Positions 1-64,000 of a stretch of 64,000 nucleotides of DNA are shown in pieces. Every line of letters starts with the position of its first letter. Position 1 is the stretch's first letter. Position numbers and translations under genes: made by a program. The stretch comes from a virus. Location: IMG/VR virus record IMGVR_UViG_3300034060_001466, positions 124,001-188,000 of that record; one strand, 5' to 3'. The notes beneath the pieces are model-generated. The model saw only the letters and a list, made by a program, of their open reading frames with translations, was not told the DNA's origin and ran no database searches.

Positions 1-2340
1 TCTAACCCAACTATAGTTAACCCTTTCATATTAACAGCACTTTCTTATTCAGAAGCATCGGATATTACTGTATTCGACCCCCATGTGTTTTTAATAAAGG
101 ATATAGACTTAACCAATAATTCCAATCAATTTTTCTTTTCCCAGAACTCATTAATATCTACGAGCTTTTTTAAATTTAAGCCTTCTTCTGAGATTAGTCG
201 GCTTGCTAATCAAATTCTAATAAACCAGGATTATACTAACATATCAATAATCCAGGCCTTTAATTTCTTTATAACGAACTCACTAGCCTTTTCTGAAAAG
301 TCGATACGGTCTGATCTTTTTATCTTTACCAGACCTAGTGATGAAGTTGAATTAAAGGAAGATAAGATACTCGGCTTTGATTTTTTAAATTTAAGTAGGA
401 CTTCACATTTCAAGGAAATTTCCGGAATTAGAGATAATCATGTTGCCAAAAAGAAAAAGCAGCTACTTGCCTTTATCAAGAAAAAATACCAATACCTAGA
501 TCAGTCACTAGTTACTGCTACTCAAAATAATGCAGCAGTTCCAATATCTTACGAAAACTTTAAAAAGTATTCAGACAAACTCACCAATACGGTACAGATC
601 AATCTGATCTACACAAAACAGGTAGCTAATCACGCTAAGAATTTAGAAAAGACCCTAACCGAATTAGGGTTTATTGTAAAGTCTTCAATTAAATCTCCAG
701 GTAGTGCTCTAAACCCAAATGACCCTAACTTGCATATCGTCATGTGCCCAAATGTATTCACGGATTTCCCAAAGAATTACATAGCCTACCAATTTGAACA
801 AGCCCATTCAAGCTGGTTCACTAAAGATTACATACACAGGCTAAATTGTGCGATTGAAATATGGGATTATTCAGAATACAATATCAATTATTTCAAAGGA
901 AAATTTGGAAGACCTCATATATTTGTACCAATCGGTCGAGTTGAACATGATGTTGATATAGTTAACCAAGCTAGAGATATAGATGTCCTGTTTTATGGAG
1001 AATACTCAGGCAGCAGTCGAAGAACTGAATTTCTAGATAGTATGAGAGAGCTTAGGTCCATCAAAGTAGTAGACGGATTTAGCGTACATAAGTTTGGATC
1101 AGATATCGTAGATATTCTCAAGAGAACTAAAGTTGTACTAAATCACCACTACTACGATAATGGAAATCTTGAAGTAGTTAGAGTATATGAAGCCTTAAGC
1201 TACGGGTGTAAAGTCGTTTCCGAAGTTTCAGTTGATGATAATTACCACGATTTACCGATTTTAAGATATTCCAGTGTTACTGAAGCAGATCGGCTTCTAA
1301 AATTGGCACTAGCTGATAATCAGGTTCGTGAATTTAACAAAAGTAATAAAGCTGTTATTAAATCAGCGATGAGTCGACTTGGTTTTAATATGCACAATCG
1401 AATTGCAGTATTTGCTCATTATGATGTCCTTAACCAGATCGACGATTATGTAGTTGACTATTTAACTAAACTTAGTAAATTTTGTGACAAAATAATATTT
1501 GTGTCTGACGGTAACGTAAATCCTTCTGAGCTGGAAAAAATCTCTCATTTAATATCTGATAGTATATGTGGAAGGCACGGTGAATCAAACGATTTAGGTA
1601 GTTACAAGAGAGGTTTCAATTTAATAATTGAAAAGTACAAGTCTGACATTTCTAAAATTGATCAATTTCTTTTTGTTAATGATTCAGGTTATTGTGTGGG
1701 CGATCTAACTCCAGTCTTTGACACTATGACTGGTGCATCCGTTGATGCATGGGCACTATGTGATCATGCGCCCGACCCAAAACTAATAGAGGGCAAGTGC
1801 TATTTACAAAGTAATTTTTTCTCAGTTAACCGAGCAGTATTTACGGCAAAACCGTTCTCTCAGTTTATGAACAGTATAACAGTTTCTCATAATAAATCAG
1901 AAATAGTTGACAAGTATGAGCTAGGTTTATCTGAGATGTTAATTAAGAATGGTTATAGGACCGGTTGTTACATAAGCACAGTCAGTCTAGATGAGTACAT
2001 TAGATCGAATGATACTCAATTAACAACTGAGGTCCTTTCGCTACTTTCCGGAAATTATTCAGGCATAACTAGCGATATAATGTCAAGAATATTTCATTCA
2101 AAAATAGGAGGAGACTATGTCTATTCTGATCATTTTTATACTCTACTAAAAATAGGATTTCCGTTAATTAAATGCTTAGCACTAGTTCCAAATCAGGAAA
2201 CTGGCCCATATAATAAACTAATTGACTATTGGAAGCCGATCCTCATTTCTAAATTGGGATCAGCTCAAGTTAATCAAATGCTAACTCATATTTCTAGAAT
2301 CGGTAAGACTCCGAAATCACCTAACAAAAATATACGATAA
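1..2340 (+). CDS. Glycosyltransferase / rhamnan-synthesis (RgpF-like) fusion, 5'-partial
   Basis: The reading frame is open from the first base of the window, so the gene starts outside it; a GTG at 85 is only an internal candidate start. The first half contains a GT-B type glycosyltransferase domain with the nucleotide-sugar region EVVRVYEALSYGCKVVSE (about residue 395 of the visible protein). The second half matches the rhamnan synthesis protein F family: AVFAHYD near 475, then SNDLGSYKRGF and FLFVNDS. It would transfer sugars to a surface polysaccharide or to virion proteins. It is followed after 3 nt by three more glycan-related genes in an apparent operon. The substrate is unknown. Confidence 0.75.
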   Translation, partial: SNPTIVNPFILTALSYSEASDITVFDPHVFLIKDIDLTNNSNQFFFSQNSLISTSFFKFKPSSEISRLANQILINQDYTNISIIQAFNFFITNSLAFSEKSIRSDLFIFTRPSDEVELKEDKILGFDFLNLSRTSHFKEISGIRDNHVAKKKKQLLAFIKKKYQYLDQSLVTATQNNAAVPISYENFKKYSDKLTNTVQINLIYTKQVANHAKNLEKTLTELGFIVKSSIKSPGSALNPNDPNLHIVMCPNVFTDFPKNYIAYQFEQAHSSWFTKDYIHRLNCAIEIWDYSEYNINYFKGKFGRPHIFVPIGRVEHDVDIVNQARDIDVLFYGEYSGSSRRTEFLDSMRELRSIKVVDGFSVHKFGSDIVDILKRTKVVLNHHYYDNGNLEVVRVYEALSYGCKVVSEVSVDDNYHDLPILRYSSVTEADRLLKLALADNQVREFNKSNKAVIKSAMSRLGFNMHNRIAVFAHYDVLNQIDDYVVDYLTKLSKFCDKIIFVSDGNVNPSELEKISHLISDSICGRHGESNDLGSYKRGFNLIIEKYKSDISKIDQFLFVNDSGYCVGDLTPVFDTMTGASVDAWALCDHAPDPKLIEGKCYLQSNFFSVNRAVFTAKPFSQFMNSITVSHNKSEIVDKYELGLSEMLIKNGYRTGCYISTVSLDEYIRSNDTQLTTEVLSLLSGNYSGITSDIMSRIFHSKIGGDYVYSDHFYTLLKIGFPLIKCLALVPNQETGPYNKLIDYWKPILISKLGSAQVNQMLTHISRIGKTPKSPNKNIR

Positions 2341-2343
2341 TAA

Positions 2344-3093
2344 ATGAAACTTGCCATTTTTGCAATAGCATTAGACGAGGAGAGGTATTTAGCTGAATGG
2401 CTAGACTACCACAAGAGATTAGGAGTTACTGACTTTGTCATTTACGATAATTCAGCAAATAACAAACTACGAGACTTTGCCTCAGACTCAGTTAAGATCA
2501 TCTATTTTCCTGGAAAAGGGATGCAAATTCCAGCATATAATAATTTTCTAGAAAATTTTGCTAGCGACTTTGACTATGCAATGGCACTCGATATTGATGA
2601 GTTTTTAGTAATTCATAATGATTTATCAATTAACGAATTCATTCAAACCTACTTAACTTCAGCTGGTGTAGTAATCCATTGGCGATTCTTTGGGTCAAAC
2701 GGTCATATTCGTTACTCAGATCGACCAGTCTTGGAGAGATTCATTAAATGCCAAGACGATTGCTCTGACCATTTCAAAACAATCATCGACTGTAAAAAAG
2801 TAGTTAGGTATACAAATCCTCACATGCCTGATTTGACAGTCGACGGTGAAATATTCGAGTTAACTGGTGAATTAGTAACAGGTCATGCGAGTCAAATAAA
2901 TACAACTAGTATTGCACAAATCAACCATTATTTTTGTAAATCATGGGAAGAATTCAACTGGAAGATCAATCGAGGCCGCATAACTCTCAATGTTGAACCT
3001 AGATCAACTGACGATTTCTTTTGGGCGAATAGAAATGACGGTGTAGACAAGTCGGCTCTAAACTTAATAACTAATAAAAAAACTACAAAATAA
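2344..3093 (+). CDS. GT-A glycosyltransferase (GT2/GT92-like)
   Basis: A 249-residue protein whose N-terminus (MKLAIFAIALDEERYLAEWL) is typical of glycosyltransferases that begin with a nucleotide-binding strand followed by an acidic helix. The metal-binding DxD motif is visible as ALDIDEFLV around residue 80. It starts 3 nt after the preceding stop codon and is followed 2 nt later by an oxygenase gene. The genes are therefore probably co-transcribed and act on the same glycan. No signal peptide or membrane segment is seen, so it should act in the cytoplasm. Donor and acceptor cannot be told from sequence. Confidence 0.75.
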   Translation: MKLAIFAIALDEERYLAEWLDYHKRLGVTDFVIYDNSANNKLRDFASDSVKIIYFPGKGMQIPAYNNFLENFASDFDYAMALDIDEFLVIHNDLSINEFIQTYLTSAGVVIHWRFFGSNGHIRYSDRPVLERFIKCQDDCSDHFKTIIDCKKVVRYTNPHMPDLTVDGEIFELTGELVTGHASQINTTSIAQINHYFCKSWEEFNWKINRGRITLNVEPRSTDDFFWANRNDGVDKSALNLITNKKTTK

Positions 3094-3095
3094 TA

Positions 3096-3734
3096 ATGTA
3101 TTTACCAGTACCTTACAAAGTTCAGTATGACACACAAAAATTTCCATTTAAGGAAATCGTCGAGTCAATTCTAGAAGTTGATAATCTATCTGAACTGCAC
3201 AAATTAAAAGACTACCTTTTCTTTTCTAGAGAAATGGATCAATCTACTGATTGGCACAAAGCTTATTACTCAAAATTCAGTGAGTTGTTTTACCCAACGT
3301 ACGTTGAATTAGTTAAAGAATTAGCGAACTCATTCGAGTATGAATCAATCATTTATCAAAAAATCCCAACGTTTAGAACCCAACTCGTTAATAATTTAGC
3401 AGTCGGCGAATGGCACAGGGACCGAGCATACAATCACGGAACTTCTGAAGTTAACTTTTGGATGCCATTTACTGATACTAACGAGACCAATACTATTTGG
3501 ATGGAAAGTTCTGAAGGAAAGGAAGATTTCATGCCGTATACTGTAAAATACGGAGAAATTTTAGTATTTAATGGAGCTAATCTACTTCATGGAAATAAAA
3601 CAAACACCTCTGACTCTACTCGAGTATCAGTTGACTTTAGATTAGTTGATCCAGCTAAATTTATTCCAACTAAAGCAGGCTCAATTAACATGAATTCGTC
3701 TTTTGAAGTAGGCGGATATTTTGAAAAACTTTAA
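3096..3734 (+). CDS. Fe(II)/2-oxoglutarate-dependent oxygenase-like protein
   Basis: A 212-residue protein with the facial-triad pattern of 2OG-Fe(II) dioxygenases of the phytanoyl-CoA/StrG type. An HxD is seen in EWHRDRAYNHG (near residue 107). A distal His lies in NLLHGNKT, followed by the Arg of STRVSVDFR, which would bind the 2OG carboxylate. It sits between two glycosyltransferases, so hydroxylation or oxidation of a sugar or sugar-linked residue is the likeliest role. The family assignment comes from motif and spacing; the substrate is inferred only from context. Confidence 0.65.
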   Translation: MYLPVPYKVQYDTQKFPFKEIVESILEVDNLSELHKLKDYLFFSREMDQSTDWHKAYYSKFSELFYPTYVELVKELANSFEYESIIYQKIPTFRTQLVNNLAVGEWHRDRAYNHGTSEVNFWMPFTDTNETNTIWMESSEGKEDFMPYTVKYGEILVFNGANLLHGNKTNTSDSTRVSVDFRLVDPAKFIPTKAGSINMNSSFEVGGYFEKL

Positions 3735-3736
3735 TT

Positions 3737-4573
3737 ATGAAATTATCAGCAGGATACGTTGTCTTTGACGGACTAGAGACACTAGAGCAATCAATACGCT
3801 CAATCCGAGAATCAGTTGACCTTGTTCTCGTGTCATATCAAACTGTTTCTTGGGGAAACACTGAGTGTTCTCCTAACCTAGTTCCAATGTTAGAGAGACT
3901 CAAGAAGAAAGGATTAATTGACGCCATAATAGTATTCACAGACTTTGTACCATCATCCCTAACCACTGCTGAAGATGTGCTGAGAGCTAAGGTTTATGAG
4001 TGCAATAAACGTCAAAGCCTATTGGAAAAATCTCTTGAATTAGGAGCAACCCATTATCTTTCAATGGACGCGGATGAATTCTATGTTAAAGACGAATTTG
4101 ACGAAGCTAAGCGACAAATCATTGATAATAATTTACATGCGACTGCGGTTAAGTACATAAATTACGTAACGCCAACTCTACACCAAGGGTACTCCAAGTT
4201 TAAGGTCCCATTTATCTACAAGATAGGATCGGCCAGTAGGCATCATTCAGTGCAATTCATGTTTTCTGATATAGACCCTACTCGCGGAATAGCGGATGAC
4301 TCATACGAAAGATCGCGAGTATTTGACCCAGGAGTTATAACGATGCATCACATGGAAATGGTCAGAGAAGACTTGCTTGGAAAATACCAAGCGTCAAGTC
4401 GATATTTTAGAAATAGACAACAGTTACCTACTTTATCAGAAGATATTGACCGTGCTAAGAGCACCGGTAAACTTACCTATAATGCAATCCATTTCGGAGA
4501 TGCAATTAGTCACTTAAATACTGAGCTTGAATTAGTTAAATGTGAAGATCAATTTGGATTAACGCCCAATTGA
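3737..4573 (+). CDS. GT-A glycosyltransferase
   Basis: A 278-residue protein with a GT-A like N-terminus (MKLSAGYVVFDGLETLEQSI) and a DxD motif in LSMDADEFYV near residue 112, expected to bind a metal ion and nucleotide sugar. It is the last gene of the plus-strand glycan cluster. Its 3' end overlaps the convergent baseplate gene by 15 bp. The sequence HGYSKFKVPFIYK-like middle region is not diagnostic. Likely cytoplasmic; specificity unknown. Confidence 0.65.
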   Translation: MKLSAGYVVFDGLETLEQSIRSIRESVDLVLVSYQTVSWGNTECSPNLVPMLERLKKKGLIDAIIVFTDFVPSSLTTAEDVLRAKVYECNKRQSLLEKSLELGATHYLSMDADEFYVKDEFDEAKRQIIDNNLHATAVKYINYVTPTLHQGYSKFKVPFIYKIGSASRHHSVQFMFSDIDPTRGIADDSYERSRVFDPGVITMHHMEMVREDLLGKYQASSRYFRNRQQLPTLSEDIDRAKSTGKLTYNAIHFGDAISHLNTELELVKCEDQFGLTPN

Positions 4574-5359
4574 TACGGTTTCAGATAGGATCTGATCTTT
4601 CATGTTATTAATTAGAGATTGAGCTGCCGCTCCAGTAGAAGGCATTTTAGCATCAACCATTGCAGCTAATCCCATAAGAGCTGCAAACATTGAATCACCC
4701 ATCACTGCACTTTCAACAACATTTGACGAACCCAATCGGGTAGTCTTTCCATCTACGTGAACTGTTTGTGCGCTTGTTTTAATTGAATTGGAAATAACGT
4801 TAACTTGAGACTGGCTCATTACTGTGATTACGTTTCCATCTAATTCAACTGAGGAAAGGCCGTCTTTGTGATACAATTCAATTTTTGAATTTTGATCAAT
4901 ATTTAGGTAAGAGTCTTTCATTTCAAGAGTTAACCCTCGACCTTTATTAAACCAGAATTTTATCTGCTCATCTCCATCAAATAGGATATAGTGAGCTCCT
5001 TCGTACTCGTATTCTGTACTCTTCTTAAGCTCTTCCTTAATATCGTCGCCTATTTCCTGAACCTGTTCGTACTCTGGCGAATATAAGTCACCATTATTAA
5101 ATCTCACATTAACAATCGCTCCCTTTTTAGGAATTGATATTGATCCAGCCTTTGCGTCCTGCCCGAAAAATGCGGGCTTTTGAGATTGAACTGCCCATGG
5201 AATATCTTCAACTGGCAACGTATCAAATAGGCTAAATACTTTAACTTTACAGCGACCTTCTCTTAGAGGATCAGTCACATCAACGACTTCTCCTAAATAC
5301 TTAGTAGTTAGGCGATCCGACCCAGTAGGATCCTTCATTATATCGTGATTTGGATTCAT
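4559..5359 (-). CDS. gp5: Baseplate central spike / gp5-like OB-fold protein
   Basis: A 266-residue protein with an N-terminal OB-fold region (residues about 18-100: YLGEVVDVTDPLREGRCKVKV and later KKGAIVNVRFNNGD) like T4 gp5 and phage V proteins. It continues into a repetitive valine/serine-rich beta region (about 120-215) that would form the trimeric needle. T4 gp5 carries a lysozyme domain between these parts; none is seen here, as in many gp5/VgrG relatives. It is the last gene of the minus-strand baseplate run, directly after a tail structural gene. Confidence 0.7.
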   Translation of the reverse strand: MNPNHDIMKDPTGSDRLTTKYLGEVVDVTDPLREGRCKVKVFSLFDTLPVEDIPWAVQSQKPAFFGQDAKAGSISIPKKGAIVNVRFNNGDLYSPEYEQVQEIGDDIKEELKKSTEYEYEGAHYILFDGDEQIKFWFNKGRGLTLEMKDSYLNIDQNSKIELYHKDGLSSVELDGNVITVMSQSQVNVISNSIKTSAQTVHVDGKTTRLGSSNVVESAVMGDSMFAALMGLAAMVDAKMPSTGAAAQSLINNMKDQILSETVSIGR

Positions 5360-5374
5360 TCGCTATTCTATATT

Positions 5375-6454
5375 TTATGGATAAACATCCCCCAATGAAC
5401 CATCTGATACATTTGGTTTTACATCTGATCCTGGGTAAGTGTCATCTCCTACAGTCTGTCCTCCAACCGGCCCAACTGGCGATCTTCGCCCGAATACCTG
5501 ATTAGTTGAAAGTACTTCATTTGTTCTATTATACACATTTTGCGATAATGCGGTTTCAAGTCTAGTCTGTAATTGGTTAGTTAAGTCGCCTATTAATCTT
5601 GCAGGTAGACTTGCTGCACTTGATAAAAAGCGCTGAGCTCTTCCTTCTAGGCTATTTGCTAAACCTGAGAAAATACCAAGAGACTGATAATCAGATTGAG
5701 CTGAAGATTCTGATTCTTCGGTTACCCATCCAGCTTTAATCTTAAATGAAGTGTTAAATGGCTGATCTTGAGTGAACGCCTTCATTTCAAGCGAGGTTGG
5801 GCCGCTCATAAATCCATCAAAATCAAACTCACAACGACTTAGTCTGTACTTTAACTGCTGTACTCCACTTTCTAAGCGGCCGTTATCATCCCTAATATCT
5901 CTTATTTCAAATAGAGTAATTGTCATGTCAAATGTTCTTAAGTTATCCGGAAGAGTATACGCTAATTTATCCTGATCGTATATAGCTCGTCTATAATTTT
6001 CTGCAAACTTAAGTAATGGTTGCTGTATAGAATCAATGCAGTTAATTGTGATTTCAGCCTTTTTATTACCCTCCTTTATTCTACTTGCTGCTTTCCATAA
6101 TGAATCTATTCCTGCTATTGACTGAAAATACCATGGAGAATTCTGTAGTAGTTGTAAATTAGCCTGCGCCGAGGTTAAGTGATGAGCGTATGCCCTTGTC
6201 CACGGCGAATCGTATGCAGTTAAGAAGTCAATTGCTGACCATTCTACTACATTGTATGTATTTATTGTTTTATCAGTATTAGGATTTGCAAATAACTGGT
6301 CCCAATACAGAGCCATTTCTCCATCATTTGAATATTTAGGTGGAAAAAAATCAATATCAAAAGTCAAGAATACTGGATCCTGAATATCGTATATGGAACT
6401 CTTTACGAACTGTTTCCATCTTCTTGGGCCGTTTGTTTTAAATTCTACTGCCAT
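5375..6454 (-). CDS. Tail/baseplate structural protein
   Basis: A 359-residue protein. Its segments (DPVFLTFDIDFFPP, NSPWYFQSIAGIDSLWKA, LPDNLRTFDMTITLFEIRDI) recur in virion structural proteins of large contractile-tailed phages that lie beside the hub genes. The C-terminal 80 residues are low-complexity and Gly/Pro-rich. Position between gp27-like and gp5-like genes, 2 nt after the former, argues for a role in the baseplate hub or tube junction. It may be the functional counterpart of T4 gp48 or gp54, but I see no direct motif that proves it. Confidence 0.5.
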   Translation of the reverse strand: MAVEFKTNGPRRWKQFVKSSIYDIQDPVFLTFDIDFFPPKYSNDGEMALYWDQLFANPNTDKTINTYNVVEWSAIDFLTAYDSPWTRAYAHHLTSAQANLQLLQNSPWYFQSIAGIDSLWKAASRIKEGNKKAEITINCIDSIQQPLLKFAENYRRAIYDQDKLAYTLPDNLRTFDMTITLFEIRDIRDDNGRLESGVQQLKYRLSRCEFDFDGFMSGPTSLEMKAFTQDQPFNTSFKIKAGWVTEESESSAQSDYQSLGIFSGLANSLEGRAQRFLSSAASLPARLIGDLTNQLQTRLETALSQNVYNRTNEVLSTNQVFGRRSPVGPVGGQTVGDDTYPGSDVKPNVSDGSLGDVYP

Positions 6455-6456
6455 AA

Positions 6457-7947
6457 TTAAACTTTATTTTCCATTTTTTGTGCAGGAATCCAATTTCTTC
6501 TACTTAATAAAATTTCAGTAGTGAACGATGTAGATTCGTTTAGCGGGTTGTATCGGTACACGATATCTTTAACATAATACGTATCAGTTAAATTTGTATC
6601 AAGTACTAAGTCAGTTGATCTAGCTTTATCTGCAATCTCTGGCTTTTGCGAATTAGTTTGAGTTTTATCGTCATTTAAACTATCGTCATACGCTTTTTTT
6701 GCACGACTTGAGTAAATGTTAACCTTTATTCTACTTCCTCTTAGTATATTTTGATTGAATCCTGGAAGTTTTACCTTCAATACATTCTTTTCAGCTTCAA
6801 TTTTATTATGTGTGTTTAATAATTTTGAGAATTTATAATTAGTGTGAGAGTTAAGGTAATCTGTCCCAGCCCATTTAACAATATCATTTTCCAAATAATC
6901 AGTTAATTCAGGGGCCTGATACACGCTTAATCCATCAGGTGAAGGCTCAGATAAAGGCTCAGAATACCAGTCTTTTACTGGAGATTCTTCTCCGTGGCGG
7001 TATAGAACAACCCTCTTTCGAAATCCTTCAGTTTTTAGGATATCACCATTGTCACCTATCATTGAGTACTCAAGAATCTTTAGATCTGACATAGTTGTTC
7101 CAACTTCAGCGTTTGATAGAACTAATGAAATAGTCGATTCAGTCGAATCTAACTTTCCACCTTTTTCTGCACGGCTTACGTCTAAGTAATCAGTCGCGTA
7201 CGATGGATAACTTTGAGGTATTTCAGCGTCATCTTTAAATTGTTTAAATTGCTTCTCTACGTTAATAAAATTTAAGACATAATACCTGTCAATAAAGCAG
7301 TCAAAAAACGTCTTTTCGTTCTTGTATGAATGATCTGTTACCTGTTTAATAAACGATTTATAATTTAGATTAGGATTAATCCAAGTCATTGCATCATTAG
7401 TTGAATCTTCATTACTGGCAAAACCAAGGCCAAGTTCCTCTGCTATCTTTTTTAAAGCTTGAGCAGACGTCATATTTGAATAGGACTTTATAAAATTCCC
7501 ATTTAACTTAGGGACATATAACTCTCCAAAGAATTCATATCTAACTGAAAAACCTCCGACTGGAATTGACTGAACTCCAGTAATCAGGAAAGTTTGAGAA
7601 AATGATTTAAGCTTAGGATGGCCAGTTGCAACGTACGCTGTTAATAGGGGCTTGGTTTTTGGGTACCCTACTGAGGTTAGCGAGCCAGTCGAATCTAACA
7701 CACTGACATGAATGGTTGGAATTAATGAGTTTGTAAAAACCGTCATTCCTAAAATACTATCAGCTGGCATTCTAGAATTCCCAATCATTATTAATGGAGA
7801 TTTTCTACCCAAATTCTGAGCAAAACCTGAAGCGTCCGGATTACGAATCTGTCTAGTAGAGTCTGGTGTTTCTAGGTCCAGTACATCAATACTTGGCGGA
7901 GTTATCTTTGGCTCAAGCGATAATAGTATTTGGTCGGACAATGCCAT
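6457..7947 (-). CDS. Baseplate hub protein, gp27-like
   Basis: A 496-residue protein with the layout of gp27/gpD-type hub proteins. An N-terminal beta domain (residues 45-160) is followed by a helical insertion with the TSAQALKKIAEELGL segment near 160. A C-terminal beta domain ends in YYVKDIVYRYNPLNES and TEILLSRRNWIP. The same ending pattern, 'TE..L.RRNWIP', is characteristic of large-phage hub proteins in my memory of the family. It abuts the downstream spike-region genes and shares one base with the upstream gene, so the genes are co-transcribed. Hub trimers would link tail tube and spike. Confidence 0.6.
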   Translation of the reverse strand: MALSDQILLSLEPKITPPSIDVLDLETPDSTRQIRNPDASGFAQNLGRKSPLIMIGNSRMPADSILGMTVFTNSLIPTIHVSVLDSTGSLTSVGYPKTKPLLTAYVATGHPKLKSFSQTFLITGVQSIPVGGFSVRYEFFGELYVPKLNGNFIKSYSNMTSAQALKKIAEELGLGFASNEDSTNDAMTWINPNLNYKSFIKQVTDHSYKNEKTFFDCFIDRYYVLNFINVEKQFKQFKDDAEIPQSYPSYATDYLDVSRAEKGGKLDSTESTISLVLSNAEVGTTMSDLKILEYSMIGDNGDILKTEGFRKRVVLYRHGEESPVKDWYSEPLSEPSPDGLSVYQAPELTDYLENDIVKWAGTDYLNSHTNYKFSKLLNTHNKIEAEKNVLKVKLPGFNQNILRGSRIKVNIYSSRAKKAYDDSLNDDKTQTNSQKPEIADKARSTDLVLDTNLTDTYYVKDIVYRYNPLNESTSFTTEILLSRRNWIPAQKMENKV

Positions 7948-8546
7948 TATGAAAATATCTTATTTTTTACTAACGCTGCCTGTAGCTTGGTTCTAGAAAT
8001 TGGATCAGGACAATCTTCTTTCTTAACTGACGTTACGTCGGTTCCAAATACAATTTTACCATTAACAACCTTCACTGAATTATCTTTAGCGATATTAGGC
8101 GGAGCCACCGTTGCTGCTGAATTAGCCTGTAGATAGTCAAGGCGATTCTTATCCTGTTTAGTTTTAGGAGAAATAAACGCAGTCTTTTTCTTCTTTCTAG
8201 TAGAAGTCTGCCAATTCTCATTATTTCCATTAATATCAACCGGTTTGACCAACATCCCAGATAGAGCAGAGCCGTCTGGTACTTTTATTAAGTCATTAAC
8301 GTCTAGCGAAAATGGATTAGAGATTCCGTTGTATTTAAAAAGAACACATACGAAACTGGCAGTCTGATAAAATATTTTGGAAATCAAATCCCCTCGCATC
8401 TGAATTCCTTCTTCGACTGCATACGTTCTTCCTTGGTTAACTAGAACTCCTCTAAACGAAACACTTCGCCGAGTTAAGTCGTTAACTACATCGCCGTTTG
8501 TTTTTGTAAAGTCGCCTTTTTGTTGTAAAACTTTTAAATCTAGCAT
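7947..8546 (-). CDS. Baseplate protein with gp53/LysM-like segment
   Basis: A 199-residue protein. The segment GDLISKIFYQTASFVCVLFKYNGISNPFSLDVNDLIKVP (about residues 52-90) has the pattern of T4 gp53 and of LysM-like baseplate proteins: an early tyrosine, then 'L...N.I.NPF.L..GD....P'. The C-terminal half is basic and looks disordered. It lies between the tube-initiator-like protein and the gp27-like hub gene, which supports a baseplate role. A LysM-like fold inside the baseplate would bind other wedge proteins rather than peptidoglycan. Confidence 0.5.
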   Translation of the reverse strand: MLDLKVLQQKGDFTKTNGDVVNDLTRRSVSFRGVLVNQGRTYAVEEGIQMRGDLISKIFYQTASFVCVLFKYNGISNPFSLDVNDLIKVPDGSALSGMLVKPVDINGNNENWQTSTRKKKKTAFISPKTKQDKNRLDYLQANSAATVAPPNIAKDNSVKVVNGKIVFGTDVTSVKKEDCPDPISRTKLQAALVKNKIFS

Positions 8547-8557
8547 ACTTAATCTTA

Positions 8558-10558
8558 TTAATTTTGTCCGTATTCTCTTTGGTAATAGTATAGAAGTAAA
8601 CTATCATCAAGGCCTCCACTCTTATCTGCATCATTGAATTTAGCCTCATTTTGCTCAAATCCATATCCTCCGAGAAATCTATTTCTAAAGTTATGATAGC
8701 GACCTTTTGATCCCGCGCTTAGACTATTGTAATACTCAGTTAATTTTTCAGTAGACGCATCTCCACTTGTTCCAGCAATAGCATTCCATGTAGTATTATT
8801 CTGTTCGCCAAAGGTGTCTTCTAAAGTTGACGATTTTAGCATACCTGCCGTTAACTTAGTCTCACCAGCGTTAAGCATTCTCTCAATTGCCGTTTTATCT
8901 CTCGGCTTTCCTTGTTTTAAAGTAACCGTAAATGTTACGCCAGTAGGAAAATCGTCAGGGCCAATTTCTTGATCCCACTCCATTGCAGTATTCGTACAAA
9001 TTAAATCCCCCATTACGAAAATAGGGTTCATTGGATTTCCAACGACTAGATGCCACTCTCCAACCGGTCGGTCCGATAGTGCTGCCTTAATTGAAATTAG
9101 GTCAGGCACTGCTGATCCAAGCTTAGTCATCAGCGCAGACTGTATTCCATCACTTAATAATTTAGCCGGGTCATTCATAAATTTACTACCGGCTAGGTCA
9201 ACTGCTGACAACATACTGCTTACGATCTTAGAAAATTCTTCTGAATTATTGCCTGAATAAGTCGACCCCCAGCTAGTCAGCATCTTTCCCAACGCCTCAG
9301 TCATTGTAGGGCTAAACTTTAAACCTACTTTAGGGTAATATCTAGCAAGCTGCCCTAAAAATTGTGCATCATTGTAAGTTAAATTCATAAAATTAGAAAT
9401 TAGGTCTAGTGCTGCTATTTTTGGACTTAATCCATTAAAAGACCTAAATGAATATGCGAATTTAATCGTCATTCCAGTTTGACTATTAGTTTCTTGCATA
9501 CCGCGTTTTCTTCTAGAAGTCTTATCAATTACGTTAACTGGCCCGTATATTCTATTCCAATATGGACCAGTTGTATATAAGTTCTTTTGATACTGTTGCA
9601 TTTTTGCATCGTATCCACTAAGCTCCTGGATGTTTTGATCCGACCCACTAAATGTTGCGTATGCTGCCTCAAGTGTAGTTTTTAATGCAGCTCCTCCAGG
9701 AAGACCCTGTATAGTTGATAATAATTCACTAAACGTAACCTCATTACCTGTGATTTCTTGTTCAGAAACAGTCAATGATTCCCATGGAATGTCCCAAGCA
9801 AATATTCCTAATTTATTTAAGTCGTTAAGAGTGTCTGACCCAAACCAAGTAACTGCCTGTGCAATAGGTATTGCATTTTTACGCTGATCCGCTTGACCGA
9901 GTCTCAAGCTATCTGCAATTGGGAATGGGTATCTACGTAGGGTTACTAATCTATTATTCGGAACCTTTCCATAGTCTTTACAATACATAAAATCAGTTAA
10001 TGCATAAGGCTGGAAACCAACTGAGGTCCCCGCCGATATGTTTGCTCCCCACTGCTTTAATTTAGTAGCAGACGGATTCGATAAAATTCCTTCTTGATTA
10101 GTCTTAAAATTTCTAGCCTTCTGCCTAAGAGGGCCAGCCACTTTTTCCCATTGTGCAAGCTTTGCAAGTAGAGCTTTAGTCCTTTCTGCCGGGTCAGTTA
10201 TTCCACTGGCATTAATTCCAATAATCGCCAATTGTATGTCACTTGCTGCTTTATCTTCTGCTTCGTATTGGCTTGAATCTTTTAAATTACTTGAAAATCC
10301 AATAAAGTGACCTTCTGCTCGATATTTACTTCCTGCATTTAAAGGAGAGTACTGAAAAACTGTAAATTTATTAAATATCGAACTTACATTATGTTGGATT
10401 ATTCCGTTATTCTCAGTTCCGATTAGAGATCCAAGTTCTCCAAAATCGCCTTTTAGAGTTCCAGTACCTCCAACTTTAGCTAAGGCCTCCATGTAATTAA
10501 CTCCAGCGAATGCCGTATCGGTTACTAGATTAGTATGCGTTGTTATTTCGTCTGCCAT
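8558..10558 (-). CDS. Large tail-tube initiator / baseplate-tube junction protein
   Basis: A 666-residue virion protein. The C-terminal part (GEWHLVVGNPMNPIFVMGDL, then DDFPTGVTFTVTLKQGKPRD, about residues 510-570) follows the pattern of tube-initiator proteins in T4-like and other large myophages. The middle contains KFAYSFRSFNGLSPKIAALD, also typical of these proteins. It is the first gene of the minus-strand baseplate operon. A T4-late-like element lies 24 nt upstream, and the terminator of the preceding operon lies just beyond that. Exact counterpart (gp48 versus gp54) is undecided. Confidence 0.6.
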   Translation of the reverse strand: MADEITTHTNLVTDTAFAGVNYMEALAKVGGTGTLKGDFGELGSLIGTENNGIIQHNVSSIFNKFTVFQYSPLNAGSKYRAEGHFIGFSSNLKDSSQYEAEDKAASDIQLAIIGINASGITDPAERTKALLAKLAQWEKVAGPLRQKARNFKTNQEGILSNPSATKLKQWGANISAGTSVGFQPYALTDFMYCKDYGKVPNNRLVTLRRYPFPIADSLRLGQADQRKNAIPIAQAVTWFGSDTLNDLNKLGIFAWDIPWESLTVSEQEITGNEVTFSELLSTIQGLPGGAALKTTLEAAYATFSGSDQNIQELSGYDAKMQQYQKNLYTTGPYWNRIYGPVNVIDKTSRRKRGMQETNSQTGMTIKFAYSFRSFNGLSPKIAALDLISNFMNLTYNDAQFLGQLARYYPKVGLKFSPTMTEALGKMLTSWGSTYSGNNSEEFSKIVSSMLSAVDLAGSKFMNDPAKLLSDGIQSALMTKLGSAVPDLISIKAALSDRPVGEWHLVVGNPMNPIFVMGDLICTNTAMEWDQEIGPDDFPTGVTFTVTLKQGKPRDKTAIERMLNAGETKLTAGMLKSSTLEDTFGEQNNTTWNAIAGTSGDASTEKLTEYYNSLSAGSKGRYHNFRNRFLGGYGFEQNEAKFNDADKSGGLDDSLLLYYYQREYGQN

Positions 10559-10581
10559 TTCTTTTGATTTGTTTCGTTATA

Positions 10582-10590
10582 GTTATTTAT
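10582..10590 (-). promoter_or_regulatory. Late-type promoter element
   Basis: ATAAATAAC on the minus strand, 24 nt before the start of the 666-residue tail protein and just after the terminator at 10600-10630. It matches the T4 late promoter core TATAAATA except at the first base. Confidence 0.55.
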
Positions 10591-10599
10591 CGACCTAAA

Positions 10600-10630
10600 T
10601 AAAAAAAGGAAGATCGACAGACCTTCCTTT
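10600..10630 (-). terminator. Intrinsic terminator
   Basis: The minus strand forms AAAGGAAGGTCT...ATCTTCCTTTTTTT, a stem closed by AAGGAAG/CTTCCTT with a run of T after it. It lies 22 nt beyond the stop of the 165-residue gene and ends the operon that starts near 15941. Confidence 0.75.
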
Positions 10631-10651
10631 CCAGTATTTCAGAGTAACTGA

Positions 10652-11149
10652 TTAGCTTCCGATCTGCACCGTGTATGTAAATTTACTTACGTCAAATCCA
10701 CCGTGCATGTCTATTTCAATACCATGTGGATAAAAAGGCAAGCCTTCTATCTTAGCTTCAACTCTTCCTGAGAAATCTCCGCCGTCTTCTAATTCAATCT
10801 CGTGCCAAATTTCTTCATCGGTAGCCTCGTCCCAAATTGAATATTCTATCATAAGATAGAAGCCCTTAAGTTCAAAATCAATATCCTCAATTCCATGTCG
10901 TGAGTGAACTGCATCGATTTTATACAGTATCTTGCATGTTCCGTGAGAATGGTCGTTTATTTCCGCCATTGAGTCAAAACCTAAATCTTTCAGCTGGTCC
11001 TTATCTTCAGGAGAAATACCAGCAGCCTTGTTTTCAATCTGTCTAGGAAAATTAGTTAAGTCAACGTCATATCTTTCCACTTCCATGGTCAATACATCAT
11101 CTGCCCATGGATTTTTGTATTCTTCGTATAGAGCTACGTGTTTCTGCAT
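10652..11149 (-). CDS. Acidic hypothetical protein with CTS-like N-terminus
   Basis: A 165-residue acidic protein of unknown function. It begins MQKHVALYEEYKNPW, a weaker version of the aromatic-x-x-aromatic motif found at the ends of many proteins here and in T4 internal proteins. The segment DQLKDLGFDSMAEI resembles the 'EL..MGF' segments of the proteins at 12312 and 44865. The C-terminal half is beta-rich. It starts one base after the end of the preceding gene and is the last gene before the terminator. A packaged head protein is a reasonable guess. Confidence 0.55.
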   Translation of the reverse strand: MQKHVALYEEYKNPWADDVLTMEVERYDVDLTNFPRQIENKAAGISPEDKDQLKDLGFDSMAEINDHSHGTCKILYKIDAVHSRHGIEDIDFELKGFYLMIEYSIWDEATDEEIWHEIELEDGGDFSGRVEAKIEGLPFYPHGIEIDMHGGFDVSKFTYTVQIGS

Positions 11150-11535
11150 TATTTAGCGAATTTTAATTTTTTCTTCTCTGAAACTGCTTCGGATTTAGCA
11201 ATTACTGCTAATCTATATTCCAGCTCCTTAAACGAAGACACTCGACGTTCATTAACTAATTTACTCTTAGCTAAATTACGTTTTTTAGACTCATCAACCT
11301 TCTTAACAAGGTCGATATTATCTTGGTAAAGTCCTGGGACTACCACAATTTCTTCTCCGTTAAACTCAATTGGTCTAACTAATTCTACTTCAAAACGATC
11401 CACATCTGGTTCGTAACTGTTTTGATAAATCTCGGTGATTACTGCTTCAAGGCCATCTACTAATTCCAACAGACCGTTTTGCATCTCCTCAACGTCCGTC
11501 TTGATTACCACCTTGTCTCCGACTGAAAATTTCAT
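11149..11535 (-). CDS. Hypothetical protein with SH3/KOW-like N-terminus
   Basis: A 128-residue protein. The first 80 residues (FSVGDKVVIKTDVEEMQNG, then EAVITEIY and VVPGLYQDNIDLV) read like a small SH3/KOW-type barrel, a fold used for nucleic-acid or protein binding. The C-terminus ends in VSEKKKLKFAK, which echoes a repeat (SEKKKLKWHDSD) found twice in the protein at 44865-46196. It overlaps the upstream gene by 4 bp. The function is unknown. Confidence 0.55.
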   Translation of the reverse strand: MKFSVGDKVVIKTDVEEMQNGLLELVDGLEAVITEIYQNSYEPDVDRFEVELVRPIEFNGEEIVVVPGLYQDNIDLVKKVDESKKRNLAKSKLVNERRVSSFKELEYRLAVIAKSEAVSEKKKLKFAK

Positions 11536-11801
11536 ACTTTCTCTTTTTTAATTTTTAGGGTTAAGTCTTCGGTTCCTTTAATAAGGCGGTGCCAGTCATG
11601 TTTAGGAATCGTTACTATATTATTTAACGACGTCGGCAGTGCATTATCCATTTGAATCATCCAGTCCGTGTCATTTTCTGAAATTAAATGTCGAGTTTCG
11701 TCGTCTCTATGCCATTTTAACTCAATTGGATCTATGTCTTGTGAGAAGGTTCTAACAAGTTCAGTACCAACCTCATTAATATCAACATAAGGCTTTATCA
11801 T
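11532..11801 (-). CDS. Small conserved phage hypothetical protein
   Basis: An 89-residue protein with LKWHRDDETRHL and DTDWMIQMDNALPTSLN. This pattern, 'LKWHRD...DW..Q.DN.LP', is one I recognise from many unrelated large-phage genomes without an assigned role. It overlaps the neighbouring genes by 4 bp on each side, showing translational coupling. Probably cytoplasmic; no motif allows a function to be named. Confidence 0.55.
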   Translation of the reverse strand: MIKPYVDINEVGTELVRTFSQDIDPIELKWHRDDETRHLISENDTDWMIQMDNALPTSLNNIVTIPKHDWHRLIKGTEDLTLKIKKEKV

Positions 11802-12295
11802 TTCTTTCTTACCTTTTGAGCTAAGTCCTTATCCGCCTTTCCCCAAGTTCCACTTGATTTTGTAACAAAAGAGTTTACTCTAGCATGGGCCCATGCTTCT
11901 TGACTTTGACCTGGTCGGTGACCTGTCTTCCAAGCAGCCATTCCTCTATTAAATACTTGCTTAAGAATACCAAATGGCATCTTATATTTTTCAGCTTTCT
12001 TCTTTAGTGATTTGTCTGCTGGGCTAGACTCATTAATTTCTACCCATTCGGAAAATTTATAGACGAGAGTCTCATCCATTTCACGATTCACCTTTTTGGT
12101 AAATGAGCTTTTAACTTTAGAGCCTTTAAATTTTCCTGATTTATCTAGGTCTCCGGGCATTGGTTTATATGCATTATCGTCCGAATCGCTCATTTTTGAT
12201 TGACGATTCATTTGATTCAGCTTTTTATTCTTTTGATCCTTAGCCAGTCCTTTAAAATACGGACCTGATTTTCCAGTTACCTTGCCTTCGTTCAT
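11798..12295 (-). CDS. Basic protein of a widespread phage family, internal CTS-like motif
   Basis: A 165-residue, strongly basic protein. The C-terminal domain (NRGMAAWKTGHRPGQSQ, then AWAHARVNSF, about residues 115-150) belongs to a domain common in T4-like and marine phages whose role is unknown to me. The middle contains VYKFSEWVEINESS (about residue 80), the same F-x-x-W/F-x-x-E motif as the capsid-targeting sequences. The disordered basic N-terminus would suit DNA binding. Context among other such proteins suggests a head or DNA-associated role. Confidence 0.55.
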   Translation of the reverse strand: MNEGKVTGKSGPYFKGLAKDQKNKKLNQMNRQSKMSDSDDNAYKPMPGDLDKSGKFKGSKVKSSFTKKVNREMDETLVYKFSEWVEINESSPADKSLKKKAEKYKMPFGILKQVFNRGMAAWKTGHRPGQSQEAWAHARVNSFVTKSSGTWGKADKDLAQKVRKK

Positions 12296-12311
12296 TTGTA
12301 CCTATTTTATT

Positions 12312-13259
12312 TTACCAAAATCCTGGGTAAGTTTTACCTCCCCATAAGTTAGCATATCGATTTATTCTACATGCCCAATAACCGGCAGTAAGTCTATCAT
12401 TTTTTAGATGACATTGGTGCCTAGCCGCGAAACTTTTTCTAGCTTTCGGATCACTAACCTTTGCAGTTAGTCCACCGTGAACGTCTCCAAATGAAATCTT
12501 CTTTACCCTTTTTGTTTTTGGATTCATTACGTAAACGTGGTATTTCTTGGCTCCACCTCGAGCAGGTTTTCCAAGTTCAACCGATCTTCCTTGATACTCT
12601 GCCTCAAATAGAAAATCTAATGGAACTAGTTCTCCACCGTATTCTCCAAATAAACCTAAATCCGTTTCTTCAAACAGAATCTGATCTATTCCAGACAGTG
12701 CTAATTCGCCTGACTCAAATCGACTTCGGGCTTCAGCTAATAGGCTAAAGTGAGCATCACTGGCTGGTCTATAAATAGACTCGCATACTGATAAATTATT
12801 TGTGATATGGTATTCTAAACCTTCAGACATTGGATCAAGATCCGGATTAGGAATCATTCTCCATCGTTTCTCTAGATTTGCTCCTTGACCTCTAGCTAAT
12901 TTAACTTCTATTGAATTTGCTTTTACTACCTCTAATGCATTAATATAATCCCCTGAATCCAATAGATCCTGAACCATTTCTGCATCGTCTGCTGCAAGTT
13001 TTGCCATGTAAACTACTGGGTGTCTTTGTTGATTGAAGTGGCATCTCATACTCATCATACTTAGTGTATGATTGAACGATTTAGCTTGACCTCCAGTAAA
13101 TCCCATGTCTTCAAGCTCTCCTAGTTCTTCTACGTTTGGAGCAGGCATAAAAGATTCAAGACCCTTGCAATCAGCGATCCCATAGTACCATTCACCATCT
13201 ACTTCTTCAACTGATTCATTGAATGCTTTAAATGGTTTAATATGGTTTTGCATTTGCAT
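12312..13259 (-). CDS. Phage protein with CTS-like N-terminus and conserved YWSC-type C-terminal domain
   Basis: A 315-residue protein. It starts with HIKPFKAFNESVEE, matching the capsid-targeting pattern. The C-terminal 100 residues (AEYQGRSVELGKPARGG through KSFAARHQC to TAGYWACRINR) form a domain I recognise from many T4-like phages, where it is often fused to different N-termini. Its conserved His/Cys residues (RHQCH and YWACR) could bind a metal ion. No catalytic role is established. It is 13 nt downstream of the next CTS-like gene. Confidence 0.55.
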   Translation of the reverse strand: MQMQNHIKPFKAFNESVEEVDGEWYYGIADCKGLESFMPAPNVEELGELEDMGFTGGQAKSFNHTLSMMSMRCHFNQQRHPVVYMAKLAADDAEMVQDLLDSGDYINALEVVKANSIEVKLARGQGANLEKRWRMIPNPDLDPMSEGLEYHITNNLSVCESIYRPASDAHFSLLAEARSRFESGELALSGIDQILFEETDLGLFGEYGGELVPLDFLFEAEYQGRSVELGKPARGGAKKYHVYVMNPKTKRVKKISFGDVHGGLTAKVSDPKARKSFAARHQCHLKNDRLTAGYWACRINRYANLWGGKTYPGFW

Positions 13260-13272
13260 AATTTAATATTAT

Positions 13273-13698
13273 TTAAGCCTCTTCGCAAAGGTGTTCTTCG
13301 TTAACTGAATACCCAACTCCGCAGTTTTCGCAAACCATAGAGTTTTCTTCCGACTCGTCGTTCTCGCGAATAGAGTCTTCTGCCATTTCATTGATTAAGA
13401 AATTTGCAACTTCTTCGATATCGTCCTTTGATGTAGCTATATGATCTGCTGCCCAATCGTGTCCATTCGTTAGAACCGCATCCACTTTTGATGGATCCAT
13501 TTCCAATAAAATATCAACAAGTCTCTTAATTGTCTCTAGATTTCCAAAGAACATATAATTCTCAGCTCTATGATCATCATGATCAGTTGTGTGAGCTACT
13601 CGTTGTTCCATATCGTGATGAGGCGCTCTATGCGGCATCATTTCATGGTGTTCTGGTCCTTCTAGGAAATTTTCAAATGTTTTAACAATTTTATTCAT
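13273..13698 (-). CDS. Small protein with CTS-like N-terminus and zinc-finger-like end
   Basis: A 141-residue protein beginning MNKIVKTFENFLEGPEHHE, one of the clearest capsid-targeting-like N-termini in the window. The C-terminus has SMVCENCGVGYSVNEEHLC, a C-x2-C...H-x-C arrangement that could bind zinc. The His-rich stretch around residues 18-45 (many HH, HD and DH pairs) is unusual and could also bind metal. The function is unknown; packaging in the head is inferred from the motif. Confidence 0.55.
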   Translation of the reverse strand: MNKIVKTFENFLEGPEHHEMMPHRAPHHDMEQRVAHTTDHDDHRAENYMFFGNLETIKRLVDILLEMDPSKVDAVLTNGHDWAADHIATSKDDIEEVANFLINEMAEDSIRENDESEENSMVCENCGVGYSVNEEHLCEEA

Positions 13699-13700
13699 TA

Positions 13701-15257
13701 TTATAGGTTATTTTGTTCTTTTATAAAATCAGCGAAGCCTAATACAACGCCATACTTTTTCTTTTTGCCTTTTTTCTGAATTCCGAAATTATCTCCAGAA
13801 CCAAATGATGTTTCAGTCGGTGGTGTAATAGCTCCCATTCCGCCAATTGATCCAGGTACCTGTGGAGAAACTCCAGGAGCTACTCCATCTTCGCTAACCT
13901 GTTTAGCCTTAGGTTCGTCTACTACAGAAGTATCGAATATGAATAGTCGACTAAACGCATCAGCTTTCATTTCTCCTTCTCGGCCTTTTACCGCTTTTCC
14001 TATTACTTTAGCTGCGCCGTTTAGGGTTTTTGCATAAATCGCATGTGCCCATTTACCAGTTCTTTCAAAAGCTTGTGCAGTTACTCCGCCGGTTTTTTCT
14101 CCACCGAATATCAACTCCATTAACGATTGAGCAGCTTTTCTAAATTTCATTAATTTAGTTTCGTCTGCTATTTGTTTTCCATTTACTGGAAGAGAAGTTC
14201 TTTCGTATAACGGTAGTTTCTTATTAAAATCGTAATGGATTCCTTTATATTTCTTGGTATCGAATTGCTTATTCTTAGCCTTTTCAATTAACGCTACTTG
14301 AATCTGGTCAATTAGTCGCAATAGGTATTCCTTTGCTTCAGTCGATACGTCCGGAAATCCATTAACGCTTGTTCTAAGCTTATTCGCTTCCGCTAAAATA
14401 TCATTCTCGTTTGTCCAATTTGTGTATTGAAATTCAAATATTCGTCTAATTAAAGAGGCAACGTTCTTATTTACGTAAACTCCAGCCTTAATGTCAGAGG
14501 TTACGTCATTTCCAAGTTCTGATGATATTTGAGAAGTGTACGTTGCTGTAGCATCTTCAATTCCGGCTGAAACTTCCTCCGGCATTTCCGCTGCTAAGAT
14601 TTCAGCTGCTTCTAAATTTGAAAATACTTCCTGTGCAGCAGCTTCTTTTTCTTCTTGATTTTGAGCTCCTTGAAATTTAGAATAAGACTGTTTAGTTTTC
14701 TCTGCTGGTATAATTACCATTAGTGAATACAAATTATAGAGTTCATCGTTTATTTCAGAAACCTTTTTATTAATTTCTTCACTAAAATCAGGCTCGTCAC
14801 CAGCTTTCTTTTTAGAGGCTTTGTTTTGATAAATTAGCTCAATTACTCTAACTCTACAAACAAATTTTGTAATTTTATCTGTAATTTGACCAACTTTTGC
14901 TTCATTTACCGGAACCTCATTTAGAGCTTTCATTAACTCTTCTCTAAAGACTTTGATTCTTTCCTGTAAATATGCAAAATACTCCTCAAGAGTTTGCTTC
15001 ATTTTAGGATCCGAAAATATCTTTGACAGAGTCGGATCATCTAATTTTCCAGTAAGCTCATCTTCTCCTAAATTAAATAGCATATCAAGAAGACGATTTA
15101 GGTCCTCGTTATTATCGCCAGTAGGCCCAGATCCAGTCGTATCATCTTCGGACTTTACTTTATTGAGAATATCGTTAGCCTCATCGCCGATCTGAATCAG
15201 GTCAGTTTCAAGAATTAAATTCTCAATTGATTGTAATTTTCTTACTTTTAAAAACAT
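13701..15257 (-). CDS. Large helical protein ending in a CTS-like motif
   Basis: A 518-residue protein of unknown function, mostly helical and charged. A disordered Gly/Thr-rich segment lies near residue 45 and another near 450-500. It ends GVVLGFADFIKEQNNL, the same F-x-x-F-I-x-E motif seen at the N-termini of neighbouring proteins, here at the C-terminus. It is placed between the Dps-like gene and other CTS-like genes. An internal core or scaffold-like protein is possible. I see no enzymatic motif. Confidence 0.5.
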   Translation of the reverse strand: MFLKVRKLQSIENLILETDLIQIGDEANDILNKVKSEDDTTGSGPTGDNNEDLNRLLDMLFNLGEDELTGKLDDPTLSKIFSDPKMKQTLEEYFAYLQERIKVFREELMKALNEVPVNEAKVGQITDKITKFVCRVRVIELIYQNKASKKKAGDEPDFSEEINKKVSEINDELYNLYSLMVIIPAEKTKQSYSKFQGAQNQEEKEAAAQEVFSNLEAAEILAAEMPEEVSAGIEDATATYTSQISSELGNDVTSDIKAGVYVNKNVASLIRRIFEFQYTNWTNENDILAEANKLRTSVNGFPDVSTEAKEYLLRLIDQIQVALIEKAKNKQFDTKKYKGIHYDFNKKLPLYERTSLPVNGKQIADETKLMKFRKAAQSLMELIFGGEKTGGVTAQAFERTGKWAHAIYAKTLNGAAKVIGKAVKGREGEMKADAFSRLFIFDTSVVDEPKAKQVSEDGVAPGVSPQVPGSIGGMGAITPPTETSFGSGDNFGIQKKGKKKKYGVVLGFADFIKEQNNL

Positions 15258-15258
15258 A

Positions 15259-15678
15259 TTACTTTTGTTGTAGCAAATATTGCGTTTTGTTTTTAAGGAC
15301 TAGTACCTCATCTATTAAATTATACAGATCAGAATCTTCCTCTCTATCAAATATTTCTGCAAATGTTCCACGTAATGCTTCATCTACTAATTTAAAGAAT
15401 TCCATGTAAGCCATATCATAATCGTAAACCATAATAGCTGCTTCTCCGAACTTAAGATTTTGTGATCCGTATTTACCAGCAATCGCTTCAACTATTGTGT
15501 CCATGCTCTCAATAAAACCTTCGTAGAAAGCTCCAAAGTGACGGTGTTCAGTATCGTATCCAGTTTGCCAGTGAATTATTTTTGCCTGATCCGCGATCTG
15601 CATTAGAGATAGCACGAAATAGGCGATTGTTTTGTCTTCACCCGTATGTGGTTCAGTAAGGTCTTCTAGTCCAAACAT
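15259..15678 (-). CDS. Dps/ferritin-like four-helix protein
   Basis: A 139-residue helical protein. The segment KIIHWQTGYDTEHRHFGAF followed by YEGFIESMDTIVEAIAGKYG (residues about 33-72) closely follows the Dps pattern 'HW...G..F...H...D...D..AE'. The His, His and Asp/Glu spacing is that of the ferroxidase site shared between subunits. Dps proteins store iron and protect DNA. The phage family that this resembles is usually annotated as unknown function. It starts 18 nt after the gene upstream and is followed by the 518-residue helical protein. Confidence 0.55.
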   Translation of the reverse strand: MFGLEDLTEPHTGEDKTIAYFVLSLMQIADQAKIIHWQTGYDTEHRHFGAFYEGFIESMDTIVEAIAGKYGSQNLKFGEAAIMVYDYDMAYMEFFKLVDEALRGTFAEIFDREEDSDLYNLIDEVLVLKNKTQYLLQQK

Positions 15679-15695
15679 TAGTTTTTAAAGTATTT

Positions 15696-15941
15696 TTATC
15701 TGTCATTATCTCCACGGCCAAGCGGACCAAGATAGTCGTGATCCTGCATATAGTCATTCGCTTTATTATTATATTTTTGGATTTTCTGCCATTTCTTAAA
15801 CGGTGTAACCCAAAAGTCGCGATTCACTTTTTTCTGTAAAAAATCGTATACTTCGTTCCCGGTTGGATGCTGCATCACAGCATTCTTTAAAGGTTCTTTA
15901 CCCTTCCGGTAGTTATCTACGTTTTTAGCGCTCTTTTCCAT
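15696..15941 (-). CDS. Basic hypothetical protein
   Basis: I place the start at the ATG at 15941 (MEKSAKNVDNY), because a late-type promoter element lies 3 nt upstream of it. A longer frame to 15986 would put that element inside the gene. The 81-residue product is basic with many aromatic residues (RDFWVTPFKKWQKIQKYN). It is the first gene of the minus-strand operon that runs to the terminator at 10600. No family is recognised. Confidence 0.55.
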   Translation of the reverse strand: MEKSAKNVDNYRKGKEPLKNAVMQHPTGNEVYDFLQKKVNRDFWVTPFKKWQKIQKYNNKANDYMQDHDYLGPLGRGDNDR

Positions 15942-15944
15942 AGG

Positions 15945-15954
15945 GTTATTTATT
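15945..15954 (-). promoter_or_regulatory. Late-type promoter element
   Basis: AATAAATAAC on the minus strand, 3 nt before the ATG at 15941. The short distance would make the transcript leaderless or nearly so. Confidence 0.5.
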
Positions 15955-16041
15955 AGGCAATCTTCCACTACTTTGGAAGTTCTCAAGTAAAACTTTATCC
16001 AAGTATTAAATATAATTAGTTAACAAAAACTGTATACATCA

Positions 16042-17610
16042 ATGAAGTTTAACGAATTAACCCCAGAAGATGTTTCCAACCTATCTAATCTCTATTGGAA
16101 TAAGGATTTAAGTTGGGACACCAGAATGAAAGAATTAAGCTCATTTCTAAATAAGTCCGAGAGAACTGTTCAGAAATGGTTAGCCAAATTAGGAATAACT
16201 GAAAGTTCAATACAAGAATCACCGCAATTAATTAAAGCCCGAGAGCGAAAATTCAATAAAAAGAAGAAACGTTTCATTATCACCTGGGCCCAAAACGATA
16301 CGCCAGTTCATGAAGACTTTGTATCCAATATCGAAAAGTACGCAGATCACATTAATGCAGATATCCACGTAATCGCAGGTCGCTATAAAAACCCAACCTC
16401 CGTTTTCTCTGATAAAAATTACGAAACGTGGTCTAGTCGAATTGAAACATATTTAGATGCAAATAGACATGAGGTTCACAAACACATGTGGATCATGTCA
16501 GATATTAAAATTCAGCCAACCGCAGTTGATCCAATGACTGGTCTTCAGGGAATGACTGGTATTAACTCATGTGTCTTTGGCTCTCCGAAAGTTCATTTAG
16601 AAACAGTTCCTGTACTTGAAGGAAATCTTCCAAAAATGATGATGACTACTGGAGCATGCACCGTTTCTAACTATACTGATTCTAAATCAGGTAAGAAGGG
16701 AGAATTCCACCATACTCTTGGTTTTGTAGTCGTTGAAATAAAAGACTCTAATACATTCTTCGCTAGACAAGTAACCGCAACCGACGATGGTAATTTCACT
16801 GACCTATACAATCGAGTTGAATACAATGACGATACTGAATCAAGCGAAATCTCTGAAGTAACTTCAGTAGCTGCCGCGATCCTAGGCGATCTTCACTATG
16901 GTCAACACGATCAACGTGTAATTAATAAAACCCTAGACCTATTTAAGAAACTTCATCCTGAAAATGTTATTCTACATGACGTATTTGATGGACTTTCAAT
17001 TAATCATCATGAAATAAACGACCCATTCATTCAATATCACAGAGAGCAGGACGGGTCTAACTCATTGAGAAAAGAGGTCGATGCAATGCTAGTCGGGCTT
17101 GAGGATTTTAGAGACTATAATGTAGCTATCGTTAGAAGTAATCATGACGATTTTCTAGACCGTTGGTTAAAAACCACTGACTGGAGAAAAGCTGCAACCA
17201 TAAAGAACTCTCTTGAGTACATGGAATACAGTTCTCTACTGCTTAGGGGAGTTGCACCAAATGGAGTTATTCCGTACCTAATCAACGAGAGATTTCCAAG
17301 TTTCAAAACATTAGGCCGAAGTGATAGCCTTGTCGTAAATGGCTGGGAGCTTGCTCAACACGGAGATGTAGGTTCAAACGGATCACGCGGATCTCTGCTT
17401 CAATTTAGAAAATTAAATACAAAAATTGTAGTTGGACATTACCATTCTCCTGGAAGAAAGGACGGCGCGTTAGCTGTAGGGACTTCAACTAAATTAAGAG
17501 TTAACTATAATGTCGGACCTAGTGGATGGCTCCAGTCACACGTAATCATCCACCATGATGGTAAAGCGCAACATATCAATTTTATAAAAGGAGAATTTAC
17601 AACTCTGTAG
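16042..17610 (+). CDS. A1-like protein: helix-turn-helix plus metallophosphoesterase
   Basis: A 522-residue protein. The N-terminal 60 residues form a helix-turn-helix (FLNKSERTVQKWLAKLGI). The middle (TWAQNDTPVHEDF, DIHVIAGRYKNPTSVF, DIKIQPTAVDPMTG) matches the A1 family of phage T5, needed there for host DNA breakdown. The C-terminal metallophosphoesterase motifs are all present: GDLHYG, HDVFDG, RSNHDD and GHYHSPG. It therefore probably hydrolyses phosphodiesters in nucleic acid during host takeover. It stands alone between a divergent operon and a bidirectional terminator. Confidence 0.7.
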   Translation: MKFNELTPEDVSNLSNLYWNKDLSWDTRMKELSSFLNKSERTVQKWLAKLGITESSIQESPQLIKARERKFNKKKKRFIITWAQNDTPVHEDFVSNIEKYADHINADIHVIAGRYKNPTSVFSDKNYETWSSRIETYLDANRHEVHKHMWIMSDIKIQPTAVDPMTGLQGMTGINSCVFGSPKVHLETVPVLEGNLPKMMMTTGACTVSNYTDSKSGKKGEFHHTLGFVVVEIKDSNTFFARQVTATDDGNFTDLYNRVEYNDDTESSEISEVTSVAAAILGDLHYGQHDQRVINKTLDLFKKLHPENVILHDVFDGLSINHHEINDPFIQYHREQDGSNSLRKEVDAMLVGLEDFRDYNVAIVRSNHDDFLDRWLKTTDWRKAATIKNSLEYMEYSSLLLRGVAPNGVIPYLINERFPSFKTLGRSDSLVVNGWELAQHGDVGSNGSRGSLLQFRKLNTKIVVGHYHSPGRKDGALAVGTSTKLRVNYNVGPSGWLQSHVIIHHDGKAQHINFIKGEFTTL

Positions 17611-17630
17611 ATTCCTAACCTAATCACATA

Positions 17631-17656
17631 AAAAAAGCTCCTTATGGAGCTTTTTT
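17631..17656. terminator. Bidirectional intrinsic terminator
   Basis: AAAAAAGCTCC-TTAT-GGAGCTTTTTT between two convergent genes. The stem is flanked by A on one side and T on the other, so it can stop transcripts from both strands. Confidence 0.85.
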
Positions 17657-17663
17657 AGTTTAG

Positions 17664-19532
17664 TTAGTCTTCTATTTGAATTATAGGAGTTGGGTTAGGT
17701 TTCTTAATTTCATCTTCGATCACATTCTCATGACTAATAGATTCAGTTAATGATTCCATTAGATCTTTATTTAAGTTATAGAATTCTGAATGTATGGTGA
17801 TCGGGGTAGCTTCTTTAAATGAAGCAAAATCTCTGTTTTTAATTGAGGTCATAATTGATTCTCCAATACTTGTAGTAGGTACTTCAATTAACGAAGTCTC
17901 TCTCTTAATATTTAGGTTTCTTGATCTCTTTTTTGCTAAGTCTAATTGTAGTGCGATATCTTTAATTCGGCTAGGTTCTGCTGCGATGCTAACTGGCTCA
18001 AAACCAGGTTTTATTGCTTTAAGTATAGATTCAATATTTCCATCTCCAACCATTACGTGACCTGCTATATTAGGTTTCTCGTTTGCCGTTAATTTAGATA
18101 GGGCGTTATTAATAGTTTCTTTCTTAAACGGGAAGATTTTTCCTGATTTTCCAGGATGTACGCATATTAATAGAGTAGGAAGTCCGTTTTTCTCAGTAAG
18201 GATTTTTGCATTCTTTAGGTGTCCTTTATGGATCGGTTGAAATTCTGAAATCAGTAAATTAACTTTCTTTACTTTACGCTCTTCATTTTGCGCGATATCG
18301 TATGTTTCAAAATAGCCAGGATTCTTATCGTCTCCTACAAATTCATTGAATGAAGGAAAATAGTTTTCAAATAATTGATCTCCCATTGCAACCTGTCCAA
18401 GTTTATCGATTTGTGCTAATAAATTAGTCTTCATTGCATCAGTGAATAGATTTGAATTTACTTTAACTTTCTTTTTTCTAAAAATATTAATGAATATTCG
18501 GTAAATTTCTTTATAATTAGGATTCTTTGCAATTATAGTAGTTACGAATGGATCATTAATTAGGTCTAAATTAATATCAAACTCAGGTTTTTGTAGAAAC
18601 GCTGGGACCTGAATATCTAGATCTCCGTATTTGTCGCCGTACTCTTTAATAAACTCAGCAAACAGTCGATTTATCAGAGAAACGTATCTCTCCTCTGGAG
18701 TTTCTCCAGCCTCAACGAATTCCCTAAGCTCTGATATTCTGTAGCCTTCAATAAAATTCATTAAATCAATAACAATAATCCAAATATAATCATCACTCTT
18801 CCTTTGAACTTTCTCAGGCGATAGCTGTTTTGCATTATCGTAAAAAACGGGATCAACTAATTTCGCTAGTACTGAAGCTTCATTCGCTGTTTTATTATCA
18901 TCAAAGAATCTAAATACAATTTCGTCAATTGATCTCTCATACTCTTTAGTTTGAGCCGTTTCGTCAACAGTTGGATCCAATACTGCCATAATGTGTTTAG
19001 TGAATGAGATCGTTTTGAACTTTTCAATCAATGAAGCTGCTGGAGTAAACAGGAATTCCTGTATCTTTACCTTTTGTTCGTCATTAAGTTTACCTTGAAA
19101 TAGAATCGCTGGAGGATTTACTCCAAGCTTACCAGCCCATTCGTTTAATTTACCGAAATCATGAATAATCTCAGATAATTGGTAATTTTCATCCAATACC
19201 TTAATGTGACTTAGGGTTAGAGGAGTTTCACGATTCGGAGTATAATCCATTCCAAACACGTAATTTTCAGGAATTGCTGAAATTACATCAGTCCCAAGAC
19301 TCTCAAAATGTCCAATGCCCGGCTCGTAGTAGCGACTAAGAACTCGGTCGATGTAACCAATTTTGCTGTCTTTTTTAAAGAAGTTAAAGTTATTCTGTTG
19401 TGCATCTTTCTTGGCACCAAAATAGGCACCGTCAATTTTTTCGTTGATGATAACTGTCTTATTTAAAAGACTGTCAAGGAAGTCCTTTCCACGCTTTTCA
19501 TAAACGTCTCGTAAGTGTGATAATCCTGCCAT
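17664..19532 (-). CDS. Polynucleotide ligase-like domain fused to NMNAT/NadR-like nucleotidylyltransferase
   Basis: A 622-residue two-domain protein. The N-terminal part has the ligase active-site motif NEKIDGAYFGAK (KxDG lysine near residue 33) and a motif-III-like NYVFGMDY, as in RNA ligases of the T4 Rnl type. The C-terminal part has the HxGH signature in SEFQPIHKGHLKNA (near 430) and an ISSTxx(R)-like TTSIGESIMTSI, as in NMN adenylyltransferases. About 250 residues between them are unassigned. It is followed in the same direction by no further gene, and lies downstream of a kinase and a HAD phosphatase. That arrangement suggests nucleic-acid end repair or NAD synthesis. Confidence 0.65.
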   Translation of the reverse strand: MAGLSHLRDVYEKRGKDFLDSLLNKTVIINEKIDGAYFGAKKDAQQNNFNFFKKDSKIGYIDRVLSRYYEPGIGHFESLGTDVISAIPENYVFGMDYTPNRETPLTLSHIKVLDENYQLSEIIHDFGKLNEWAGKLGVNPPAILFQGKLNDEQKVKIQEFLFTPAASLIEKFKTISFTKHIMAVLDPTVDETAQTKEYERSIDEIVFRFFDDNKTANEASVLAKLVDPVFYDNAKQLSPEKVQRKSDDYIWIIVIDLMNFIEGYRISELREFVEAGETPEERYVSLINRLFAEFIKEYGDKYGDLDIQVPAFLQKPEFDINLDLINDPFVTTIIAKNPNYKEIYRIFINIFRKKKVKVNSNLFTDAMKTNLLAQIDKLGQVAMGDQLFENYFPSFNEFVGDDKNPGYFETYDIAQNEERKVKKVNLLISEFQPIHKGHLKNAKILTEKNGLPTLLICVHPGKSGKIFPFKKETINNALSKLTANEKPNIAGHVMVGDGNIESILKAIKPGFEPVSIAAEPSRIKDIALQLDLAKKRSRNLNIKRETSLIEVPTTSIGESIMTSIKNRDFASFKEATPITIHSEFYNLNKDLMESLTESISHENVIEDEIKKPNPTPIIQIED

Positions 19533-19536
19533 ATCT

Positions 19537-19546
19537 GTTATTTATT
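19537..19546 (-). promoter_or_regulatory. Late-type promoter element
   Basis: AATAAATAAC on the minus strand, 4 nt before the start of the ligase fusion gene and overlapping the stop of the upstream kinase gene. Confidence 0.45.
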
Positions 19547-20146
19547 AGGCTCTATTCCTAATAATGTATAACACTCGGCATTAAATGAATTAACCGAATC
19601 TTCATCAAACTTATTAAAAACGATGCTTAGTTTGTTATTTTTTTCTGAATTTACAAGATCTTTTACACCAAGCTCAATTAGATGAGCCATTAGTTGCTGT
19701 TCTTCTAGTGTAGAATGTGCTCCATCCCAAGTATCTTTAACTCTGCTAGAATCACCAGTTTGACCTGCAACTGAAACTACTAACGTTTTTGAATTTGCAT
19801 ATAAATTAGTTTTCAATAGAGTTAAGAATTCAAGCTCAGCTTTAGTTCGAGTTAATCTTTTTCTTAAGATTGCCCAAGTGTATGCAGATATGATAGCTCG
19901 ATCAAATATCCAAATTTTATCTGAATATTCAGGTCTAAGATTCATTTCCATAATGGTCATGATATTTCCCAAGCTAAAATAATGAAGACTTGGATCAGTG
20001 TCTAATCCAACTAATCCTAACGTTTTAATATGATCTGCGAAATAGAATTTGTAGTACTCAATTCTTGGATCATTTGCCTTCTCGATAAATTGATTAATTA
20101 AAAATGTTTTGCCACAGTGCCTGGCGCCTTCTACGAATAATATCAT
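19538..20146 (-). CDS. P-loop nucleoside/polynucleotide kinase-like protein
   Basis: A 202-residue protein with a clear Walker A at its start, VEGARHCGKTFLINQF. A later DRA motif (WIFDRAIISAYTWAIL, near 80) resembles the lid/base-binding region of thymidylate and deoxynucleoside kinases. It is translationally coupled to the HAD gene (4 bp overlap) and followed 5 nt later by the ligase fusion. A kinase, phosphatase and ligase in one operon is the composition of an RNA 5'/3'-end healing and sealing unit. A ribosylnicotinamide-kinase role, as in NadR, is the alternative. Confidence 0.6.
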   Translation of the reverse strand: MILFVEGARHCGKTFLINQFIEKANDPRIEYYKFYFADHIKTLGLVGLDTDPSLHYFSLGNIMTIMEMNLRPEYSDKIWIFDRAIISAYTWAILRKRLTRTKAELEFLTLLKTNLYANSKTLVVSVAGQTGDSSRVKDTWDGAHSTLEEQQLMAHLIELGVKDLVNSEKNNKLSIVFNKFDEDSVNSFNAECYTLLGIEPNK

Positions 20147-20682
20147 TGTATGCTTAATTTTTCAATTTGAGATAGTTCAGCAATGGACCTAGCGGTTTCC
20201 CATGCGATTGTAATTACTCGACTCTTATCAACAAAGATGAATTCAATATCAATCATTAAGCCTGCATCCAAGAATGCTTCTGTGTACTTAATGATTTCCC
20301 ATAGTGAATCTTCAAATATTGTGATTGAATTAGCTTCGTGAGTTCTAATCAATTTAAGGGCAACCTCAGCCTTAGCAGATTCTCTTCCAAGAAAGAACGT
20401 TTTATCGAATAAGATTCCGCCATTATCTCTAAGTATTTCAAGAACTCTTTCTTGACAGGCTTTAACTCGGTGAGTTATTAAAAAACTAAGAACGTCTGGT
20501 TGCGCTTGAGTTTGCTCGCAAGTATTTAAGATTGCTCGAATGTTGAACTCCGGTGATAAAGACTCAGGCGAGTCAAACCAGTCGTAGGGCGTAATTCCCT
20601 TTGCTTCTTTGCATGTGTAACCTGGCACTCTAAAGAGAGTTTCGTCAAAGTCGAATATGTTAATATGAATATGATTTTCCAT
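20143..20682 (-). CDS. HAD-superfamily phosphatase-like protein
   Basis: A 179-residue HAD protein: motif I is FDFDETLF (DxDxT), motif II Thr in FLITHRV, a Lys in the SAKAEVALK segment, and motif IV in TIFEDSLWEI. It resembles the small HAD domains found with RNA-repair enzymes. In that setting they would remove 3'-phosphates, as the phosphatase half of T4 Pnk does. It is the first gene of a three-gene operon with a kinase and a ligase fusion. A promoter motif lies 37 nt upstream. Confidence 0.65.
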   Translation of the reverse strand: MENHIHINIFDFDETLFRVPGYTCKEAKGITPYDWFDSPESLSPEFNIRAILNTCEQTQAQPDVLSFLITHRVKACQERVLEILRDNGGILFDKTFFLGRESAKAEVALKLIRTHEANSITIFEDSLWEIIKYTEAFLDAGLMIDIEFIFVDKSRVITIAWETARSIAELSQIEKLSIQ

Positions 20683-20695
20683 AGAGTATTTTACT

Positions 20696-20705
20696 GATAA
20701 ATAAC
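20696..20705 (+). promoter_or_regulatory. Late-type promoter element (plus strand)
   Basis: GATAAATAAC on the plus strand, 28 nt before the start at 20734. It faces away from the minus-strand motif at 20720-20731 in the same divergent gap. Confidence 0.5.
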
Positions 20706-20719
20706 CTAGTAGTTTTATC

Positions 20720-20731
20720 TAATATACTAAA
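20720..20731 (-). promoter_or_regulatory. Type A promoter motif
   Basis: TTTAGTATATTA on the minus strand, upstream of the HAD/kinase/ligase operon. It is a perfect match to the consensus TTTRGTAWAWTA built from this window. Confidence 0.6.
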
Positions 20732-20733
20732 TT

Positions 20734-21204
20734 ATGAACAGATCGCTAAGAAAAACAAGAGAATACGATGGAAACCATTATCAATTGGTTAGAGACTGTG
20801 TGCAGGCGCAAAAACCTTTCGTAATTTATAACTTTACTAATTCAAAACAGTACAATCAAGTCCTAAAAGACCTAGATGACTATGGCAAGCTGCCTTATGT
20901 GCTACAAATACTAAATTCAATAGAAAATAGCGGCCACCGGATCAAGAGATCATTTCCTAGTATCTTTGTTACTAATGAGGGTTCTGACGTATCTCATGAG
21001 CAATTCAAGGAGATGGTTAGAGGGTCAATTCAGCACTATAAATTAGACTCAGTTGTATGCCTTTACGATGGAGGCGTCTCTGTCTTCTACACAAACGGTG
21101 ATCATCATGAACTTGGGGATTCAATTTACTCAAGTAATATAATTCAAGAGTTCAATAGTGACTTCTATCAAATCGAAAGTCTATATTATTGCTTTATCAG
21201 TTAA
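20734..21204 (+). CDS. Hypothetical protein
   Basis: A 156-residue protein of unknown function (MNRSLRKTREYDGNHYQL...). It is mostly mixed alpha/beta, with no signal peptide or membrane segment and no recognisable motif. It is preceded by a plus-strand late-type element and followed 32 nt later by the UvsY-like gene. Confidence 0.55.
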   Translation: MNRSLRKTREYDGNHYQLVRDCVQAQKPFVIYNFTNSKQYNQVLKDLDDYGKLPYVLQILNSIENSGHRIKRSFPSIFVTNEGSDVSHEQFKEMVRGSIQHYKLDSVVCLYDGGVSVFYTNGDHHELGDSIYSSNIIQEFNSDFYQIESLYYCFIS

Positions 21205-21236
21205 AACTTACTGCAAGTTTTTGATAAAATATAGGT

Positions 21237-21677
21237 ATGGAAGAAACTACCCCAAAAAGAACTATTGCTGAAGTTTTTAGAGAGAAACGAGAATCGTTCT
21301 CTGGCGAAATCTATGTAGGAATCAAACTTCTCGAGCACATTCGTAAGATTCCTGAGGCTCAAGTGACATTTCTTAGCTTAAGGCAGAGAATGCTTGAGGA
21401 GAATCACACTCTTATTGAGCACTTTACTCAACTTAAGAAGACTTTCCGTGAAAAGAAGGGTGAAGAGTGGATCGATGCATCAAAGAATCATCAAATGAGG
21501 TATGGCGCTAATGAAAAGAATACAATAGTTGATGGAAAGACCGCCTCGCTTAAAGAAAAGATCGAACAGGTTGAAAATCAGATAACTTTTTACTCAGATT
21601 CCATTAAAACAATTGACGCAGTTCTATTTGGTATTAAAACCAGATTAGACGTACAAAAGCTCCTAGACGGGCATTAA
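21237..21677 (+). CDS. UvsY-like recombination mediator candidate
   Basis: A 146-residue helical protein. The C-terminal segment ITFYSDSIKTIDAVLFGIKT followed by RLDVQKLLDG resembles the T4 UvsY end, where a tryptophan/tyrosine-led helix and 'DAIKSRGF.I..I.D' occur. The length matches UvsY (137 residues). It is directly upstream of the UvsW helicase, as uvsY neighbours uvsW in T4. UvsY loads the UvsX recombinase on ssDNA. The match is weak in sequence and rests partly on order. Confidence 0.5.
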   Translation: MEETTPKRTIAEVFREKRESFSGEIYVGIKLLEHIRKIPEAQVTFLSLRQRMLEENHTLIEHFTQLKKTFREKKGEEWIDASKNHQMRYGANEKNTIVDGKTASLKEKIEQVENQITFYSDSIKTIDAVLFGIKTRLDVQKLLDGH

Positions 21678-21692
21678 AAATATTTTAAATGC

Positions 21693-23243
21693 TTGTTAAC
21701 CTTTAAATTATCAAACGATCGACAATTTCTTGTACTTGTAAGCCATGACACAAAGGGCGAACTCAAAGATCTTCAATTCTATTTTAAAAAGAGGCAAAAA
21801 GGCTATCTTTTTAATCGTCTATATAAACGAAAGTTATGGGACGGATACGACCATTTTGTTGTAGTCGATAAAGAAACCGGCGCTCACAAAATCGGAGTCG
21901 GCCTTTGGAAAGAACTATTTAATTTCAGTAAGAAATTTGAGTATGAGGTTCATATCGAAGATTATGAGAAATTATTTAACTTAAATTTCACAAAGGATCA
22001 ACTTGCAAAGTTTACGTCAGTTATGCTGGATGGTTCAAACATTGAGGCTAGAGACTATCAATTAGAGGCAGTATTTCGTGCCTTAAAATACAAGTTCTGT
22101 TCTCTTGAACTTGCAACATCTGCTGGTAAAACAATTATTTTCTTTTTATATTTAGCCTTTCTTAAGAGAAAGGGTATTCTCGCCGGAAATGGCAAAAAAG
22201 CCCTAATCGTAGTTCCTAGAGCTGGACTAGTTAGTCAAACTGCTGAAAAATTCACAGACGATTACAATACCGGTCTGATGAGCTTTAACGTAATGACGAT
22301 CGGCGGAAAGAGTAAGTACACAGACAAAGCATTTGCTGAATCTGAGATAGTTATTTCAACTTACCAAAGTCTAATTAACAGACCTCCTGAATTCTTCAAG
22401 GAATTTAGCATTGTTTGTATCGATGAGTGTCACACAAGTAGAGGAAACTCTGTTCGGGATATTTTAATACAGTCAGTTAATGTCGAATACAAACTTGGAC
22501 TTTCCGGAACAATTAAAATAGAAGAAGACTATTCGGATTTCTTCAGAATTCAAGAATTTCTTGGTCCATTAAGTATGACTCTATCCGCAAGTCACTTAAT
22601 TGAGAATAACTACTCACCTGATGTCTATATTAAAATGGTTTACTTAGAATATCCTAAAACTGAACCTTTTGTTGAGAAATACATGGCTCTGCGAGAAGAA
22701 GGAAAGTCCGGTAAAGAGATGTACGACTCTGAAAAAGCGTTCATTGTCTCTTACGAACCTAGAATTGACTTCATTTCTGCATTCGTTAAGAAACTTGAAG
22801 GAAATACTTTGATTCTATACATAAACGTTAAGGATCAGTACGGCCAGCGTATTTGTGATAAGATTAAGGAATGGAGAGAGCACGTTTATTACATAGACGG
22901 TGGTGTTGATAGCTCAGATCGTGATGAATATCAAAGAATTATGGAAGCTGGTCCTGGCGTTACACTAGTCGCATCATACGGAACTTTCTCTACTGGAATT
23001 GACTTAAAAAACGTTAATCACATTATCTTGGCCGAGAGTTACAAATCTGAGGTAACAATACGTCAATCTATTGGTAGGGGAATGCGTGGATTAAAAGGGA
23101 AAGTTAAGGTAACGATTTACGATCTAATAGACGATCTTAATGGCTACATCGTTAAGCACGGTCATGCTAGAGAGAAAATTTATAAGAGTCAGAAATTCAT
23201 TGTGTCAAAACACAAATTTGACTTAAATAGATTCGTTAATTAA
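21693..23243 (+). CDS. uvsW: UvsW-like recombination helicase
   Basis: A 516-residue superfamily 2 helicase. The first 95 residues match the UvsW N-terminal domain (FYFKKRQKGYLFN and RKLWDGYDHFVVV). Helicase motifs follow: LATSAGKTII (Walker A), IDECH (DEAH-like), GLSGTI, YGTFSTGIDL and RQSIGRGMRG. UvsW unwinds branched DNA and R-loops and controls T4 origin firing. The only plausible start is TTG at 21693, because the nearby ATG at 21689 is in another frame and stops at once. Confidence 0.88.
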   Translation: MLTFKLSNDRQFLVLVSHDTKGELKDLQFYFKKRQKGYLFNRLYKRKLWDGYDHFVVVDKETGAHKIGVGLWKELFNFSKKFEYEVHIEDYEKLFNLNFTKDQLAKFTSVMLDGSNIEARDYQLEAVFRALKYKFCSLELATSAGKTIIFFLYLAFLKRKGILAGNGKKALIVVPRAGLVSQTAEKFTDDYNTGLMSFNVMTIGGKSKYTDKAFAESEIVISTYQSLINRPPEFFKEFSIVCIDECHTSRGNSVRDILIQSVNVEYKLGLSGTIKIEEDYSDFFRIQEFLGPLSMTLSASHLIENNYSPDVYIKMVYLEYPKTEPFVEKYMALREEGKSGKEMYDSEKAFIVSYEPRIDFISAFVKKLEGNTLILYINVKDQYGQRICDKIKEWREHVYYIDGGVDSSDRDEYQRIMEAGPGVTLVASYGTFSTGIDLKNVNHIILAESYKSEVTIRQSIGRGMRGLKGKVKVTIYDLIDDLNGYIVKHGHAREKIYKSQKFIVSKHKFDLNRFVN

Positions 23244-24040
23244 TAGTCTTCTGAATCAGAGGTCCATACGTAAAAATCAGCTAATGCAGTCTGTCTAAAT
23301 CTATTAATATCATCTTTAATTGCATCAAGATCCCTTTCTATTTGATACAATTCATTCAGTTTTTCACGTAACCAGTTTTCAACTTCATCTCGAGCTTCAA
23401 TAATCTCCTCTGCTTTAGCAGCAGTCTCTTCATCAATTATTCCAAACTCAATGAGCTCAGCAGTCTCTTCTGGATTTTCAATGATTTGTTTTAGTAACTG
23501 AATTGATCCAGCATTTGCGTCTGCTACTTCTTCTAAGTACATATCGAATTTATCTTCTAGAATTCTTTCCAAGTCAGAATGACTGTCCTCCATTGCTAGT
23601 AATAGCCAGCCTCCGCTTTGGCCCCCTACTCCAACTTTAGTTAACCAGTCATACGTATTCATATAGTCTTCTGAATTAACTTCGTAAGTCTCTTCCATGA
23701 ATCTACCCCACTGATCCCACATTGCTGATTCTAATGACGACTCATCTTCTTCAATTTCCTCAGCTGAATATCCTTTTAGTGCTGCCCATTTCTGTACATC
23801 TGGGTATGAGTGGATTTTCATGTCTAGTGCATAATGGTCGTTTCTAAAATTTCGACTTTCTCTATTATACCAGTAAGTATCCTCCAATTCATTAACCTGT
23901 TTATCAAAGTCTTTAAGTAGATCCAATATAACAGAATCTTCTGTGAACTTATTTAGGTATTGAGCATAGTGATTTGCGTAATTCCAATCACCTCTTTCTA
24001 GAATAAATTGTGAAAATGTATGGAGTCTTTTACCTAGCAT
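23240..24040 (-). CDS. Acidic hypothetical protein with CTS-like N-terminus
   Basis: A 266-residue acidic, helical protein. It begins MLGKRLHTFSQFILERGDW; the F-x-x-F-I-x-E core matches the cleavable capsid-targeting sequence of T4 internal proteins, with I-L-E fitting the (I/L)-x-E site of the prohead protease. The rest is rich in Glu/Asp and likely coiled coil near the C-terminus (residues 215-255). No enzymatic motif is seen. It converges with and overlaps the end of uvsW by 4 bp. Confidence 0.55.
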   Translation of the reverse strand: MLGKRLHTFSQFILERGDWNYANHYAQYLNKFTEDSVILDLLKDFDKQVNELEDTYWYNRESRNFRNDHYALDMKIHSYPDVQKWAALKGYSAEEIEEDESSLESAMWDQWGRFMEETYEVNSEDYMNTYDWLTKVGVGGQSGGWLLLAMEDSHSDLERILEDKFDMYLEEVADANAGSIQLLKQIIENPEETAELIEFGIIDEETAAKAEEIIEARDEVENWLREKLNELYQIERDLDAIKDDINRFRQTALADFYVWTSDSEDY

Positions 24041-24302
24041 TCTTTGCTTTAGTTGTTTCTTTTAACTCCATGTAGTTTGAGAAGCTTTGAACCTTATTTT
24101 CAGCTAACTGTAATTCCATTGATCGTACTTGAACTTGGGGTTGGCTTTGAGGCTGGGCCGGTTGAGGCGTTTGAATTTTATTAACTAATTCACTTACTTT
24201 AGTTTGAATTGACTGTAGCTTTTTTACTTGATCTGTCGTTAGTTGAGTTAAGTTCTCTTCTACCGTATACAGATACTCAATGAATGAATCCAATTGTTCC
24301 AT
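24030..24302 (-). CDS. Small helical protein with C-terminal CTS-like motif
   Basis: A 90-residue protein with a helical N-terminal half, a Pro/Gln-rich linker (TPQPAQPQSQPQ) and a C-terminus containing VQSFSNYMELKET, a possible CTS-like motif at the wrong end. It overlaps the next gene by 11 bp and follows the 200-residue gene by no gap. Function unknown. Confidence 0.5.
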   Translation of the reverse strand: MEQLDSFIEYLYTVEENLTQLTTDQVKKLQSIQTKVSELVNKIQTPQPAQPQSQPQVQVRSMELQLAENKVQSFSNYMELKETTKAKNAR

Positions 24303-24905
24303 TTAGATTGATATTTTTGAGGCAATTACAATGCCAAGTATTAGCTTTGCATAAATCAGTCTAAAATGAAGAAACGTGAAAATCACGTCACATTCTGCCT
24401 TTGATAATTTAACCAGACCAGTTTTAGTGTAAAGCTTATTCAAATTATTTATTAGTGTCACAGTTTGGTTAACTGACCTATTTCCTACTAGACCTGCCAG
24501 CACTTCGTTAAACGTTTCCTGGCTAAGAGAGCTCTTGCGATCTGAAACAAGAGTCATCCATTCATCCGCTTCTAAAGACATGTCGCGTTTTACTAAAAGA
24601 TCCTTGGTTTTAATACCTCGGTCAATTCGCTTAGCTATCCTGTCAAGTTTTGTGATGGATTCAGCAATTTCACCGATCCAAATAAGTTCATCCTTTACAA
24701 TTGAGATACTTGCGTTGATTGGAGATCCGGTGTGTCTAAAATTGATAACATACGGAGTTGATGATCTGCTTGTTTCAAAATCGTCATCGAACATCACAGC
24801 AGCGACTGGAGAAGTTGATATTTGAATATCAAAGTCTTTATCAAATGGAAAATTGCTTAAAAATGGATAAGCTCTATTAATTACAGAGCGATCAGTGTTT
24901 ACCAT
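24303..24905 (-). CDS. Hypothetical protein
   Basis: A 200-residue protein of unknown function. The first 80 residues are beta-rich with ISTSPVAAVMFDDDFE; the remainder is helical, ending in a hydrophobic stretch (RLIYAKLILGIVIASKISI) that could be a C-terminal membrane anchor. A late-type element lies 15 nt upstream. The promoter region is shared with the divergent polymerase fragment. Confidence 0.5.
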   Translation of the reverse strand: MVNTDRSVINRAYPFLSNFPFDKDFDIQISTSPVAAVMFDDDFETSRSSTPYVINFRHTGSPINASISIVKDELIWIGEIAESITKLDRIAKRIDRGIKTKDLLVKRDMSLEADEWMTLVSDRKSSLSQETFNEVLAGLVGNRSVNQTVTLINNLNKLYTKTGLVKLSKAECDVIFTFLHFRLIYAKLILGIVIASKISI

Positions 24906-24920
24906 GTTTTCAACTTTTTA

Positions 24921-24930
24921 GTTATTTATT
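24921..24930 (-). promoter_or_regulatory. Late-type promoter element
   Basis: AATAAATAAC on the minus strand for the 200-residue gene. It overlaps by two bases the plus-strand type A motif at 24929-24940, giving back-to-back divergent promoters. Confidence 0.55.
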
Positions 24931-24940
24931 TGGTAAATTA
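24929..24940 (+). promoter_or_regulatory. Type A promoter motif (plus strand)
   Basis: TTTGGTAAATTA on the plus strand, 36 nt before the polymerase start. An identical sequence precedes the phosphoesterase gene on the minus strand at 57399-57410. It supports a separate transcription unit for the polymerase fragment. Confidence 0.6.
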
Positions 24941-24976
24941 AACCCAAATGAATATTCACAAGTACAATACTCGTAT

Positions 24977-26602
24977 ATGTCAAAACAGTTAGAACAGCAA
25001 ATTAAATCACTAGATTTAAAGCAGAATGCAATTAAAATCTTAATTAACTCATTCTATGGTGCCTTCGGTAACCGATATTTCTATTTTCATAATAACGAAA
25101 TAGCTAAATCTATTACTCTACAAGGTCAAGATTTAATTAAATTCTCAATCCGGGCAGTAAATCACTACTTTCAGCACAAGTGGCACCTAGATACTGAACT
25201 TCATGAAATTTTAGGAATTTCAGACAAAAAAGTTTCTCAAATTGAAAAAGAAGCTGCAATTTACACAGATACTGACTCTGTGTATGTCTGTTTTGATTAT
25301 GCAATTCAGTCAGTAGAAGGATTAGACTTAGATAATAAAGAGTCTCTTGAGTTCTGTTTGGCAATTAACCGAAACCGATTAAAGGATTATTTTGAACAAG
25401 CTTTTGAGAAATACGCAGTTCATTTCAACACAGACAATCGCCAAAATTTTGAGCTTGAAAATCTTTCTAGTTCAGGAATCTGGCTCGCTAAGAAGAAATA
25501 CATCTTAAGCGTATCATATAAAGATAATAAGCACGAACGACTACTTGATAAAGAATCATTAATCATTAAGGGTCTTGAAGCAATTCAAGCTTCCTATCCA
25601 ATTTGGGCAAGACAGCACTTACAAAAGCTGTATTCATATCTTTTAGGAATCGGGTATAACTTGGATCTTGAAGAAGACTTGATTCCGAAATTACAGGCTC
25701 TAAAAGACGAGTGTAATTCGCTAACGGTCGATGAGATTGCTTTTAACTTCTCAGTTCGAGTTTACGAAGATTACCTAAAGAGCCTAAATCCATTAGTAAT
25801 GGAGAAAGGAATGCCGATTTACGGTAGAGCTGCTGCATATCACAATCACGTGATAAAGAAAACCAAAAATCAAAAGTATGCATTGATACGAAGCGGTTCA
25901 AAGATTAAATTTTACTATGCTTCGCCGAATGAGTATGAATTTGATATTTTTGCGTACGCTCCAGGCTCTTATCCAGAAGAATTCGCAGTGCCTATGGATA
26001 GAGATCAACAGTTCTTCCGATTAATCATTGAGCCAATTAATAAATTATTAGTTGCAATGGGTTATCCGGAATTAACTTCAGCCCTTGTTCGTAAAGTTGA
26101 ACTTGTTAAATCAAGAAGCCGTAGCAAAGAATTCACAAACGAAGAAACTTTCCCACTGTATGCAGTTGACTCAAAAACTCTAGCCTATTCTGAAATTCCG
26201 GAAAGCTGCCAAGAATACATTGGTAATCCAGACAAGCCGGTACCTGCGAATTTATTCCCAGTTTACATTTCAGCAATTTCTAAATTTGGCCTAAATACAG
26301 TAATCGTTCCAAAACACGAACTTACTAAGTATCGCGATCGAGTAGCAAAGAAATTAGGAATTGAAGTAGAAGATCCATTTGCAATTCCAGTTGAAGTGAT
26401 GCAAGAATACTTAAGATCGAATGGCTGGAGCGAAATAATCAATACTCCGTCTGGTGGTTCATGGTTGCAAACTGACAAGTACGAAAAAGCTGTTAAAACC
26501 GGAAAGGATTACTACAAAATGGGATACGATCTTGACAAAGCTTACAAAAACGCAACTAAACCAAAACCTGTAAAGAAGGTAACTATAACTGATGAGAATT
26601 GA
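24977..26602 (+). CDS. gp43: Family B DNA polymerase, C-terminal half only
   Basis: A 541-residue protein that starts just before polymerase motif B (KQNAIKILINSFYGAFGN) and contains motif C (YTDTDSVYV, near 95) and the KKKY motif (AKKKYIL). The exonuclease domain and motif A (the SLYPS region) are missing. The upstream DNA is occupied by an opposite-strand gene, so this is a split gene rather than a frameshift. The frame stays open upstream of ATG 24977 without another ATG. After the thumb there is an extra 110-residue tail not seen in T4 gp43. It overlaps the primase gene by 11 bp. Confidence 0.85.
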   Translation: MSKQLEQQIKSLDLKQNAIKILINSFYGAFGNRYFYFHNNEIAKSITLQGQDLIKFSIRAVNHYFQHKWHLDTELHEILGISDKKVSQIEKEAAIYTDTDSVYVCFDYAIQSVEGLDLDNKESLEFCLAINRNRLKDYFEQAFEKYAVHFNTDNRQNFELENLSSSGIWLAKKKYILSVSYKDNKHERLLDKESLIIKGLEAIQASYPIWARQHLQKLYSYLLGIGYNLDLEEDLIPKLQALKDECNSLTVDEIAFNFSVRVYEDYLKSLNPLVMEKGMPIYGRAAAYHNHVIKKTKNQKYALIRSGSKIKFYYASPNEYEFDIFAYAPGSYPEEFAVPMDRDQQFFRLIIEPINKLLVAMGYPELTSALVRKVELVKSRSRSKEFTNEETFPLYAVDSKTLAYSEIPESCQEYIGNPDKPVPANLFPVYISAISKFGLNTVIVPKHELTKYRDRVAKKLGIEVEDPFAIPVEVMQEYLRSNGWSEIINTPSGGSWLQTDKYEKAVKTGKDYYKMGYDLDKAYKNATKPKPVKKVTITDEN

Positions 26603-27716
26603 GGAAATAACCGCATTCATTGAAACCTTATTACGTAAGAGATTCCACGATGTTCCTGAGAAACAAAAAATTGATGGAGAGACTGGCCGTAAGCTAAATT
26701 TCGCGTGTCCAATTTGCGGAGACTCGGACAAGAAGGTTTCAAAGAAGCGTGGTAACCTCTATTTAGATACTGGGGCTTATAAATGTTTTAATGATGGTTG
26801 TATGGCATATATGACCATGGGAGAATTTGTTGCCAGAATGAGTAAGGAACATGGAATCATGCTTCCAAGCTTTATCCTAGATACAGAATACTCACCAGTT
26901 GCAAAACCCAAAAAGACAGAGAATCAATTAATTAGATTCTTAACATCCGATACATCAAGTCTTGTTACAATAACTGAAGTAATCAATAGGTTCTCGTTAA
27001 AGAGACTTGATATGGTTTCAGAAGAATCTAGAGCGTATCAGTACATAAAGGGCCGAGCGATCAACTTAATTGAAGATTTCGGAGATTGTCTCTATACTGA
27101 TTCATCCGATAATAAAGTCTATATTTTTAATTTCGATAGAAGATCCGGTAAAATACTAGGATTCTCAATTAGAAGTCTCGATCCAAATTCCGAACGTAAG
27201 TACATAATCAAGTCATATTCCGATATTATTCATATCTTCTCTCAGATAGGACTCTCGAAGGATCTGGTGGAAGATGCGAACTTTCTTAATAACTACTTCA
27301 ATATCTTGAACGTTGACTTCAGCAAGCCAATCAGAATGACTGAGGGTCAATTCGATTCAATGTTCATAACTAACGCGATTGCAACCTCTGGTGCATCTAA
27401 AGCCAGAAGTATTTTCTCTAATCTAGGGTCAAAGGGTGCTACTCAAGTTATATTTGACCGAGATAAGGCAGGCAAGACTCAAATGATGAATTTTATCCAG
27501 CAAGGATACTCTGTGTTTTTGTGGAATAAAGCAATCGGTGACCTAAAGAGAAAATTTAGTTCTACTGAAGATATGATGGCTCTACAAAAAGTCAAAGATA
27601 TTAATGACCTTTTCTGTTACATGCATGACAGAAATTCAAATACTTCAATTGAAAGCTTTAATGAATGGATCAATAGTTATTTTAGCGATTCCGTGTTTGA
27701 CATGGCGTACCTATAA
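26592..27716 (+). CDS. gp61: DNA primase, gp61/DnaG-like
   Basis: A 374-residue primase. The N-terminus has a zinc-binding module (CPICGDSDKK followed by YKCFNDGC, residues 38-70). The TOPRIM catalytic residues follow: the Glu of MTEGQFDSMF (near 258) and the Asp pair in IFDRDKAGK (near 292). It makes RNA primers for lagging-strand synthesis at the replication fork. It is coupled to the polymerase fragment by overlap and followed by the head-completion gene. Confidence 0.8.
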   Translation: MRIEEITAFIETLLRKRFHDVPEKQKIDGETGRKLNFACPICGDSDKKVSKKRGNLYLDTGAYKCFNDGCMAYMTMGEFVARMSKEHGIMLPSFILDTEYSPVAKPKKTENQLIRFLTSDTSSLVTITEVINRFSLKRLDMVSEESRAYQYIKGRAINLIEDFGDCLYTDSSDNKVYIFNFDRRSGKILGFSIRSLDPNSERKYIIKSYSDIIHIFSQIGLSKDLVEDANFLNNYFNILNVDFSKPIRMTEGQFDSMFITNAIATSGASKARSIFSNLGSKGATQVIFDRDKAGKTQMMNFIQQGYSVFLWNKAIGDLKRKFSSTEDMMALQKVKDINDLFCYMHDRNSNTSIESFNEWINSYFSDSVFDMAYL

Positions 27717-27721
27717 ATAAC
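27712..27721 (+). promoter_or_regulatory. Late-type promoter element (plus strand)
   Basis: TATAAATAAC on the plus strand, an exact T4 late core. It overlaps the primase stop codon and ends 3 nt before the gp4 start, so late head genes can be read separately from replication genes. Confidence 0.65.
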
Positions 27722-27724
27722 TAT

Positions 27725-28231
27725 ATGAAACCGAAAGAGCAGAAGAGCATCAAGACTTTCTTAAAACCGCGAGCTGGAACAATCCGTCAGGGATACTTTA
27801 AACCAGCGTTCCCTGAGAAGTACGTTGGCGATACTTCGCAAATAATATTCAGATCAAGCTGGGAATTCAAATTCCTAAAATGGTGTGATCACAGCCCGAC
27901 TGTTATTAAATACTCAAGCGAACCAGTAGGAATTCCTTACTATTCTCCTCTTGATAAACGCGGACACACATATTATGTTGATTTTTATATCGTAACCAAA
28001 GATAGCTCAGGAAAGGAGCAGTCTTGGTTAATTGAGGTAAAGCCTGACAAGTATACCAAACCACCTACTGCCCCAGCAAGAATGACTGACAAGCAAACTG
28101 CAAGTTATGTATATGCAGCCAAGCAATACATTGTAAATCAGGCAAAATTTGAAGCAGCTAAAGAGTTCGCTTCAGTAAGAGGTTTAAAATTTGGGATAAT
28201 AACCGAAAACTTTCTGTTCAAATCAATATAA
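27725..28231 (+). CDS. gp4: Head completion nuclease, gp4 (gp50)-like
   Basis: A 168-residue protein closely following T4 gp4: FRSSWEFKFLKWCD, then IKYSSEPVGIPYYSP, then the nuclease residues in YYVDFYIV and WLIEVKPDK (D...ExK pattern). It ends with ASVRGLKFGIITE as in T4. In T4 it finishes filled heads before tail joining. It is the first gene of a plus-strand late run with the portal gene. Confidence 0.88.
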   Translation: MKPKEQKSIKTFLKPRAGTIRQGYFKPAFPEKYVGDTSQIIFRSSWEFKFLKWCDHSPTVIKYSSEPVGIPYYSPLDKRGHTYYVDFYIVTKDSSGKEQSWLIEVKPDKYTKPPTAPARMTDKQTASYVYAAKQYIVNQAKFEAAKEFASVRGLKFGIITENFLFKSI

Positions 28232-28240
28232 AAGATATAA

Positions 28241-28906
28241 ATGACGCAATTAGAAACTATACAAGACTTTTATCAAAACGGAACAGACCCGGACTTTAGT
28301 CCAAACCCAAATCACGTATTCATAAATATGACTCGTGGTGGAGACCGTACTATTCTGATTCCTGGTCATTTTTATACTCATACTGAACTTGAACCAATTG
28401 GGCCAGATCAGGTTCCAACTTGGGACGAATACGAATTACTTAAATATCCTTCCGTAAAAGATGTGGCCCTTGCTGCAAAATATCGAGTAAAGAAGCCGTA
28501 TTATGATAACCGCCCCATATTTCTAGCATTAAGCCCTGATGGATTGGGCCTAAATGTTAAATTAATGTCCCAACCTCTAAGAAAACGGTTTATTCGGACA
28601 TACTTAAATAAAATGAGTACTCCATTAGCTAACTGTTTTGAAGACGGCAACCTAATGGAATTTAATAAACGAATCAGGGAACGAGCAGTTGCTCCATTTT
28701 TTACGGTCGATACGACATTTATAAAGACCCTACTTGGAATGCCGGACATTAAATTCAATCTTCTGGTGAATAAATACAATAGAGAAAAGATGCGAAACTT
28801 AACCCTTATCGACTGGGATACTGTTCCTAACTTACACTTAGCGAACTATTCAACTGACAGGACAATATCGGCTAGATCAAGTTTCTCTCTATTTGAAATA
28901 AAATAA
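28241..28906 (+). CDS. Hypothetical protein, probably virion-related
   Basis: A 221-residue protein between gp4 and the portal. The central segment (RPIFLALSPDGLGLNVKLMS followed by LRKRFIRTYLNK) recalls a protein seen beside structural genes in many T4-like phages, with the pattern 'P......GLG.N....P...R'. I cannot name a T4 counterpart. Context favours a head or neck role. No membrane segment or enzymatic motif. Confidence 0.5.
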   Translation: MTQLETIQDFYQNGTDPDFSPNPNHVFINMTRGGDRTILIPGHFYTHTELEPIGPDQVPTWDEYELLKYPSVKDVALAAKYRVKKPYYDNRPIFLALSPDGLGLNVKLMSQPLRKRFIRTYLNKMSTPLANCFEDGNLMEFNKRIRERAVAPFFTVDTTFIKTLLGMPDIKFNLLVNKYNREKMRNLTLIDWDTVPNLHLANYSTDRTISARSSFSLFEIK

Positions 28907-28914
28907 ACAATTAA

Positions 28915-30597
28915 ATGGCAGGATTTTTAGACAGTAACCCAATGAAAGGGCTTAGATCAAGCTTAACCGCACTAAGTCGATTTGGTATGAAATACGATGA
29001 CCTTCTTGTGAAGAACTCACAAGCGATAGGTTACATTGAAGGTCAGTTAACGGGTTTCAACAACGCAATGGGAGATGATCTGATGAAGGCTACTCTTGCT
29101 CTATCCGATACGACATCCTCATTAAAGAACAAGTCAATCGCGTTCTTTCAATTAGACTATGTTCAGAAAAGAGAGAGACTTAGGGATCTTGCATCAAATG
29201 GCGAAATTGAATTCGTTATTGAAACTATTGCAGATGATGCAATTGTATACGATGAAGATAATCGATTCTGTTATCCAAATGACCTAGTTGGAGAAATTAA
29301 TTACCGAGGAAAGAATAAAGACCAACGTCTTAACTATCAAGAAAAAGTAATTGAGAAGTACCAAGAAAATTTTGCAAAGATCTATAGTGCATGGAGTTTC
29401 GACAGAGGAATTTCAGCATGGCAGTACTTTTACCAATGGTTAATTGAAGGTCACTTGGCATTTGAAATCATTTACGACAATATCTCAAATCCAAAAGATA
29501 TTATTGGATTTAAGGAATTAGATCCATCTACTCTTTATCCTGAAGTAAAAAAAGATTCAGGCGGAAAAATTTATCTGCAATGGTCTCAACGTGATCCCAT
29601 TAATAAGATGAATCGTACCTTAACTGATTCACAAATTATCTACATTTCATATTCAAATGAATTTAGAACCAAGCGAGTTAGTTTCGTAGAGAGACTACTT
29701 CGTTCATTTAACCTACTTCGTTTAATTGAACACTCTAAGATTATTTGGCATACAATGAATGCGCCAATTCGTTTAAAAACAAGCGTACCAGTTGGAACAA
29801 AATCAATGCAAAAAGCCAAAGAAGATGTTCGTGAGTTTACCAATACCTTAAAAGAAGATATAACATTCGATGGTAGCTCTGGAGAATTAATGGTTGATGG
29901 AAAACCTAATATTCTTTTCTATAAAAACTACGTTCTTCCAGTAAACGATAGAGGCGAGAAAATCGATATTGAAGCACTTGAATATCCAGGCCCAAATTTA
30001 TCAGGCTCTGAATTATTAAAATACTTTCAAGATAAACTAAAGCTTGACTCTAAACTTCCATATTCACGTTGGTCAGAAGGTCAAGGTGCATACACTATGA
30101 ATGCGGAAGGTATTTCAAGAGAGGAGATTCGCTACAATAAATTCATCAAGAGATTAAGATCAGCCTTCAAAGAGTTAATCACCAAACCTCTGTATTTGCA
30201 AATGTGCTTAGATATTAAGGATTTAAAAACGGATCACCGTTTCTCAAATGCAGTAGGTATGCTATGGCACAATGATAATGTATTCGAGGAGATTAAAACT
30301 CAGGAATTACTTAATAAACGTCTTGCTACCCTTAATGCAATGAAAGCGGTAGTGAATGATGATGCTAAACCTTACTTCTCAACCGAATACTTAATTAAAG
30401 AATACTTGAAATTAAGTGACGAGGATATTGCTAAAAACCGAAGCTACCAAGCAACTCAAGACAATGATGCTAAAGCTGACGGTGGCGCCGCTGCTGGTGG
30501 AGCCGCTGCTGCTGGTGGAGCGCCTGCTGCCCCAGCTGGAGAAGAACCGGCTGGTGGAGAAACCTCATCTGAAGTAGGAACACCAGGACAACTTTAA
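28915..30597 (+). CDS. gp20: Portal vertex protein, gp20-like
   Basis: A 560-residue portal. Key segments match T4 gp20: ASNGEIEFVIETIADDAIVY, AYTMNAEGISREEIRYNKF (near 395) and RFSNAVGMLWHND-type residues further on. Twelve copies form the DNA entry ring. The last 50 residues are Gly/Ala/Pro-rich (GGAAAGGAAAAGGAP), an unusual low-complexity tail beyond the T4 core. It follows the 221-residue gene by 8 nt and precedes an epimerase gene. Confidence 0.9.
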   Translation: MAGFLDSNPMKGLRSSLTALSRFGMKYDDLLVKNSQAIGYIEGQLTGFNNAMGDDLMKATLALSDTTSSLKNKSIAFFQLDYVQKRERLRDLASNGEIEFVIETIADDAIVYDEDNRFCYPNDLVGEINYRGKNKDQRLNYQEKVIEKYQENFAKIYSAWSFDRGISAWQYFYQWLIEGHLAFEIIYDNISNPKDIIGFKELDPSTLYPEVKKDSGGKIYLQWSQRDPINKMNRTLTDSQIIYISYSNEFRTKRVSFVERLLRSFNLLRLIEHSKIIWHTMNAPIRLKTSVPVGTKSMQKAKEDVREFTNTLKEDITFDGSSGELMVDGKPNILFYKNYVLPVNDRGEKIDIEALEYPGPNLSGSELLKYFQDKLKLDSKLPYSRWSEGQGAYTMNAEGISREEIRYNKFIKRLRSAFKELITKPLYLQMCLDIKDLKTDHRFSNAVGMLWHNDNVFEEIKTQELLNKRLATLNAMKAVVNDDAKPYFSTEYLIKEYLKLSDEDIAKNRSYQATQDNDAKADGGAAAGGAAAAGGAPAAPAGEEPAGGETSSEVGTPGQL

Positions 30598-30609
30598 TTT
30601 TAGGTATAC

Positions 30610-31533
30610 ATGAATCGTAAAGTAACAGTAATAGGTGGGGCCGGATTTATCGGATCTCACCTTGTTAAATCACTCGTAGAGCAAGGGTTCCGAGTAACCG
30701 TAATCGATAATCTATCGACCGGTAAGAAAAGCAACATTAAAAACTTAGCGATTGACCTAAGAGTCTACGATATTACAGGGGATCCCAAGAAGATCGCCGC
30801 CATCATTAAAGGTTCAGAATGCGTATTCCATTTAGCCGCATTAACTTCTGTCCAGGAGTCATTAGAATCACCTACTCTATATAATTTAGTAAATGTAATA
30901 GGAACCTCAAACGTGCTTGAAGCGTGTCGAATCGCTGGTGTATCGGAATTAGTGTTTAGCTCAACTAGTGCAGTATACGGAAACACTGAGTTATTTCCAA
31001 CTAATGAATCTGTACCGCTTGATCCAATTTCAACCTATGCGTTAACTAAACAGATTGGGGAAAATTATTGCAAATTATATTCTTCAATTTACAGAATAAA
31101 AACGACGTGCCTTAGATATTTCAATGTTTACGGTCCAAATTCAAATCCTGACAGTTCATACCGCTCAGTCATTCCAATATTTTTAGAAAAAGCTAAGGCT
31201 GGCAAACCTTTACCAATCACAAATGACGGAGAACAGCGAAGAGATTTTATTCACGTATCAGATGTAGTTAGAGCAAATATTGCTGCATTACACTCACCAG
31301 CATACAATGCGCTCGCTAACGCTTCAGATAAGTATCACCGAATTATTAATATAGGAAGTGGAGAAAATATCAGCGTAAATCAAATCGCTGAAATGGTTGG
31401 CGGAAAAACGGTAAATGTAGGTTTTAGATTAGAGCCGAAGATTAGTTTAGCTGACGTCACTGCCGCTAAATCGTATCTTGATTGGAACCCGTTAATTAAA
31501 TTAGAAGATTGGCTTAAAGGTCAAACATTGTAG
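30610..31533 (+). CDS. NAD-dependent nucleotide-sugar epimerase/dehydratase (SDR)
   Basis: A 307-residue extended short-chain dehydrogenase. It has the Rossmann motif VIGGAGFIGSHLV at the start, the catalytic Ser region FSSTSAVYG (near 117), and the YxxxK motif in STYALTKQIGE (near 143). The family includes UDP-glucose 4-epimerase and related enzymes. It probably supplies a nucleotide sugar for the phage's glycosyltransferases. It sits right after the portal gene, an odd place for a metabolic gene, and converges with gp25 (20 bp overlap). Confidence 0.8.
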   Translation: MNRKVTVIGGAGFIGSHLVKSLVEQGFRVTVIDNLSTGKKSNIKNLAIDLRVYDITGDPKKIAAIIKGSECVFHLAALTSVQESLESPTLYNLVNVIGTSNVLEACRIAGVSELVFSSTSAVYGNTELFPTNESVPLDPISTYALTKQIGENYCKLYSSIYRIKTTCLRYFNVYGPNSNPDSSYRSVIPIFLEKAKAGKPLPITNDGEQRRDFIHVSDVVRANIAALHSPAYNALANASDKYHRIINIGSGENISVNQIAEMVGGKTVNVGFRLEPKISLADVTAAKSYLDWNPLIKLEDWLKGQTL

Positions 31534-31903
31534 CAAACGCAGACTGTCCGTCTATCTTAATGTCCAAGCCTAATCCTACTTTATATGGATCAGATATATC
31601 GTCCATTTTAAATGCATTAGCTGCAATTGAGTAAGGTCGACTGAATAAAACATATTCATTAATTTGATCGTTTGCCTCCTTTTCCATAGCGCTAATGTCT
31701 GATTGCTCAAATTCAAAAAGATACTTTTCGGCATTGAATCCAATATCTTCCCCAAGAACTTCACCTGCTCTAGTAAGTAGCGTCATTCTAATTTGTTGAA
31801 GAGCATTTTCAATTGAGTCATTTGATTCATAAATACCTTCTTGGTAGTTTGGATCGCCTGGTGCTCGTAAGTATAGGTCTTTTCCTACTGGTTGTGTTGC
31901 CAT
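31514..31903 (-). CDS. gp25: Baseplate wedge protein, gp25-like
   Basis: A 129-residue protein with the GPW/gp25 pattern: SIENALQQIRMTLLTRAGEV, then an ED.GF..EKYLFEF segment. The Glu of T4 gp25 pairs with gp6 and gp53 to join wedge to sheath. The length agrees with T4 gp25 (132). It is downstream of the connector-like gene in the same direction, 7 nt away. Confidence 0.75.
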   Translation of the reverse strand: MATQPVGKDLYLRAPGDPNYQEGIYESNDSIENALQQIRMTLLTRAGEVLGEDIGFNAEKYLFEFEQSDISAMEKEANDQINEYVLFSRPYSIAANAFKMDDISDPYKVGLGLDIKIDGQSAFATMFDL

Positions 31904-31910
31904 GTCTTAA

Positions 31911-32651
31911 TTACCATCTTGCAAAGTACAAGAAGTCTGGAGTATTTTCGCCTTTCATCATTTCAAGTACTTGAGTAAGCTCATTTTCAGCTTTAGTGAC
32001 TAGATTTGTGTAGTTAGGTTTGATTCCGCCTGGAAGATTATAATCGAATGTCGTTAACAGATCACCAAGTCTCAATTTAGCCTTTGCTCTTACGTATCTT
32101 TGAAACAATTCATCATTATACAGATCATCAGCTGGGATTTTCTTAGCGATCGTTAGAACAATACCGTTTTGTCTAGGGGTTCTTCCGAGTATTGTTAGTT
32201 TTCGAGTATTCTTATTGTAGTCGTATGCAAAAGTGTCAATGGTAAAGCCTTTAACTAGGTCAAGAAACGAGAAGATAATCGTTCTGTACATAATAGATTC
32301 CCCAATGAATGGTGTTAAAAATACCTCTGACCCAATGAACTTATTATCCGCAAAATCCGCATCCATTGTTCCAAACATTGAGCCTGAAGAATTGGGCTGC
32401 TTAACATCATGAACGAAACCTACGCACTCAGGTAACTGAATCGTTCTGTGCTGCTTAAATCCAGTAGACGTAAAAACTTCTTGAGGAATCAGTAAATATC
32501 GCGGTTCAACTGCATGTTTCCAGTTATCATAAAAATATCTCTCAGAATTAGTGATGATACGTTTAATCTCTGGTTCTGGAATAGAATAAGGTAGCGCTTT
32601 TGCAAACGTTAATTCATCCTGGATGTCTAATATTAACTCGTCTAACGTCAT
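31911..32651 (-). CDS. Neck/head-tail connector-like structural protein
   Basis: A 246-residue protein. The N-terminal helices (LILDIQDELTFAKALPYSIP followed by EIKRIITNSERYFYDNW) and the late segment YVRAKAKLRLGDLLTTFDYN with LPGG are typical of connector or neck proteins in large myophages. Its place beside gp25 and near the portal agrees. The T4 counterpart would be gp13 or gp14, but sequence alone does not settle this. Confidence 0.45.
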   Translation of the reverse strand: MTLDELILDIQDELTFAKALPYSIPEPEIKRIITNSERYFYDNWKHAVEPRYLLIPQEVFTSTGFKQHRTIQLPECVGFVHDVKQPNSSGSMFGTMDADFADNKFIGSEVFLTPFIGESIMYRTIIFSFLDLVKGFTIDTFAYDYNKNTRKLTILGRTPRQNGIVLTIAKKIPADDLYNDELFQRYVRAKAKLRLGDLLTTFDYNLPGGIKPNYTNLVTKAENELTQVLEMMKGENTPDFLYFARW

Positions 32652-32665
32652 TTCGTTAAGTAATT

Positions 32666-33031
32666 TTATGCAGTCTTAGTAGCCTTTGCTTTCTGCTCAG
32701 CTTGTTGTTCAATCTGCTTGATTTTAGTCAATAGCTGAATCTTTTCTGCATCAGTTGCAGCAGCTGCGACTTGGTCCCTAAGTGCTTTGGTCTGATTAAT
32801 TATATCGATCTGTGCTTGAGTATCAGCTGAGCTCTCTTGAATAGGAGTTTTAGATACTTTCGTGTAATCAGGCTCAGTTACCTTAACTTGAGATAGATCA
32901 GCACTCTTAACTTGATCAATTGTTTTTTCTTTCTTAACTTGATCAGGTTTTGAGGCCGTTGCATGTTTCTTGGGATCGCTTAAGTTAGACCCTTTATGAA
33001 AATCGTCGAAGTTTAAAATTTTGTTACTCAT
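32666..33031 (-). CDS. Disordered protein with CTS-like N-terminus
   Basis: A 121-residue Lys/Thr/Gln/Ala-rich protein, probably disordered then coiled coil. It starts MSNKILNFDDFHKGSN, a CTS-like beginning that is nearly identical to the protein at 41292 (NKILSFEEF). A late-type element lies 14 nt upstream. No function can be named beyond possible head packaging. Confidence 0.5.
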   Translation of the reverse strand: MSNKILNFDDFHKGSNLSDPKKHATASKPDQVKKEKTIDQVKSADLSQVKVTEPDYTKVSKTPIQESSADTQAQIDIINQTKALRDQVAAAATDAEKIQLLTKIKQIEQQAEQKAKATKTA

Positions 33032-33045
33032 AGTAGTTACTTTTT

Positions 33046-33055
33046 ATTATTTATT
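33046..33055 (-). promoter_or_regulatory. Late-type promoter element
   Basis: AATAAATAAT on the minus strand, 14 nt before the gene at 33031. Confidence 0.5.
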
Positions 33056-33304
33056 AGATTCCATATACTCGTTAAATCGTAGGACTTTATAAACTCTAGG
33101 ATTTGAGCCGATTCTGGATGGAGTCGAATTAGTTGTCATATCTCGCTTAGAATACGGCGCTGTATTCAACCAGTGCTGAGGAAGCCCACCCACAGCCACA
33201 TTTACTGGAGTAGGTTGAATATTCATATCAGTTCTTTGTTGAAATGAACTGGCTGGTACAGTAATTTCACCAGATGACATTTTATTATTATGTGGATTGT
33301 CCAT
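33047..33304 (-). CDS. Small protein with C-terminal CTS-like motif
   Basis: An 85-residue Asn/Thr/Pro-rich protein of unknown function. It ends YKVLRFNEYMESNK, a C-terminal copy of the F-x-x-Y/F-x-E motif. A late-type element sits 4 nt before the start. The terminator of the next gene upstream lies 31 nt away, so this is the first gene of an operon. Confidence 0.5.
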   Translation of the reverse strand: MDNPHNNKMSSGEITVPASSFQQRTDMNIQPTPVNVAVGGLPQHWLNTAPYSKRDMTTNSTPSRIGSNPRVYKVLRFNEYMESNK

Positions 33305-33308
33305 ATTG

Positions 33309-33318
33309 ATTATTTATT
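33309..33318 (-). promoter_or_regulatory. Late-type promoter element
   Basis: AATAAATAAT on the minus strand, 4 nt before the ATG at 33304 and 17 nt after the terminator at 33335. Confidence 0.5.
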
Positions 33319-33334
33319 CACGGCCTAACCTAAA

Positions 33335-33364
33335 TAAAAAAGCTCGGAATGTTCCGAGCTTTAG
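33335..33364 (-). terminator. Intrinsic terminator
   Basis: Minus-strand stem AAAGCTCGGAA/TTCCGAGCTTTTTTA with a T run, 20 nt after the stop of the 322-residue gene. Confidence 0.85.
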
Positions 33365-33384
33365 TTTTATATTTAATTATGAAT

Positions 33385-34353
33385 TTAAGCTTTAGTAAAA
33401 ATAGCTTTGCCTAATGCTCCGCCTAGTTCAATAACATTACTTCCTTCTTTTTTAACAAGTGCAGCAATTTCGCTTTCATCAAAGTCTTTAGTTTGTCCTT
33501 TACTATCAGTTACCGTATAGTAATTTCCCATCCAACCTTCTTTTGGACCGTCTATGTGTTGAATAATGATAGGGCCGCTGTAGATCGGAGACTTCACCGT
33601 TACTTTATATGGGGTTTTTCCTACATATACTACGTATTTACTCGCATCTGGTGTTACCCATTTTCCTCCAGCCTTTGGATATTGAATAGCTCTTTCGTTA
33701 ATCGGCTCTTCCACATCAACCTCAGCCGCTGCTTCCATCATACACTTACTCATGTACGAGCCAACTTCATTTAAGTAATTCTCGTATGTATGGTTAGGAT
33801 CTGCGTCTTCATCGCACATTTGAGCCTCTTTAATTAGAATTTCTTCGCATACTGATTTAACTGCATTCTGTGCTTCTTCTGACATTGCTGGGCTGTAGCC
33901 TTCGGTCATTGGTGACCAACACTCATTAACGAAATTTTCAAATGTGTTAGAAGCTTTACCTTCAGTATCCTCTTTCGACTTATTAAGTAATTTAAAATCG
34001 CCTGAATCAATTTTTCCATTTCGATTCTTATCTAAGTTCTTTTGTTTACCTTTAAGTTTTTCGTCAATTTCATCAGATACAACTTCAAGTTCTACTGGAA
34101 TAGAGTACTCATGATCTCCGTGCATTGCCGTTAGCATGCCGTTACCGTCATAGTCGAATCTAAGCTCAAGCTCTTCACCTGATTTACTTCTAATAACGAT
34201 CATTGCATGGTCGTCTCCATGATCTCCCAATGAAACTATTTCTACTGGATGCATTTCATCCAAATTTTCATCAGCTACTCTTGGATTAGCGCCAATTGCA
34301 TCTTCTTTACCTTTCATGAAATTAGGCACTCTGTTTTTACCAAATCTTCCCAT
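33385..34353 (-). CDS. Protein with EF-hand-like loop and internal CTS-like motif
   Basis: A 322-residue acidic protein. An EF-hand/dockerin-type calcium loop, DKNRNGKIDSGDF, is visible near residue 110, with liganding residues at loop positions 1, 3, 5, 9 and 12. It is followed by SNTFENFVNECW, an internal CTS-like motif that could be a protease site. A compact beta domain (KYVVYVGKTPYKVTVKSP, then YYTVTDSKGQTKDF) forms the C-terminus. The function is unknown; a late-type element and its own terminator make it a single-gene unit. Confidence 0.55.
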   Translation of the reverse strand: MGRFGKNRVPNFMKGKEDAIGANPRVADENLDEMHPVEIVSLGDHGDDHAMIVIRSKSGEELELRFDYDGNGMLTAMHGDHEYSIPVELEVVSDEIDEKLKGKQKNLDKNRNGKIDSGDFKLLNKSKEDTEGKASNTFENFVNECWSPMTEGYSPAMSEEAQNAVKSVCEEILIKEAQMCDEDADPNHTYENYLNEVGSYMSKCMMEAAAEVDVEEPINERAIQYPKAGGKWVTPDASKYVVYVGKTPYKVTVKSPIYSGPIIIQHIDGPKEGWMGNYYTVTDSKGQTKDFDESEIAALVKKEGSNVIELGGALGKAIFTKA

Positions 34354-34371
34354 TATGTATGGTTATTTTTG

Positions 34372-34381
34372 ATTATTTATC
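34372..34381 (-). promoter_or_regulatory. Late-type promoter element
   Basis: GATAAATAAT on the minus strand, 18 nt before the start at 34353. Confidence 0.5.
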
Positions 34382-34390
34382 TGCAGACGT

Positions 34391-36373
34391 TTACTTAAAT
34401 GATAAGTTTTCTTCTTTGGCTTTATGAGTAATCACCAATTTATCACCATCTTTAATCTTTCCGTCGATAAAGGCCTCTGCTATAAGATCTTCTACGTGAT
34501 TTTGAATAACTCTCTTTAGTGGACGAGCTCCAAATTTAGGGTCATAGCCATTTTCAATTAAGAATTCTTTTGCCTGTTTAGTCAACTCAACAGTGTATCC
34601 ATTTTCCTTAACTCTAGCATACAGGTCTAAAAGTTCAATTTCAACGATCTTAGTAATATCTTCTTTCTTAAGAGTCTCGAAGATAATAATATCATCTAGT
34701 CGATTGATAAACTCTGGTGCAAACTGCTTACTAACAGCCTTCTTTAGAACGCTTGCTGCGATCTCTTTCTGCTTTTCAAATTGATCAACAGCTGACGAGA
34801 ATCCAATACCTCCTCCAAAATCTTGCAATTCCTTAACTCCCAAATTAGAAGTCATAATAATCACAGTATTTTTAAAATCTATTTTACGACCAAGCCCATC
34901 AGTTAAATGGCCTTCATCCAATACTTGAAGTAGAGTGTGAAAAATATCAGGATGAGCTTTTTCGACCTCGTCCAATAGAACTACTGAATAGGGTTTACGC
35001 TTAACTCTCTCAGTAAGCTGACCACCTTCATCGTATCCAACGTATCCTGGAGGAGCTCCTATTAATTTAGTCGACGTAAATTTTTCTCCAAACTCAGTCA
35101 TGTCTATTCTGATTAACGAGTCCTCTGAGTCGAACATGAATTTTGCAAGCTGCTTTGCCAATTCGGTTTTACCAACACCAGTTGGGCCGAGGAACATGAA
35201 AGTCCCAATTGGTCTATTTTTAGACTTAAGCCCTGCTCTTGATCGCTGGATTGCTTTTGTTAATTTGACCACTGCTTCAGGCTGACCGATTACTCGATCC
35301 TTTAACCAGCTTGCCATATTAGCAAGTCTTTCAAGCTCAGAACCTTTGAGTCTAGTAATTGGAATTCCAGTAATTGCGGCAACTACTGATGCGATATCTT
35401 CTTCTGAAACATTTAGGCGATTCACCTTTAATGATTCTTCCCATTTTGATTTTTCTTCGTCAATTTCTGACATTACCTTAAGTGCTTCGTCTCTCAATTT
35501 AGCAGCCGCTTCGTACTGTTGTCCATCTACTGCCTTTTGTTTGCGTTCGCTTACCTCAACTAATTTTACCTCAAGTGACTTAATTTCTTCAGGTACAACT
35601 ACTCCGTTTATGTGAACTGCTGAGCCAGCTTCGTCCATTAAGTCAATCGCTTTATCCGGTAGAAATCTGTCCTGTAAGTATCGATCACTGTAGGTAACGC
35701 AAGCATCAAGTGCTTCGTCAGTGTATCTTACTGAGTGATGGTCTTCGTACTTCTGGCGTATATTCTGGATGATCTGGCGAGCTTGTTCTGGCGTAGATGG
35801 ATCTACCATCACTTGCTGAAATCTACGATTCAGGGCACCATCTTTTTCAATAGATCCTCTAAATTCGTCAAGCGTTGTTGCACCAATACACTGAATCTGT
35901 CCACGAGAAAGTGCAGGTTTCAGGATATTCGCCGCATCCAATGATCCGCTAGCTGAGCCAGCTCCAATTAGGGTATGAATCTCATCTATGAATAGGATAA
36001 CATGCGGATTTTGTTGAACTTCGTCAATTATTTGTTCCATTCGCTCTTCGAATTGACCTCTGTACTTTGTACCTGCTACTAAATTCGCAAGCTCAAGAGT
36101 AACGATCTTTTTATCGAATAGAACTCGTGGACAAGTTTTGTCAATGATCATTTTTGCAAGACCTTCGACGATGGCAGTTTTACCAACTCCAGGCTCTCCA
36201 ATCAAGAGAGGATTGTTCTTTTTTCTACGTGCGAGTATTTGACTGCAACGCTTTATTTCTTTTTCCCTACCAACGACTGGATCTAACTTTCCCTCAATAG
36301 CTAATTGAGTAAGATCTTTCCCGAACGAATCGAGCATTGGAGTTTTTCCGGTTTTGTTGTTTTGTTTTGCCAT
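34391..36373 (-). CDS. ClpC/ClpA-like AAA+ unfoldase
   Basis: A 660-residue Hsp100 protein with two AAA+ domains. D1 has GEPGVGKTAIVEG and FIDEIHTLIGAG. A UVR-like linker follows (QYEAAAKLRDEAL, near 285). D2 has GPTGVGKTELAKQ and LLDEVEKAHPD. It lacks the roughly 140-residue Clp N-domain for adaptors. The D2 loop GGGIGFSSA carries the IGF tripeptide that docks unfoldases on ClpP. A ClpP is encoded at 61973-62638, so the phage probably makes a complete ATP-dependent protease. It has its own type A promoter motif 7 nt upstream. Confidence 0.9.
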   Translation of the reverse strand: MAKQNNKTGKTPMLDSFGKDLTQLAIEGKLDPVVGREKEIKRCSQILARRKKNNPLLIGEPGVGKTAIVEGLAKMIIDKTCPRVLFDKKIVTLELANLVAGTKYRGQFEERMEQIIDEVQQNPHVILFIDEIHTLIGAGSASGSLDAANILKPALSRGQIQCIGATTLDEFRGSIEKDGALNRRFQQVMVDPSTPEQARQIIQNIRQKYEDHHSVRYTDEALDACVTYSDRYLQDRFLPDKAIDLMDEAGSAVHINGVVVPEEIKSLEVKLVEVSERKQKAVDGQQYEAAAKLRDEALKVMSEIDEEKSKWEESLKVNRLNVSEEDIASVVAAITGIPITRLKGSELERLANMASWLKDRVIGQPEAVVKLTKAIQRSRAGLKSKNRPIGTFMFLGPTGVGKTELAKQLAKFMFDSEDSLIRIDMTEFGEKFTSTKLIGAPPGYVGYDEGGQLTERVKRKPYSVVLLDEVEKAHPDIFHTLLQVLDEGHLTDGLGRKIDFKNTVIIMTSNLGVKELQDFGGGIGFSSAVDQFEKQKEIAASVLKKAVSKQFAPEFINRLDDIIIFETLKKEDITKIVEIELLDLYARVKENGYTVELTKQAKEFLIENGYDPKFGARPLKRVIQNHVEDLIAEAFIDGKIKDGDKLVITHKAKEENLSFK

Positions 36374-36380
36374 ATACAGT

Positions 36381-36392
36381 TATTATACTCTT
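36381..36392 (-). promoter_or_regulatory. Type A promoter motif
   Basis: AAGAGTATAATA on the minus strand, 7 nt before the ClpC-like start and inside the 27-bp gap to the upstream gene. Confidence 0.5.
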
Positions 36393-36400
36393 TTTAAGTG

Positions 36401-37024
36401 TTAATCCCACCAACCTTTCATACCTGATCCATCAAACCAATTGTCCCAAGCTGAATCTTTGTCAGTTGACTTGTCTGCAAACATGGTAAATTGAGTTCGG
36501 TTTTGCCCTTGTAAGATGGCCCATAGTTCAGACCATTCAGTATCTTCGATTTCACGTGCTCTATTGAAAACTTTACGATTGTGCTCTTTTTCCTCTGGAG
36601 TATCGTTGTCGACTAATTGAGAATATCCAGGTTTGTCTGGAACCGCTTCGAACTCCCATTCATGATGAATAATTTCGCCCAGTTCAGCCTCAGCCATTTC
36701 AATATAATTATCTTGATTGTAATTCTTAATAAGTTCAACTGCTCTACGCATCTTAGCAACCTTCTTTAGCCTAGGCCCGTCTACTTCAAGACCTCGCTTC
36801 TCAAGATTGTCAGCTATGTGAGTTAACGCAATCTCCATGAACTGTAGAGAGCCATGATGGTCCCACCAGTAATGACCGTTTAGTGCCTTTTTAAAACGCC
36901 AAACGTTTTTAACGAAACGCCCGATATCGTACCGAAAAAACGAGTAGAATTTATAAATTTTACTTTCATGCCACCTGAGACGCTTTAAGCTATCTCCGAA
37001 TGTATCTGCGAATTTTACTTCCAT
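36401..37024 (-). CDS. Hypothetical phage protein
   Basis: A 207-residue protein with RYDIGRFVKNVWRFKKAL and YWWDHHGSLQFMEIALTHI. I recognise this pattern (a 'K..W.F..AL...YWYD' helix pair) from many large phages, always without a function. The rest is helical and charged, ending in Trp/Gly-rich residues. It shares one base with the downstream membrane-protein gene region. Probably soluble. Confidence 0.55.
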   Translation of the reverse strand: MEVKFADTFGDSLKRLRWHESKIYKFYSFFRYDIGRFVKNVWRFKKALNGHYWWDHHGSLQFMEIALTHIADNLEKRGLEVDGPRLKKVAKMRRAVELIKNYNQDNYIEMAEAELGEIIHHEWEFEAVPDKPGYSQLVDNDTPEEKEHNRKVFNRAREIEDTEWSELWAILQGQNRTQFTMFADKSTDKDSAWDNWFDGSGMKGWWD

Positions 37025-37290
37025 TATTGTATTGAGTCTATTTTTGGGGGTTTAACTGATTCTGTATCGCAATGTGATTTTTTACAAGGTTTAATAAAAT
37101 ATACGGTGTCAGGCTTTACTTCAACCTCAACTCGCTTTTCAACGTAAACTGTGTCAATTTTAGAAGAGCTCGCGAATGGAACTTCTTTAGAGTTTCTTGA
37201 TCTAGCTAATACAGTTCCAATAGCAACCATTAGTATGATCGTAATAACTGGAGATAGTCCAAGTAGTGATAGTTTTGTGTATTTAGTCAT
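37024..37290 (-). CDS. Small single-pass membrane protein
   Basis: An 88-residue protein with one membrane segment near the N-terminus (LGLSPVITIILMVAIGTVLA, residues 9-28). It has a charged exterior of about 55 residues with a Cys pair (KPCKKSHC). It could be an inner-membrane spanin-like or regulatory protein. The 3' end overlaps the next gene by one base. No family recognised. Confidence 0.45.
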   Translation of the reverse strand: MTKYTKLSLLGLSPVITIILMVAIGTVLARSRNSKEVPFASSSKIDTVYVEKRVEVEVKPDTVYFIKPCKKSHCDTESVKPPKIDSIQ

Positions 37291-37726
37291 CTAATCTTTG
37301 AATTAACGTTTGTAATGAGTGCTTTACATTTTTACTAAAAGTTCTTTCCATCTGCTTTCTACGGTCCTCCACTTCATTTACGAAAGCTGTGTATAATTGA
37401 CGGTAAGCCTTTTGTGAAAGTTTAATGTTGTATCCAAATACATGATTAATAATAACTAATTCGTATTCTTCTAAGATTAATAGGATGTTATTTGCATCAT
37501 TTTTTACAAAGTATCGGTTGCTAATTGGACTTATTAGTAATTCGCTGTCCTTTTGTAAAATCATCTTTCTAAAAAGAATTGAGGCATCTCGATCCGATGA
37601 ATTTTCTTCAGCTCTTATTACATCAAGTGGATTAAATAATCGGGTCATTTTAATACCGACTCTTTGAAAAATGCGCTTAGCTCTATGTTTAATAGCACCG
37701 ACTCTATCTGAATTGTGTGTTTTCAT
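37283..37726 (-). CDS. Hypothetical protein
   Basis: A 147-residue basic protein (HRAKRIFQRVGIKMTRLF near the start, then DASILFRKMILQ). No motif is recognised. It overlaps the membrane-protein gene by 8 bp and has a type A promoter motif 5 nt upstream, making it the first gene of the small group down to 36401. Confidence 0.5.
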   Translation of the reverse strand: MKTHNSDRVGAIKHRAKRIFQRVGIKMTRLFNPLDVIRAEENSSDRDASILFRKMILQKDSELLISPISNRYFVKNDANNILLILEEYELVIINHVFGYNIKLSQKAYRQLYTAFVNEVEDRRKQMERTFSKNVKHSLQTLIQRLDD

Positions 37727-37731
37727 AAGAT

Positions 37732-37743
37732 TATTATACTACT
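37732..37743 (-). promoter_or_regulatory. Type A promoter motif
   Basis: AGTAGTATAATA on the minus strand, 5 nt before the ATG at 37726. Confidence 0.5.
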
Positions 37744-37749
37744 AATTTA

Positions 37750-38133
37750 TTAACCTAGTCCGTTTACTATATGATTTAACAAATCATCAGCGGTCGCTCT
37801 TGATTTAGGAAGCTCATATTCAACAAAATCAGTTGAACATCGACTCTCCTCAACACATTTCCATAAACTTGGAATATCGTAACAAATAGGTGTTCCATCT
37901 TTGTCCCATGCTTGATTAGGATCGGCTCCTACTGAACTGTCTCTTTCATAAAGAAACCACGAAATCCAGTCTTCGCCTTCTTCTCCATAATAGGCTCTAA
38001 GCAGTAGAGACCGTAATGACGAATATGAATCGCTAAACTCGATTAAATCAACTCCCATTTTGTACAGGGCACTGATTTTTTCGTCTTGTTCTTTAATTTG
38101 GTTTATTACCTTCTCGAATACTTCCAGCTTCAT
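37750..38133 (-). CDS. Hypothetical protein
   Basis: A 127-residue acidic protein with DWISWFLYERDSSVGADPNQ and AWDKDGTPICYDI. This resembles phage proteins of unknown role that carry 'W...E'-rich cores. It overlaps the upstream gene by 41 bp if the ATG at 38133 is used. A later ATG at 38058 would avoid the overlap but remove helix residues. Function unknown. Confidence 0.5.
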   Translation of the reverse strand: MKLEVFEKVINQIKEQDEKISALYKMGVDLIEFSDSYSSLRSLLLRAYYGEEGEDWISWFLYERDSSVGADPNQAWDKDGTPICYDIPSLWKCVEESRCSTDFVEYELPKSRATADDLLNHIVNGLG

Positions 38134-38341
38134 TTAGGATAATTTTAGATTGGTTTTCTATTTGTTGAACGTATTCTTCAAGGATCGTCTCCATTCCTGC
38201 TGCAATTAATTCAGTTAATTCTTCTTGTGAATTGACCATTCCCATTTGTTGAGCAAGTGCTAGGGCTTGAACTGTTTCGATTGCACCAGTTCTAGCTATT
38301 GTTTGGATTAATCCAAGTTCGGCATTTGTGTTTTCTGACAT
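38093..38341 (-). CDS. Small helical hypothetical protein
   Basis: An 82-residue Ala/Glu/Gln-rich helical protein (SENTNAELGLIQTIARTGAI...). No motif. A type A promoter motif lies 15 nt upstream. It overlaps the following gene. Confidence 0.45.
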   Translation of the reverse strand: MSENTNAELGLIQTIARTGAIETVQALALAQQMGMVNSQEELTELIAAGMETILEEYVQQIENQSKIILNEAGSIREGNKPN

Positions 38342-38356
38342 AGTATTTGTTTTTTA

Positions 38357-38368
38357 TATTGTACTCTT
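38357..38368 (-). promoter_or_regulatory. Type A promoter motif
   Basis: AAGAGTACAATA on the minus strand, overlapping the stop of the HAD gene and 15 nt before the start at 38341. Confidence 0.45.
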
Positions 38369-38939
38369 AATCCTTTAAAAATTTTAAGATTTTATCCTTT
38401 ATTCCAGACTGCTTAATGCCTTCCATTCGCTTTGGTGTAAGTACGAAATTATCTAAGGCCCACACATCTTTCCAACTCTCGCCGCTTTTACCCATGTTTA
38501 AGTCGTCAATTGCAACCCAATGAGTTATTTCAGGATGATCGTGTAAGTACTGCTTAATTTCAATAGATCTTACTTGTTCAAGATCCCAATCCGGTGACCA
38601 GATAAAAATACTTCCATGCACAGTACAGTCCTTTAGGTCTGGGGTAAATGCGATCGGCTTTTTACAGATGCCCTTTGATTCATAATACTCGCCCATTTCT
38701 TCAACGGTCGCCCAACGTGTCCAATCTGAACTTACTACAATTTCAGCATCAGTCTGCTTTATAATATCGTTAAGTATTGAAACTGCTTTCTGATTAAAGT
38801 TGTCAAATCTAAACTCAACTGGATTGTCTTTAGTATTAATTTGCATCGCAGTCTTAGACCTTTTAGTCTTCTTAAATCGACTTCCCCATTCAGTAGCTAG
38901 GCAAATAACTCCATCATGGTCTAAAAAAATTACCTTCAT
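38367..38939 (-). CDS. HAD-like phosphatase, RNA-repair type
   Basis: A 190-residue HAD protein: IFLDHDGVIC (motif I, DxDGV), VVSSDWTRW (motif II Ser) and AIDDLNMG (motif IV Asp pair). It belongs to the short HAD group that Aravind and colleagues link to RNA-repair systems, by my reading of the 'SSDWR' and 'W.AIDD' pattern. It shares one base with the upstream gene in a run of small unknown genes. Substrate not proven; a 3'-phosphatase on RNA is plausible. Confidence 0.6.
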   Translation of the reverse strand: MKVIFLDHDGVICLATEWGSRFKKTKRSKTAMQINTKDNPVEFRFDNFNQKAVSILNDIIKQTDAEIVVSSDWTRWATVEEMGEYYESKGICKKPIAFTPDLKDCTVHGSIFIWSPDWDLEQVRSIEIKQYLHDHPEITHWVAIDDLNMGKSGESWKDVWALDNFVLTPKRMEGIKQSGIKDKILKFLKD

Positions 38940-39196
38940 TAGTTACCTTGATTTGCATCATTTTTGACGTACTCCAGCATTTGAGGAGTCGCTGCGATTA
39001 ATTCAAATTCCTGATCAGTTAATCCAAATTCAGGATCCTCTTCTAATTCTTTTCGTAGGTGGTCGTAGTCTGCAGCGCTAGGCTCTTCAAAGAACCCACA
39101 AAAATGCAGAACGTACATTTCATTCTTTTTATCGTCTCGTCTTACTGCAACTATTCCGTGAGTAATGTCCTGGACGGTTTTATCCTCTGAGCTCAT
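38939..39196 (-). CDS. Small acidic hypothetical protein
   Basis: An 85-residue acidic protein with MYVLHFCGFFEEPSAADYDH and LRKELEEDPEFGLTD. No family recognised. It overlaps the upstream gene by 17 bp and the HAD gene by one base, so it is translationally coupled. Confidence 0.5.
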   Translation of the reverse strand: MSSEDKTVQDITHGIVAVRRDDKKNEMYVLHFCGFFEEPSAADYDHLRKELEEDPEFGLTDQEFELIAATPQMLEYVKNDANQGN

Positions 39197-39476
39197 ATAC
39201 TGAATTTTCTGTTTTAAATTTTACAAACTCAAACCTGCCGTCCGAGTCTTTGCGCTCTTCTAGAATTTCAGTTACTACAGTAGTCAACCAATAGTCTTGA
39301 GCTGAATAGGATCTGGCAGTAACTGATCCAACTAGGAGAGAGCATCCAACTACTGGAATTGAGTCAACTACCTCTTTGTAGGTACGATCTTCGTTCCATG
39401 CGATTGCTTCAACTCGAGCTCCTCGTTCTTTGAACTCTTCTCGTCCGTCTGGGTGTATTTTAATTAAAGTCGGCAT
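39180..39476 (-). CDS. Small hypothetical protein
   Basis: A 98-residue beta-rich protein (MPTLIKIHPDGREEFKERGA, later SLLVGSVTARSY). No known motif. Overlaps both neighbours by 17 bp. Confidence 0.45.
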   Translation of the reverse strand: MPTLIKIHPDGREEFKERGARVEAIAWNEDRTYKEVVDSIPVVGCSLLVGSVTARSYSAQDYWLTTVVTEILEERKDSDGRFEFVKFKTENSVYELRG

Positions 39477-39708
39477 TGTTTTCTAGATTTTTTTGTATTC
39501 GGTCGTACATTTTATCGTCAATCTTATCTCTAAGGTTACGGTAAATAAGTATTCTTAAACTGGTTGGATACTTTGTTCTTTCGAGCTTTTTGTCAAATAG
39601 ATCAATTAACTTTCTAGCAACACTTTCCTGCATGGGATGCGTGCATGATGCAATAATATTTTCTATCCAGACAATAATATCCCCAGGTTGGTTACTTCTT
39701 GCGGCCAT
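39460..39708 (-). CDS. Small helical hypothetical protein
   Basis: An 82-residue helical, basic protein (WIENIIASCTHPMQESVARK). No known motif. Overlaps the downstream gene by 17 bp. Confidence 0.45.
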   Translation of the reverse strand: MAARSNQPGDIIVWIENIIASCTHPMQESVARKLIDLFDKKLERTKYPTSLRILIYRNLRDKIDDKMYDRIQKNLENNADFN

Positions 39709-39726
39709 AATTAATGGATTTTTTTT

Positions 39727-40068
39727 TTAATTAACTGAGGTCGTTAAACCGTCAGCCTTCTTTGAAGCGATAGGTTTTCTTGAGTGGCGAAATTTAACAC
39801 CTTCGTCAGTAATCGTTACGTAGCACTGTTGACCTTCCAAGTTTTCAACAACCCAGCCAAAACAGCCTTGATCTGCGCACTCTACCAATATTTTGCGAGC
39901 ATCCGCTGATTCAGGTAATTCTACAATTTCTCCAGTTTGATAGATTAACCATTTTCCAGGTTTATCAACAAATACGGTCTTTGAATTTTCTGCCGTTATT
40001 ATCGGCATTTGTGCACTTGCTGAGATGGTGATAATTGCACATACCATCGATAAAAATAAATTTTTCAT
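39727..40068 (-). CDS. Exported hypothetical protein
   Basis: A 113-residue protein with a clear signal peptide (MKNLFLSMVCAIITISASAQ, cleavage after ASA), so it is probably secreted to the periplasm. The mature part is beta-rich with two Cys (ILVECADQGCFGW) that may form a disulfide. Function unknown. It follows a small gene by 2 nt and precedes helical small genes. Confidence 0.5.
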   Translation of the reverse strand: MKNLFLSMVCAIITISASAQMPIITAENSKTVFVDKPGKWLIYQTGEIVELPESADARKILVECADQGCFGWVVENLEGQQCYVTITDEGVKFRHSRKPIASKKADGLTTSVN

Positions 40069-40070
40069 GT

Positions 40071-40292
40071 TTACGAGTTTAAATTGTTAATTGTGTCTAC
40101 TAAGTCGTTGATAACGCTCTTTGCTCCATTTAATCTTACCATTTCCTGGAAAATTGGGCCGTTGCAATTCTCTTCAAAAAAGACTATTATATTTTCTTTG
40201 CCTGAACTCATGAAGTCGTATGCTTGCTTAATAAGCACTGCCTCATACAAGTCTTCTTTGTAGTCTATTTTATCTAGTCCCATAATATTCAA
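40071..40292 (-). CDS. Small hypothetical protein
   Basis: A 73-residue protein; the second ATG (40283) is an equally good start because the first overlaps the lipoprotein gene by 23 bp. Contains ENIIVFFEENCNGPIFQEMV, a strand-then-Cys pattern reminiscent of thioredoxin-like folds but without a CxxC. Confidence 0.4.
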   Translation of the reverse strand: MNIMGLDKIDYKEDLYEAVLIKQAYDFMSSGKENIIVFFEENCNGPIFQEMVRLNGAKSVINDLVDTINNLNS

Positions 40293-40515
40293 ATGTTATT
40301 GTGTCTCCAGCCTTGCAGTGTTCTCTGCATGCAACCGTATCTCCATTCGTCAATACTGCTCTATATCGTGGAGACATTTCATCGTGAATTGATATTGGGG
40401 TCTTTTTAAAGGTACGTACCACCTTGTACTTTTCAATTCGAATTGGTTCCGGTTTGTTATAACCGCAGCTTGTTACCAACAAAGCCACGATTAAGAGACT
40501 AGTGTAGTATTTCAT
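40270..40515 (-). CDS. Small lipoprotein
   Basis: An 81-residue protein with a lipoprotein signal: MKYYTSLLIVALLVTSCGYN, lipobox LVTSC. After lipid attachment it would sit in the outer or inner membrane. An outer-membrane spanin or a superinfection-exclusion protein are options, but the mature part has no typical proline-rich spanin tail. Overlaps the upstream gene by 4 bp. Confidence 0.5.
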   Translation of the reverse strand: MKYYTSLLIVALLVTSCGYNKPEPIRIEKYKVVRTFKKTPISIHDEMSPRYRAVLTNGDTVACREHCKAGDTITFEYYGTR

Positions 40516-40784
40516 TGCTCAACGAAGTTTTCTTTTGTGATTGCTAGGATTCGGTTTCTTTGAGAGGTCGTCAGCATATTGCGGTATTCCCACATCCAAG
40601 CCAAAGCCTTTCCAATTTCCTGTTCCATGTAGGAGGTGCCGCTGTTAAATAGATCCTCAGGATTTTTTGAAACATCGTCCTCTTCAAGTTCTTCTTTTAA
40701 ATCTTCGTACATTTCTCGCTTTTCACGAGATGATAATTCCGATAAGATATCAGAAACGTCTACGTCTACTTCGAATGTTGCCAT
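40512..40784 (-). CDS. Small acidic hypothetical protein
   Basis: A 90-residue acidic helical protein (VDVSDILSELSSREKREMYE). It is the first gene of the small operon that begins at the type A motif 40810. Common small phage protein pattern; no function. Confidence 0.5.
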   Translation of the reverse strand: MATFEVDVDVSDILSELSSREKREMYEDLKEELEEDDVSKNPEDLFNSGTSYMEQEIGKALAWMWEYRNMLTTSQRNRILAITKENFVEQ

Positions 40785-40809
40785 AAGTATATTTTTTGTT
40801 TATTACTTA

Positions 40810-40821
40810 TAATATACTAAT
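40810..40821 (-). promoter_or_regulatory. Type A promoter motif
   Basis: ATTAGTATATTA on the minus strand, 25 nt before the start at 40784 and 5 nt after the terminator at 40826. Confidence 0.5.
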
Positions 40822-40825
40822 AAAA

Positions 40826-40862
40826 ACAAAAAAAGTCCCACAAAAGTGAGACTTCAAAAAAA
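40826..40862 (-). terminator. Intrinsic terminator
   Basis: Minus-strand stem AAGTCTCAC-TTTT-GTGGGACTT with one mismatch, followed by a T run. It lies 16 nt after the stop of the coiled-coil membrane protein. Confidence 0.7.
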
Positions 40863-40877
40863 AAAAATGATGAATCG

Positions 40878-41270
40878 TTAATTTGACTTAAAAATCATAC
40901 CCACTGCAATTCCGACAACTGCCGTTACTATAATCCATAGTATTTTAGTTACAGTAGATTTCCATGACATAAGCTCCTTATGTTCATCCAATATTACTTG
41001 ATAAATTCTAGCCTCCTCTTCCTTCCTTTTACGAAATTCAGTGTTCTTATTTACTCTAACGACAATACCGTCTTCAGGATCAAGCAGCTGCTTTTTGATC
41101 TGTCTCAGATCTTCGTGCATGTCCTCTTGGGAAGATTCTAAACCTTCCATTCTCTCTTGAATTATCTTAAGTTCGCCATTTGGCAATTTGGCCTTGATTA
41201 CGTCGAGCGCATCAAGTATGTCGTTCATCATAGTATCGACATCTTGGTTATTTCTAGTTCTACCGCTCAT
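40878..41270 (-). CDS. Coiled-coil protein with C-terminal membrane anchor
   Basis: A 130-residue protein: about 95 residues of charged coiled coil and a C-terminal membrane segment (ILWIIVTAVVGIAVGMIF, residues 110-127). This topology is like tail-anchored phage proteins of the hemolysin-XhlA type found near lysis genes. Whether it is a holin-type protein is not shown. It ends at a terminator. Confidence 0.45.
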   Translation of the reverse strand: MSGRTRNNQDVDTMMNDILDALDVIKAKLPNGELKIIQERMEGLESSQEDMHEDLRQIKKQLLDPEDGIVVRVNKNTEFRKRKEEEARIYQVILDEHKELMSWKSTVTKILWIIVTAVVGIAVGMIFKSN

Positions 41271-41291
41271 TTGATTAGCAAGAAAAGTTTT

Positions 41292-41588
41292 TTAGAATCC
41301 GCCGTTTTCGTCGGTGTGTGCTTCAATATCGTTAGCTGATGTTTCAACTTCAATATTAGGTTCATTGTCAGAAGTTCCTTCTTCTGAATCATCTTGCATG
41401 TGGTTTGGAACGTTGTGTTCAGTTTCTCCGCCTTCTACTTCTTCAGCTGGTGCTGGTAATAGTGCTTGATCTTCTCCGCCCTGTGGCATTTCAGCAGTAT
41501 GGTCCATTTCGTGGCCCATTTCCTGACCCATTTCGCCTGTTCCTTGTTGAACGAATTCTTCGAAACTTAAAATTTTATTATTATGCAT
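41292..41588 (-). CDS. Acidic disordered protein with CTS-like N-terminus
   Basis: A 98-residue, extremely acidic protein (Glu/Asp/Gly/Met-rich). It begins MHNNKILSFEEFVQQGTGE, a CTS-like motif close to T4 internal-protein starts. The rest (for example EMGQEMGHEMDHTAEM) is repetitive and probably disordered. A late-type element lies 17 nt upstream. A DNA-mimic or head core protein are possible readings. Confidence 0.5.
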   Translation of the reverse strand: MHNNKILSFEEFVQQGTGEMGQEMGHEMDHTAEMPQGGEDQALLPAPAEEVEGGETEHNVPNHMQDDSEEGTSDNEPNIEVETSANDIEAHTDENGGF

Positions 41589-41605
41589 TTGTTTGAATAA
41601 TTTGA

Positions 41606-41616
41606 GTTTATTTATC
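41606..41616 (-). promoter_or_regulatory. Late-type promoter element
   Basis: GATAAATAAAC on the minus strand, 17 nt before the start at 41588. Confidence 0.5.
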
Positions 41617-41656
41617 TGTATAACTGGAACATTTAGAGCCCCGCTCAGGACTAATG

Positions 41657-42463
41657 TTACTCAGTTATGGAGGTTCCGCAATTAGGGCAGAATTTCCAAC
41701 TTGATTTTTTGTGGCGAGTACCGCAACCTGTGCAATAAGAGCGAATTTCTCCCATTTCAACAGGTTTTTTACTTTCCGGTAGAATCTGCCACCTGACGGT
41801 TGTACAGCTCCATGAATTGTATTGGCCGTCTGCATATTCGAAGTTTTGACTAGAGCTTTCGCCCTTTTCAATTCGACCCGTTTCCATCGACCCCGGTATT
41901 CCGGCTGGACCTTGAGGGCCGTTTGAACCTTGTGGACCTAGCGAACTTGCGCAGTAAAATGCATTAGCTGAACCTCCAATATTAGAAGTTAGCGTATGAC
42001 CTGGCCACTGGTGAGTCGTGTACGTAAATGGCTGTTGCCAAATATTCGTACCTGAATTGCCGTTTAGCTGATAAGACGATTCATCATAGAACTGTACTTC
42101 GACCTTGCCGTTATCGGCGATTGCTCGAACAGTTCCAGTTGACGTATCAACGTCGTAAGTTTCAAACTTGAATTTTTTAGCAACATCCATAAATCTTTCA
42201 AGATAGACTCTCTGGCCTGGTTTCACGATAATTCCTGCATTCGATAACAGTTTCCCATTTATCCAGATTTTTGCAAGAACTGGTGTTGTTTTTGGATTGT
42301 GCAGTTCAATTTCAAAATGTGAACTGTCTTTTAGATAGACTGACTGACCGTAGGTCTTTAGTCTTCCCCTGCCCTTTGTTATGTGGGCAGTAGGTTGGGG
42401 TTGGCTGCTGAAAGTATTAAATACTGCAGTTGAACCACCAGTTGTGATTGTTTGTTGGTACAT
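41657..42463 (-). CDS. Virion-like protein with collagen-like stretch and zinc ribbon
   Basis: A 268-residue protein in three parts. The N-terminal beta-rich part (residues 1-160) includes HFEIELHNPKTTPVLAKI. A short collagen-like segment follows, GPQGSNGPQGPAGIPG (near 180). The C-terminal zinc ribbon has YCTGCGTRHKKSSWKFCPNC (two C-x2-C knuckles). Collagen-like repeats often stabilise trimeric fibres on virions. The fusion to a zinc ribbon is unusual. There is a 139-bp gap upstream without a clear promoter. Confidence 0.55.
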   Translation of the reverse strand: MYQQTITTGGSTAVFNTFSSQPQPTAHITKGRGRLKTYGQSVYLKDSSHFEIELHNPKTTPVLAKIWINGKLLSNAGIIVKPGQRVYLERFMDVAKKFKFETYDVDTSTGTVRAIADNGKVEVQFYDESSYQLNGNSGTNIWQQPFTYTTHQWPGHTLTSNIGGSANAFYCASSLGPQGSNGPQGPAGIPGSMETGRIEKGESSSQNFEYADGQYNSWSCTTVRWQILPESKKPVEMGEIRSYCTGCGTRHKKSSWKFCPNCGTSITE

Positions 42464-42602
42464 AGTAGTTATGTTATTTTTTGCTCATCTATTTGTAACC
42501 TTTCGCGATTACTCAAGGGCTCGTAAACCCTAGACGAACAGAGCGAGGCTCTATGTTCCAGTAATATTTAACTCAGAAAATTTAGAAAGTTTCTCGAGAA
42601 GA

Positions 42603-43499
42603 TTAAGCGATTGCTTTAAGTGAAATAGGTTCAGCAGTTCTCTTATCGTATACGTAAAGTGAATCTGCGATTTTTGTCTTTACCCAGTCCCCATTTTCTC
42701 CAATTGGGAGCTCGACTGTATCTCCAGGATTTAGAGTTTTGGCAATCTTTCTGCCATCCGGTAAAATAATTCCCAATTTCAAGAATCGGTCTTCTCTAAA
42801 AGAATCACGGTTTAGGACACCATCAATTGTGCATTCAGTGAACTCTTTTAGGAATGGAATAAACACCTTAATTTTTCTACCAGCTGCGACTGAGTATTGT
42901 TGTTCTCCGCTAATAACTGCTGGAGTATAGGCAGCTCTTCTTTCTGGGATTACTTGACCGTCTTCTGTAAGTTCAAATACGCTATTTACTGTCTCTTCTG
43001 GTAATTCATATACGGTAACTGATCCAGTTTTACCCTTTCTAGAAAGATGATTTTCCAAATCCATTTGAATATCTTTATGAGACATTCTGTGAGGGAGCAC
43101 CTTGATTGTTGTAAGAACATCATCTGAAATATAGGCGAAAACTCGCTCGCCGATGTGAATTTTTTCAATCTCTCCACTAAATGATTTTACAGACATTGTT
43201 ACTGGATAAGAGGTACCCTCTATCTTTAAGAATGGTGCAACTACTGGTAGGGCTTTATGGCCTGATGGAAATTGAGTTCTCTCAATATGGTCTTGGCTCT
43301 TTTTAAATTCAGATTTAATAGCATCAATGAGTTGAGAGTAGACTTCGTTTATTTCAAATCCAGCTTCTCGAATAAATTGTCTCGCTGGCTTAGGTAAGTT
43401 AATTGACTCTAGATTATAGATTCGTTGATCTATACGACCCTCTCCGTGAGAAGAGATTCGGGCTTCAGTTATGAATTGTGTAAATTTAAGTAACTTCAA
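42603..43499 (-). CDS. Putative packaged internal protein with strong CTS
   Basis: A 298-residue protein. Its start, MKLLKFTQFITEARISS, is the best match in the window to the T4 internal-protein leader MKTYQEFIAEA, including a potential I-x-E/A cleavage site. The middle (HGEGRIDQRIYNL, HRMSHKDIQMDLENHL) suggests a nucleic-acid-related or toxin-like fold but no motif is certain. The C-terminal 100 residues look like an OB/SH3 beta barrel (RKIKVFIPF, GDTVELPIGENGDWVKTKI). A late-type promoter element precedes it. It may be injected with the DNA. Confidence 0.55.
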   Translation of the reverse strand: MKLLKFTQFITEARISSHGEGRIDQRIYNLESINLPKPARQFIREAGFEINEVYSQLIDAIKSEFKKSQDHIERTQFPSGHKALPVVAPFLKIEGTSYPVTMSVKSFSGEIEKIHIGERVFAYISDDVLTTIKVLPHRMSHKDIQMDLENHLSRKGKTGSVTVYELPEETVNSVFELTEDGQVIPERRAAYTPAVISGEQQYSVAAGRKIKVFIPFLKEFTECTIDGVLNRDSFREDRFLKLGIILPDGRKIAKTLNPGDTVELPIGENGDWVKTKIADSLYVYDKRTAEPISLKAIA

Positions 43500-43520
43500 A
43501 ATTAATCATTCTATTTGAAG

Positions 43521-43530
43521 TTTATTTATA
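43521..43530 (-). promoter_or_regulatory. Late-type promoter element
   Basis: TATAAATAAA on the minus strand, with an exact T4 late core, 21 nt before the start at 43499. Confidence 0.6.
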
Positions 43531-43538
43531 CGACTCGA

Positions 43539-43751
43539 CTACTTCCCTACGTATTCTGAAGGCAGATCTGCAGGTTTAAATACTCTACAGAAACCAAAAT
43601 GGACCCATCGATTAAGGAAATCTACTGAGTATTCCTGCTTGTCGGTAGTGACCATTCCATTAATTGGATCGCTTGAGCCCTTAATTATAGTTTCATTAGG
43701 TTTGTCCTTTCTAGAAAAGACTATGATATTACCCTTTTTTAAATTTGCCAT
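43539..43751 (-). CDS. Small hypothetical protein
   Basis: A 70-residue protein starting at the ATG at 43751 (MANLKKGNIIVFSRKDKP). A longer frame to 43793 only translates the tRNA-Arg gene, so it is rejected. The fold looks like a small SH3-like barrel (GNIIVFSRK...TDKQEYSVDFLNRWVHFG). Function unknown. Confidence 0.45.
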   Translation of the reverse strand: MANLKKGNIIVFSRKDKPNETIIKGSSDPINGMVTTDKQEYSVDFLNRWVHFGFCRVFKPADLPSEYVGK

Positions 43752-43766
43752 GTTGATTAAGTTAAG

Positions 43767-43839
43767 TACCCCAGGAGGGATTCGAACCCCCATCTCACGG
43801 TCCGTAGCCGTGTGTTCTGATCCATTGAACTACCGGGGC
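43767..43839 (-). tRNA. tRNA-Arg (anticodon ACG)
   Basis: A complete cloverleaf on the minus strand: acceptor GCCCCGG/CTGGGGT, anticodon arm CACGG-CTACGGA-CCGTG, T loop TTCGAAT. CCA is not encoded (discriminator A followed by CTT). It reads CGU after A34 to I editing. Last member of the array, separated from the others by a 76-codon gene. Confidence 0.9.
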
Positions 43840-43848
43840 AGGTACTAA

Positions 43849-44079
43849 TTAGTTTCGGTTATGTGCAGCTTTCCAGCGCTCTTGCAGACCTTCCCAGTAG
43901 CCACTTTCGTTTTGAAAACGTTGAACCACTTGAACATCTTCGGGAAAACCTAGTGCAAGCTTAGCCTGATTACGAATATCAGCCTTCATAATTGTCTGAA
44001 TCAAGGCTGTGTGAAACGATCCAGCTGTTCCAATCTTATAGAACATGAATTCTCTTTCTGCGTTTGTTATTTCTTCCAT
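43849..44079 (-). CDS. Small conserved phage hypothetical protein
   Basis: A 76-residue protein (FYKIGTAGSFHTALIQTI, then AKLALGFPEDVQVV). The pattern 'G.F..AL...I.KAD..N..KL..GFP..V' recurs in many phages with no known function. It lies inside the tRNA array and has its own type A motif 5 nt upstream, so it can be read without the array promoter. Confidence 0.6.
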   Translation of the reverse strand: MEEITNAEREFMFYKIGTAGSFHTALIQTIMKADIRNQAKLALGFPEDVQVVQRFQNESGYWEGLQERWKAAHNRN

Positions 44080-44084
44080 AGCTA

Positions 44085-44096
44085 TATTGTACTAAA
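44085..44096 (-). promoter_or_regulatory. Type A promoter motif
   Basis: TTTAGTACAATA on the minus strand, between tRNA-Arg(TCT) and the 76-codon gene, 5 nt before its ATG. Confidence 0.5.
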
Positions 44097-44103
44097 TAAT
44101 TTG

Positions 44104-44177
44104 TAATCCAGGCAGGACTCGAACCTGCGACCTACCGCTTAGAAGGCGGTTGCTCTATTCCACTGAGCTACTGGACT
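44104..44177 (-). tRNA. tRNA-Arg (anticodon TCT)
   Basis: Acceptor AGTCCAG/CTGGATT, anticodon arm ACCGC-CTTCTAA-GCGGT, T arm GCAGG-TTCGAGT-CCTGC. CCA is not encoded. Reads AGA/AGG. It lies 1 nt from tRNA-Ser(GCT). Confidence 0.92.
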
Positions 44178-44178
44178 A

Positions 44179-44266
44179 TGGCGGAGAGTGGAGGTCTCGA
44201 TCCCCATTCCCTTTCGGGAACCGCTCGCTTAGCAGGCGGCGACAACACCTTGTTGCTTCACTCTCC
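44179..44266 (-). tRNA. tRNA-Ser (anticodon GCT), CCA encoded
   Basis: Type II tRNA with acceptor GGAGAGT/ACTCTCC, anticodon loop CTGCTAA, a long variable arm GGTTCCC-GAAA-GGGAA and T loop near ATCGAGA. Discriminator G is followed by encoded CCA. The anticodon stem has only three clean pairs near the loop. Reads AGU/AGC. Confidence 0.85.
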
Positions 44267-44271
44267 ATTAG

Positions 44272-44352
44272 TACTCCCGGTGGGACTCGAACCCACAAGC
44301 ATTGCGCACTCGATCTTAAGCCGAGCGTGTTTACCAGTTTCACCACGGGAGC
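44272..44352 (-). tRNA. tRNA-Leu (anticodon TAA)
   Basis: Acceptor GCTCCCG/CGGGAGT, anticodon arm CTCGG-CTTAAGA-TCGAG, T arm GTGGG-TTCGAGT-CCCAC. CCA is not encoded (ACTA). Reads UUA/UUG. Confidence 0.92.
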
Positions 44353-44359
44353 ATTTTTG

Positions 44360-44435
44360 TACCTCTGGTGGGATTCGAACCCACAAAATCTCTTGATCCT
44401 AAGTCAAGCGGCTTTACCAGTTTACCCACAGAGGC
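44360..44435 (-). tRNA. tRNA-Leu (anticodon TAG)
   Basis: Acceptor GCCTCTG/CAGAGGT, anticodon arm CTTGA-CTTAGGA-TCAAG, T arm GTGGG-TTCGAAT-CCCAC. CCA is not encoded. Reads CUN codons. The variable arm is short for a Leu tRNA. A second Leu(TAG) gene lies at 50577. Confidence 0.92.
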
Positions 44436-44438
44436 AGT

Positions 44439-44516
44439 TGGGGTAAACGATCGGGATCGAACCGACGACCTCCTGAACCACAATCAGGCGCTCTAACCAA
44501 CTGAGCTACGTCTACC
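44439..44516 (-). tRNA. tRNA-His (anticodon GTG), CCA encoded
   Basis: Acceptor GTAGACG/CGTTTAC with an extra 5' G (G-1) facing C73, as required for histidyl-tRNA synthetase. Anticodon arm CCTGA-TTGTGGT-TCAGG. CCA is encoded. Reads CAU/CAC. Confidence 0.93.
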
Positions 44517-44531
44517 ATGTAAAAGAACGAG

Positions 44532-44615
44532 CGGAAGAGTGAGGTATCGATCCCCATACCCGAAGGTACCACTAGTTTTCAAGACTAGGTCCAGCGCCAG
44601 CTGAATTACTCTTCC
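44532..44615 (-). tRNA. tRNA-Ser (anticodon TGA)
   Basis: Type II tRNA: acceptor GGAAGAG/CTCTTCC, anticodon arm CTAGT-CTTGAAA-ACTAG, long variable arm GGTACC-TTCG-GGTA. CCA is not encoded (GCTC). Reads UCN codons. Confidence 0.92.
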
Positions 44616-44623
44616 AGTTTTTG

Positions 44624-44693
44624 AGGTCAATGTTGGAATCGAACCAACTCCTCAGATTTTGCAGACCTGACGGCCTCCACGACCAAACTGACC
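44624..44693 (-). tRNA. tRNA-Cys (anticodon GCA)
   Basis: Acceptor GGTCAGT/ATTGACC, anticodon arm CAGGT-CTGCAAA-ATCTG, T arm GTTGG-TTCGATT-CCAAC, discriminator T as expected for Cys. CCA is not encoded. It is the promoter-proximal tRNA; its first base directly follows the U run of the attenuator terminator. Confidence 0.92.
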
Positions 44694-44730
44694 AAAAACA
44701 AAAAAGGCTTAAACGTTAGTCTAAGCCTTT
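44694..44730 (-). terminator. Terminator in front of the tRNA array (attenuator)
   Basis: Minus-strand stem AAAGGCTTA/TAAGCCTTT (9 bp, 10-nt loop) followed by TTTTTTG and more T. It lies between the 23-codon leader ORF and tRNA-Cys. Its 5' arm (44719-44727, GGCTTAGAC) is complementary over 9 bp to GTCTAGGCC at 44760-44768 in the leader. Confidence 0.85.
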
Positions 44731-44755
44731 TCAGTAGAAGTTTTCTTATCTTACA

Positions 44756-44827
44756 TCACGGCCTAGACACATCGAGACTTAATCTCAACGAACGTAAACA
44801 AAGTGAATGTAAGGATAATGTTTTCAT
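44756..44827 (-). CDS. 23-residue leader peptide made of Leu/Ser/Arg/His/Cys codons
   Basis: A short ORF, ATG at 44827, TGA ending at 44756. Residues 4-18 read LSLHSLCLRSLRLSL. All fifteen codons belong to the amino acids of the eight downstream tRNAs. Every tRNA has a cognate: TTA/TTG for Leu-UAA, CTT/CTC for Leu-UAG, TCA/TCC/TCG for Ser-UGA, AGT for Ser-GCU, CGT for Arg-ACG, AGA for Arg-UCU, CAT for His, TGT for Cys. The ATG is 5 nt from the promoter motif, the same spacing as for real genes at 44079 and 50096. It is too short to be expected as an enzyme; a regulatory peptide is the natural reading. Confidence 0.65.
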   Translation of the reverse strand: MKTLSLHSLCLRSLRLSLDVSRP

Positions 44828-44832
44828 GTTAA

Positions 44833-44844
44833 TAATATACTACA
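44833..44844 (-). promoter_or_regulatory. Type A promoter motif for the tRNA array
   Basis: TGTAGTATATTA on the minus strand, 5 nt before the leader ATG. No other motif lies between here and tRNA-Arg(TCT), so the array depends on it. Confidence 0.55.
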
Positions 44845-44864
44845 ATATTTCTAATTGGTTTTAT

Positions 44865-46196
44865 TTATTCTTTTCTTTTTGCTAATTTTCTTTTAACTGC
44901 TTCCCGAGTCGACTCCATTTTCTTGGCATAACTTGGATTTTTTCGCTTGTTAAAATTAATTTGTTGATTTAGCGATCCAGTAATCTTTTGCATGTTACCA
45001 CCTCTTGTTCTGATTAACCAATCCGCTAATTTATTAACTCCAAGGTCTCTGAATTTTCCATTTGCATCAGGTGCATCAGAATCGTGCCATTTAAGTTTTT
45101 TCTTTTCTGAAATTTCATCTTCATCAGCTTCATCATCTTCTTCGTCATCCCATCTGTGATACTGTTCCTCAATTGCCTTATTTAAAAGATCTTGAATTTT
45201 GTCGTACATTCCAAGCGAGTCTTCGAAACCAGTTACGGCACTCATAAAGAGTTCAATATCTTCAGCTATCTCATTAGACTTCATTGAAACTGGATCTCCA
45301 TTTTGGAATAGGTCAGACCATTCATAGTCTTCAAGTTCAGCATCTTCGTAAAGTCCGATATCTTTTTGTGCGACACTAACTGACGACTTAACAGTTTCAT
45401 CGATAAAGTTTATTCTGACTTCAAAATCAGTCCATACGTCTCTTTCTATATCCGGATATTCGGATGAATCTATTCCGTAATCATCTATAGATTGATTGAA
45501 CTGGCCTGAAACAATAACGATTTGATCTTCTGCAGTTGCTCCATTGACTAGTTCTGCGATTGCATCAGTGTCAACTCCACCAAAACCCATTGCTCTTAGT
45601 TCTGCAGCTTCTTCATCAGATAAGTTCTCAATTATGAATTTTCCTTTTGTGTTAGGCTCATCAGAATCATGCCATTTAAGTTTCTTCTTTTCTGATACTT
45701 CTCCAAGACGTCTATCGATTATGTCATTTACTATATCGACTGCCATGTCTACAAACATGCCTTCGTATTCAATTCGCTGCAAAATCTGAGTTAACTCATC
45801 AGCGATTCCTTGAGAATCGTGATTTTCTGAATCCAGTTTAAAATCAACTTCATACGCATTACCTGCACCGTCAAAATCAATCCCAGAATTTAAGACTGCC
45901 ACTTGTACTTTAGATTTCATTGTCTCAAAGTCGAAATCAACATAGTACTGAACAAGGAACACGCTATCTAATTCAGCAGCCTCTGCTCTTTCTGGATCAA
46001 GTCCTAAATCATCAGCTGTCATATCAAATCCCAAATCGAAACCTAATGTCGTGTCGGTCTTCTCCTCTGGGTTGTATTCGGCCATTAATCCTTGAATTTC
46101 ATCCGTGTCAATCTTTGAATTAAAACCTAATGCTGCTAATTCTTCAGCATCATCAGTATTTTCATTAACGAATTGTGTAAATCGTTTAAGTCTCAT
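44865..46196 (-). CDS. Acidic protein with tandem repeat and CTS-like N-terminus
   Basis: A 443-residue acidic protein. It begins MRLKRFTQFVNENTDD, a CTS-like leader. Residues 19-187 and 199-382 are a diverged tandem duplication: each copy starts 'EL..(L/M)GF...DTD.I' and ends SEKKKLKWHDSD-x-P-x4-GKF. The C-terminal 55 residues (LADWLIRTRGGNMQKITGSL) belong to a small domain I recognise from many phage proteins. No catalytic motif. Probably a packaged or core protein; it overlaps the next CTS-like gene by one base. Confidence 0.6.
   Translation of the reverse strand: MRLKRFTQFVNENTDDAEELAALGFNSKIDTDEIQGLMAEYNPEEKTDTTLGFDLGFDMTADDLGLDPERAEAAELDSVFLVQYYVDFDFETMKSKVQVAVLNSGIDFDGAGNAYEVDFKLDSENHDSQGIADELTQILQRIEYEGMFVDMAVDIVNDIIDRRLGEVSEKKKLKWHDSDEPNTKGKFIIENLSDEEAAELRAMGFGGVDTDAIAELVNGATAEDQIVIVSGQFNQSIDDYGIDSSEYPDIERDVWTDFEVRINFIDETVKSSVSVAQKDIGLYEDAELEDYEWSDLFQNGDPVSMKSNEIAEDIELFMSAVTGFEDSLGMYDKIQDLLNKAIEEQYHRWDDEEDDEADEDEISEKKKLKWHDSDAPDANGKFRDLGVNKLADWLIRTRGGNMQKITGSLNQQINFNKRKNPSYAKKMESTREAVKRKLAKRKE
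45051..45110 (-). repeat. Repeat block SEKKKLKWHDSD...GKF, copy 2
   Basis: Codes for residues 363-382 of the 443-residue protein. The same block is seen at 45636-45695, and the SEKKKLK part again at the C-terminus of the protein ending at 11149. Confidence 0.8.
45636..45695 (-). repeat. Repeat block SEKKKLKWHDSD...GKF, copy 1
   Basis: Codes for residues 168-187. Twelve of its first twelve residues equal copy 2, while the following ones diverge except for GKF. Confidence 0.8.
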
Positions 46197-46780
46197 TATC
46201 CTGGGAAATTGTCTAGTGCTGCATCAACTTCATCCATTAAGTCCGGTCTTGCTCTCTGAATTGCTCCAGCGATTGAGCCGACTAAATTAATCAGTTCGTG
46301 ATATTCTGAATAGGTATCGTATGCACTATCGTTATTTTTAATAGAGATAACATCGATCGTTGTATCTTGAATATATGCTAGTAGGGTATCGAAATTTACC
46401 TGACTTGCTGAGTAAACTCCATCCTCTTCATCTTCGTTATCATAATCTTCAGTTGAGTCAAGGTAATCATTGTACTGTCTGGCCTGACTCACTAGCTCCG
46501 CAAGTTCAGCTTGAGAATCTCCGACCTTGGCTGAAGTTAGGTCTTCGTGAGATATTTTAGTTAGAGCAAAAACTGGAACTTTAACAATATTGCCTTTTGA
46601 GTTATGTAATTCAACTTTTGCAAAATCGCTATCGATATCAAGCACTTGGCCTTTACCTCGGTATGAGTCAACGTAATTTCCTACATTGATCTCTGGTGAA
46701 TTGTCATCAGCTAATTCCTTTTCTGGATTGTCTAGGAATCTGTCAAGATCAAATTCTTCGTATAGTTTAAGGTGTTTCAT
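46196..46780 (-). CDS. Acidic hypothetical protein with CTS-like start
   Basis: A 194-residue acidic protein starting MKHLKLYEEFDLDRFLD. Residues 28-75 look like a KOW/SH3 barrel (VGNYVDSYRGKGQVLDIDSD followed by KGNIVKVPVFALTKI). The remainder is helical. A perfect late-type element lies 3 nt upstream. Function unknown; likely expressed late with the other CTS-like proteins. Confidence 0.55.
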   Translation of the reverse strand: MKHLKLYEEFDLDRFLDNPEKELADDNSPEINVGNYVDSYRGKGQVLDIDSDFAKVELHNSKGNIVKVPVFALTKISHEDLTSAKVGDSQAELAELVSQARQYNDYLDSTEDYDNEDEEDGVYSASQVNFDTLLAYIQDTTIDVISIKNNDSAYDTYSEYHELINLVGSIAGAIQRARPDLMDEVDAALDNFPG

Positions 46781-46783
46781 AGA

Positions 46784-46793
46784 GTTATTTATA
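46784..46793 (-). promoter_or_regulatory. Late-type promoter element
   Basis: TATAAATAAC on the minus strand, an exact T4 late core, only 3 nt before the ATG at 46780, so the transcript would be leaderless. Confidence 0.6.
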
Positions 46794-48521
46794 CTCTATT
46801 CGCAATCTCGCTTTGAAGTCAGGTGGGAATTGATCACCTGCGGATTTCATTAGGTCTGCGAAACATCCATCAAGTAGATGAGTCACCGCCCAATCCTCAG
46901 GTGTACGTATTGAGCGGCCTACTCCTTGCAGGACAGCGATTGAGGTCTTCCAATTGTACCATTGCTGGCTGTATTCCAATTTAGCAGCAACGTACTTGTC
47001 GCCGAGATGAGGGTACGGAACCTTTAAGAAGATTTGGAATCTACTCTGGTCGTCAACCATGTTCAAGCCTTCAAGAATAGATGGACCCATCAGTACCATT
47101 GCCTTCTTCTTCTTCATTATCTTTAGCGCGATCTCTTTCTCTTCAGATCCTTTATAGAGAACAATGCGTTTCTTAACATCTTTGGGAAGACCTGTCCAGA
47201 TCTTAGTATTCAATTCATAAGAACCTGAATGAATGATTCCGGAGTGCTCAGAGTTCTCCCTGACTATTCTGGTTACTGAATCAATTGCCCATTGTAGATT
47301 CTCTTGTAGGAATCTGGTTGACATTTTTTTACCTGGATAGAAAATGATAGGTGACTTCTCCCAATTGAAATGACTTTCAATCTTAAAGTACTTAGCCTTC
47401 TTGATTCCGTGATTTCTCATGAAATCGCTGGGACTGCCCATTGTAGCAGTCATCAGTAACTTGAATCCAAATTTCGTAAAGAAGTGTTTCTGTAATAGGT
47501 AGTACTCATCGATACAGTTGAATGTGATTGACTTTTCGCCAGGATTCTTTACGAGCTTCTCAAGACCTACTTGTTCAATGATTTTACAATAGTCTTCTAG
47601 TTTACAGTGAACGTCCTTACACCAGTCCGCCATGCCAAAGACAGCCAACCATTCGGATGGAATGCTGCCCTCTAAAAATTCAATTGATGCATTTTCTCTA
47701 AGCGAAGAGGTTGCCTGAACTGCAATGCTCAAGAGTCTAGTAACCTCCTTAAGTAATTTAAGCAAGTTGCCATGATCCTCCTGTTCGTAAATCATATCAA
47801 TCACTTTTGCTAATCGTTCAGTGTCCACTTGTGGTATCTTTTGGCCAATATCGCCGGTGCTTTCAATTAAGCTCTCAGTCTTTTTAACAATTTCATGCGA
47901 AACGATTGGACTGAAATGGCTCTGTACAATATCAAGTAGCTTATGGGCCTCATCGCATACTACAAAATCTCTTTGTGGAAATGGGGAGCCCTTACCGTTG
48001 CCTTGCTGATTTTGCTCAACGTAATTTCGTTGAATCAGGGCGTATGGATAGGTTAACAGAGAGACTGGCGACTTGATTGCCTTTTTTCTTGAGGTCAAGT
48101 AGCCACATTGTTTGAAACACGGAAGAGATTCAGCCTTTTCATAAGAGGTTCCTTTACTCTTGCACTCACCGACTGAAAATTTCTCGTCGTTCACAACGCA
48201 TCGGTAGTTATCAACACCTTTTATATTACCCCAATTCCATACCTGCAACTTTTTAAAATCTTTGACGTATTGTTCATGAAGAGAGAGGTCAGATGCTAAG
48301 ATATAGCCGCGATTTCCCTTAAATGCAAGAAAATCAGCAAATAACATTGCGATAACTGACTTGCCTGATCCAGTCGGCGCATCAAGTAGATAAATTCCAT
48401 TATGGTCTTCTTCGTATGCTGAAATAATATCGATTATCGCTTCTTTTTGCTGAGGTCTAAACTCAATGCTCGGATGTTTACCTTTTATGAACTCTTCAAA
48501 GTCCCGTGTGAGTTTACTCAT
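46785..48521 (-). CDS. DinG/XPD-like helicase with Fe-S cysteines
   Basis: A 578-residue superfamily 2 helicase: LLDAPTGSGKSVIAML (Walker A), VVCDEAHKL (DEAH), LLMTATMGSP, and the late motif VLQGVGRSIRTPEDW. Four cysteines between motifs Ia and II (NYRCVV, GECKSKG, PCFKQCG) match the iron-sulfur cluster of the XPD/DinG family. It unwinds DNA or DNA-RNA hybrids 5' to 3'. It overlaps the methylglyoxal synthase gene by 4 bp. Confidence 0.82.
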   Translation of the reverse strand: MSKLTRDFEEFIKGKHPSIEFRPQQKEAIIDIISAYEEDHNGIYLLDAPTGSGKSVIAMLFADFLAFKGNRGYILASDLSLHEQYVKDFKKLQVWNWGNIKGVDNYRCVVNDEKFSVGECKSKGTSYEKAESLPCFKQCGYLTSRKKAIKSPVSLLTYPYALIQRNYVEQNQQGNGKGSPFPQRDFVVCDEAHKLLDIVQSHFSPIVSHEIVKKTESLIESTGDIGQKIPQVDTERLAKVIDMIYEQEDHGNLLKLLKEVTRLLSIAVQATSSLRENASIEFLEGSIPSEWLAVFGMADWCKDVHCKLEDYCKIIEQVGLEKLVKNPGEKSITFNCIDEYYLLQKHFFTKFGFKLLMTATMGSPSDFMRNHGIKKAKYFKIESHFNWEKSPIIFYPGKKMSTRFLQENLQWAIDSVTRIVRENSEHSGIIHSGSYELNTKIWTGLPKDVKKRIVLYKGSEEKEIALKIMKKKKAMVLMGPSILEGLNMVDDQSRFQIFLKVPYPHLGDKYVAAKLEYSQQWYNWKTSIAVLQGVGRSIRTPEDWAVTHLLDGCFADLMKSAGDQFPPDFKARLRIEYK

Positions 48522-48898
48522 TTATCGTTGTTATTTTTAGAAGAAACTGCCTGTATCAACAAGCTTGCAGTCGAATAGTTCGTTGCAATAGGAATATTAT
48601 ACACATTACACAATCTAAGTAACATTTGAACGTCAACTTCATGCGGATGTGCAGTTAATGGATCAATAAAGAAGATAACTCCATCTATTTTACCGTTGAC
48701 TAACTCTGCTGCGATCTGAGCGTCTCCGCCTTGCGGTCCAGACTTCATTCGGTCGACCTCAAGACCTGCATGCTCAATGTGAGTACCGGTCGTACCAGTT
48801 GCAACAACCTCGTGCTGCTTAAAAAAATCAAGACGCTTCATGATGAATGCCACCATGTCCGCCTTTTTATTATCGTGTGCAATTACTGCTATTCTCAT
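48518..48898 (-). CDS. mgsA: Methylglyoxal synthase
   Basis: A 126-residue protein that follows bacterial MgsA along its length: AVIAHDNKKADMVAF, ATGTTGTHIE, SGPQGGDAQIAA, FFIDPLTAHPHEVDV and LLRLCNVYNIPIATN. The catalytic Asp (GGD), the Asp of IDPLTA and the His in HPHE are present. The enzyme turns dihydroxyacetone phosphate into methylglyoxal and phosphate. It is in an operon with a helicase, so it is expressed as a phage gene. It may bypass lower glycolysis or use methylglyoxal against the host; neither is shown. Confidence 0.88.
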   Translation of the reverse strand: MRIAVIAHDNKKADMVAFIMKRLDFFKQHEVVATGTTGTHIEHAGLEVDRMKSGPQGGDAQIAAELVNGKIDGVIFFIDPLTAHPHEVDVQMLLRLCNVYNIPIATNYSTASLLIQAVSSKNNNDK

Positions 48899-48909
48899 AT
48901 TTCGTTTAA

Positions 48910-49218
48910 TTAATCTTCTGATCCTATTATGTAGTCGTACTCACAGCATGGATATTCTCTACCGCGCTCATCAATCCAGCACCAAACTTTATCAGCTTTA
49001 ATCCACTTCCAGTCAACTCCCTCTTCGCCTTCCGGTAAATTAGGTGAGTCTAGTGGTGGATGATACGAGTTTACACTAACGTAATTGTGATTACAATCAC
49101 ATCCACGAGAGACACAATCATCACATGAATTTGGATTACCTCCATCTCTATAACCTGGCCCGTAACACCAAGTTGCGATCTTTCCGCAGTCGCAACGTTC
49201 CTTACCAGCTACCGACAT
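48910..49218 (-). CDS. Cys-rich small protein, probable zinc binder
   Basis: A 102-residue protein with many paired cysteines: RCDCGKIATWC, SCDDCVSRGCDC and YPCCEYDY. These C-x-C and C-x2-C groups suggest two zinc sites. The central part is Pro/Tyr-rich and exposed (NSYHPPLDSPNLPEGEEG). No family recognised. Overlaps the upstream gene by 17 bp. Confidence 0.5.
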   Translation of the reverse strand: MSVAGKERCDCGKIATWCYGPGYRDGGNPNSCDDCVSRGCDCNHNYVSVNSYHPPLDSPNLPEGEEGVDWKWIKADKVWCWIDERGREYPCCEYDYIIGSED

Positions 49219-49408
49219 CAGTTAAGTCTAATGGATGTTTTGGTGCATTGCTGCTAGTGACAGTGATTGTGTCTCCGATTCCACATGATGATACTGTCCA
49301 GGTTAAGTTTCCCCATTCGCCAAACAGGGCTTTTAGGTGCTTACCCCAAGCATCAAACTTTTTCTGCTGCTTGTCGTTTAGGGTTATTGATATTATCGTG
49401 TTTGCCAT
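49202..49408 (-). CDS. Small hypothetical protein
   Basis: A 68-residue protein (ISITLNDKQQKKFDAWGKHL). It overlaps the upstream HExxH gene by 56 bp, which is large but common in compact phage genomes. No motif. Confidence 0.4.
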   Translation of the reverse strand: MANTIISITLNDKQQKKFDAWGKHLKALFGEWGNLTWTVSSCGIGDTITVTSSNAPKHPLDLTDVGSW

Positions 49409-50096
49409 ATTGTTTCTTGTATTTCTTAAATATCTTTTCGAATTTCTTAGCTGCCGTAACTGAGCCTCTGGTCTTTGCCATCGTTGCCGTTAATCCTGTC
49501 GCCATATAAGCCTGAATCTCATCCGCGATTACGTGGCTTGTGTAGCCGATTTGAATCAAGTAGCTTTCAAGCTGTTCGTATAGATCTCGCTTTAAAGATA
49601 ATACTAACTCCATCATCTCGGTTTTATACGCCTTATTTGTATAGAATAGCCCGTGAGCAAATTCATGATCCATTACTCTTGATTCCAATGAATCGACTCC
49701 AAGTAGATAGAACTTACCTTTTTTCTGGTACTGTCTAATAATAGACACAACCTCTGTCATTTCATGATCGTACGAAGTTATGTCAGTATGATACTGATAA
49801 ACTCCTCGCATACAGGCTTCAAGAGATTCGCTAGGAACATTGTATCCGCTCCAGTCCGCTGTGTAACTAAAATAGTTAGCTGATCTCTCTTTTCGGTAAC
49901 GATTCATGTAGACAAAAATATCAAAGTCCTGTCCTCTAAATTCAGGAAAAGGGGATTCATAATACTCTTGTGCTCTAAGAAAGAGCATCGCTCTCTCAAA
50001 AGAGTCCTTTGCCAAGACTGCATAAATCTTTGGAGCGATTTCATACAACTCATAATTAATAAGCTTTGAATTCTCCTGTTTGTGTAGTACTTTCAT
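49353..50096 (-). CDS. HExxH zincin-like protein
   Basis: A 247-residue protein with VMDHEFAHGLFYT near residue 165. HEFAH is a HExxH zinc-binding signature, followed about 50 residues later by an acidic DEIQAYM that may supply the third ligand. This would make it a gluzincin-like metallopeptidase acting in the cytoplasm, as no signal peptide is present. The basic C-terminus is disordered. It has a type A motif 5 nt upstream and a terminator behind that. Activity is inferred from the motif only. Confidence 0.5.
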   Translation of the reverse strand: MKVLHKQENSKLINYELYEIAPKIYAVLAKDSFERAMLFLRAQEYYESPFPEFRGQDFDIFVYMNRYRKERSANYFSYTADWSGYNVPSESLEACMRGVYQYHTDITSYDHEMTEVVSIIRQYQKKGKFYLLGVDSLESRVMDHEFAHGLFYTNKAYKTEMMELVLSLKRDLYEQLESYLIQIGYTSHVIADEIQAYMATGLTATMAKTRGSVTAAKKFEKIFKKYKKQYGKHDNINNPKRQAAEKV

Positions 50097-50101
50097 AAGT
50101 C

Positions 50102-50113
50102 TAATATACTAAA
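50102..50113 (-). promoter_or_regulatory. Type A promoter motif
   Basis: TTTAGTATATTA on the minus strand, 5 nt before the ATG at 50096, directly downstream of the terminator at 50111-50140. Confidence 0.6.
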
Positions 50114-50140
50114 AAAGGCGACCGTTAGATCGATCGCCTT
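50111..50140 (-). terminator. Intrinsic terminator after the second tRNA group
   Basis: Minus-strand stem AAGGCGA/TCGCCTT with an internal GATCGATC-type loop region and a T run. It ends the transcript that starts at 50689 and contains two tRNA-like genes. The 160 bases between it and the tRNA-like gene (50141-50303) show no ORF or further motif. Confidence 0.75.
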
Positions 50141-50303
50141 AATTCAATTTACCTTGCCAATTGTAAGTAGGTTTAGTTGTGGACTTTTACTTCTTATGCG
50201 TCCATAAGAATCCTTCCAGTCAGTGTTTCTTTTTCTACAGTCTTTAAACTATCGTTGCACGTTATCTGACAATTTCAACACGAAGCAAGCGTGTTAACAA
50301 TCG

Positions 50304-50424
50304 TAGTCAGGACAGGATTCGAACCTGCATGGTCACATCTCTTACCTTTGTTTTCCCCGCTAAGGGAGTGGTGAACGAAGCGAGTTCCGCACCACATAGC
50401 GTCTACCAATTCCGCCACCTGACT
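50304..50424 (-). tRNA. Oversized tRNA-Leu-like gene with insertion
   Basis: The ends form a tRNA: acceptor AGTCAGG/CCTGACT with discriminator A, a Leu-type D arm (GCGGAATTGGTAGACGC) and T arm GCAGG-TTCGAAT-CCTGT. The total is 121 nt instead of about 85. Between D and T arms lies a segment of about 75 nt with a hairpin GTGGT..GAAC-TCGCTTC-GTTC-ACCAC and a second CCCTTAGCGGGG. Neither gives a standard anticodon arm; TAG in the second loop is one possibility. It may hold an intron or be a degenerate or specialised tRNA-like RNA. CCA is not encoded. Confidence 0.6.
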
Positions 50425-50576
50425 ATTTAAAACATACCACTCAAATGGGTATTTGTTACAGTGTCACAATTGTTGCCTATACTCCGGTTAATTACTCCTT
50501 CTGTACCCAACGGCTTTATGTTGGCTTATAATTGGCTATTTCAAAGTAACTCACATTTTTATTTGTGATATGTGTT

Positions 50577-50657
50577 TGGTACCCTCTGAGAGACTCGAAC
50601 TCTCACCCTAAGACTAGATCCTAAGTCTAGCGCGTCTACCAATTCCGCCAAGAGGGC
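50577..50657 (-). tRNA. tRNA-Leu (anticodon TAG), CCA encoded
   Basis: Acceptor GCCCTCT/AGAGGGT, anticodon arm CTAGA-CTTAGGA-TCTAG, variable arm, T arm GAGAG-TTCGAGT-CTCTC. Discriminator A is followed by encoded CCA. A second Leu(TAG) besides the one at 44360; a type A motif lies 31 nt upstream. The 152 bases between it and the next tRNA-like gene hold no ORF. Confidence 0.93.
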
Positions 50658-50688
50658 AACTTAAAGAACGTTTGTTTTGTTATAAAGT

Positions 50689-50700
50689 TATTATACCCAA
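50689..50700 (-). promoter_or_regulatory. Type A promoter motif for the second tRNA group
   Basis: TTGGGTATAATA on the minus strand, 31 nt before tRNA-Leu(TAG). Unlike the first array, no leader ORF or terminator intervenes. Confidence 0.5.
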
Positions 50701-50749
50701 TAACTATTAATAATTTCCTGAGGTCATTTTTTATTTTCAGCAATTCTCG

Positions 50750-51292
50750 TTAGAATGGGCTGATTAACTCTTTAAACGGGGTTCCCAATTGATCTTTATC
50801 CGAAATGATAGGATTTTCAATTTCCCAATCAATCGCTAAGTCCGCATCATTCCATAATATACAGCCTTCATGTTCTTTTGAATAACCGTTTGTGCATTTA
50901 TAGGAAAAAATAGTGTCGTCTTCTAGGCTAACGAAGCCATGCGCAAAGCCTGGTGGAATCCAAAGTTGATTGCGATCAGTCGTATTTAATACAACTTGAA
51001 AGGATTTACCGTAGCTTGGAGAGTCTCGACGAATATCTACCGCAACATCCAACACGCTTCCTGTAATTACCTGAACCAATTTTCCTTGATCAAACGGTGG
51101 AGCTTGAAAATGCAATCCACGAAGGACTCCTTTTTTGGATCTAGATAAATTATCCTGAACAAATGAATGCTCATTAAGAAATTCAGAATATTTCAGCTGA
51201 TTAAACGATTCTAGAAAAAATCCTCTTTCATCGCCAAACACGGATGGATAAACTGATATAAGCCCGTTAGGAAATTCTTGTACAACTTTCAT
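50750..51292 (-). CDS. rfbC: dTDP-4-dehydrorhamnose 3,5-epimerase-like (RmlC)
   Basis: A 180-residue cupin enzyme: PSVFGDERGFFLESFNQ at the start, SKKGVLRGLHFQAPP with the catalytic His, KLVQVITGSVLDVAVDIRR, then LWIPPGFAHGFVSLED. It epimerises the keto-sugar in dTDP-rhamnose synthesis. Full family length. RmlA, B and D are not seen here, so it either completes a host pathway or another phage region supplies them. It fits the RgpF-like gene at the left edge. Confidence 0.88.
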   Translation of the reverse strand: MKVVQEFPNGLISVYPSVFGDERGFFLESFNQLKYSEFLNEHSFVQDNLSRSKKGVLRGLHFQAPPFDQGKLVQVITGSVLDVAVDIRRDSPSYGKSFQVVLNTTDRNQLWIPPGFAHGFVSLEDDTIFSYKCTNGYSKEHEGCILWNDADLAIDWEIENPIISDKDQLGTPFKELISPF

Positions 51293-51313
51293 TAGTTAAT
51301 CTATTTTTAATAA

Positions 51314-51787
51314 TTACATTACCGTGTGAGGTATCTGAACTCTCACGCAGTTTTGAGGTTCTCCCTCATTCATGAAGAAGTTATTAATGTAACCCATCAT
51401 GTTCGCTGATCCAATTGGATTCGCTGAGTGTACGTAGACTGCTGGAAACCGAATCGGCACATTACGCTTATCGAAACGACTCATCTCAATTCTCTTTGGA
51501 TTCTCGTCGTAGAACTGATTCACCAACCACTTAGTGCAATCCATTCCAGTTTTTTCAGTAATGTTCGTGTAGTCTAGCTTATAGTTAGGACTTACATTCG
51601 TGAAGTACTCTGACATAGCTGAGTCACCCAAGTCGTGATCCAATGAGATCATGTGAATGTTCTTTAATCCAATTTCCATCACCTTGTCCTTGAACTCCTG
51701 GTATGATCTAACAACTATCCAGTCCTGTTCAATTGGTGTTCGAACGTCATCTAAATAGATTCTGATCGGTAATTTTTCTTCTTCCAT
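51314..51787 (-). CDS. cREC-type receiver-like domain protein (cyclic-phosphate processing)
   Basis: A 157-residue protein with YLDDVRTP, VVRSYQEF, ISLDHDLG, TGMDCTKWL and AVYVHSANPIGSANM. This set is the signature of the cyclic-phosphate-processing receiver domain predicted by Aravind's group to act in RNA repair. It is next to an RNA ligase and in the same operon as a CCA-adding enzyme. A role on 2',3'-cyclic phosphate ends of cleaved RNA is a prediction, not shown. Confidence 0.7.
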   Translation of the reverse strand: MEEEKLPIRIYLDDVRTPIEQDWIVVRSYQEFKDKVMEIGLKNIHMISLDHDLGDSAMSEYFTNVSPNYKLDYTNITEKTGMDCTKWLVNQFYDENPKRIEMSRFDKRNVPIRFPAVYVHSANPIGSANMMGYINNFFMNEGEPQNCVRVQIPHTVM

Positions 51788-51801
51788 TTGTATTTGTTTT
51801 A

Positions 51802-53004
51802 TTAATGTGAGTCTCCAATATCGTGCTTTTCTCCGTAAATCAAATAGTCTGGATTAATTACCTTTGCTACTCGATTACGCTCACCGCTTATGTGCTTAAT
51901 AACAATGCCTTCATGCGGCACCTTAGTTCCTTTGATCATATTACCAAAGACGAACTGGTCTTGTGTCTCTTGTGACCACGGTCCTGTGTATAGGACTCCA
52001 ACGTGAGGTAACTCTAGCGCTTCTTTGAAAAGGAATTCAGTGTAAATAGTGGACTCGTATTTGCCGTTTACTGTGGCATCGAATCCAACGAATTCAATAT
52101 CAGTCAGACCGTACTCGTAATTCTTTTGAATACCTGCACCGTAAATTTCTCCGTAAATTACAATACCAGCTCCAAGTTCACCAATCCTATTTTTAGTTTT
52201 TGCTAAGGTAAGCAACCTGTTCTTGATATCGTACTTCTCGGCAATTGTTCTCCAGACATCAGTTGAATAGAACCCTTGAGAATCAGAACCCTTCTCGACA
52301 TTATGAGATCCATAAACGTACTCGTACTCAAAGAGCTCTCCGGCGAATCCAAAGAATTTTTTAATCCTATCCATGAAGGACAAGCGATTCTTCTTAACTA
52401 TACCGTATCGTGCATTCGTACCGTGGATCTTACGCGTGATTTGCACAATATCCTCTTCAGTAAACATTCCACTAACATTTTTCAAGTTAGGAAACTTGTA
52501 GTAGACATGAAAGTTTGGATTGTCTTGATAACGAACCTTTTTACCTGAAGCAAGTTGGACCTGTCTAACTGGCGGTTCGTACTTGAAAATTCCAAGCATC
52601 TCACTAACGTCAACTCCTTCTTCAATAACGAGTGCATCGTCATAAGGGCCCAACTGTAATTGATCGCCCCAAGGCTGTTTACTAACTCCGATCTTCATTT
52701 CTTCTGAACCTTCAAGCACATTAAGCGGAATGATTAGACACTCACTGTAAACTCCTCTCAACTTAACTGTTCTAACTCGATTGCCCTTACGCAGGTAACC
52801 GGTTACTCCCAATTTTTCGGATAACTCTTCCGGAATAACTGCATCAGTTGTTGCAATGATAACAAATTCGTCCGCCTTGTGTAGTCCTTTTTTAGTAATA
52901 CAATTCCATCCACCGATGATCGCTAACTCAATATTGTCAGCTCCTTCGATTGCCTTGATTTCTGTTACTTTTCCAATGTAACATACGCTGTTTTGATTTT
53001 CCAT
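51802..53004 (-). CDS. RNA ligase, Rnl5/DraRnl-like
   Basis: A 400-residue ligase. The N-terminal OB-like domain (KVTEIKAIEGADNIELAIIG, then RIRTVKLRG-like NRVRTVKLRGVYSECL) is typical of the Deinococcus RNA ligase family. The adenylation lysine is in VQITRKIHGTNARYG (KxxG near 195). Later motifs are VIYGEIYGAGIQKNY and HEGIVIKHIS (motif IV), with KVINPDYL (motif V). These enzymes seal nicks with a 3'-OH and 5'-phosphate in RNA duplexes. It follows the HD gene and precedes cREC by 15 nt. Confidence 0.82.
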   Translation of the reverse strand: MENQNSVCYIGKVTEIKAIEGADNIELAIIGGWNCITKKGLHKADEFVIIATTDAVIPEELSEKLGVTGYLRKGNRVRTVKLRGVYSECLIIPLNVLEGSEEMKIGVSKQPWGDQLQLGPYDDALVIEEGVDVSEMLGIFKYEPPVRQVQLASGKKVRYQDNPNFHVYYKFPNLKNVSGMFTEEDIVQITRKIHGTNARYGIVKKNRLSFMDRIKKFFGFAGELFEYEYVYGSHNVEKGSDSQGFYSTDVWRTIAEKYDIKNRLLTLAKTKNRIGELGAGIVIYGEIYGAGIQKNYEYGLTDIEFVGFDATVNGKYESTIYTEFLFKEALELPHVGVLYTGPWSQETQDQFVFGNMIKGTKVPHEGIVIKHISGERNRVAKVINPDYLIYGEKHDIGDSH

Positions 53005-53023
53005 TATATTAATTTTTTTATTT

Positions 53024-53578
53024 TCAGTCTTCGAATAATTTACTTAAGTATACAAACATATTGGCATACTCATGAAGATATTTTTCTTCAGCCGTCCAGC
53101 CTAATTGCTGCATGAATTCGGGATTTTCTTTTCTGTACATCTCGAACATTCTGCTGCCAGACATTTTTGAGTACTGCACGTTTGCAATTCGGTCGCATAA
53201 CTTAACGAATATCGCATACGGCGTTGTTCTGATTCCATCGTAGTATCGGTAGTTAGCCCGATCATTACGACTCTTGCCTTTCTCGTTTGAGCACGCATAG
53301 ACAATATCTGCTGCCATTTCTCCAAGCGCCTGCTTAACATCATTGTATGAAACTCTGGTGTCTTCAATAAGATCATGGCCCCATGCTCCAAGTAGTACAT
53401 GCTCAAAATCTTTCTCATACGTAATTAAAGATTGAAATTTCTTTGCAACTTCAACGACCATACGTAAATGAAATTCATAAGGCAAGTACTTATCGTACAT
53501 GTGATTCGTGTCTCTATGTTGGTCTAGAACCCAGTTTATTTTTGCTTCCATTATTCTTCCATTTATTGTTGCTTCCAT
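53024..53578 (-). CDS. HD-domain (p)ppGpp hydrolase-like protein (MESH1/SpoT type)
   Basis: A 184-residue protein with the SpoT-type HD pattern: EFHLRMVVEVAKKF, LLGAWGHDLIEDTRVSYNDV (the HDxxED core near 73), ACSNEKGKSRNDR and VKLCDRIANV. The ED after HD marks hydrolases of the alarmone family rather than synthetases. It may remove (p)ppGpp or related signals made by host stringent response or by toxic alarmone synthetases. It shares a base with the CCA-adding gene. Other nucleotide hydrolase activities are possible. Confidence 0.72.
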   Translation of the reverse strand: MEATINGRIMEAKINWVLDQHRDTNHMYDKYLPYEFHLRMVVEVAKKFQSLITYEKDFEHVLLGAWGHDLIEDTRVSYNDVKQALGEMAADIVYACSNEKGKSRNDRANYRYYDGIRTTPYAIFVKLCDRIANVQYSKMSGSRMFEMYRKENPEFMQQLGWTAEEKYLHEYANMFVYLSKLFED

Positions 53579-54315
53579 TATTCTTCCATTGTTGGTTTTA
53601 ACCAGATTTGTGTTCTAAAAATGTATTCCATAAGGAAAGGGTACTCTGATAACTTAAGTATCGTTGCATGAGTGTCATGTTTGAAACACTTAAAGAGCTC
53701 TTCCCTGATTCTCTCAGCTGATACTACACACATCTTAACTTCGTAATCGTAGTGCTTTATTACTTGAGACATTTCCTCAGGGATAGTAAATCCTTTAGTG
53801 ATTGAAAATCTAATAGCTCTCAAGATTCTCAAAGGATCATCGTGAAACGTTTCCTCGCAAGGTAATGGCGTTACTAATAGCCCAAGCTTCAAGTGAGTCA
53901 GCCCATCAAAGTAGTCAATGATCGAGCCGTCCGCTTCTCTTGCCAGGGCATTAAGAGTAAAGTCTCTTCTCTGTAAATCGTCGAATAGGGTTCCAGGCTT
54001 AATGATCGGAGTTCTGGTAAACGGCACGTATCCAGTCTCTTTTCTAGACATTACAAAATCAGCAACTCCTTGGTACTTATGTCCGTCTGGAAATTTTGCT
54101 CTGATTGTGTAACATTCTTTGGTGATCAGGAATATCTGGAATTTTTCACGAGTTAAGTAGTCAACTAGCAAGTCAAACATATCAGCCGCCTCAGGAAATT
54201 CCTCAAGCAGAGTTGCTTTCGGCACGGCTACGTAATCAACGTCTTTGGACTGAAGTCCCAAGATCTCGTCTCTTACCTTTCCGCCTACTTCGTAAAATTC
54301 AAATGGTGCTGTCAT
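53578..54315 (-). CDS. cca: CCA-adding tRNA nucleotidyltransferase
   Basis: A 245-residue class II nucleotidyltransferase: YEVGGKVRDEILG, KDVDYVAVP (catalytic DxD), LQRRDFTLNALA and DPLRILRAIRFSI (nucleotide-binding and template motifs). It is shorter than bacterial enzymes, keeping head and neck but losing the body and tail. It would add or repair the 3' CCA of tRNAs. Seven of the ten phage tRNA genes do not encode CCA, so an enzyme of this kind would be useful. First gene of the operon to 51314, with a type A motif 15 nt upstream. Confidence 0.85.
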   Translation of the reverse strand: MTAPFEFYEVGGKVRDEILGLQSKDVDYVAVPKATLLEEFPEAADMFDLLVDYLTREKFQIFLITKECYTIRAKFPDGHKYQGVADFVMSRKETGYVPFTRTPIIKPGTLFDDLQRRDFTLNALAREADGSIIDYFDGLTHLKLGLLVTPLPCEETFHDDPLRILRAIRFSITKGFTIPEEMSQVIKHYDYEVKMCVVSAERIREELFKCFKHDTHATILKLSEYPFLMEYIFRTQIWLKPTMEE

Positions 54316-54330
54316 GTTATTTCTTTTTAC

Positions 54331-54342
54331 TATTATACCAAA
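54331..54342 (-). promoter_or_regulatory. Type A promoter motif
   Basis: TTTGGTATAATA on the minus strand, 15 nt before the CCA-adding gene and right after the terminator at 54345. Confidence 0.6.
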
Positions 54343-54344
54343 AT

Positions 54345-54377
54345 AAAAAAGTCTCTAGACAAATCTAGAGACTTTTT
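54345..54377 (-). terminator. Intrinsic terminator
   Basis: Minus-strand stem AAAGTCTCTAGA/TCTAGAGACTTTTTT, 11-bp core and T run, 20 nt after the flotillin stop. Confidence 0.9.
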
Positions 54378-54396
54378 GTCTTAAATTTATTAAAAA

Positions 54397-55830
54397 TTAT
54401 TCTGCGCCTGGTGTAAGCTTGTTAAGCATAGCCAGTAAGCCTTTACCTTCAGGTGTCTGTTTCAATGATTCAAGAAGCCCGTTAATCTGTGAACCTCCTT
54501 TAGCTGTGAATAGGTCGCTTAACTTGCCAATTCCTGAGTGTACGTCTCCACTATTTACCAATAGTTTCAAGTCAGCTCCAGCCATTGCTTTTGCCATCGA
54601 TTCGTATTGTGCAACTCCGACTACTTGAGTTACTTCAACTTCTCTAATTTTGATCAAGTATTCTTGGTAAGATTTGTTTTCGCCAATCTCTTTTGCTAGG
54701 GTTGTTTGGGCAGTTACTCCAGCAAGCTCCATTGCTTTCTTGGATTCAGCCTGCGATATACCCTTTGCTTTAATAATATCTGCTTCTGCTTGGCCCAGAG
54801 TTTTAACACCTTCTGCATTTTTGATCTGTGCTTCAAGTGTAGCAGAAGCCTCAGTCTCAATTCTAAATTTATTAGCCTCTGCGTCAATTTCAGTTTTGCG
54901 TTTTTGTTGCTCAGCTGCAATAATTGCCTTTTCCTTATCAATTTCAGCCTGCTTAATCTCATTAACTTTAACGACCTCCATTTGCTGTTCAGCAGTAGCT
55001 CGTTCAGCTTGAGCGATATCTGATATTGACTCTTGTTCTGCAATACCTGCCTTTTTTGTAGCCTCTGCTTTGGCAATACCGATTGCCTGTATTGATTGAG
55101 CTTGCGCCTCTCCTGCAATTTTCTGAGTTTCTGCTTTAGTTACATCAATTTCTTGTTGAGCAGTTAGTTCCGCCTGCTCTGCCAATTTAGTGTTTTTAGC
55201 AACTTCAGTTCTGGATTCCATATCAATCGCAGACATTCGCTTAGCCATAATCTGGTGAATAACGCTCGAACCGTCAGTATCTCTAACATCCATTAACTCG
55301 ATATTTTTAATAGGCTCAACTCCCCAATTAGATAAATCAACTTTAACACTTTCAGTAAATTTTTCGCCAAAGATAGATCGTTCTTCCATAATTTCCTCCA
55401 ATTTAGACTTTGCTAAAATAGAACGAACTGCTCCTTGAACTACATTTTCCAGCTGCTTTTTCAACTCGTCAAATGATTCTACTTTCTCGGCAGCTTTATT
55501 TGTATCAGCAATGTGGAAGAATGCCTTAACGTCAACTACGAAAGGGACACGGTCCTTATCATACGCTGAATATTTAGCTAAGTCAATATCAAAGTTAGAT
55601 ACTGGCAATGATCTGACCATAACTCCGATTTTAGGTAACCACTTCGGCCACTCATAATAAACGTTAGAGCCTTTACCTACGCCATAGGAAACAGTTTTGT
55701 CTCCTCGTTGAACGATGTGGACTACGTTAGTTGGCACGATTCGACGTAGAGATAGTGCATAAAAAAATACGATTACCCCTATTAAGGCCGGTAGTCCGTA
55801 CATAAGTGATGATGTGATGATTTCTGTCAT
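54397..55830 (-). CDS. Flotillin/SPFH-domain membrane protein
   Basis: A 477-residue protein with an N-terminal membrane segment (MYGLPALIGVIVFFYAL), an SPFH/band-7 domain (about 35-190: VRSLPVSNFDIDLAKYSAYD, QLENVVQGAVRSILAKSKL) and a long Ala/Glu/Lys/Gln-rich coiled coil (200-400). Flotillins form large oligomeric cages on the inner membrane. In a phage it may remodel membranes, protect the infection site or oppose a host defence. It has its own type A motif 67 nt upstream and terminator. Confidence 0.85.
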   Translation of the reverse strand: MTEIITSSLMYGLPALIGVIVFFYALSLRRIVPTNVVHIVQRGDKTVSYGVGKGSNVYYEWPKWLPKIGVMVRSLPVSNFDIDLAKYSAYDKDRVPFVVDVKAFFHIADTNKAAEKVESFDELKKQLENVVQGAVRSILAKSKLEEIMEERSIFGEKFTESVKVDLSNWGVEPIKNIELMDVRDTDGSSVIHQIMAKRMSAIDMESRTEVAKNTKLAEQAELTAQQEIDVTKAETQKIAGEAQAQSIQAIGIAKAEATKKAGIAEQESISDIAQAERATAEQQMEVVKVNEIKQAEIDKEKAIIAAEQQKRKTEIDAEANKFRIETEASATLEAQIKNAEGVKTLGQAEADIIKAKGISQAESKKAMELAGVTAQTTLAKEIGENKSYQEYLIKIREVEVTQVVGVAQYESMAKAMAGADLKLLVNSGDVHSGIGKLSDLFTAKGGSQINGLLESLKQTPEGKGLLAMLNKLTPGAE

Positions 55831-55897
55831 TTTTTTTTGTTTTTATTAATTATTAAAATATAGAGATTACATTAGCCCGATTAGCTAACTACTTTGT

Positions 55898-55909
55898 TAT
55901 TATACTAAA
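55898..55909 (-). promoter_or_regulatory. Type A promoter motif for the flotillin gene
   Basis: TTTAGTATAATA on the minus strand, overlapping the stop codon of the SET gene; the flotillin ATG is 67 nt downstream. Confidence 0.6.
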
Positions 55910-56291
55910 TTTCCATACCAATTGATTTCCAATATTCAGGCCCTCCGTAATACGAGCACAATTCGTCTCCTGGATTAATATCGACTAGTGCAAAGAACGT
56001 AAAACAATTCTTTTCAGTATCATGTCTCCAATTTATATTTGGAGTTTCACTGTGATTGTAGATTCCTCCGAATCCAAGAAGAACGCCATACTCTACGCAG
56101 CCTAATTTCTCAGAACGGCCGACTATGAATCGATAATCATTAAAAATAGGATCATCTGATGTCGCATCGAATGTTATGAAATGACATTCTTCAATAATCT
56201 CGCCTGGGCTAATAGATTGCGTTGCGAATACTCCAAGTCCGTGTATTGGACTGGATGCGACTACTAGTTTAGAGGGTCCCGTTAATTCCAT
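55905..56291 (-). CDS. SET-domain protein lysine methyltransferase-like
   Basis: A 128-residue protein consisting of one SET domain: SPIHGLGVFATQSISPGEII, GGIYNHSETPNINWR (the NHSxxPN motif) and NPGDELCSYYGGPEYW with the catalytic Tyr. The size is like viral vSET (about 119 residues). SET enzymes methylate lysines using S-adenosylmethionine. The target here may be a host DNA-binding or translation protein, or a phage protein. It is coupled by one base to the 145-residue gene upstream. Confidence 0.82.
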   Translation of the reverse strand: MELTGPSKLVVASSPIHGLGVFATQSISPGEIIEECHFITFDATSDDPIFNDYRFIVGRSEKLGCVEYGVLLGFGGIYNHSETPNINWRHDTEKNCFTFFALVDINPGDELCSYYGGPEYWKSIGMEI

Positions 56292-56728
56292 TATTGGCTC
56301 CTCTTTGTGTACCAGTCAACAAAAGAAACGCAACAGTCCCATGCAGCAATTCGCTTAACATCTCCAGAATAATCATCTAAGAAGTCTTCATCGATAATTA
56401 GGTCAGTCGCTTCAAATCTTCGATCCTTGTCGTACTTAATAATTTGAATTCCTCTACGGTGAATGCTGACGCAGAAACCAAGACTCTCGATCTTTTCGAT
56501 TACTGGAAAAATCCAGCTCCATGAGGTTTCATATCTAAATATTCCAAGTGCAGCCAATTCCTGATCGTGACTGGGAATTCCAGAGAGTCCACCCCATTTT
56601 TCAAAGACGCCTTTGCCGTTTGAGCCGTGTGGCATTTCGTAGGTTTCACTAGAGACAATTGTGCCTCCCATGAATTGCGCAAGGAGTCGATTACCCTCGC
56701 CGATTTTATTGTGTGTATTCTGTATCAT
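56291..56728 (-). CDS. Hypothetical phage protein
   Basis: A 145-residue protein with SWSWIFPVIEKIESLGFCVS and GVFEKWGG. This pattern ('W.W..PV..KI...G..V.I') occurs in many phages without known role. Overlaps the phosphoesterase gene by 4 bp and the SET gene by 1. Soluble, no membrane segment. Confidence 0.55.
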   Translation of the reverse strand: MIQNTHNKIGEGNRLLAQFMGGTIVSSETYEMPHGSNGKGVFEKWGGLSGIPSHDQELAALGIFRYETSWSWIFPVIEKIESLGFCVSIHRRGIQIIKYDKDRRFEATDLIIDEDFLDDYSGDVKRIAAWDCCVSFVDWYTKRSQ

Positions 56729-57393
56729 CTTCCTTCGTTTGTTTCATGGTGATCGTTCGGTAAAACCAAACACTTAACTGGACGGTCTCTCATAATCTTT
56801 GCGATTTCTTGAAGAGAATATGGGTCCATGAAGTTGCCGTCCATGCCAACGTCCATTGCTTTACCTGCATGTAATTTATTGTGTGGGCCTAAGTGAACGT
56901 GACCATGTAATTGAATTACTCCACGGTTCATATCGTGCCAACTTGCGATTGGGTAATGACATAGCACAAACGTTTTCTTAATAGTCTTCGCTGGATTTAT
57001 TTCGTTCGGCACGTTTGGAACAGTAAGTTCCAGTCTAACGTAATGATTCACTGATGCAAATAGAGCCTTGACTCCTCCCTTGTCATTCTCGATGTGCTGG
57101 TCGTGATTACCTAGAACCAAATGAATGTTCTTACAGAGCAACCTGTCTCTGAACTCCTGGATGTTATCAAATCCTCCGAACGACCAGTCTCCTAAGTGGA
57201 AAAGAATATCGTCTTCGCTGACTAGGTGATTGATATTGTTAACAATCGTATCATTCATTTTATCCAGGGTATCGAAATCTCTGGTCTTACTCTCGGCCGG
57301 CCAATTAGACGTTCCTCTACAAATATTTGAGTGTTTGTAGTGAGTATCTGACGTGAACCATATTCGCTGATGAGGCTGTAATGTAATTTTCAT
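56725..57393 (-). CDS. Calcineurin-like metallophosphoesterase
   Basis: A 222-residue phosphoesterase with all metal motifs: WFTSDTHYKHSN, FHLGDWSFGG, LVLGNHDQH, FVLCHYPI and QLHGHVHLG. It belongs to the small phage/bacterial group that hydrolyses cyclic or linear phosphodiesters. Possible substrates include nucleotide signals used by host immunity or RNA ends; neither is shown. First gene of a three-gene operon with the SET protein; type A motif 5 nt upstream. Confidence 0.8.
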   Translation of the reverse strand: MKITLQPHQRIWFTSDTHYKHSNICRGTSNWPAESKTRDFDTLDKMNDTIVNNINHLVSEDDILFHLGDWSFGGFDNIQEFRDRLLCKNIHLVLGNHDQHIENDKGGVKALFASVNHYVRLELTVPNVPNEINPAKTIKKTFVLCHYPIASWHDMNRGVIQLHGHVHLGPHNKLHAGKAMDVGMDGNFMDPYSLQEIAKIMRDRPVKCLVLPNDHHETNEGR

Positions 57394-57398
57394 AAATC

Positions 57399-57410
57399 TA
57401 ATTTACCAAA
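57399..57410 (-). promoter_or_regulatory. Type A promoter motif
   Basis: TTTGGTAAATTA on the minus strand, 5 nt before the ATG at 57393. Same 12 bases as the polymerase promoter at 24929. Confidence 0.6.
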
Positions 57411-57435
57411 AAAGGAACCTAGTCGGTTCCTTTTT
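57408..57435 (-). terminator. Intrinsic terminator
   Basis: Minus-strand stem AAAGGAACC-GACTA-GGTTCCTTTTTT, directly upstream of the next promoter motif. Confidence 0.88.
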
Positions 57436-57473
57436 ATTTTTAATAGTTGACTAGTTTTAAACTGGGCACCGTA

Positions 57474-57740
57474 CTAATCGTTGTCATCTGTGCTCGATGG
57501 GGACTGAGTCGTAGTTAGTACTTCGCGATAAAGATTCTCGCTTGGCTTTTTAGTAGACTCACAAAATAGAGGTTCGCCGTTGGCTTCCGCCTCTTTGTTT
57601 GCTCTTTTAAATTCGTCAAGCGATTTCATATAGTGCTCTGCTGCAATTCTATCGCGTCTGTTGCCTAGTGCCAAGCCTAGCACAACAAATAGAACAAAGG
57701 CTGCCACTGTTGTAATAAGGAGGGTAGTTATACCTATCAT
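57474..57740 (-). CDS. Small single-pass membrane protein
   Basis: An 88-residue protein whose first 27 residues are one membrane segment (LLITTVAAFVLFVVLGLALG), followed by a charged tail. No family recognised. It follows the PRPP synthetase gene by 22 nt in the same direction and precedes a terminator. Confidence 0.5.
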   Translation of the reverse strand: MIGITTLLITTVAAFVLFVVLGLALGNRRDRIAAEHYMKSLDEFKRANKEAEANGEPLFCESTKKPSENLYREVLTTTQSPSSTDDND

Positions 57741-57762
57741 AATTTATGGGTTTTTTATGTTA

Positions 57763-58692
57763 CTAAAATAAGTTAAATTGTTTTACGAAATCTGCGCTAA
57801 CTGTGTAGTCAGAGTACTCGTCAGCTTTAATATCCTGTACTGAATTTGTACAGTAAACTTTTTCGAAGTATGCAGAAAGATCAAATAATCCTGAACTGAA
57901 AATTCCATGGGTCGCTATCAAGTATATTTTCGAATCTTGAGTTCTCTCCTTGATTGCTTTTGCTAATTCAATTGAAGTTCCAGCACTATCGCAAATATCG
58001 TCCACGATAACGAATTTCTTGCCGTACTCATGCACTAATGGTTTTAAGGAAATATCGGTGTGAGTGATTTTACTGGTTTTTGGATCTCTGTGCTTTACCG
58101 CAGTCACCACCTCATTTAAGTCAAACCAGTCAGCGACTTTGTAAATTTTCCTTAGAGCACCTGCGTCTGGAGAAACAAGAACAATATTCTCTCTTGCCTG
58201 ATTCGTGTTATCAATATCAGTAAGCGCGTACTTAACGAGTAAGTAATTAGATACTTTTTGGAAATTATTGAGACAGGCTTCCAATACATCAGAGTGAGGA
58301 TCCAGAACCTGCACAGATTCAAATTTCTGAGAATTAATGATTGGGCAAATAACGGTCTTTAGGTAATTTGAAGAACCTTCTGAGAATTTACGGTCACTAC
58401 GTGCTCCCAAGAAATAGGGAACATACAGGGAAACTGTCGCGACTCCACATTCGCGAAGAGCCTGATTTGCACAGATAATTAACTCAAGATCCTTGAAGTT
58501 ATTTAGTCTAGATTTTATTACGACATCAGCTTCGTGTAGGTAACTTAAGTTTCCACGCATATCGCCAGTTAGAGTTAATGACTGTTGACCGTCAGCAAAC
58601 TTTGAAACTTTGAAATCAACGAATGCACTTCTTTCAAAGTGGTCTCGTCCTTCGTTTTCCGGATTTGCTAGATTAAGAGTTAGTAGTCTCAT
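57763..58692 (-). CDS. prs: Ribose-phosphate pyrophosphokinase-like (Prs or ADPR-PP synthetase)
   Basis: A 309-residue protein of the PRPP synthetase fold: SRLNNFKDLELIICANQALR, VSLYVPYFLGARSDR, VQVLDPHSDVLEAC and the PRPP-binding KKFVIVDDICDSAGTSIEL. It makes PRPP from ribose-5-phosphate and ATP. Homologues in phage NAD+-reconstitution systems instead make ADPR-pyrophosphate. The partner nicotinamide transferase is not in this window, so the choice is open. It overlaps the upstream gene by 20 bp. Confidence 0.78.
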   Translation of the reverse strand: MRLLTLNLANPENEGRDHFERSAFVDFKVSKFADGQQSLTLTGDMRGNLSYLHEADVVIKSRLNNFKDLELIICANQALRECGVATVSLYVPYFLGARSDRKFSEGSSNYLKTVICPIINSQKFESVQVLDPHSDVLEACLNNFQKVSNYLLVKYALTDIDNTNQARENIVLVSPDAGALRKIYKVADWFDLNEVVTAVKHRDPKTSKITHTDISLKPLVHEYGKKFVIVDDICDSAGTSIELAKAIKERTQDSKIYLIATHGIFSSGLFDLSAYFEKVYCTNSVQDIKADEYSDYTVSADFVKQFNLF

Positions 58693-59221
58693 GTGTATGT
58701 TTTGCTATTTTAGTTAAGGTGTCAAACGTTTGGGCAATACCATCGTATTCAGTATTGTATTTTAAGATTGCTTTATGAAGCTTACGTTCAGTAGAGATAA
58801 TCTTCTTAACGTCCCACCAATTACATGCCAATAGATCTGAACTAATTGACTCAATTTCATGAGCTCTCTTCTGATACAATTCAACAAGTGTCATCATCTT
58901 TTCCTGGATGGTCATTGCTCTCTGTAATTTAAAATCTCTATCGGAAATCTCAATTAGAGCTGACTGTAGTAATTGCTGAACTTGGTAATGATCTATTGCA
59001 ACTGGCAAATCTGATCCTATTAAGTGATCAATATTACTTATCGTAACTGGTGTAGCGAGGTCAGACTCGCCGGCCAATCGCTTTGCGGAGTCCATTGTAT
59101 TTGCAACAATAGCAAAGGGTCGATCGTAGTGATTAGTTCCTTGCCTCATTAGCTCAGTATGGCCAATTCCTCTTTTTGAAATTGCTGAAATTAGGCTCTT
59201 AATTTTATCTACAGTTGTCAT
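58673..59221 (-). CDS. Helical hypothetical protein
   Basis: A 182-residue helical protein (RAMTIQEKMMTLVELYQKRA). No motif recognised. It is translationally coupled to the PRPP synthetase gene by a 20-bp overlap, which may point to a shared pathway but proves nothing. Confidence 0.5.
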   Translation of the reverse strand: MTTVDKIKSLISAISKRGIGHTELMRQGTNHYDRPFAIVANTMDSAKRLAGESDLATPVTISNIDHLIGSDLPVAIDHYQVQQLLQSALIEISDRDFKLQRAMTIQEKMMTLVELYQKRAHEIESISSDLLACNWWDVKKIISTERKLHKAILKYNTEYDGIAQTFDTLTKIAKHTHETTNS

Positions 59222-59223
59222 AG

Positions 59224-59610
59224 TTATTCTCCTTTTTTTATTTTACTCAAGATTTCCTCAGGGATTTGGCGAATGCAATATTCTACAATATGTTTTAAGT
59301 CGTCGGTCGGTAGTACCATTACCTGAAACGTGTATAAGGTCTCGCCTCCAATGATTGGATGAGGTTCTGTTGTTATCTGATCTTCAAACTCGTCAATCAT
59401 GTGCTTTGCGACTTTCTGCATCAGCTGAGCACTTACCATCTTATCAATATCTAACTGCGGATTGGCTGACTTAAGTTCTTCACTAACAACATGTTTAGTC
59501 GTAAGTAAAGATCTTTCAAGCAGAGCAGCCTGTTTAAAATTACGTAACTGCACCAGAGCTTTTGAGATGTACTCATTTGGTGTAATGCCGTCCATGTTTA
59601 CGTCTCTCAT
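59224..59610 (-). CDS. Hypothetical protein
   Basis: A 128-residue mixed alpha/beta protein (SKALVQLRNFKQAALLERSL). No motif recognised. 2 nt gaps on both sides show a compact operon. Confidence 0.5.
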   Translation of the reverse strand: MRDVNMDGITPNEYISKALVQLRNFKQAALLERSLLTTKHVVSEELKSANPQLDIDKMVSAQLMQKVAKHMIDEFEDQITTEPHPIIGGETLYTFQVMVLPTDDLKHIVEYCIRQIPEEILSKIKKGE

Positions 59611-59612
59611 TT

Positions 59613-59867
59613 TTATTGATTGTTAAAAAGTTCAAGGTACTTATTTCGGATTTCGATCGCTTTTCGTCTTTTAGAAAACGAGGCGCCGTCCGGTAAAACG
59701 ATTGCGTTTAATTCGGACTCTTCTGCATTTTCGCAAATGAAATCAAACTCATCGTCAGTTATGTTAAAGCTGGAGATCATCATGTCATCCATTAGGTCAG
59801 TTATTCCATGCTTGCCAGGTAGGACTGATTTTAGGCAAGCTTGTACTTCAGGTCTTAATACTTTCAT
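59613..59867 (-). CDS. Small acidic hypothetical protein
   Basis: An 84-residue protein (LRPEVQACLKSVLPGKHGIT). No motif recognised. Overlaps the upstream stop by one base. Confidence 0.45.
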   Translation of the reverse strand: MKVLRPEVQACLKSVLPGKHGITDLMDDMMISSFNITDDEFDFICENAEESELNAIVLPDGASFSKRRKAIEIRNKYLELFNNQ

Positions 59868-60121
59868 TATATTCCGTTTTGTATACAGTACCTAATATAG
59901 AGAGCTTGTTGTCGAATCCCAAACTCTCTTGTTAATAAATTAGCAGGAGCTCCTTCGTAGATTACTGGGCCGATGCATATAGACATTCTCTTTGCATCAA
60001 AGCTTTTAAGTCTGCCTTGGATTCTGCCAGTTTCAGGATCTGCTAATTTTATTAGCGTATCAGCTAACTCCTTAGGAGTTTCGCAAGAATTTACTATTTG
60101 AAATTTTTCTAACTCAGTCAT
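59867..60121 (-). CDS. Small hypothetical protein
   Basis: An 84-residue protein (FQIVNSCETPKELADTLIKL). No motif recognised. First gene of the operon that runs to the PRPP synthetase and membrane protein; type A motif 14 nt upstream. Confidence 0.45.
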   Translation of the reverse strand: MTELEKFQIVNSCETPKELADTLIKLADPETGRIQGRLKSFDAKRMSICIGPVIYEGAPANLLTREFGIRQQALYIRYCIQNGI

Positions 60122-60135
60122 TTTATATTTTTAGT

Positions 60136-60147
60136 TATTATACTATC
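60136..60147 (-). promoter_or_regulatory. Type A promoter motif
   Basis: GATAGTATAATA on the minus strand, 14 nt before the ATG at 60121, following the terminator at 60150. Confidence 0.5.
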
Positions 60148-60149
60148 GA

Positions 60150-60180
60150 AAAAATAAACGGCCTCCAATCGGAGGCCGTC
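60150..60180 (-). terminator. Intrinsic terminator
   Basis: Minus-strand stem ACGGCCTCC-GATT-GGAGGCCGT followed by TTATTTTTT, about 16 nt after the stop of the zinc-binding small protein. Confidence 0.88.
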
Positions 60181-60195
60181 GGTCCGCCGATACTA

Positions 60196-60468
60196 TCAAC
60201 GGAGGGGTTCACGGTTAAGGGAAGAGTCTTTACGTAAGTACTCTTCAAGAGTTTCAAATACAAATTCGTCACTGTCGTCAAGCGGATCGTATCCAATTTT
60301 AACTGTGCCGTCTTCTTCTTTGACGATCATTCTCATTACGCAACCTTCGCATAGAACTGGCATGTAATATCCCGGTTCAAGGCCAGTTGCAATTGATTCA
60401 ACTTGAATATCCGGTGAAGCATCTTCGCCGAACATTTCGTCTGCGCATTTATTACAAAAGTCTGCCAT
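60196..60468 (-). CDS. Small zinc-binding-like protein
   Basis: A 90-residue acidic protein with two C-x2-C pairs, FCNKCADEM at the start and LCEGCVMRM near 40, a classic treble-clef or ribbon spacing. Function unknown. Last gene before a terminator; 2 nt after the transglycosylase gene. Confidence 0.55.
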   Translation of the reverse strand: MADFCNKCADEMFGEDASPDIQVESIATGLEPGYYMPVLCEGCVMRMIVKEEDGTVKIGYDPLDDSDEFVFETLEEYLRKDSSLNREPLR

Positions 60469-60470
60469 TA

Positions 60471-60986
60471 TTAATTTATCTTTGTGTTTATGATTGCGAT
60501 TGCGTATGAGTTTACCAAAGGTCTTCCAGTGTTATAACAGCCAAGAGCAATATCCCATCTGCCAAATCTCTTCTTTAATTTAGAAAGAACTCGCATTGAT
60601 GTTTCGACATTGAATTCAAGATCAGTCAACAGCATGTGTTTAGTTACCTTGACGTCTTTCCATGCAGATTGGCCAGTTGGAACCTGTATCTGCATTGCAC
60701 CATACGCTGCGGCTGATGAAGTTAATTGTGGATTGTATTTCCAATCAAATGGACCATCATAACCTGTTTCTTTGTGAGCCACTCCATACGCGATATTGAA
60801 AGGAACTCCATATTGTTCAGAGTATTTCTTTAAGTAGTCGTATAATTGAATTGACGGAGGGGCATCTTGAATATTCATTACCCCATCCGGCAATTCATTC
60901 GATTTCCTTTCACGCATTTCGTAAGCCCATGTTGCGCCAAATACTACTAAGCATATTAGAACAACTAGAGATTTTACGGAGAACAT
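60471..60986 (-). CDS. Membrane-anchored lytic transglycosylase (SLT type)
   Basis: I choose the ATG at 60986 (MFSVKSLVVLICLVVFG), because it directly follows the stop of the upstream gene; a longer frame to 61037 overlaps that gene. The 171-residue product has an N-terminal membrane segment and an SLT domain: YGVPFNIAYGVAHKETGYDG with the catalytic Glu, AAYGAMQIQVPTG and ALGCYNTG. It would cut peptidoglycan in the periplasm, for lysis or for DNA entry. Confidence 0.75.
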   Translation of the reverse strand: MFSVKSLVVLICLVVFGATWAYEMRERKSNELPDGVMNIQDAPPSIQLYDYLKKYSEQYGVPFNIAYGVAHKETGYDGPFDWKYNPQLTSSAAAYGAMQIQVPTGQSAWKDVKVTKHMLLTDLEFNVETSMRVLSKLKKRFGRWDIALGCYNTGRPLVNSYAIAIINTKIN

Positions 60987-60990
60987 GATT

Positions 60991-61326
60991 TTATTGTTGA
61001 GCAGCTGGTGCCACTTGTTTGTAGATGCGATTGGCATACAGGTTAAAAATAACGATACCGATTGAATCCTGATAAATTGAATAGATTCCAGATTTTCGGT
61101 CGATTACAAGCAATTCATTTCGCTCATTGATTGCAACCGATGTTTCTGATAGGGGTTTAATATTTTCCCATTCAGTTTTTGCGGTTTTATTTGTTACCAT
61201 CCAGTAGTAATAACCAATAAAGAAGCCTGCAACTAGAGCTAATGCTAAAATCATTAAGTTGCCCAATTTTTTGCTCAACTTTCCTAATTTATCTAGGATC
61301 GTTTGCATTACTTGTTTTTTGTCCAT
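60991..61326 (-). CDS. Small membrane protein
   Basis: Start chosen at ATG 61326 (MDKKQVMQTILDKLGKL); the longer frame to 61428 would overlap the neighbouring gene. The 111-residue product has one membrane segment (LMILALALVAGFFIGYYYW) and a periplasmic beta-rich tail. It lies next to the transglycosylase and could belong to the lysis machinery. Type A motif 26 nt upstream. Confidence 0.5.
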   Translation of the reverse strand: MDKKQVMQTILDKLGKLSKKLGNLMILALALVAGFFIGYYYWMVTNKTAKTEWENIKPLSETSVAINERNELLVIDRKSGIYSIYQDSIGIVIFNLYANRIYKQVAPAAQQ

Positions 61327-61352
61327 AACTTTTATATGTTTAAGGTTTATAT

Positions 61353-61364
61353 TATTATACCAAA
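61353..61364 (-). promoter_or_regulatory. Type A promoter motif
   Basis: TTTGGTATAATA on the minus strand, 26 nt before the ATG at 61326, overlapping the end of the 67-residue gene. Confidence 0.55.
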
Positions 61365-61558
61365 ATTGGCACGCTATTGTTAATAAGTTTCCAATTGAGT
61401 CCGTCAAATCCTTCCAGCTTAAACTCACTTGGTATTTTAAAAATATTAATTACCTCATTAAGTTTCTCATACCACTTACAGAAGCACACACCAGTCATGC
61501 CAGTCAACGGACATGAGTAAGTAATCCTATACTCCAGAAAGGACTCGGTTTTTATCAT
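61355..61558 (-). CDS. Small hypothetical protein
   Basis: A 67-residue protein with three Cys (YSCPLTGMTGVCFCKWYEKL), perhaps metal-binding. It overlaps the kinase gene by 4 bp (ATGA type), which supports its start. No family recognised. Confidence 0.45.
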   Translation of the reverse strand: MIKTESFLEYRITYSCPLTGMTGVCFCKWYEKLNEVINIFKIPSEFKLEGFDGLNWKLINNSVPILV

Positions 61559-61971
61559 AATTTAATTTGGAAACGATCCCTCATTGCTTGTACCTTATCT
61601 GCTGGTACTCCATGCACGTTCTCTCCACCATGACGGTTCTCAACGATTAGAGAAACTACTCGGTAATCGTATTGTTTTGCAAGATCGAAGTATGCCTGCA
61701 TCTCCCACTCTTGGGTGAATGTGTTTGAGACAACAATCTCTGGGTAAAATTGTGGATTCACCAGACTGTCTTTCATTCTGGTCTCGACCTGGGATCTACA
61801 CCATTCATGTGCATCCTTCAGTTTAGTAACATCAAATTCGTATGCACCAGTTTCCTTGTTGTGAAAATACTTGTCAGCTTCGCAAACGGCATACTCATTC
61901 CATATTGAATTGGCAACAGTTGATTTACCTGCACCAGGAACTCCACGTAGGAGAATTAAGACTCTATTCAT
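61555..61971 (-). CDS. Polynucleotide-kinase-like P-loop protein
   Basis: A 138-residue P-loop kinase: LLRGVPGAGKSTVANSI at the start, VCEADKYFHN (the catalytic-Asp region in T4 Pnk-like kinases), and late Arg residues of a lid. This is the size and layout of the 5'-kinase half of T4 Pnk without the phosphatase. With the HAD proteins and ligases elsewhere in the window it could complete an RNA-healing set. Coupled to ClpP (2 nt apart). Confidence 0.65.
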   Translation of the reverse strand: MNRVLILLRGVPGAGKSTVANSIWNEYAVCEADKYFHNKETGAYEFDVTKLKDAHEWCRSQVETRMKDSLVNPQFYPEIVVSNTFTQEWEMQAYFDLAKQYDYRVVSLIVENRHGGENVHGVPADKVQAMRDRFQIKL

Positions 61972-61972
61972 A

Positions 61973-62638
61973 TTAAGGTTTCTTTGTGATTACTTGATCT
62001 ATAATTCCGTACTTAACTGCCTCTTCAGCATTTAACCAGAAATCTCTGGTTGCATCCTTCTTTACTTGGTCAGCTTTCTTACCACAGTATTTACCAAGTA
62101 GAACGAAAAGTTCATGATTGACTTTTTGCCATTCAGCCCAGTCAACTTCAGCATCCTGAATATTGCCGCTAAAACCGCCAGACGATTGGTGCAGCATTGT
62201 GGTTGAGTGTCTTAGGGAACTACGTTTGCCTTTTGTTCCTGCGCCCAATAGCACTGATCCCATCGATGCGGCCATGCCAGTATTTACGGTTCGGATATCG
62301 GCTTTGATATAGTCCATTACGTCGACCATTGATAGACCAGACTTAACCGATCCTCCTGGAGAGTCAACGTGCATTGTGATATCTGAATTATCAACAGAAT
62401 CTAGGAACATTAACTGAGCCTGTACAATAGTTGACATGTAGTCGTTTACTGGTCCAGCGACCCATAGAATACGATCCCTCATTAATCTGGAGAAAATATC
62501 CATTTGAGTAACTCGCATTTCACGTTCCTCTAAAATATAAGGAGTCATCGATGACTCAACTTGTTTACCGTAATAATCTAATTTCAATGAGGACACCCCG
62601 TGCTCGCTCATTGCGTACTTTTGAAATTCATTCATCAT
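61973..62638 (-). CDS. clpP: ClpP-like serine peptidase
   Basis: A 221-residue ClpP: RILWVAGPVNDYMSTIVQAQ, HVDSPGGSVKSGLSMVDVM, then TGMAASMGSVLL (catalytic Ser), STTMLHQSSGG (catalytic His) and RDFWLNAEEAVKYGIID (Asp and C-terminal end). It degrades unfolded proteins fed by a Clp ATPase. The phage also encodes a ClpC-like unfoldase with an IGF docking loop at 34391-36373, so both halves of the protease are present, 26 kb apart. Confidence 0.9.
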   Translation of the reverse strand: MMNEFQKYAMSEHGVSSLKLDYYGKQVESSMTPYILEEREMRVTQMDIFSRLMRDRILWVAGPVNDYMSTIVQAQLMFLDSVDNSDITMHVDSPGGSVKSGLSMVDVMDYIKADIRTVNTGMAASMGSVLLGAGTKGKRSSLRHSTTMLHQSSGGFSGNIQDAEVDWAEWQKVNHELFVLLGKYCGKKADQVKKDATRDFWLNAEEAVKYGIIDQVITKKP

Positions 62639-62643
62639 GGTAT

Positions 62644-62655
62644 TAATATACCAAT
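62644..62655 (-). promoter_or_regulatory. Type A promoter motif
   Basis: ATTGGTATATTA on the minus strand, 5 nt before the ClpP ATG. Confidence 0.55.
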
Positions 62656-62667
62656 ATGAATAGACAA

Positions 62668-63537
62668 TTAGAAGTTATTAGTAGATGAATTATAGAAAAC
62701 TAATCCGGTTACATTAGTCGTTTTAGTGATAGTCGGAGTTGAGTAGTTAAATGTTAGTACATCACCTCCACCGCGTTCGCCAAATTGAATTCGGACCGGA
62801 TAATACGCGCCGGCCGTTAATGATGCTGTACCTGATGCTTCTACCGGCCCATGTAATCCACCATTATTAACCGTTGCATTTGTTGTAGTGAAACCGGTCT
62901 GAGCATTTGCACCTATCCACATATACGATGCATCATCACTTGATGTGTAAAATGTATAAGTTTCAGTAGTAGCTGGTTTGAAATAACCTAACCATTGGCA
63001 ACTAAAATCTGATCCATCGTCTGTTCCCGGTTCAGTAATTACAGTAGTTTGTACTGAAGTAGCTGGATTTGCTCCGAATGTTTGAGGCGTTGCGGTTGCA
63101 AAGAAACTGACATTATCTGCAAAATACCCAGAGTATGTAGTTTTATATAAACCTGCAACGTAAGGCTGAACCCATGAAGTCCAAAATCCATTTGAATTTA
63201 ACCAAGTAAGAGCAGCCGATGCGCTAGCTAAATTAGGAGATCCTCCCAAGTCCCTCTTTAAATAATTCGCCAGGTCTAGAAAAGATTGATCGGTTTTAGC
63301 TGCACTTCTGGCAAATCGAACTGTTCCGATTGCGCCTAATTGAGTTGGCTGATTACCTGCAGGTACAGGTCTACAAATTAAGTAACCGGTTGTATCTTCA
63401 GGTCCCATCCACCAAGTAACTCCGCCTGGCTGAGCTGAATAGTCTTGAGCAGACTCGCCTATTGCAAGATTTACTAAATTAGTAGCTCCTGAGATTGTAG
63501 CTTGCGATGGGTTGTATGCAAATGGAGTAGTCGCCAT
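62668..63537 (-). CDS. PA14-domain virion/adhesion-like protein
   Basis: A 289-residue protein. Residues 150-270 form a PA14-type carbohydrate-binding domain: WLGYFKPATTETYTFYTSSD, DDASYMWIGANA and ASLTAGAYYPVRIQFGERGG. The N-terminal half is a separate Ala/Gly/Ser-rich domain. A late-type promoter element 20 nt upstream agrees with a virion role, probably binding a surface glycan. No signal peptide. Confidence 0.7.
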   Translation of the reverse strand: MATTPFAYNPSQATISGATNLVNLAIGESAQDYSAQPGGVTWWMGPEDTTGYLICRPVPAGNQPTQLGAIGTVRFARSAAKTDQSFLDLANYLKRDLGGSPNLASASAALTWLNSNGFWTSWVQPYVAGLYKTTYSGYFADNVSFFATATPQTFGANPATSVQTTVITEPGTDDGSDFSCQWLGYFKPATTETYTFYTSSDDASYMWIGANAQTGFTTTNATVNNGGLHGPVEASGTASLTAGAYYPVRIQFGERGGGDVLTFNYSTPTITKTTNVTGLVFYNSSTNNF

Positions 63538-63556
63538 CCAATTAATTATTTTGTGT

Positions 63557-63567
63557 TATTATTTATC
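63557..63567 (-). promoter_or_regulatory. Late-type promoter element
   Basis: GATAAATAATA on the minus strand, 19 nt before the ATG at 63537 and directly after the terminator at 63574. Confidence 0.5.
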
Positions 63568-63573
63568 TCACAT

Positions 63574-63600
63574 AAAAAAACCGGCTGACGCCGGTTTTAA
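63574..63600 (-). terminator. Strong intrinsic terminator
   Basis: Minus-strand stem AAACCGGC-GTCA-GCCGGTTT with a run of seven T. It ends a minus-strand transcript coming from the right edge that carries no convincing ORF. Confidence 0.88.
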
Positions 63601-64000
63601 TTATTAATGAATGGTGGTTTAAAATCAAAAGAGTGCTGTGTCATCGCTGCTCTGTTCAGCTACACTCTTTTTATCTCCTCTTCCGGCAATTAAGTACCTT
63701 TCAATTCGATGTTTATATAGTCAGAGTCTATAGTATCCCTTTGCCATATCCGCAAGACACGTTGCAGCGTAGTAACCATCCCGGCAAGGTTTATTGTACT
63801 GGGTAAAACATTTCCAATCAAGTAGTCATGGCTGCCTTTACTGTTCCTCACGCCTTTGTCCCAAACTCTACCCGCATAGTTACATGCTTTGGTCTTGCTG
63901 GTTGGGGTCAGCAACCACTACTTCATAAAGACGCTAAATGAAATAGCTTGTATCGTTATTGGATGATTTGCCTCTGCAGGTAGTGTCACCCTTTACAACA
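63601..64000 (-). other. Gene-poor region, possible structured RNA
   Basis: Four hundred bases without a convincing coding frame. The only open frame (63690-63914) needs a TTG start and has an odd composition. The minus strand shows stems such as AAGAGTG/CACTCTT (63629-63671, with inner GCTG/CAGC) and GCAT/ATGC near 63880, and ends in the strong terminator at 63574. It may be a noncoding RNA that begins outside the window. I could not match it to tmRNA, RNase P or group I intron signatures. Confidence 0.35.

Follow-up and report, generated by a model that had tools for sequence, protein, structure and literature searches.

The window analysed here, a stretch of 64,000 nucleotides (G000:C1:124001-188000 of a 270-kb virus record), carries on its minus strand a tRNA array (array A) preceded by a promoter-like box, a short leader ORF and a terminator. 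The features are as follows, from upstream to downstream:

44834-44860 (-): promoter-like element consisting of AACC (44860-44857), a 17-nt spacer and TATATT (44839-44834), 6 nt upstream of the ATG
44756-44827 (-): leader ORF A, 23 codons, MKTLSLHSLCLRSLRLSLDVSRP, between the promoter-like box and the terminator
44774-44818 (-): sensor codons 4-18 of the leader, for Leu, Ser, Arg, His and Cys only
44807-44813 (-): protector arm 1, CTTACAT, the helix being extended by CAC (44805-44803)
44760-44768 (-): antiterminator strand GTCTAGGCC at the end of the ORF, pairing at 9/9 positions with 44727-44719
44750-44756 (-): protector arm 2, ATGTAAG, with GTG (44759-44757) just before it, in the MFE structure
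44719-44727 (-): 5′ arm common to terminator and antiterminator, GGCTTAGAC
44694-44732 (-): intrinsic terminator with a 14-bp stem, a loop of 4 and a T-run (hairpin 44732-44701), from a pattern scan
44623-44693 (-): tRNA-Cys(gca), first tRNA of the array, called by ARAGORN
44533-44615 (-): tRNA-Ser(tga), from a match to the tRNA-Sec model (47.9 bits, cut-off 47) with a TGA anticodon
44439-44515 (-): tRNA-His(gtg), called by ARAGORN
44359-44435 (-): tRNA-Leu(tag), called by ARAGORN
44271-44352 (-): tRNA-Leu(taa), called by ARAGORN
44181-44266 (-): tRNA-Ser(gct), from alignment with the Ser(gct) genes of relatives L005 and L007 and a cloverleaf-like fold
44103-44177 (-): tRNA-Arg(tct), called by ARAGORN
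43849-44079 (-): ORF of 76 amino acids within the array, phrog_15317, unknown function
43766-43839 (-): tRNA-Arg(acg), last tRNA of the array, called by ARAGORN

Six of the eight tRNAs were thus called by ARAGORN. L005 and L007 have a called Ser(tga) at the corresponding position, and Ser(gct) of the window was called by neither ARAGORN nor Rfam, the aligned L005 and L007 genes being ARAGORN-called. The initial annotation had described a terminator abutting the array, and the hairpin at 44732-44701 was indeed found to be followed by a T-run that ends at 44694, with tRNA-Cys beginning at the next base, 44693; because the terminator touches tRNA-Cys, a separate promoter for array A is hardly possible at that point. 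The 23-codon ORF proposed between a promoter motif and this terminator was located at 44827-44756(-), as claimed. No Shine-Dalgarno sequence was seen upstream of it, and the leader mRNA is therefore probably leaderless. The promoter motif itself stood only in part: the AACC-N17-TATATT box was kept upstream of the leader in L005, L007, L010 and L034 (AACC-N17-TATAAT in L054), and no promoter was reported at the window leader by a scan with the sigma-70 consensus. Its role as a promoter is an inference from conservation in relatives.

Codons 4-18 of the leader (TTA TCC TTA CAT TCA CTT TGT TTA CGT TCG TTG AGA TTA AGT CTC) were checked codon by codon and specify no amino acids other than Leu, Ser, Arg, His and Cys, the set named in the initial annotation; likewise as described there, each of the eight downstream tRNAs has a cognate codon in this sensor part (8/8 decoding boxes of the array). 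With the phage's own amino-acid composition the share of these five residues was 0.223, and no run of 15 such codons occurred in 1,000,000 simulated 22-codon ORFs with phage amino-acid usage, so that the chance of about 1e-6 originally estimated for the run is conservative. The 9-bp pairing proposed between the ORF end and the 5′ arm of the terminator was reproduced at 9/9 positions, one of them G-U. The MFE fold of leader A (z -5.8 against shuffled sequences) includes the terminator and a protector helix joining the start and the end of the ORF. At the gathering threshold, Rfam gave only tRNA-type matches and no leader family in the window, and only tRNA, GOLLD and tmRNA, with no leader family or T-box, in five further loci; a T-box reading was rejected for want of any T-box match in these scans.

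Sixteen loci were retrieved by way of a neighbouring protein, and L034 and L054 were added by pattern scans. Among the 16, a Cys-first array with a leader was present in L001-L007 and L010 (L001-L004 are identical at the neighbouring protein, and L006 is cut after two tRNAs); L008, L009 and L011-L016 had neither a Cys-first array nor a leader at that place. Across these relatives the A leaders (L005 MKTLSLHSLCLRSLRLSLDKSKP, L007 MKTLSLHSLCLRSSRLSLDKSKP, L054 MKTLSLHSLRLCSSRLSLDKSRP, L034 MKTLSLHRLSLCTRRSRSERLRP and L010 MKTLSLHRLSLCTHRSRSEGLKS) use almost the same amino-acid alphabet in a changed order. The A arrays of G004 and G005 have no called Ser tRNA and no gap between called genes that holds one, and the A leaders of both retain Ser codons despite this, which counts against the interpretation developed below. 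The portal of the window phage was 33-42% identical to those of the twelve records listed as best, which come without exception from uncultured huge phages or Lak phages.

In six family A sequences, 96.3% of the antiterminator cells were paired, with two compensatory pairs, against at most 55.6% in slid registers. Both compensatory pairs separate L010 and L034 from the other family A sequences and, since they mark the same split among six sequences, may represent one event; of 500 shuffles, 186 reached two both-sided pairs and one reached the covariation score. The outer pair of the protector is C-G, U-A or A-U across relatives (one pair, three standard types), and 340 of 500 shuffles reached one both-sided pair and 14 reached the covariation score. 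Covariation support for these putative helices in family A is thin.

A second array (array B) of 18 tRNAs lies just outside the window (G000 188562-191519, minus strand) and comprises tRNAs for Phe, Lys, Ile, Met, Trp, Gln, Asp, Glu, Ala, Thr, Gly, Val, Pro, Asn and Tyr. Upstream of it are a GGTATAAT box, then a GTG-started ORF of 43 codons (VQITTNISKNTQNWNQYPAGTVNVIAMETIKDFGVLRGSSGIS) and then a terminator abutting tRNA-Phe, with CGAGGTTC of the leader pairing with GAACCTCG of the terminator arm. Of 35 sensor codons in leader B, 33 are cognate, and all 15 boxes are covered. The two leaders are complementary: A covers Leu, Ser, Arg, His and Cys, B covers the other fifteen amino acids, and jointly they read all 20. 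Leader B recurs in L071, L073, L087, L089, L090 and L095/L096/L105, and the antiterminator pairing in L095 is CGAGGTTT/AAACCTCG, compared with CGAGGTTC/GAACCTCG in the other B leaders. The B-type array of G003 keeps promoter and terminator and lacks the leader, an observation that counts against the attenuator reading.

Further loci (L151, L112, L195, L198 and L222) were obtained by a scan for T-runs adjacent to tRNAs, which was blind to leaders, and patterns derived from one of them opened a further family (T family) with arrays of up to 25 tRNAs, in which full-length leaders hold all 20 amino acids; in L296, for example, the leader is MKTLTLHTNCSQPTLRNEWAGIRMFSTLSNPANLNLGKVDYISTKQLEDTDVG with a 10-bp antiterminator. 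All 13 aligned T leaders were pangrams, also when only columns before the LED/LEE stretch (roughly where the T antiterminator starts) were counted, and leaders shuffled by column gave a mean of 7.7 and a maximum of 12 pangrams out of 13 in 5,000 trials. A Cys, Arg or Ala missing at one site turns up at another. Because the T leaders form few related groups, the 13/13 result overstates independence. The 13 do not include L317, whose peptide is that of L278, or L326, which is divided by a locus boundary, or the shorter L151, L198 and L222. The L151 leader holds 19 of the 20 amino acids. In L198 no Val, Tyr, Phe or Lys tRNA is called at the usual place of the array, and its leader lacks V, Y and F, and also E although a Glu tRNA is present; the L222 leader keeps Val and Lys codons with no Val or Lys tRNA called in its array, which counts against matching. 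Compensated variants of the T antiterminator were GTTAGAGG/CCTCTAAC, GTTAAGGG/CCCTTAAC, GTTAGGG/CCCTAAC and GTCAGGG/CCCTGAC; seven close T sequences that were aligned had an invariant antiterminator and are thus uninformative on covariation. Portals of three of the six T records matched the window portal at 22-27% identity, and those of the other three gave no match to it.

Three attenuators were recognised in L195, with CGC before Arg(tcg) and AGG AGA AGA before Arg(tct); the third leader has two AGA codons without a matching need. The third attenuator starts about 10 nt past the preceding tRNA and would therefore be fed from upstream. The second attenuator, L195_2, is the weakest of all the cases: its antiterminator forms 5/7 pairs in the register examined, with P not above 0.57, and the leader lacks Glu and has Gly only late. 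No attenuator was seen in the L195 gaps before Leu, Ala and Lys. The L195 Tyr tRNA (18.4 bits, below the cut-off) and Ser(gct) (no model match) were both read by eye.

Among cultured phages, Cellulophaga phage phi17:2 (KT962247.1, phi17:2_18; L331) carries three attenuators in series. Leader 1 (MKIQRLHLQELEQPIISGGTGV) precedes Pro, Glu, Gln, His, Leu, Leu and Arg(acg); leader 2 (VQLTKTGITVIDKTKGARAYLGDTVIG), which lies within annotated protein ALO80480.1, stands before Ala, Lys, Ile, Gly, Met, Asp, Thr, Val, Arg(tct) and Met; and leader 3 (MKTNYCTYNNSNWSFSYDTGSVCTLGSDGLIG) precedes Tyr, Ser(tga) (29.3 bits, below the cut-off, read by eye), Ser(gct), Asn, Trp, Phe and a degenerate tRNA. The Arg codons match the isoacceptors, with CGT before Arg(acg) and AGA before Arg(tct). 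A gene annotated as tRNA-OTHER/pseudo (L331:6090-6163) scored 40.1 bits, and its anticodon loop reads GCA; its reading as a tRNA-Cys for the Cys codon of leader 3 is weakened, four of the five anticodon-stem pairs being non-standard in the alignment. It may be a true pseudogene, and the Cys codon may refer to this degenerate GCA-loop tRNA. No preceding attenuator was found for the stretch of CDS ALO80481.1, which overlies a Ser(tga)-like tRNA. In Stenotrophomonas phage Moby (MN095772.1, L328), a leader (MNNMYSQNQFCKWSVEDAGHRSVFESC) with an 11-bp antiterminator stands mid-array and covers 15 of 16 downstream boxes, a Leu codon being missing; sixteen phage records, including some duplicates, match at least 80% of the stretch with 98.6-100% identity. 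Ahead of the first Moby sub-array no attenuator was seen, inspection by eye giving a TTGACA/TAACAT promoter and no terminator. Vibrio phage D479 (L327:4467-4523; leader MFAHSLQKFYIYETNPAS, pairing CTTCTATA/TATAGAAG) is a weak candidate and was not counted, and no such attenuator was found before the T4 tRNA array in the screen of annotated phages.

The correspondence of leaders and arrays was evaluated with nine leader/array pairs from four genomes, for which the true pairing was the unique best of 362,880 permutations by each of three measures (cognate fraction, coverage and Jaccard index), with 79/83 boxes covered. With stricter tRNA lists the coverage was 76/80 (ARAGORN or Rfam) or 74/78 (ARAGORN alone), and the true pairing was still the unique best, so that the result depends neither on the doubtful phi17:2 Cys nor on the three tRNAs read by eye. 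The nine pairs omit the T family, L112, L198, L222, L034/L010 and other homologues (near-total coverage or lack of independence), and the phi3 and L195_2 ORFs among them were found by inspecting array gaps after the first leaders had been recognised. In a second set, from a leader-blind T-run scan, 55/57 boxes were covered and the true pairing was in the best 1-2 of 5,040 permutations. This set comprised seven of ten reported sites, L434 (one tRNA), L380 (three tRNAs) and L396 (score 6.5) having been dropped; the L453 and L413 loci end soon after, and the L454 array is cut by the 900-nt gap rule. All 22 sensor codons of L449 are cognate. Cognate codons made up 143/171 before the antiterminator (142 without the doubtful phi17:2 Cys) and 30/65 after its start (p 2e-8). 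Co-variation of leader codons with tRNA content had been put forward in the initial annotation as a test, and the second array, the permutations and the CGT/AGA split all agree with it.

A score of at least 12 for an antiterminator linked to an ORF was obtained at 24/70 terminators abutting tRNAs against 3/372 others. Many of the 70 were fetched by leader patterns, and the subset from the first T-run scan and the annotated phages is the fairer figure (2/43 at a score of at least 12; at score 10, 9/43 against 12/372). Among arrays of at least eight tRNAs, the element was present in 5/11 and 4/27 in two T-run sets (L222 was missed by the threshold, and L202 is probably false: it reached the screen score, and its ORF and spacing were unconvincing as an attenuator). 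Of 16 regions screened in annotated phages, 13 had at least eight called tRNAs, and two of these 13 scored. The screens skipped tRNAs less than 150 nt from the locus start and duplicate 100-nt keys. The attenuator is far from universal among tRNA arrays.

The anatomy, the recurrence, the codon/tRNA match and the conserved helix pairing are observed in the sequences; that the leader is translated, that ribosomes stall on it, that polymerase reads through and what triggers this are inferred. In the proposed mechanism, RNA polymerase would start at the promoter, and the first ribosome would initiate on the leader at or near its 5′ end. If all cognate aminoacyl-tRNAs were plentiful, the ribosome at the leader end would cover the antiterminator, the terminator would fold and the tRNA genes would not be transcribed. 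If any cognate tRNA were scarce, the ribosome would stall in the sensor codons and the antiterminator would capture the 5′ arm of the terminator, allowing polymerase to read through into the tRNA genes and the shortage to be ended. Such logic would amount to an OR gate with negative feedback, any missing tRNA opening its own sub-array. The likeliest trigger would be loss of host tRNAs in infection, through destruction of the host by the phage or through a host anticodon nuclease. The nuclease, which had been offered as an example in the initial annotation, is just one possible trigger, and tRNA depletion after host-genome destruction fits equally well.

Ribosome positions were modelled for 15 leaders with a footprint reaching 11 nt downstream of the A-site codon. 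In all 15 (weakly in L195_2), stalls at sensor codons left the antiterminator free and ribosomes near the ORF end covered it. In the window leader, A-site codons 3-16 left it free, and a ribosome at codon 17 or 18 already covered it, so that the effective sensor is codons 3-16. The earlier proposal that a stalled ribosome frees the antiterminator and a ribosome at the stop masks it is therefore borne out in the model for most of the run and fails for codons 17-18. In nascent RNA without a ribosome, the antiterminator was disfavoured in the window leader, L005, phi1, L195_2 and L198 (P 0.02-0.40), intermediate in L010 and L195_1 (0.55 and 0.56) and favoured in B, Moby, phi2, phi3, L195_3 and three of four T leaders (0.81-1.00); in Moby and L151 it was favoured even in the full RNA (0.95 and 0.97). 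The protector helix is present in array A; in the leaders that favoured the antiterminator at 0.81-1.00 it is weak or missing. Because ribosome-free RNA favours the antiterminator, the silence of leaders without a clear protector would depend on brisk translation. Many leaders lie a few bases behind a -10-like box without a Shine-Dalgarno sequence, and longer 5′ regions occur in B, Moby, phi2 and L195_2; in phi17:2 and L195 the -10-like box is a TAnnTTTG motif.

These folding results bear on the possibility that the same RNA switch responds to a general failure or timing of translation (scarcity of ribosomes, a block of initiation) in place of specific tRNAs. Since several instances already favour the antiterminator when free of ribosomes, an untranslated leader would also give read-through, as this explanation supposes; the matching of codons to tRNAs and the retention of all 20 amino acids would be left unexplained by it, and we consider it very unlikely.

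If the leader encoded instead a small functional peptide (for example an anti-defence peptide), with the terminator ending its mRNA and the tRNAs arising from leaky read-through, conservation as a peptide would be expected, and the family A and B leaders are so conserved among close relatives. The pN/pS was 0.14-0.34 among the leaders of the window, L005, L007 and L054, 0.36-0.94 among B leaders and 0.15-0.58 among four T leaders; for the window leader it was 0.14-0.33 against L005, L007 and L054 and 0.84-0.87 against L034 and L010, and in comparisons with the reordered L034 and L010 it was 0.66-0.89 (0.68-0.89 between these two and the window group), the +1 frame being lower (0.18-0.37). The high values for L034/L010 and for B count against the attenuator reading. 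The leader composition nevertheless tracks the downstream tRNA set across distant phages, the residue order is reshuffled (MKTLSLHSLCLRSLRLSLDVSRP against MKTLSLHRLSLCTHRSRSEGLKS), relatives also keep the pairing between ORF end and terminator, and the choice between CGT and AGA is not predicted by a peptide function, which makes this explanation very unlikely. That the A- and B-type leaders are what is left of decayed coding genes, with a match that arose by chance, can practically be dismissed: the NWNQYPAGT stretch of leader B presumably resembles N-termini of virion proteins, but leader B has no paralogue in its genome at E<=1, leaders A, B and T gave no tblastn match at E<=10 to 50,697 phage records (low-complexity filter on), and the permutation statistics of both leader/array sets speak against it. 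Chance as the source of the match was likewise rejected on the permutations and the simulated ORFs.

We therefore return to ribosome-mediated transcription attenuation, by which the phage tRNA array would supply itself, as a very likely reading of the element. The proposal of the initial annotation, attenuation of the amino-acid-operon type guarding a tRNA array, is supported by the matching, the second array and the helix changes, all of them sequence evidence, with no transcript, ribosome-profiling or reporter data. It seems probable, on a somewhat weaker footing, that in several distant phage lineages pangrammatic or partitioned leaders sense the whole tRNA pool, so that any cut or lost tRNA, including those cut by anticodon nucleases, would be detected box by box and answered by a matching sub-array that shuts itself off. 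As coupled transcription and translation are needed, jumbo phages should not hide this transcription in a phage nucleus.

For decades there has been debate over the reason why phages have tRNA genes, and if the arrays receive a regulatory input, this would show when phage tRNAs are needed. A leader that reads the codon boxes of its array implies a phage that watches for tRNA shortages and corrects them as they arise, which would tie tRNA arrays to host tRNA loss and tRNA-cutting immunity and explain how 20 or more tRNA genes could be kept unexpressed until required. For other arrays, the leader is predicted to state which tRNAs the phage expects to lose. These would be the largest multivalent attenuators known to us and natural sensors of the tRNA pool, and because phi17:2 and Moby are cultured, the attenuator reading is testable at once.

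Phage tRNA arrays are reportedly treated by Yang et al. 2021 as replacements and as a means against anticodon nucleases. In four sources (PMC10264068, PMC12482277, PMC13015707, PMC11025619), phage tRNAs are described as replacements for those host tRNAs that nucleases cut or that disappear once the host genome has been destroyed, and the present element would answer the same need of replacing tRNAs lost in infection. The available portions of PMC13015707, PMC10264068 and PMC12482277 contain no mention of attenuation, a leader (peptide) or a terminator. No description of attenuated phage tRNA arrays was present among the literature matches listed, which consisted of titles and abstract starts, with subscription journals and most preprints outside the coverage.

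T-box riboswitches bind uncharged tRNA directly, without a translated ORF. The phage element would resemble them in responding to the state of tRNA and in controlling termination, and differs in using a translated leader ORF (translation being inferred) and in having no Rfam T-box match. Attenuators of amino-acid operons are known from the trp, his, leu and ilv leaders (PMC1183508), and Rfam curates the His, Leu, Thr and Trp leaders; no Rfam leader family matches the phage elements. With such attenuators the phage elements share a short leader ORF rich in cognate codons and an intrinsic terminator. They further share a mutually exclusive antiterminator formed by the ORF end and the 5′ arm of the terminator and, in array A, also a protector. 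In contrast to the operon attenuators, they would regulate tRNA genes and not biosynthetic genes, their leaders read 5 to 20 amino acids and not one to three, their codon boxes match tRNA isoacceptors, and they are phage-borne and often leaderless. Ribosome-mediated attenuation as such is known; what would be new is the tRNA-gene target, the number of amino acids read, the match to isoacceptors, the splitting into regulons and the phage as its carrier.

In a relative's locus carrying a B-type array (the type of the second array of the same genome; G003:C1:151000-157500), the B-type promoter and terminator were kept before the tRNA array and the leader ORF was absent; the sensor may have been lost here naturally. 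An additional attenuator is possible in Vibrio phage D479 (locus L327), where the residues of a short ORF were seldom repeated and an 8-bp antiterminator was located past its stop codon.

L327:4467-4523 (+), 18-codon ORF with Shine-Dalgarno-like AAAGGA

A solitary tRNA gene was also found in the window, together with a weak match to the tRNA model and several enzyme genes.

50577-50657 (-), solitary tRNA-Leu(tag) with a TATAAT box in front
~50304-50424 (-), weak tRNA-model match (121 nt, 34.5 bits) adjoining this tRNA-Leu
51802-53004 (-), RNA ligase (PF09414, phrog_968)
53578-54315 (-), poly(A) polymerase/tRNA nucleotidyltransferase head domain (PF01743)
57763-58692 (-), ribose-phosphate pyrophosphokinase-like protein (PF00156, PF14572)

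Neither leader nor terminator was seen at the solitary tRNA-Leu, and the adjoining match could be an interrupted tRNA. The RNA ligase and PF01743 genes lie 7-9 kb from the array, and a role of their products in tRNA repair or CCA addition is possible.

Two tRNA-like sequences were located in the record of Cellulophaga phage phi17:2 (L331, KT962247.1), the first of which is overlain by an annotated CDS (ALO80481.1).

L331:5421-5506 (+), tRNA resembling Ser(tga) (sub-threshold match to the tRNA-Sec model, 29.3 bits)
L331:6090-6163 (+), annotated tRNA-OTHER with loop GCA and a broken anticodon stem

Two loci of the T family, distant phage lineages with arrays of up to 25 tRNAs, were scanned against Rfam, and in both the leader was found ~200-400 nt downstream of a GOLLD RNA (RF02032).

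L296:5924-6337 (-), GOLLD RNA, 307 bits
L151:4565-4977 (-), GOLLD RNA, 293 bits
L151:5818-6180 (-), tmRNA gene with tag peptide, adjoining the T-type array

The tmRNA is a further translation-rescue gene within the cluster of the T-type array. GOLLD, an RNA of unknown function, has been reported close to phage tRNA islands (PMC12286853).
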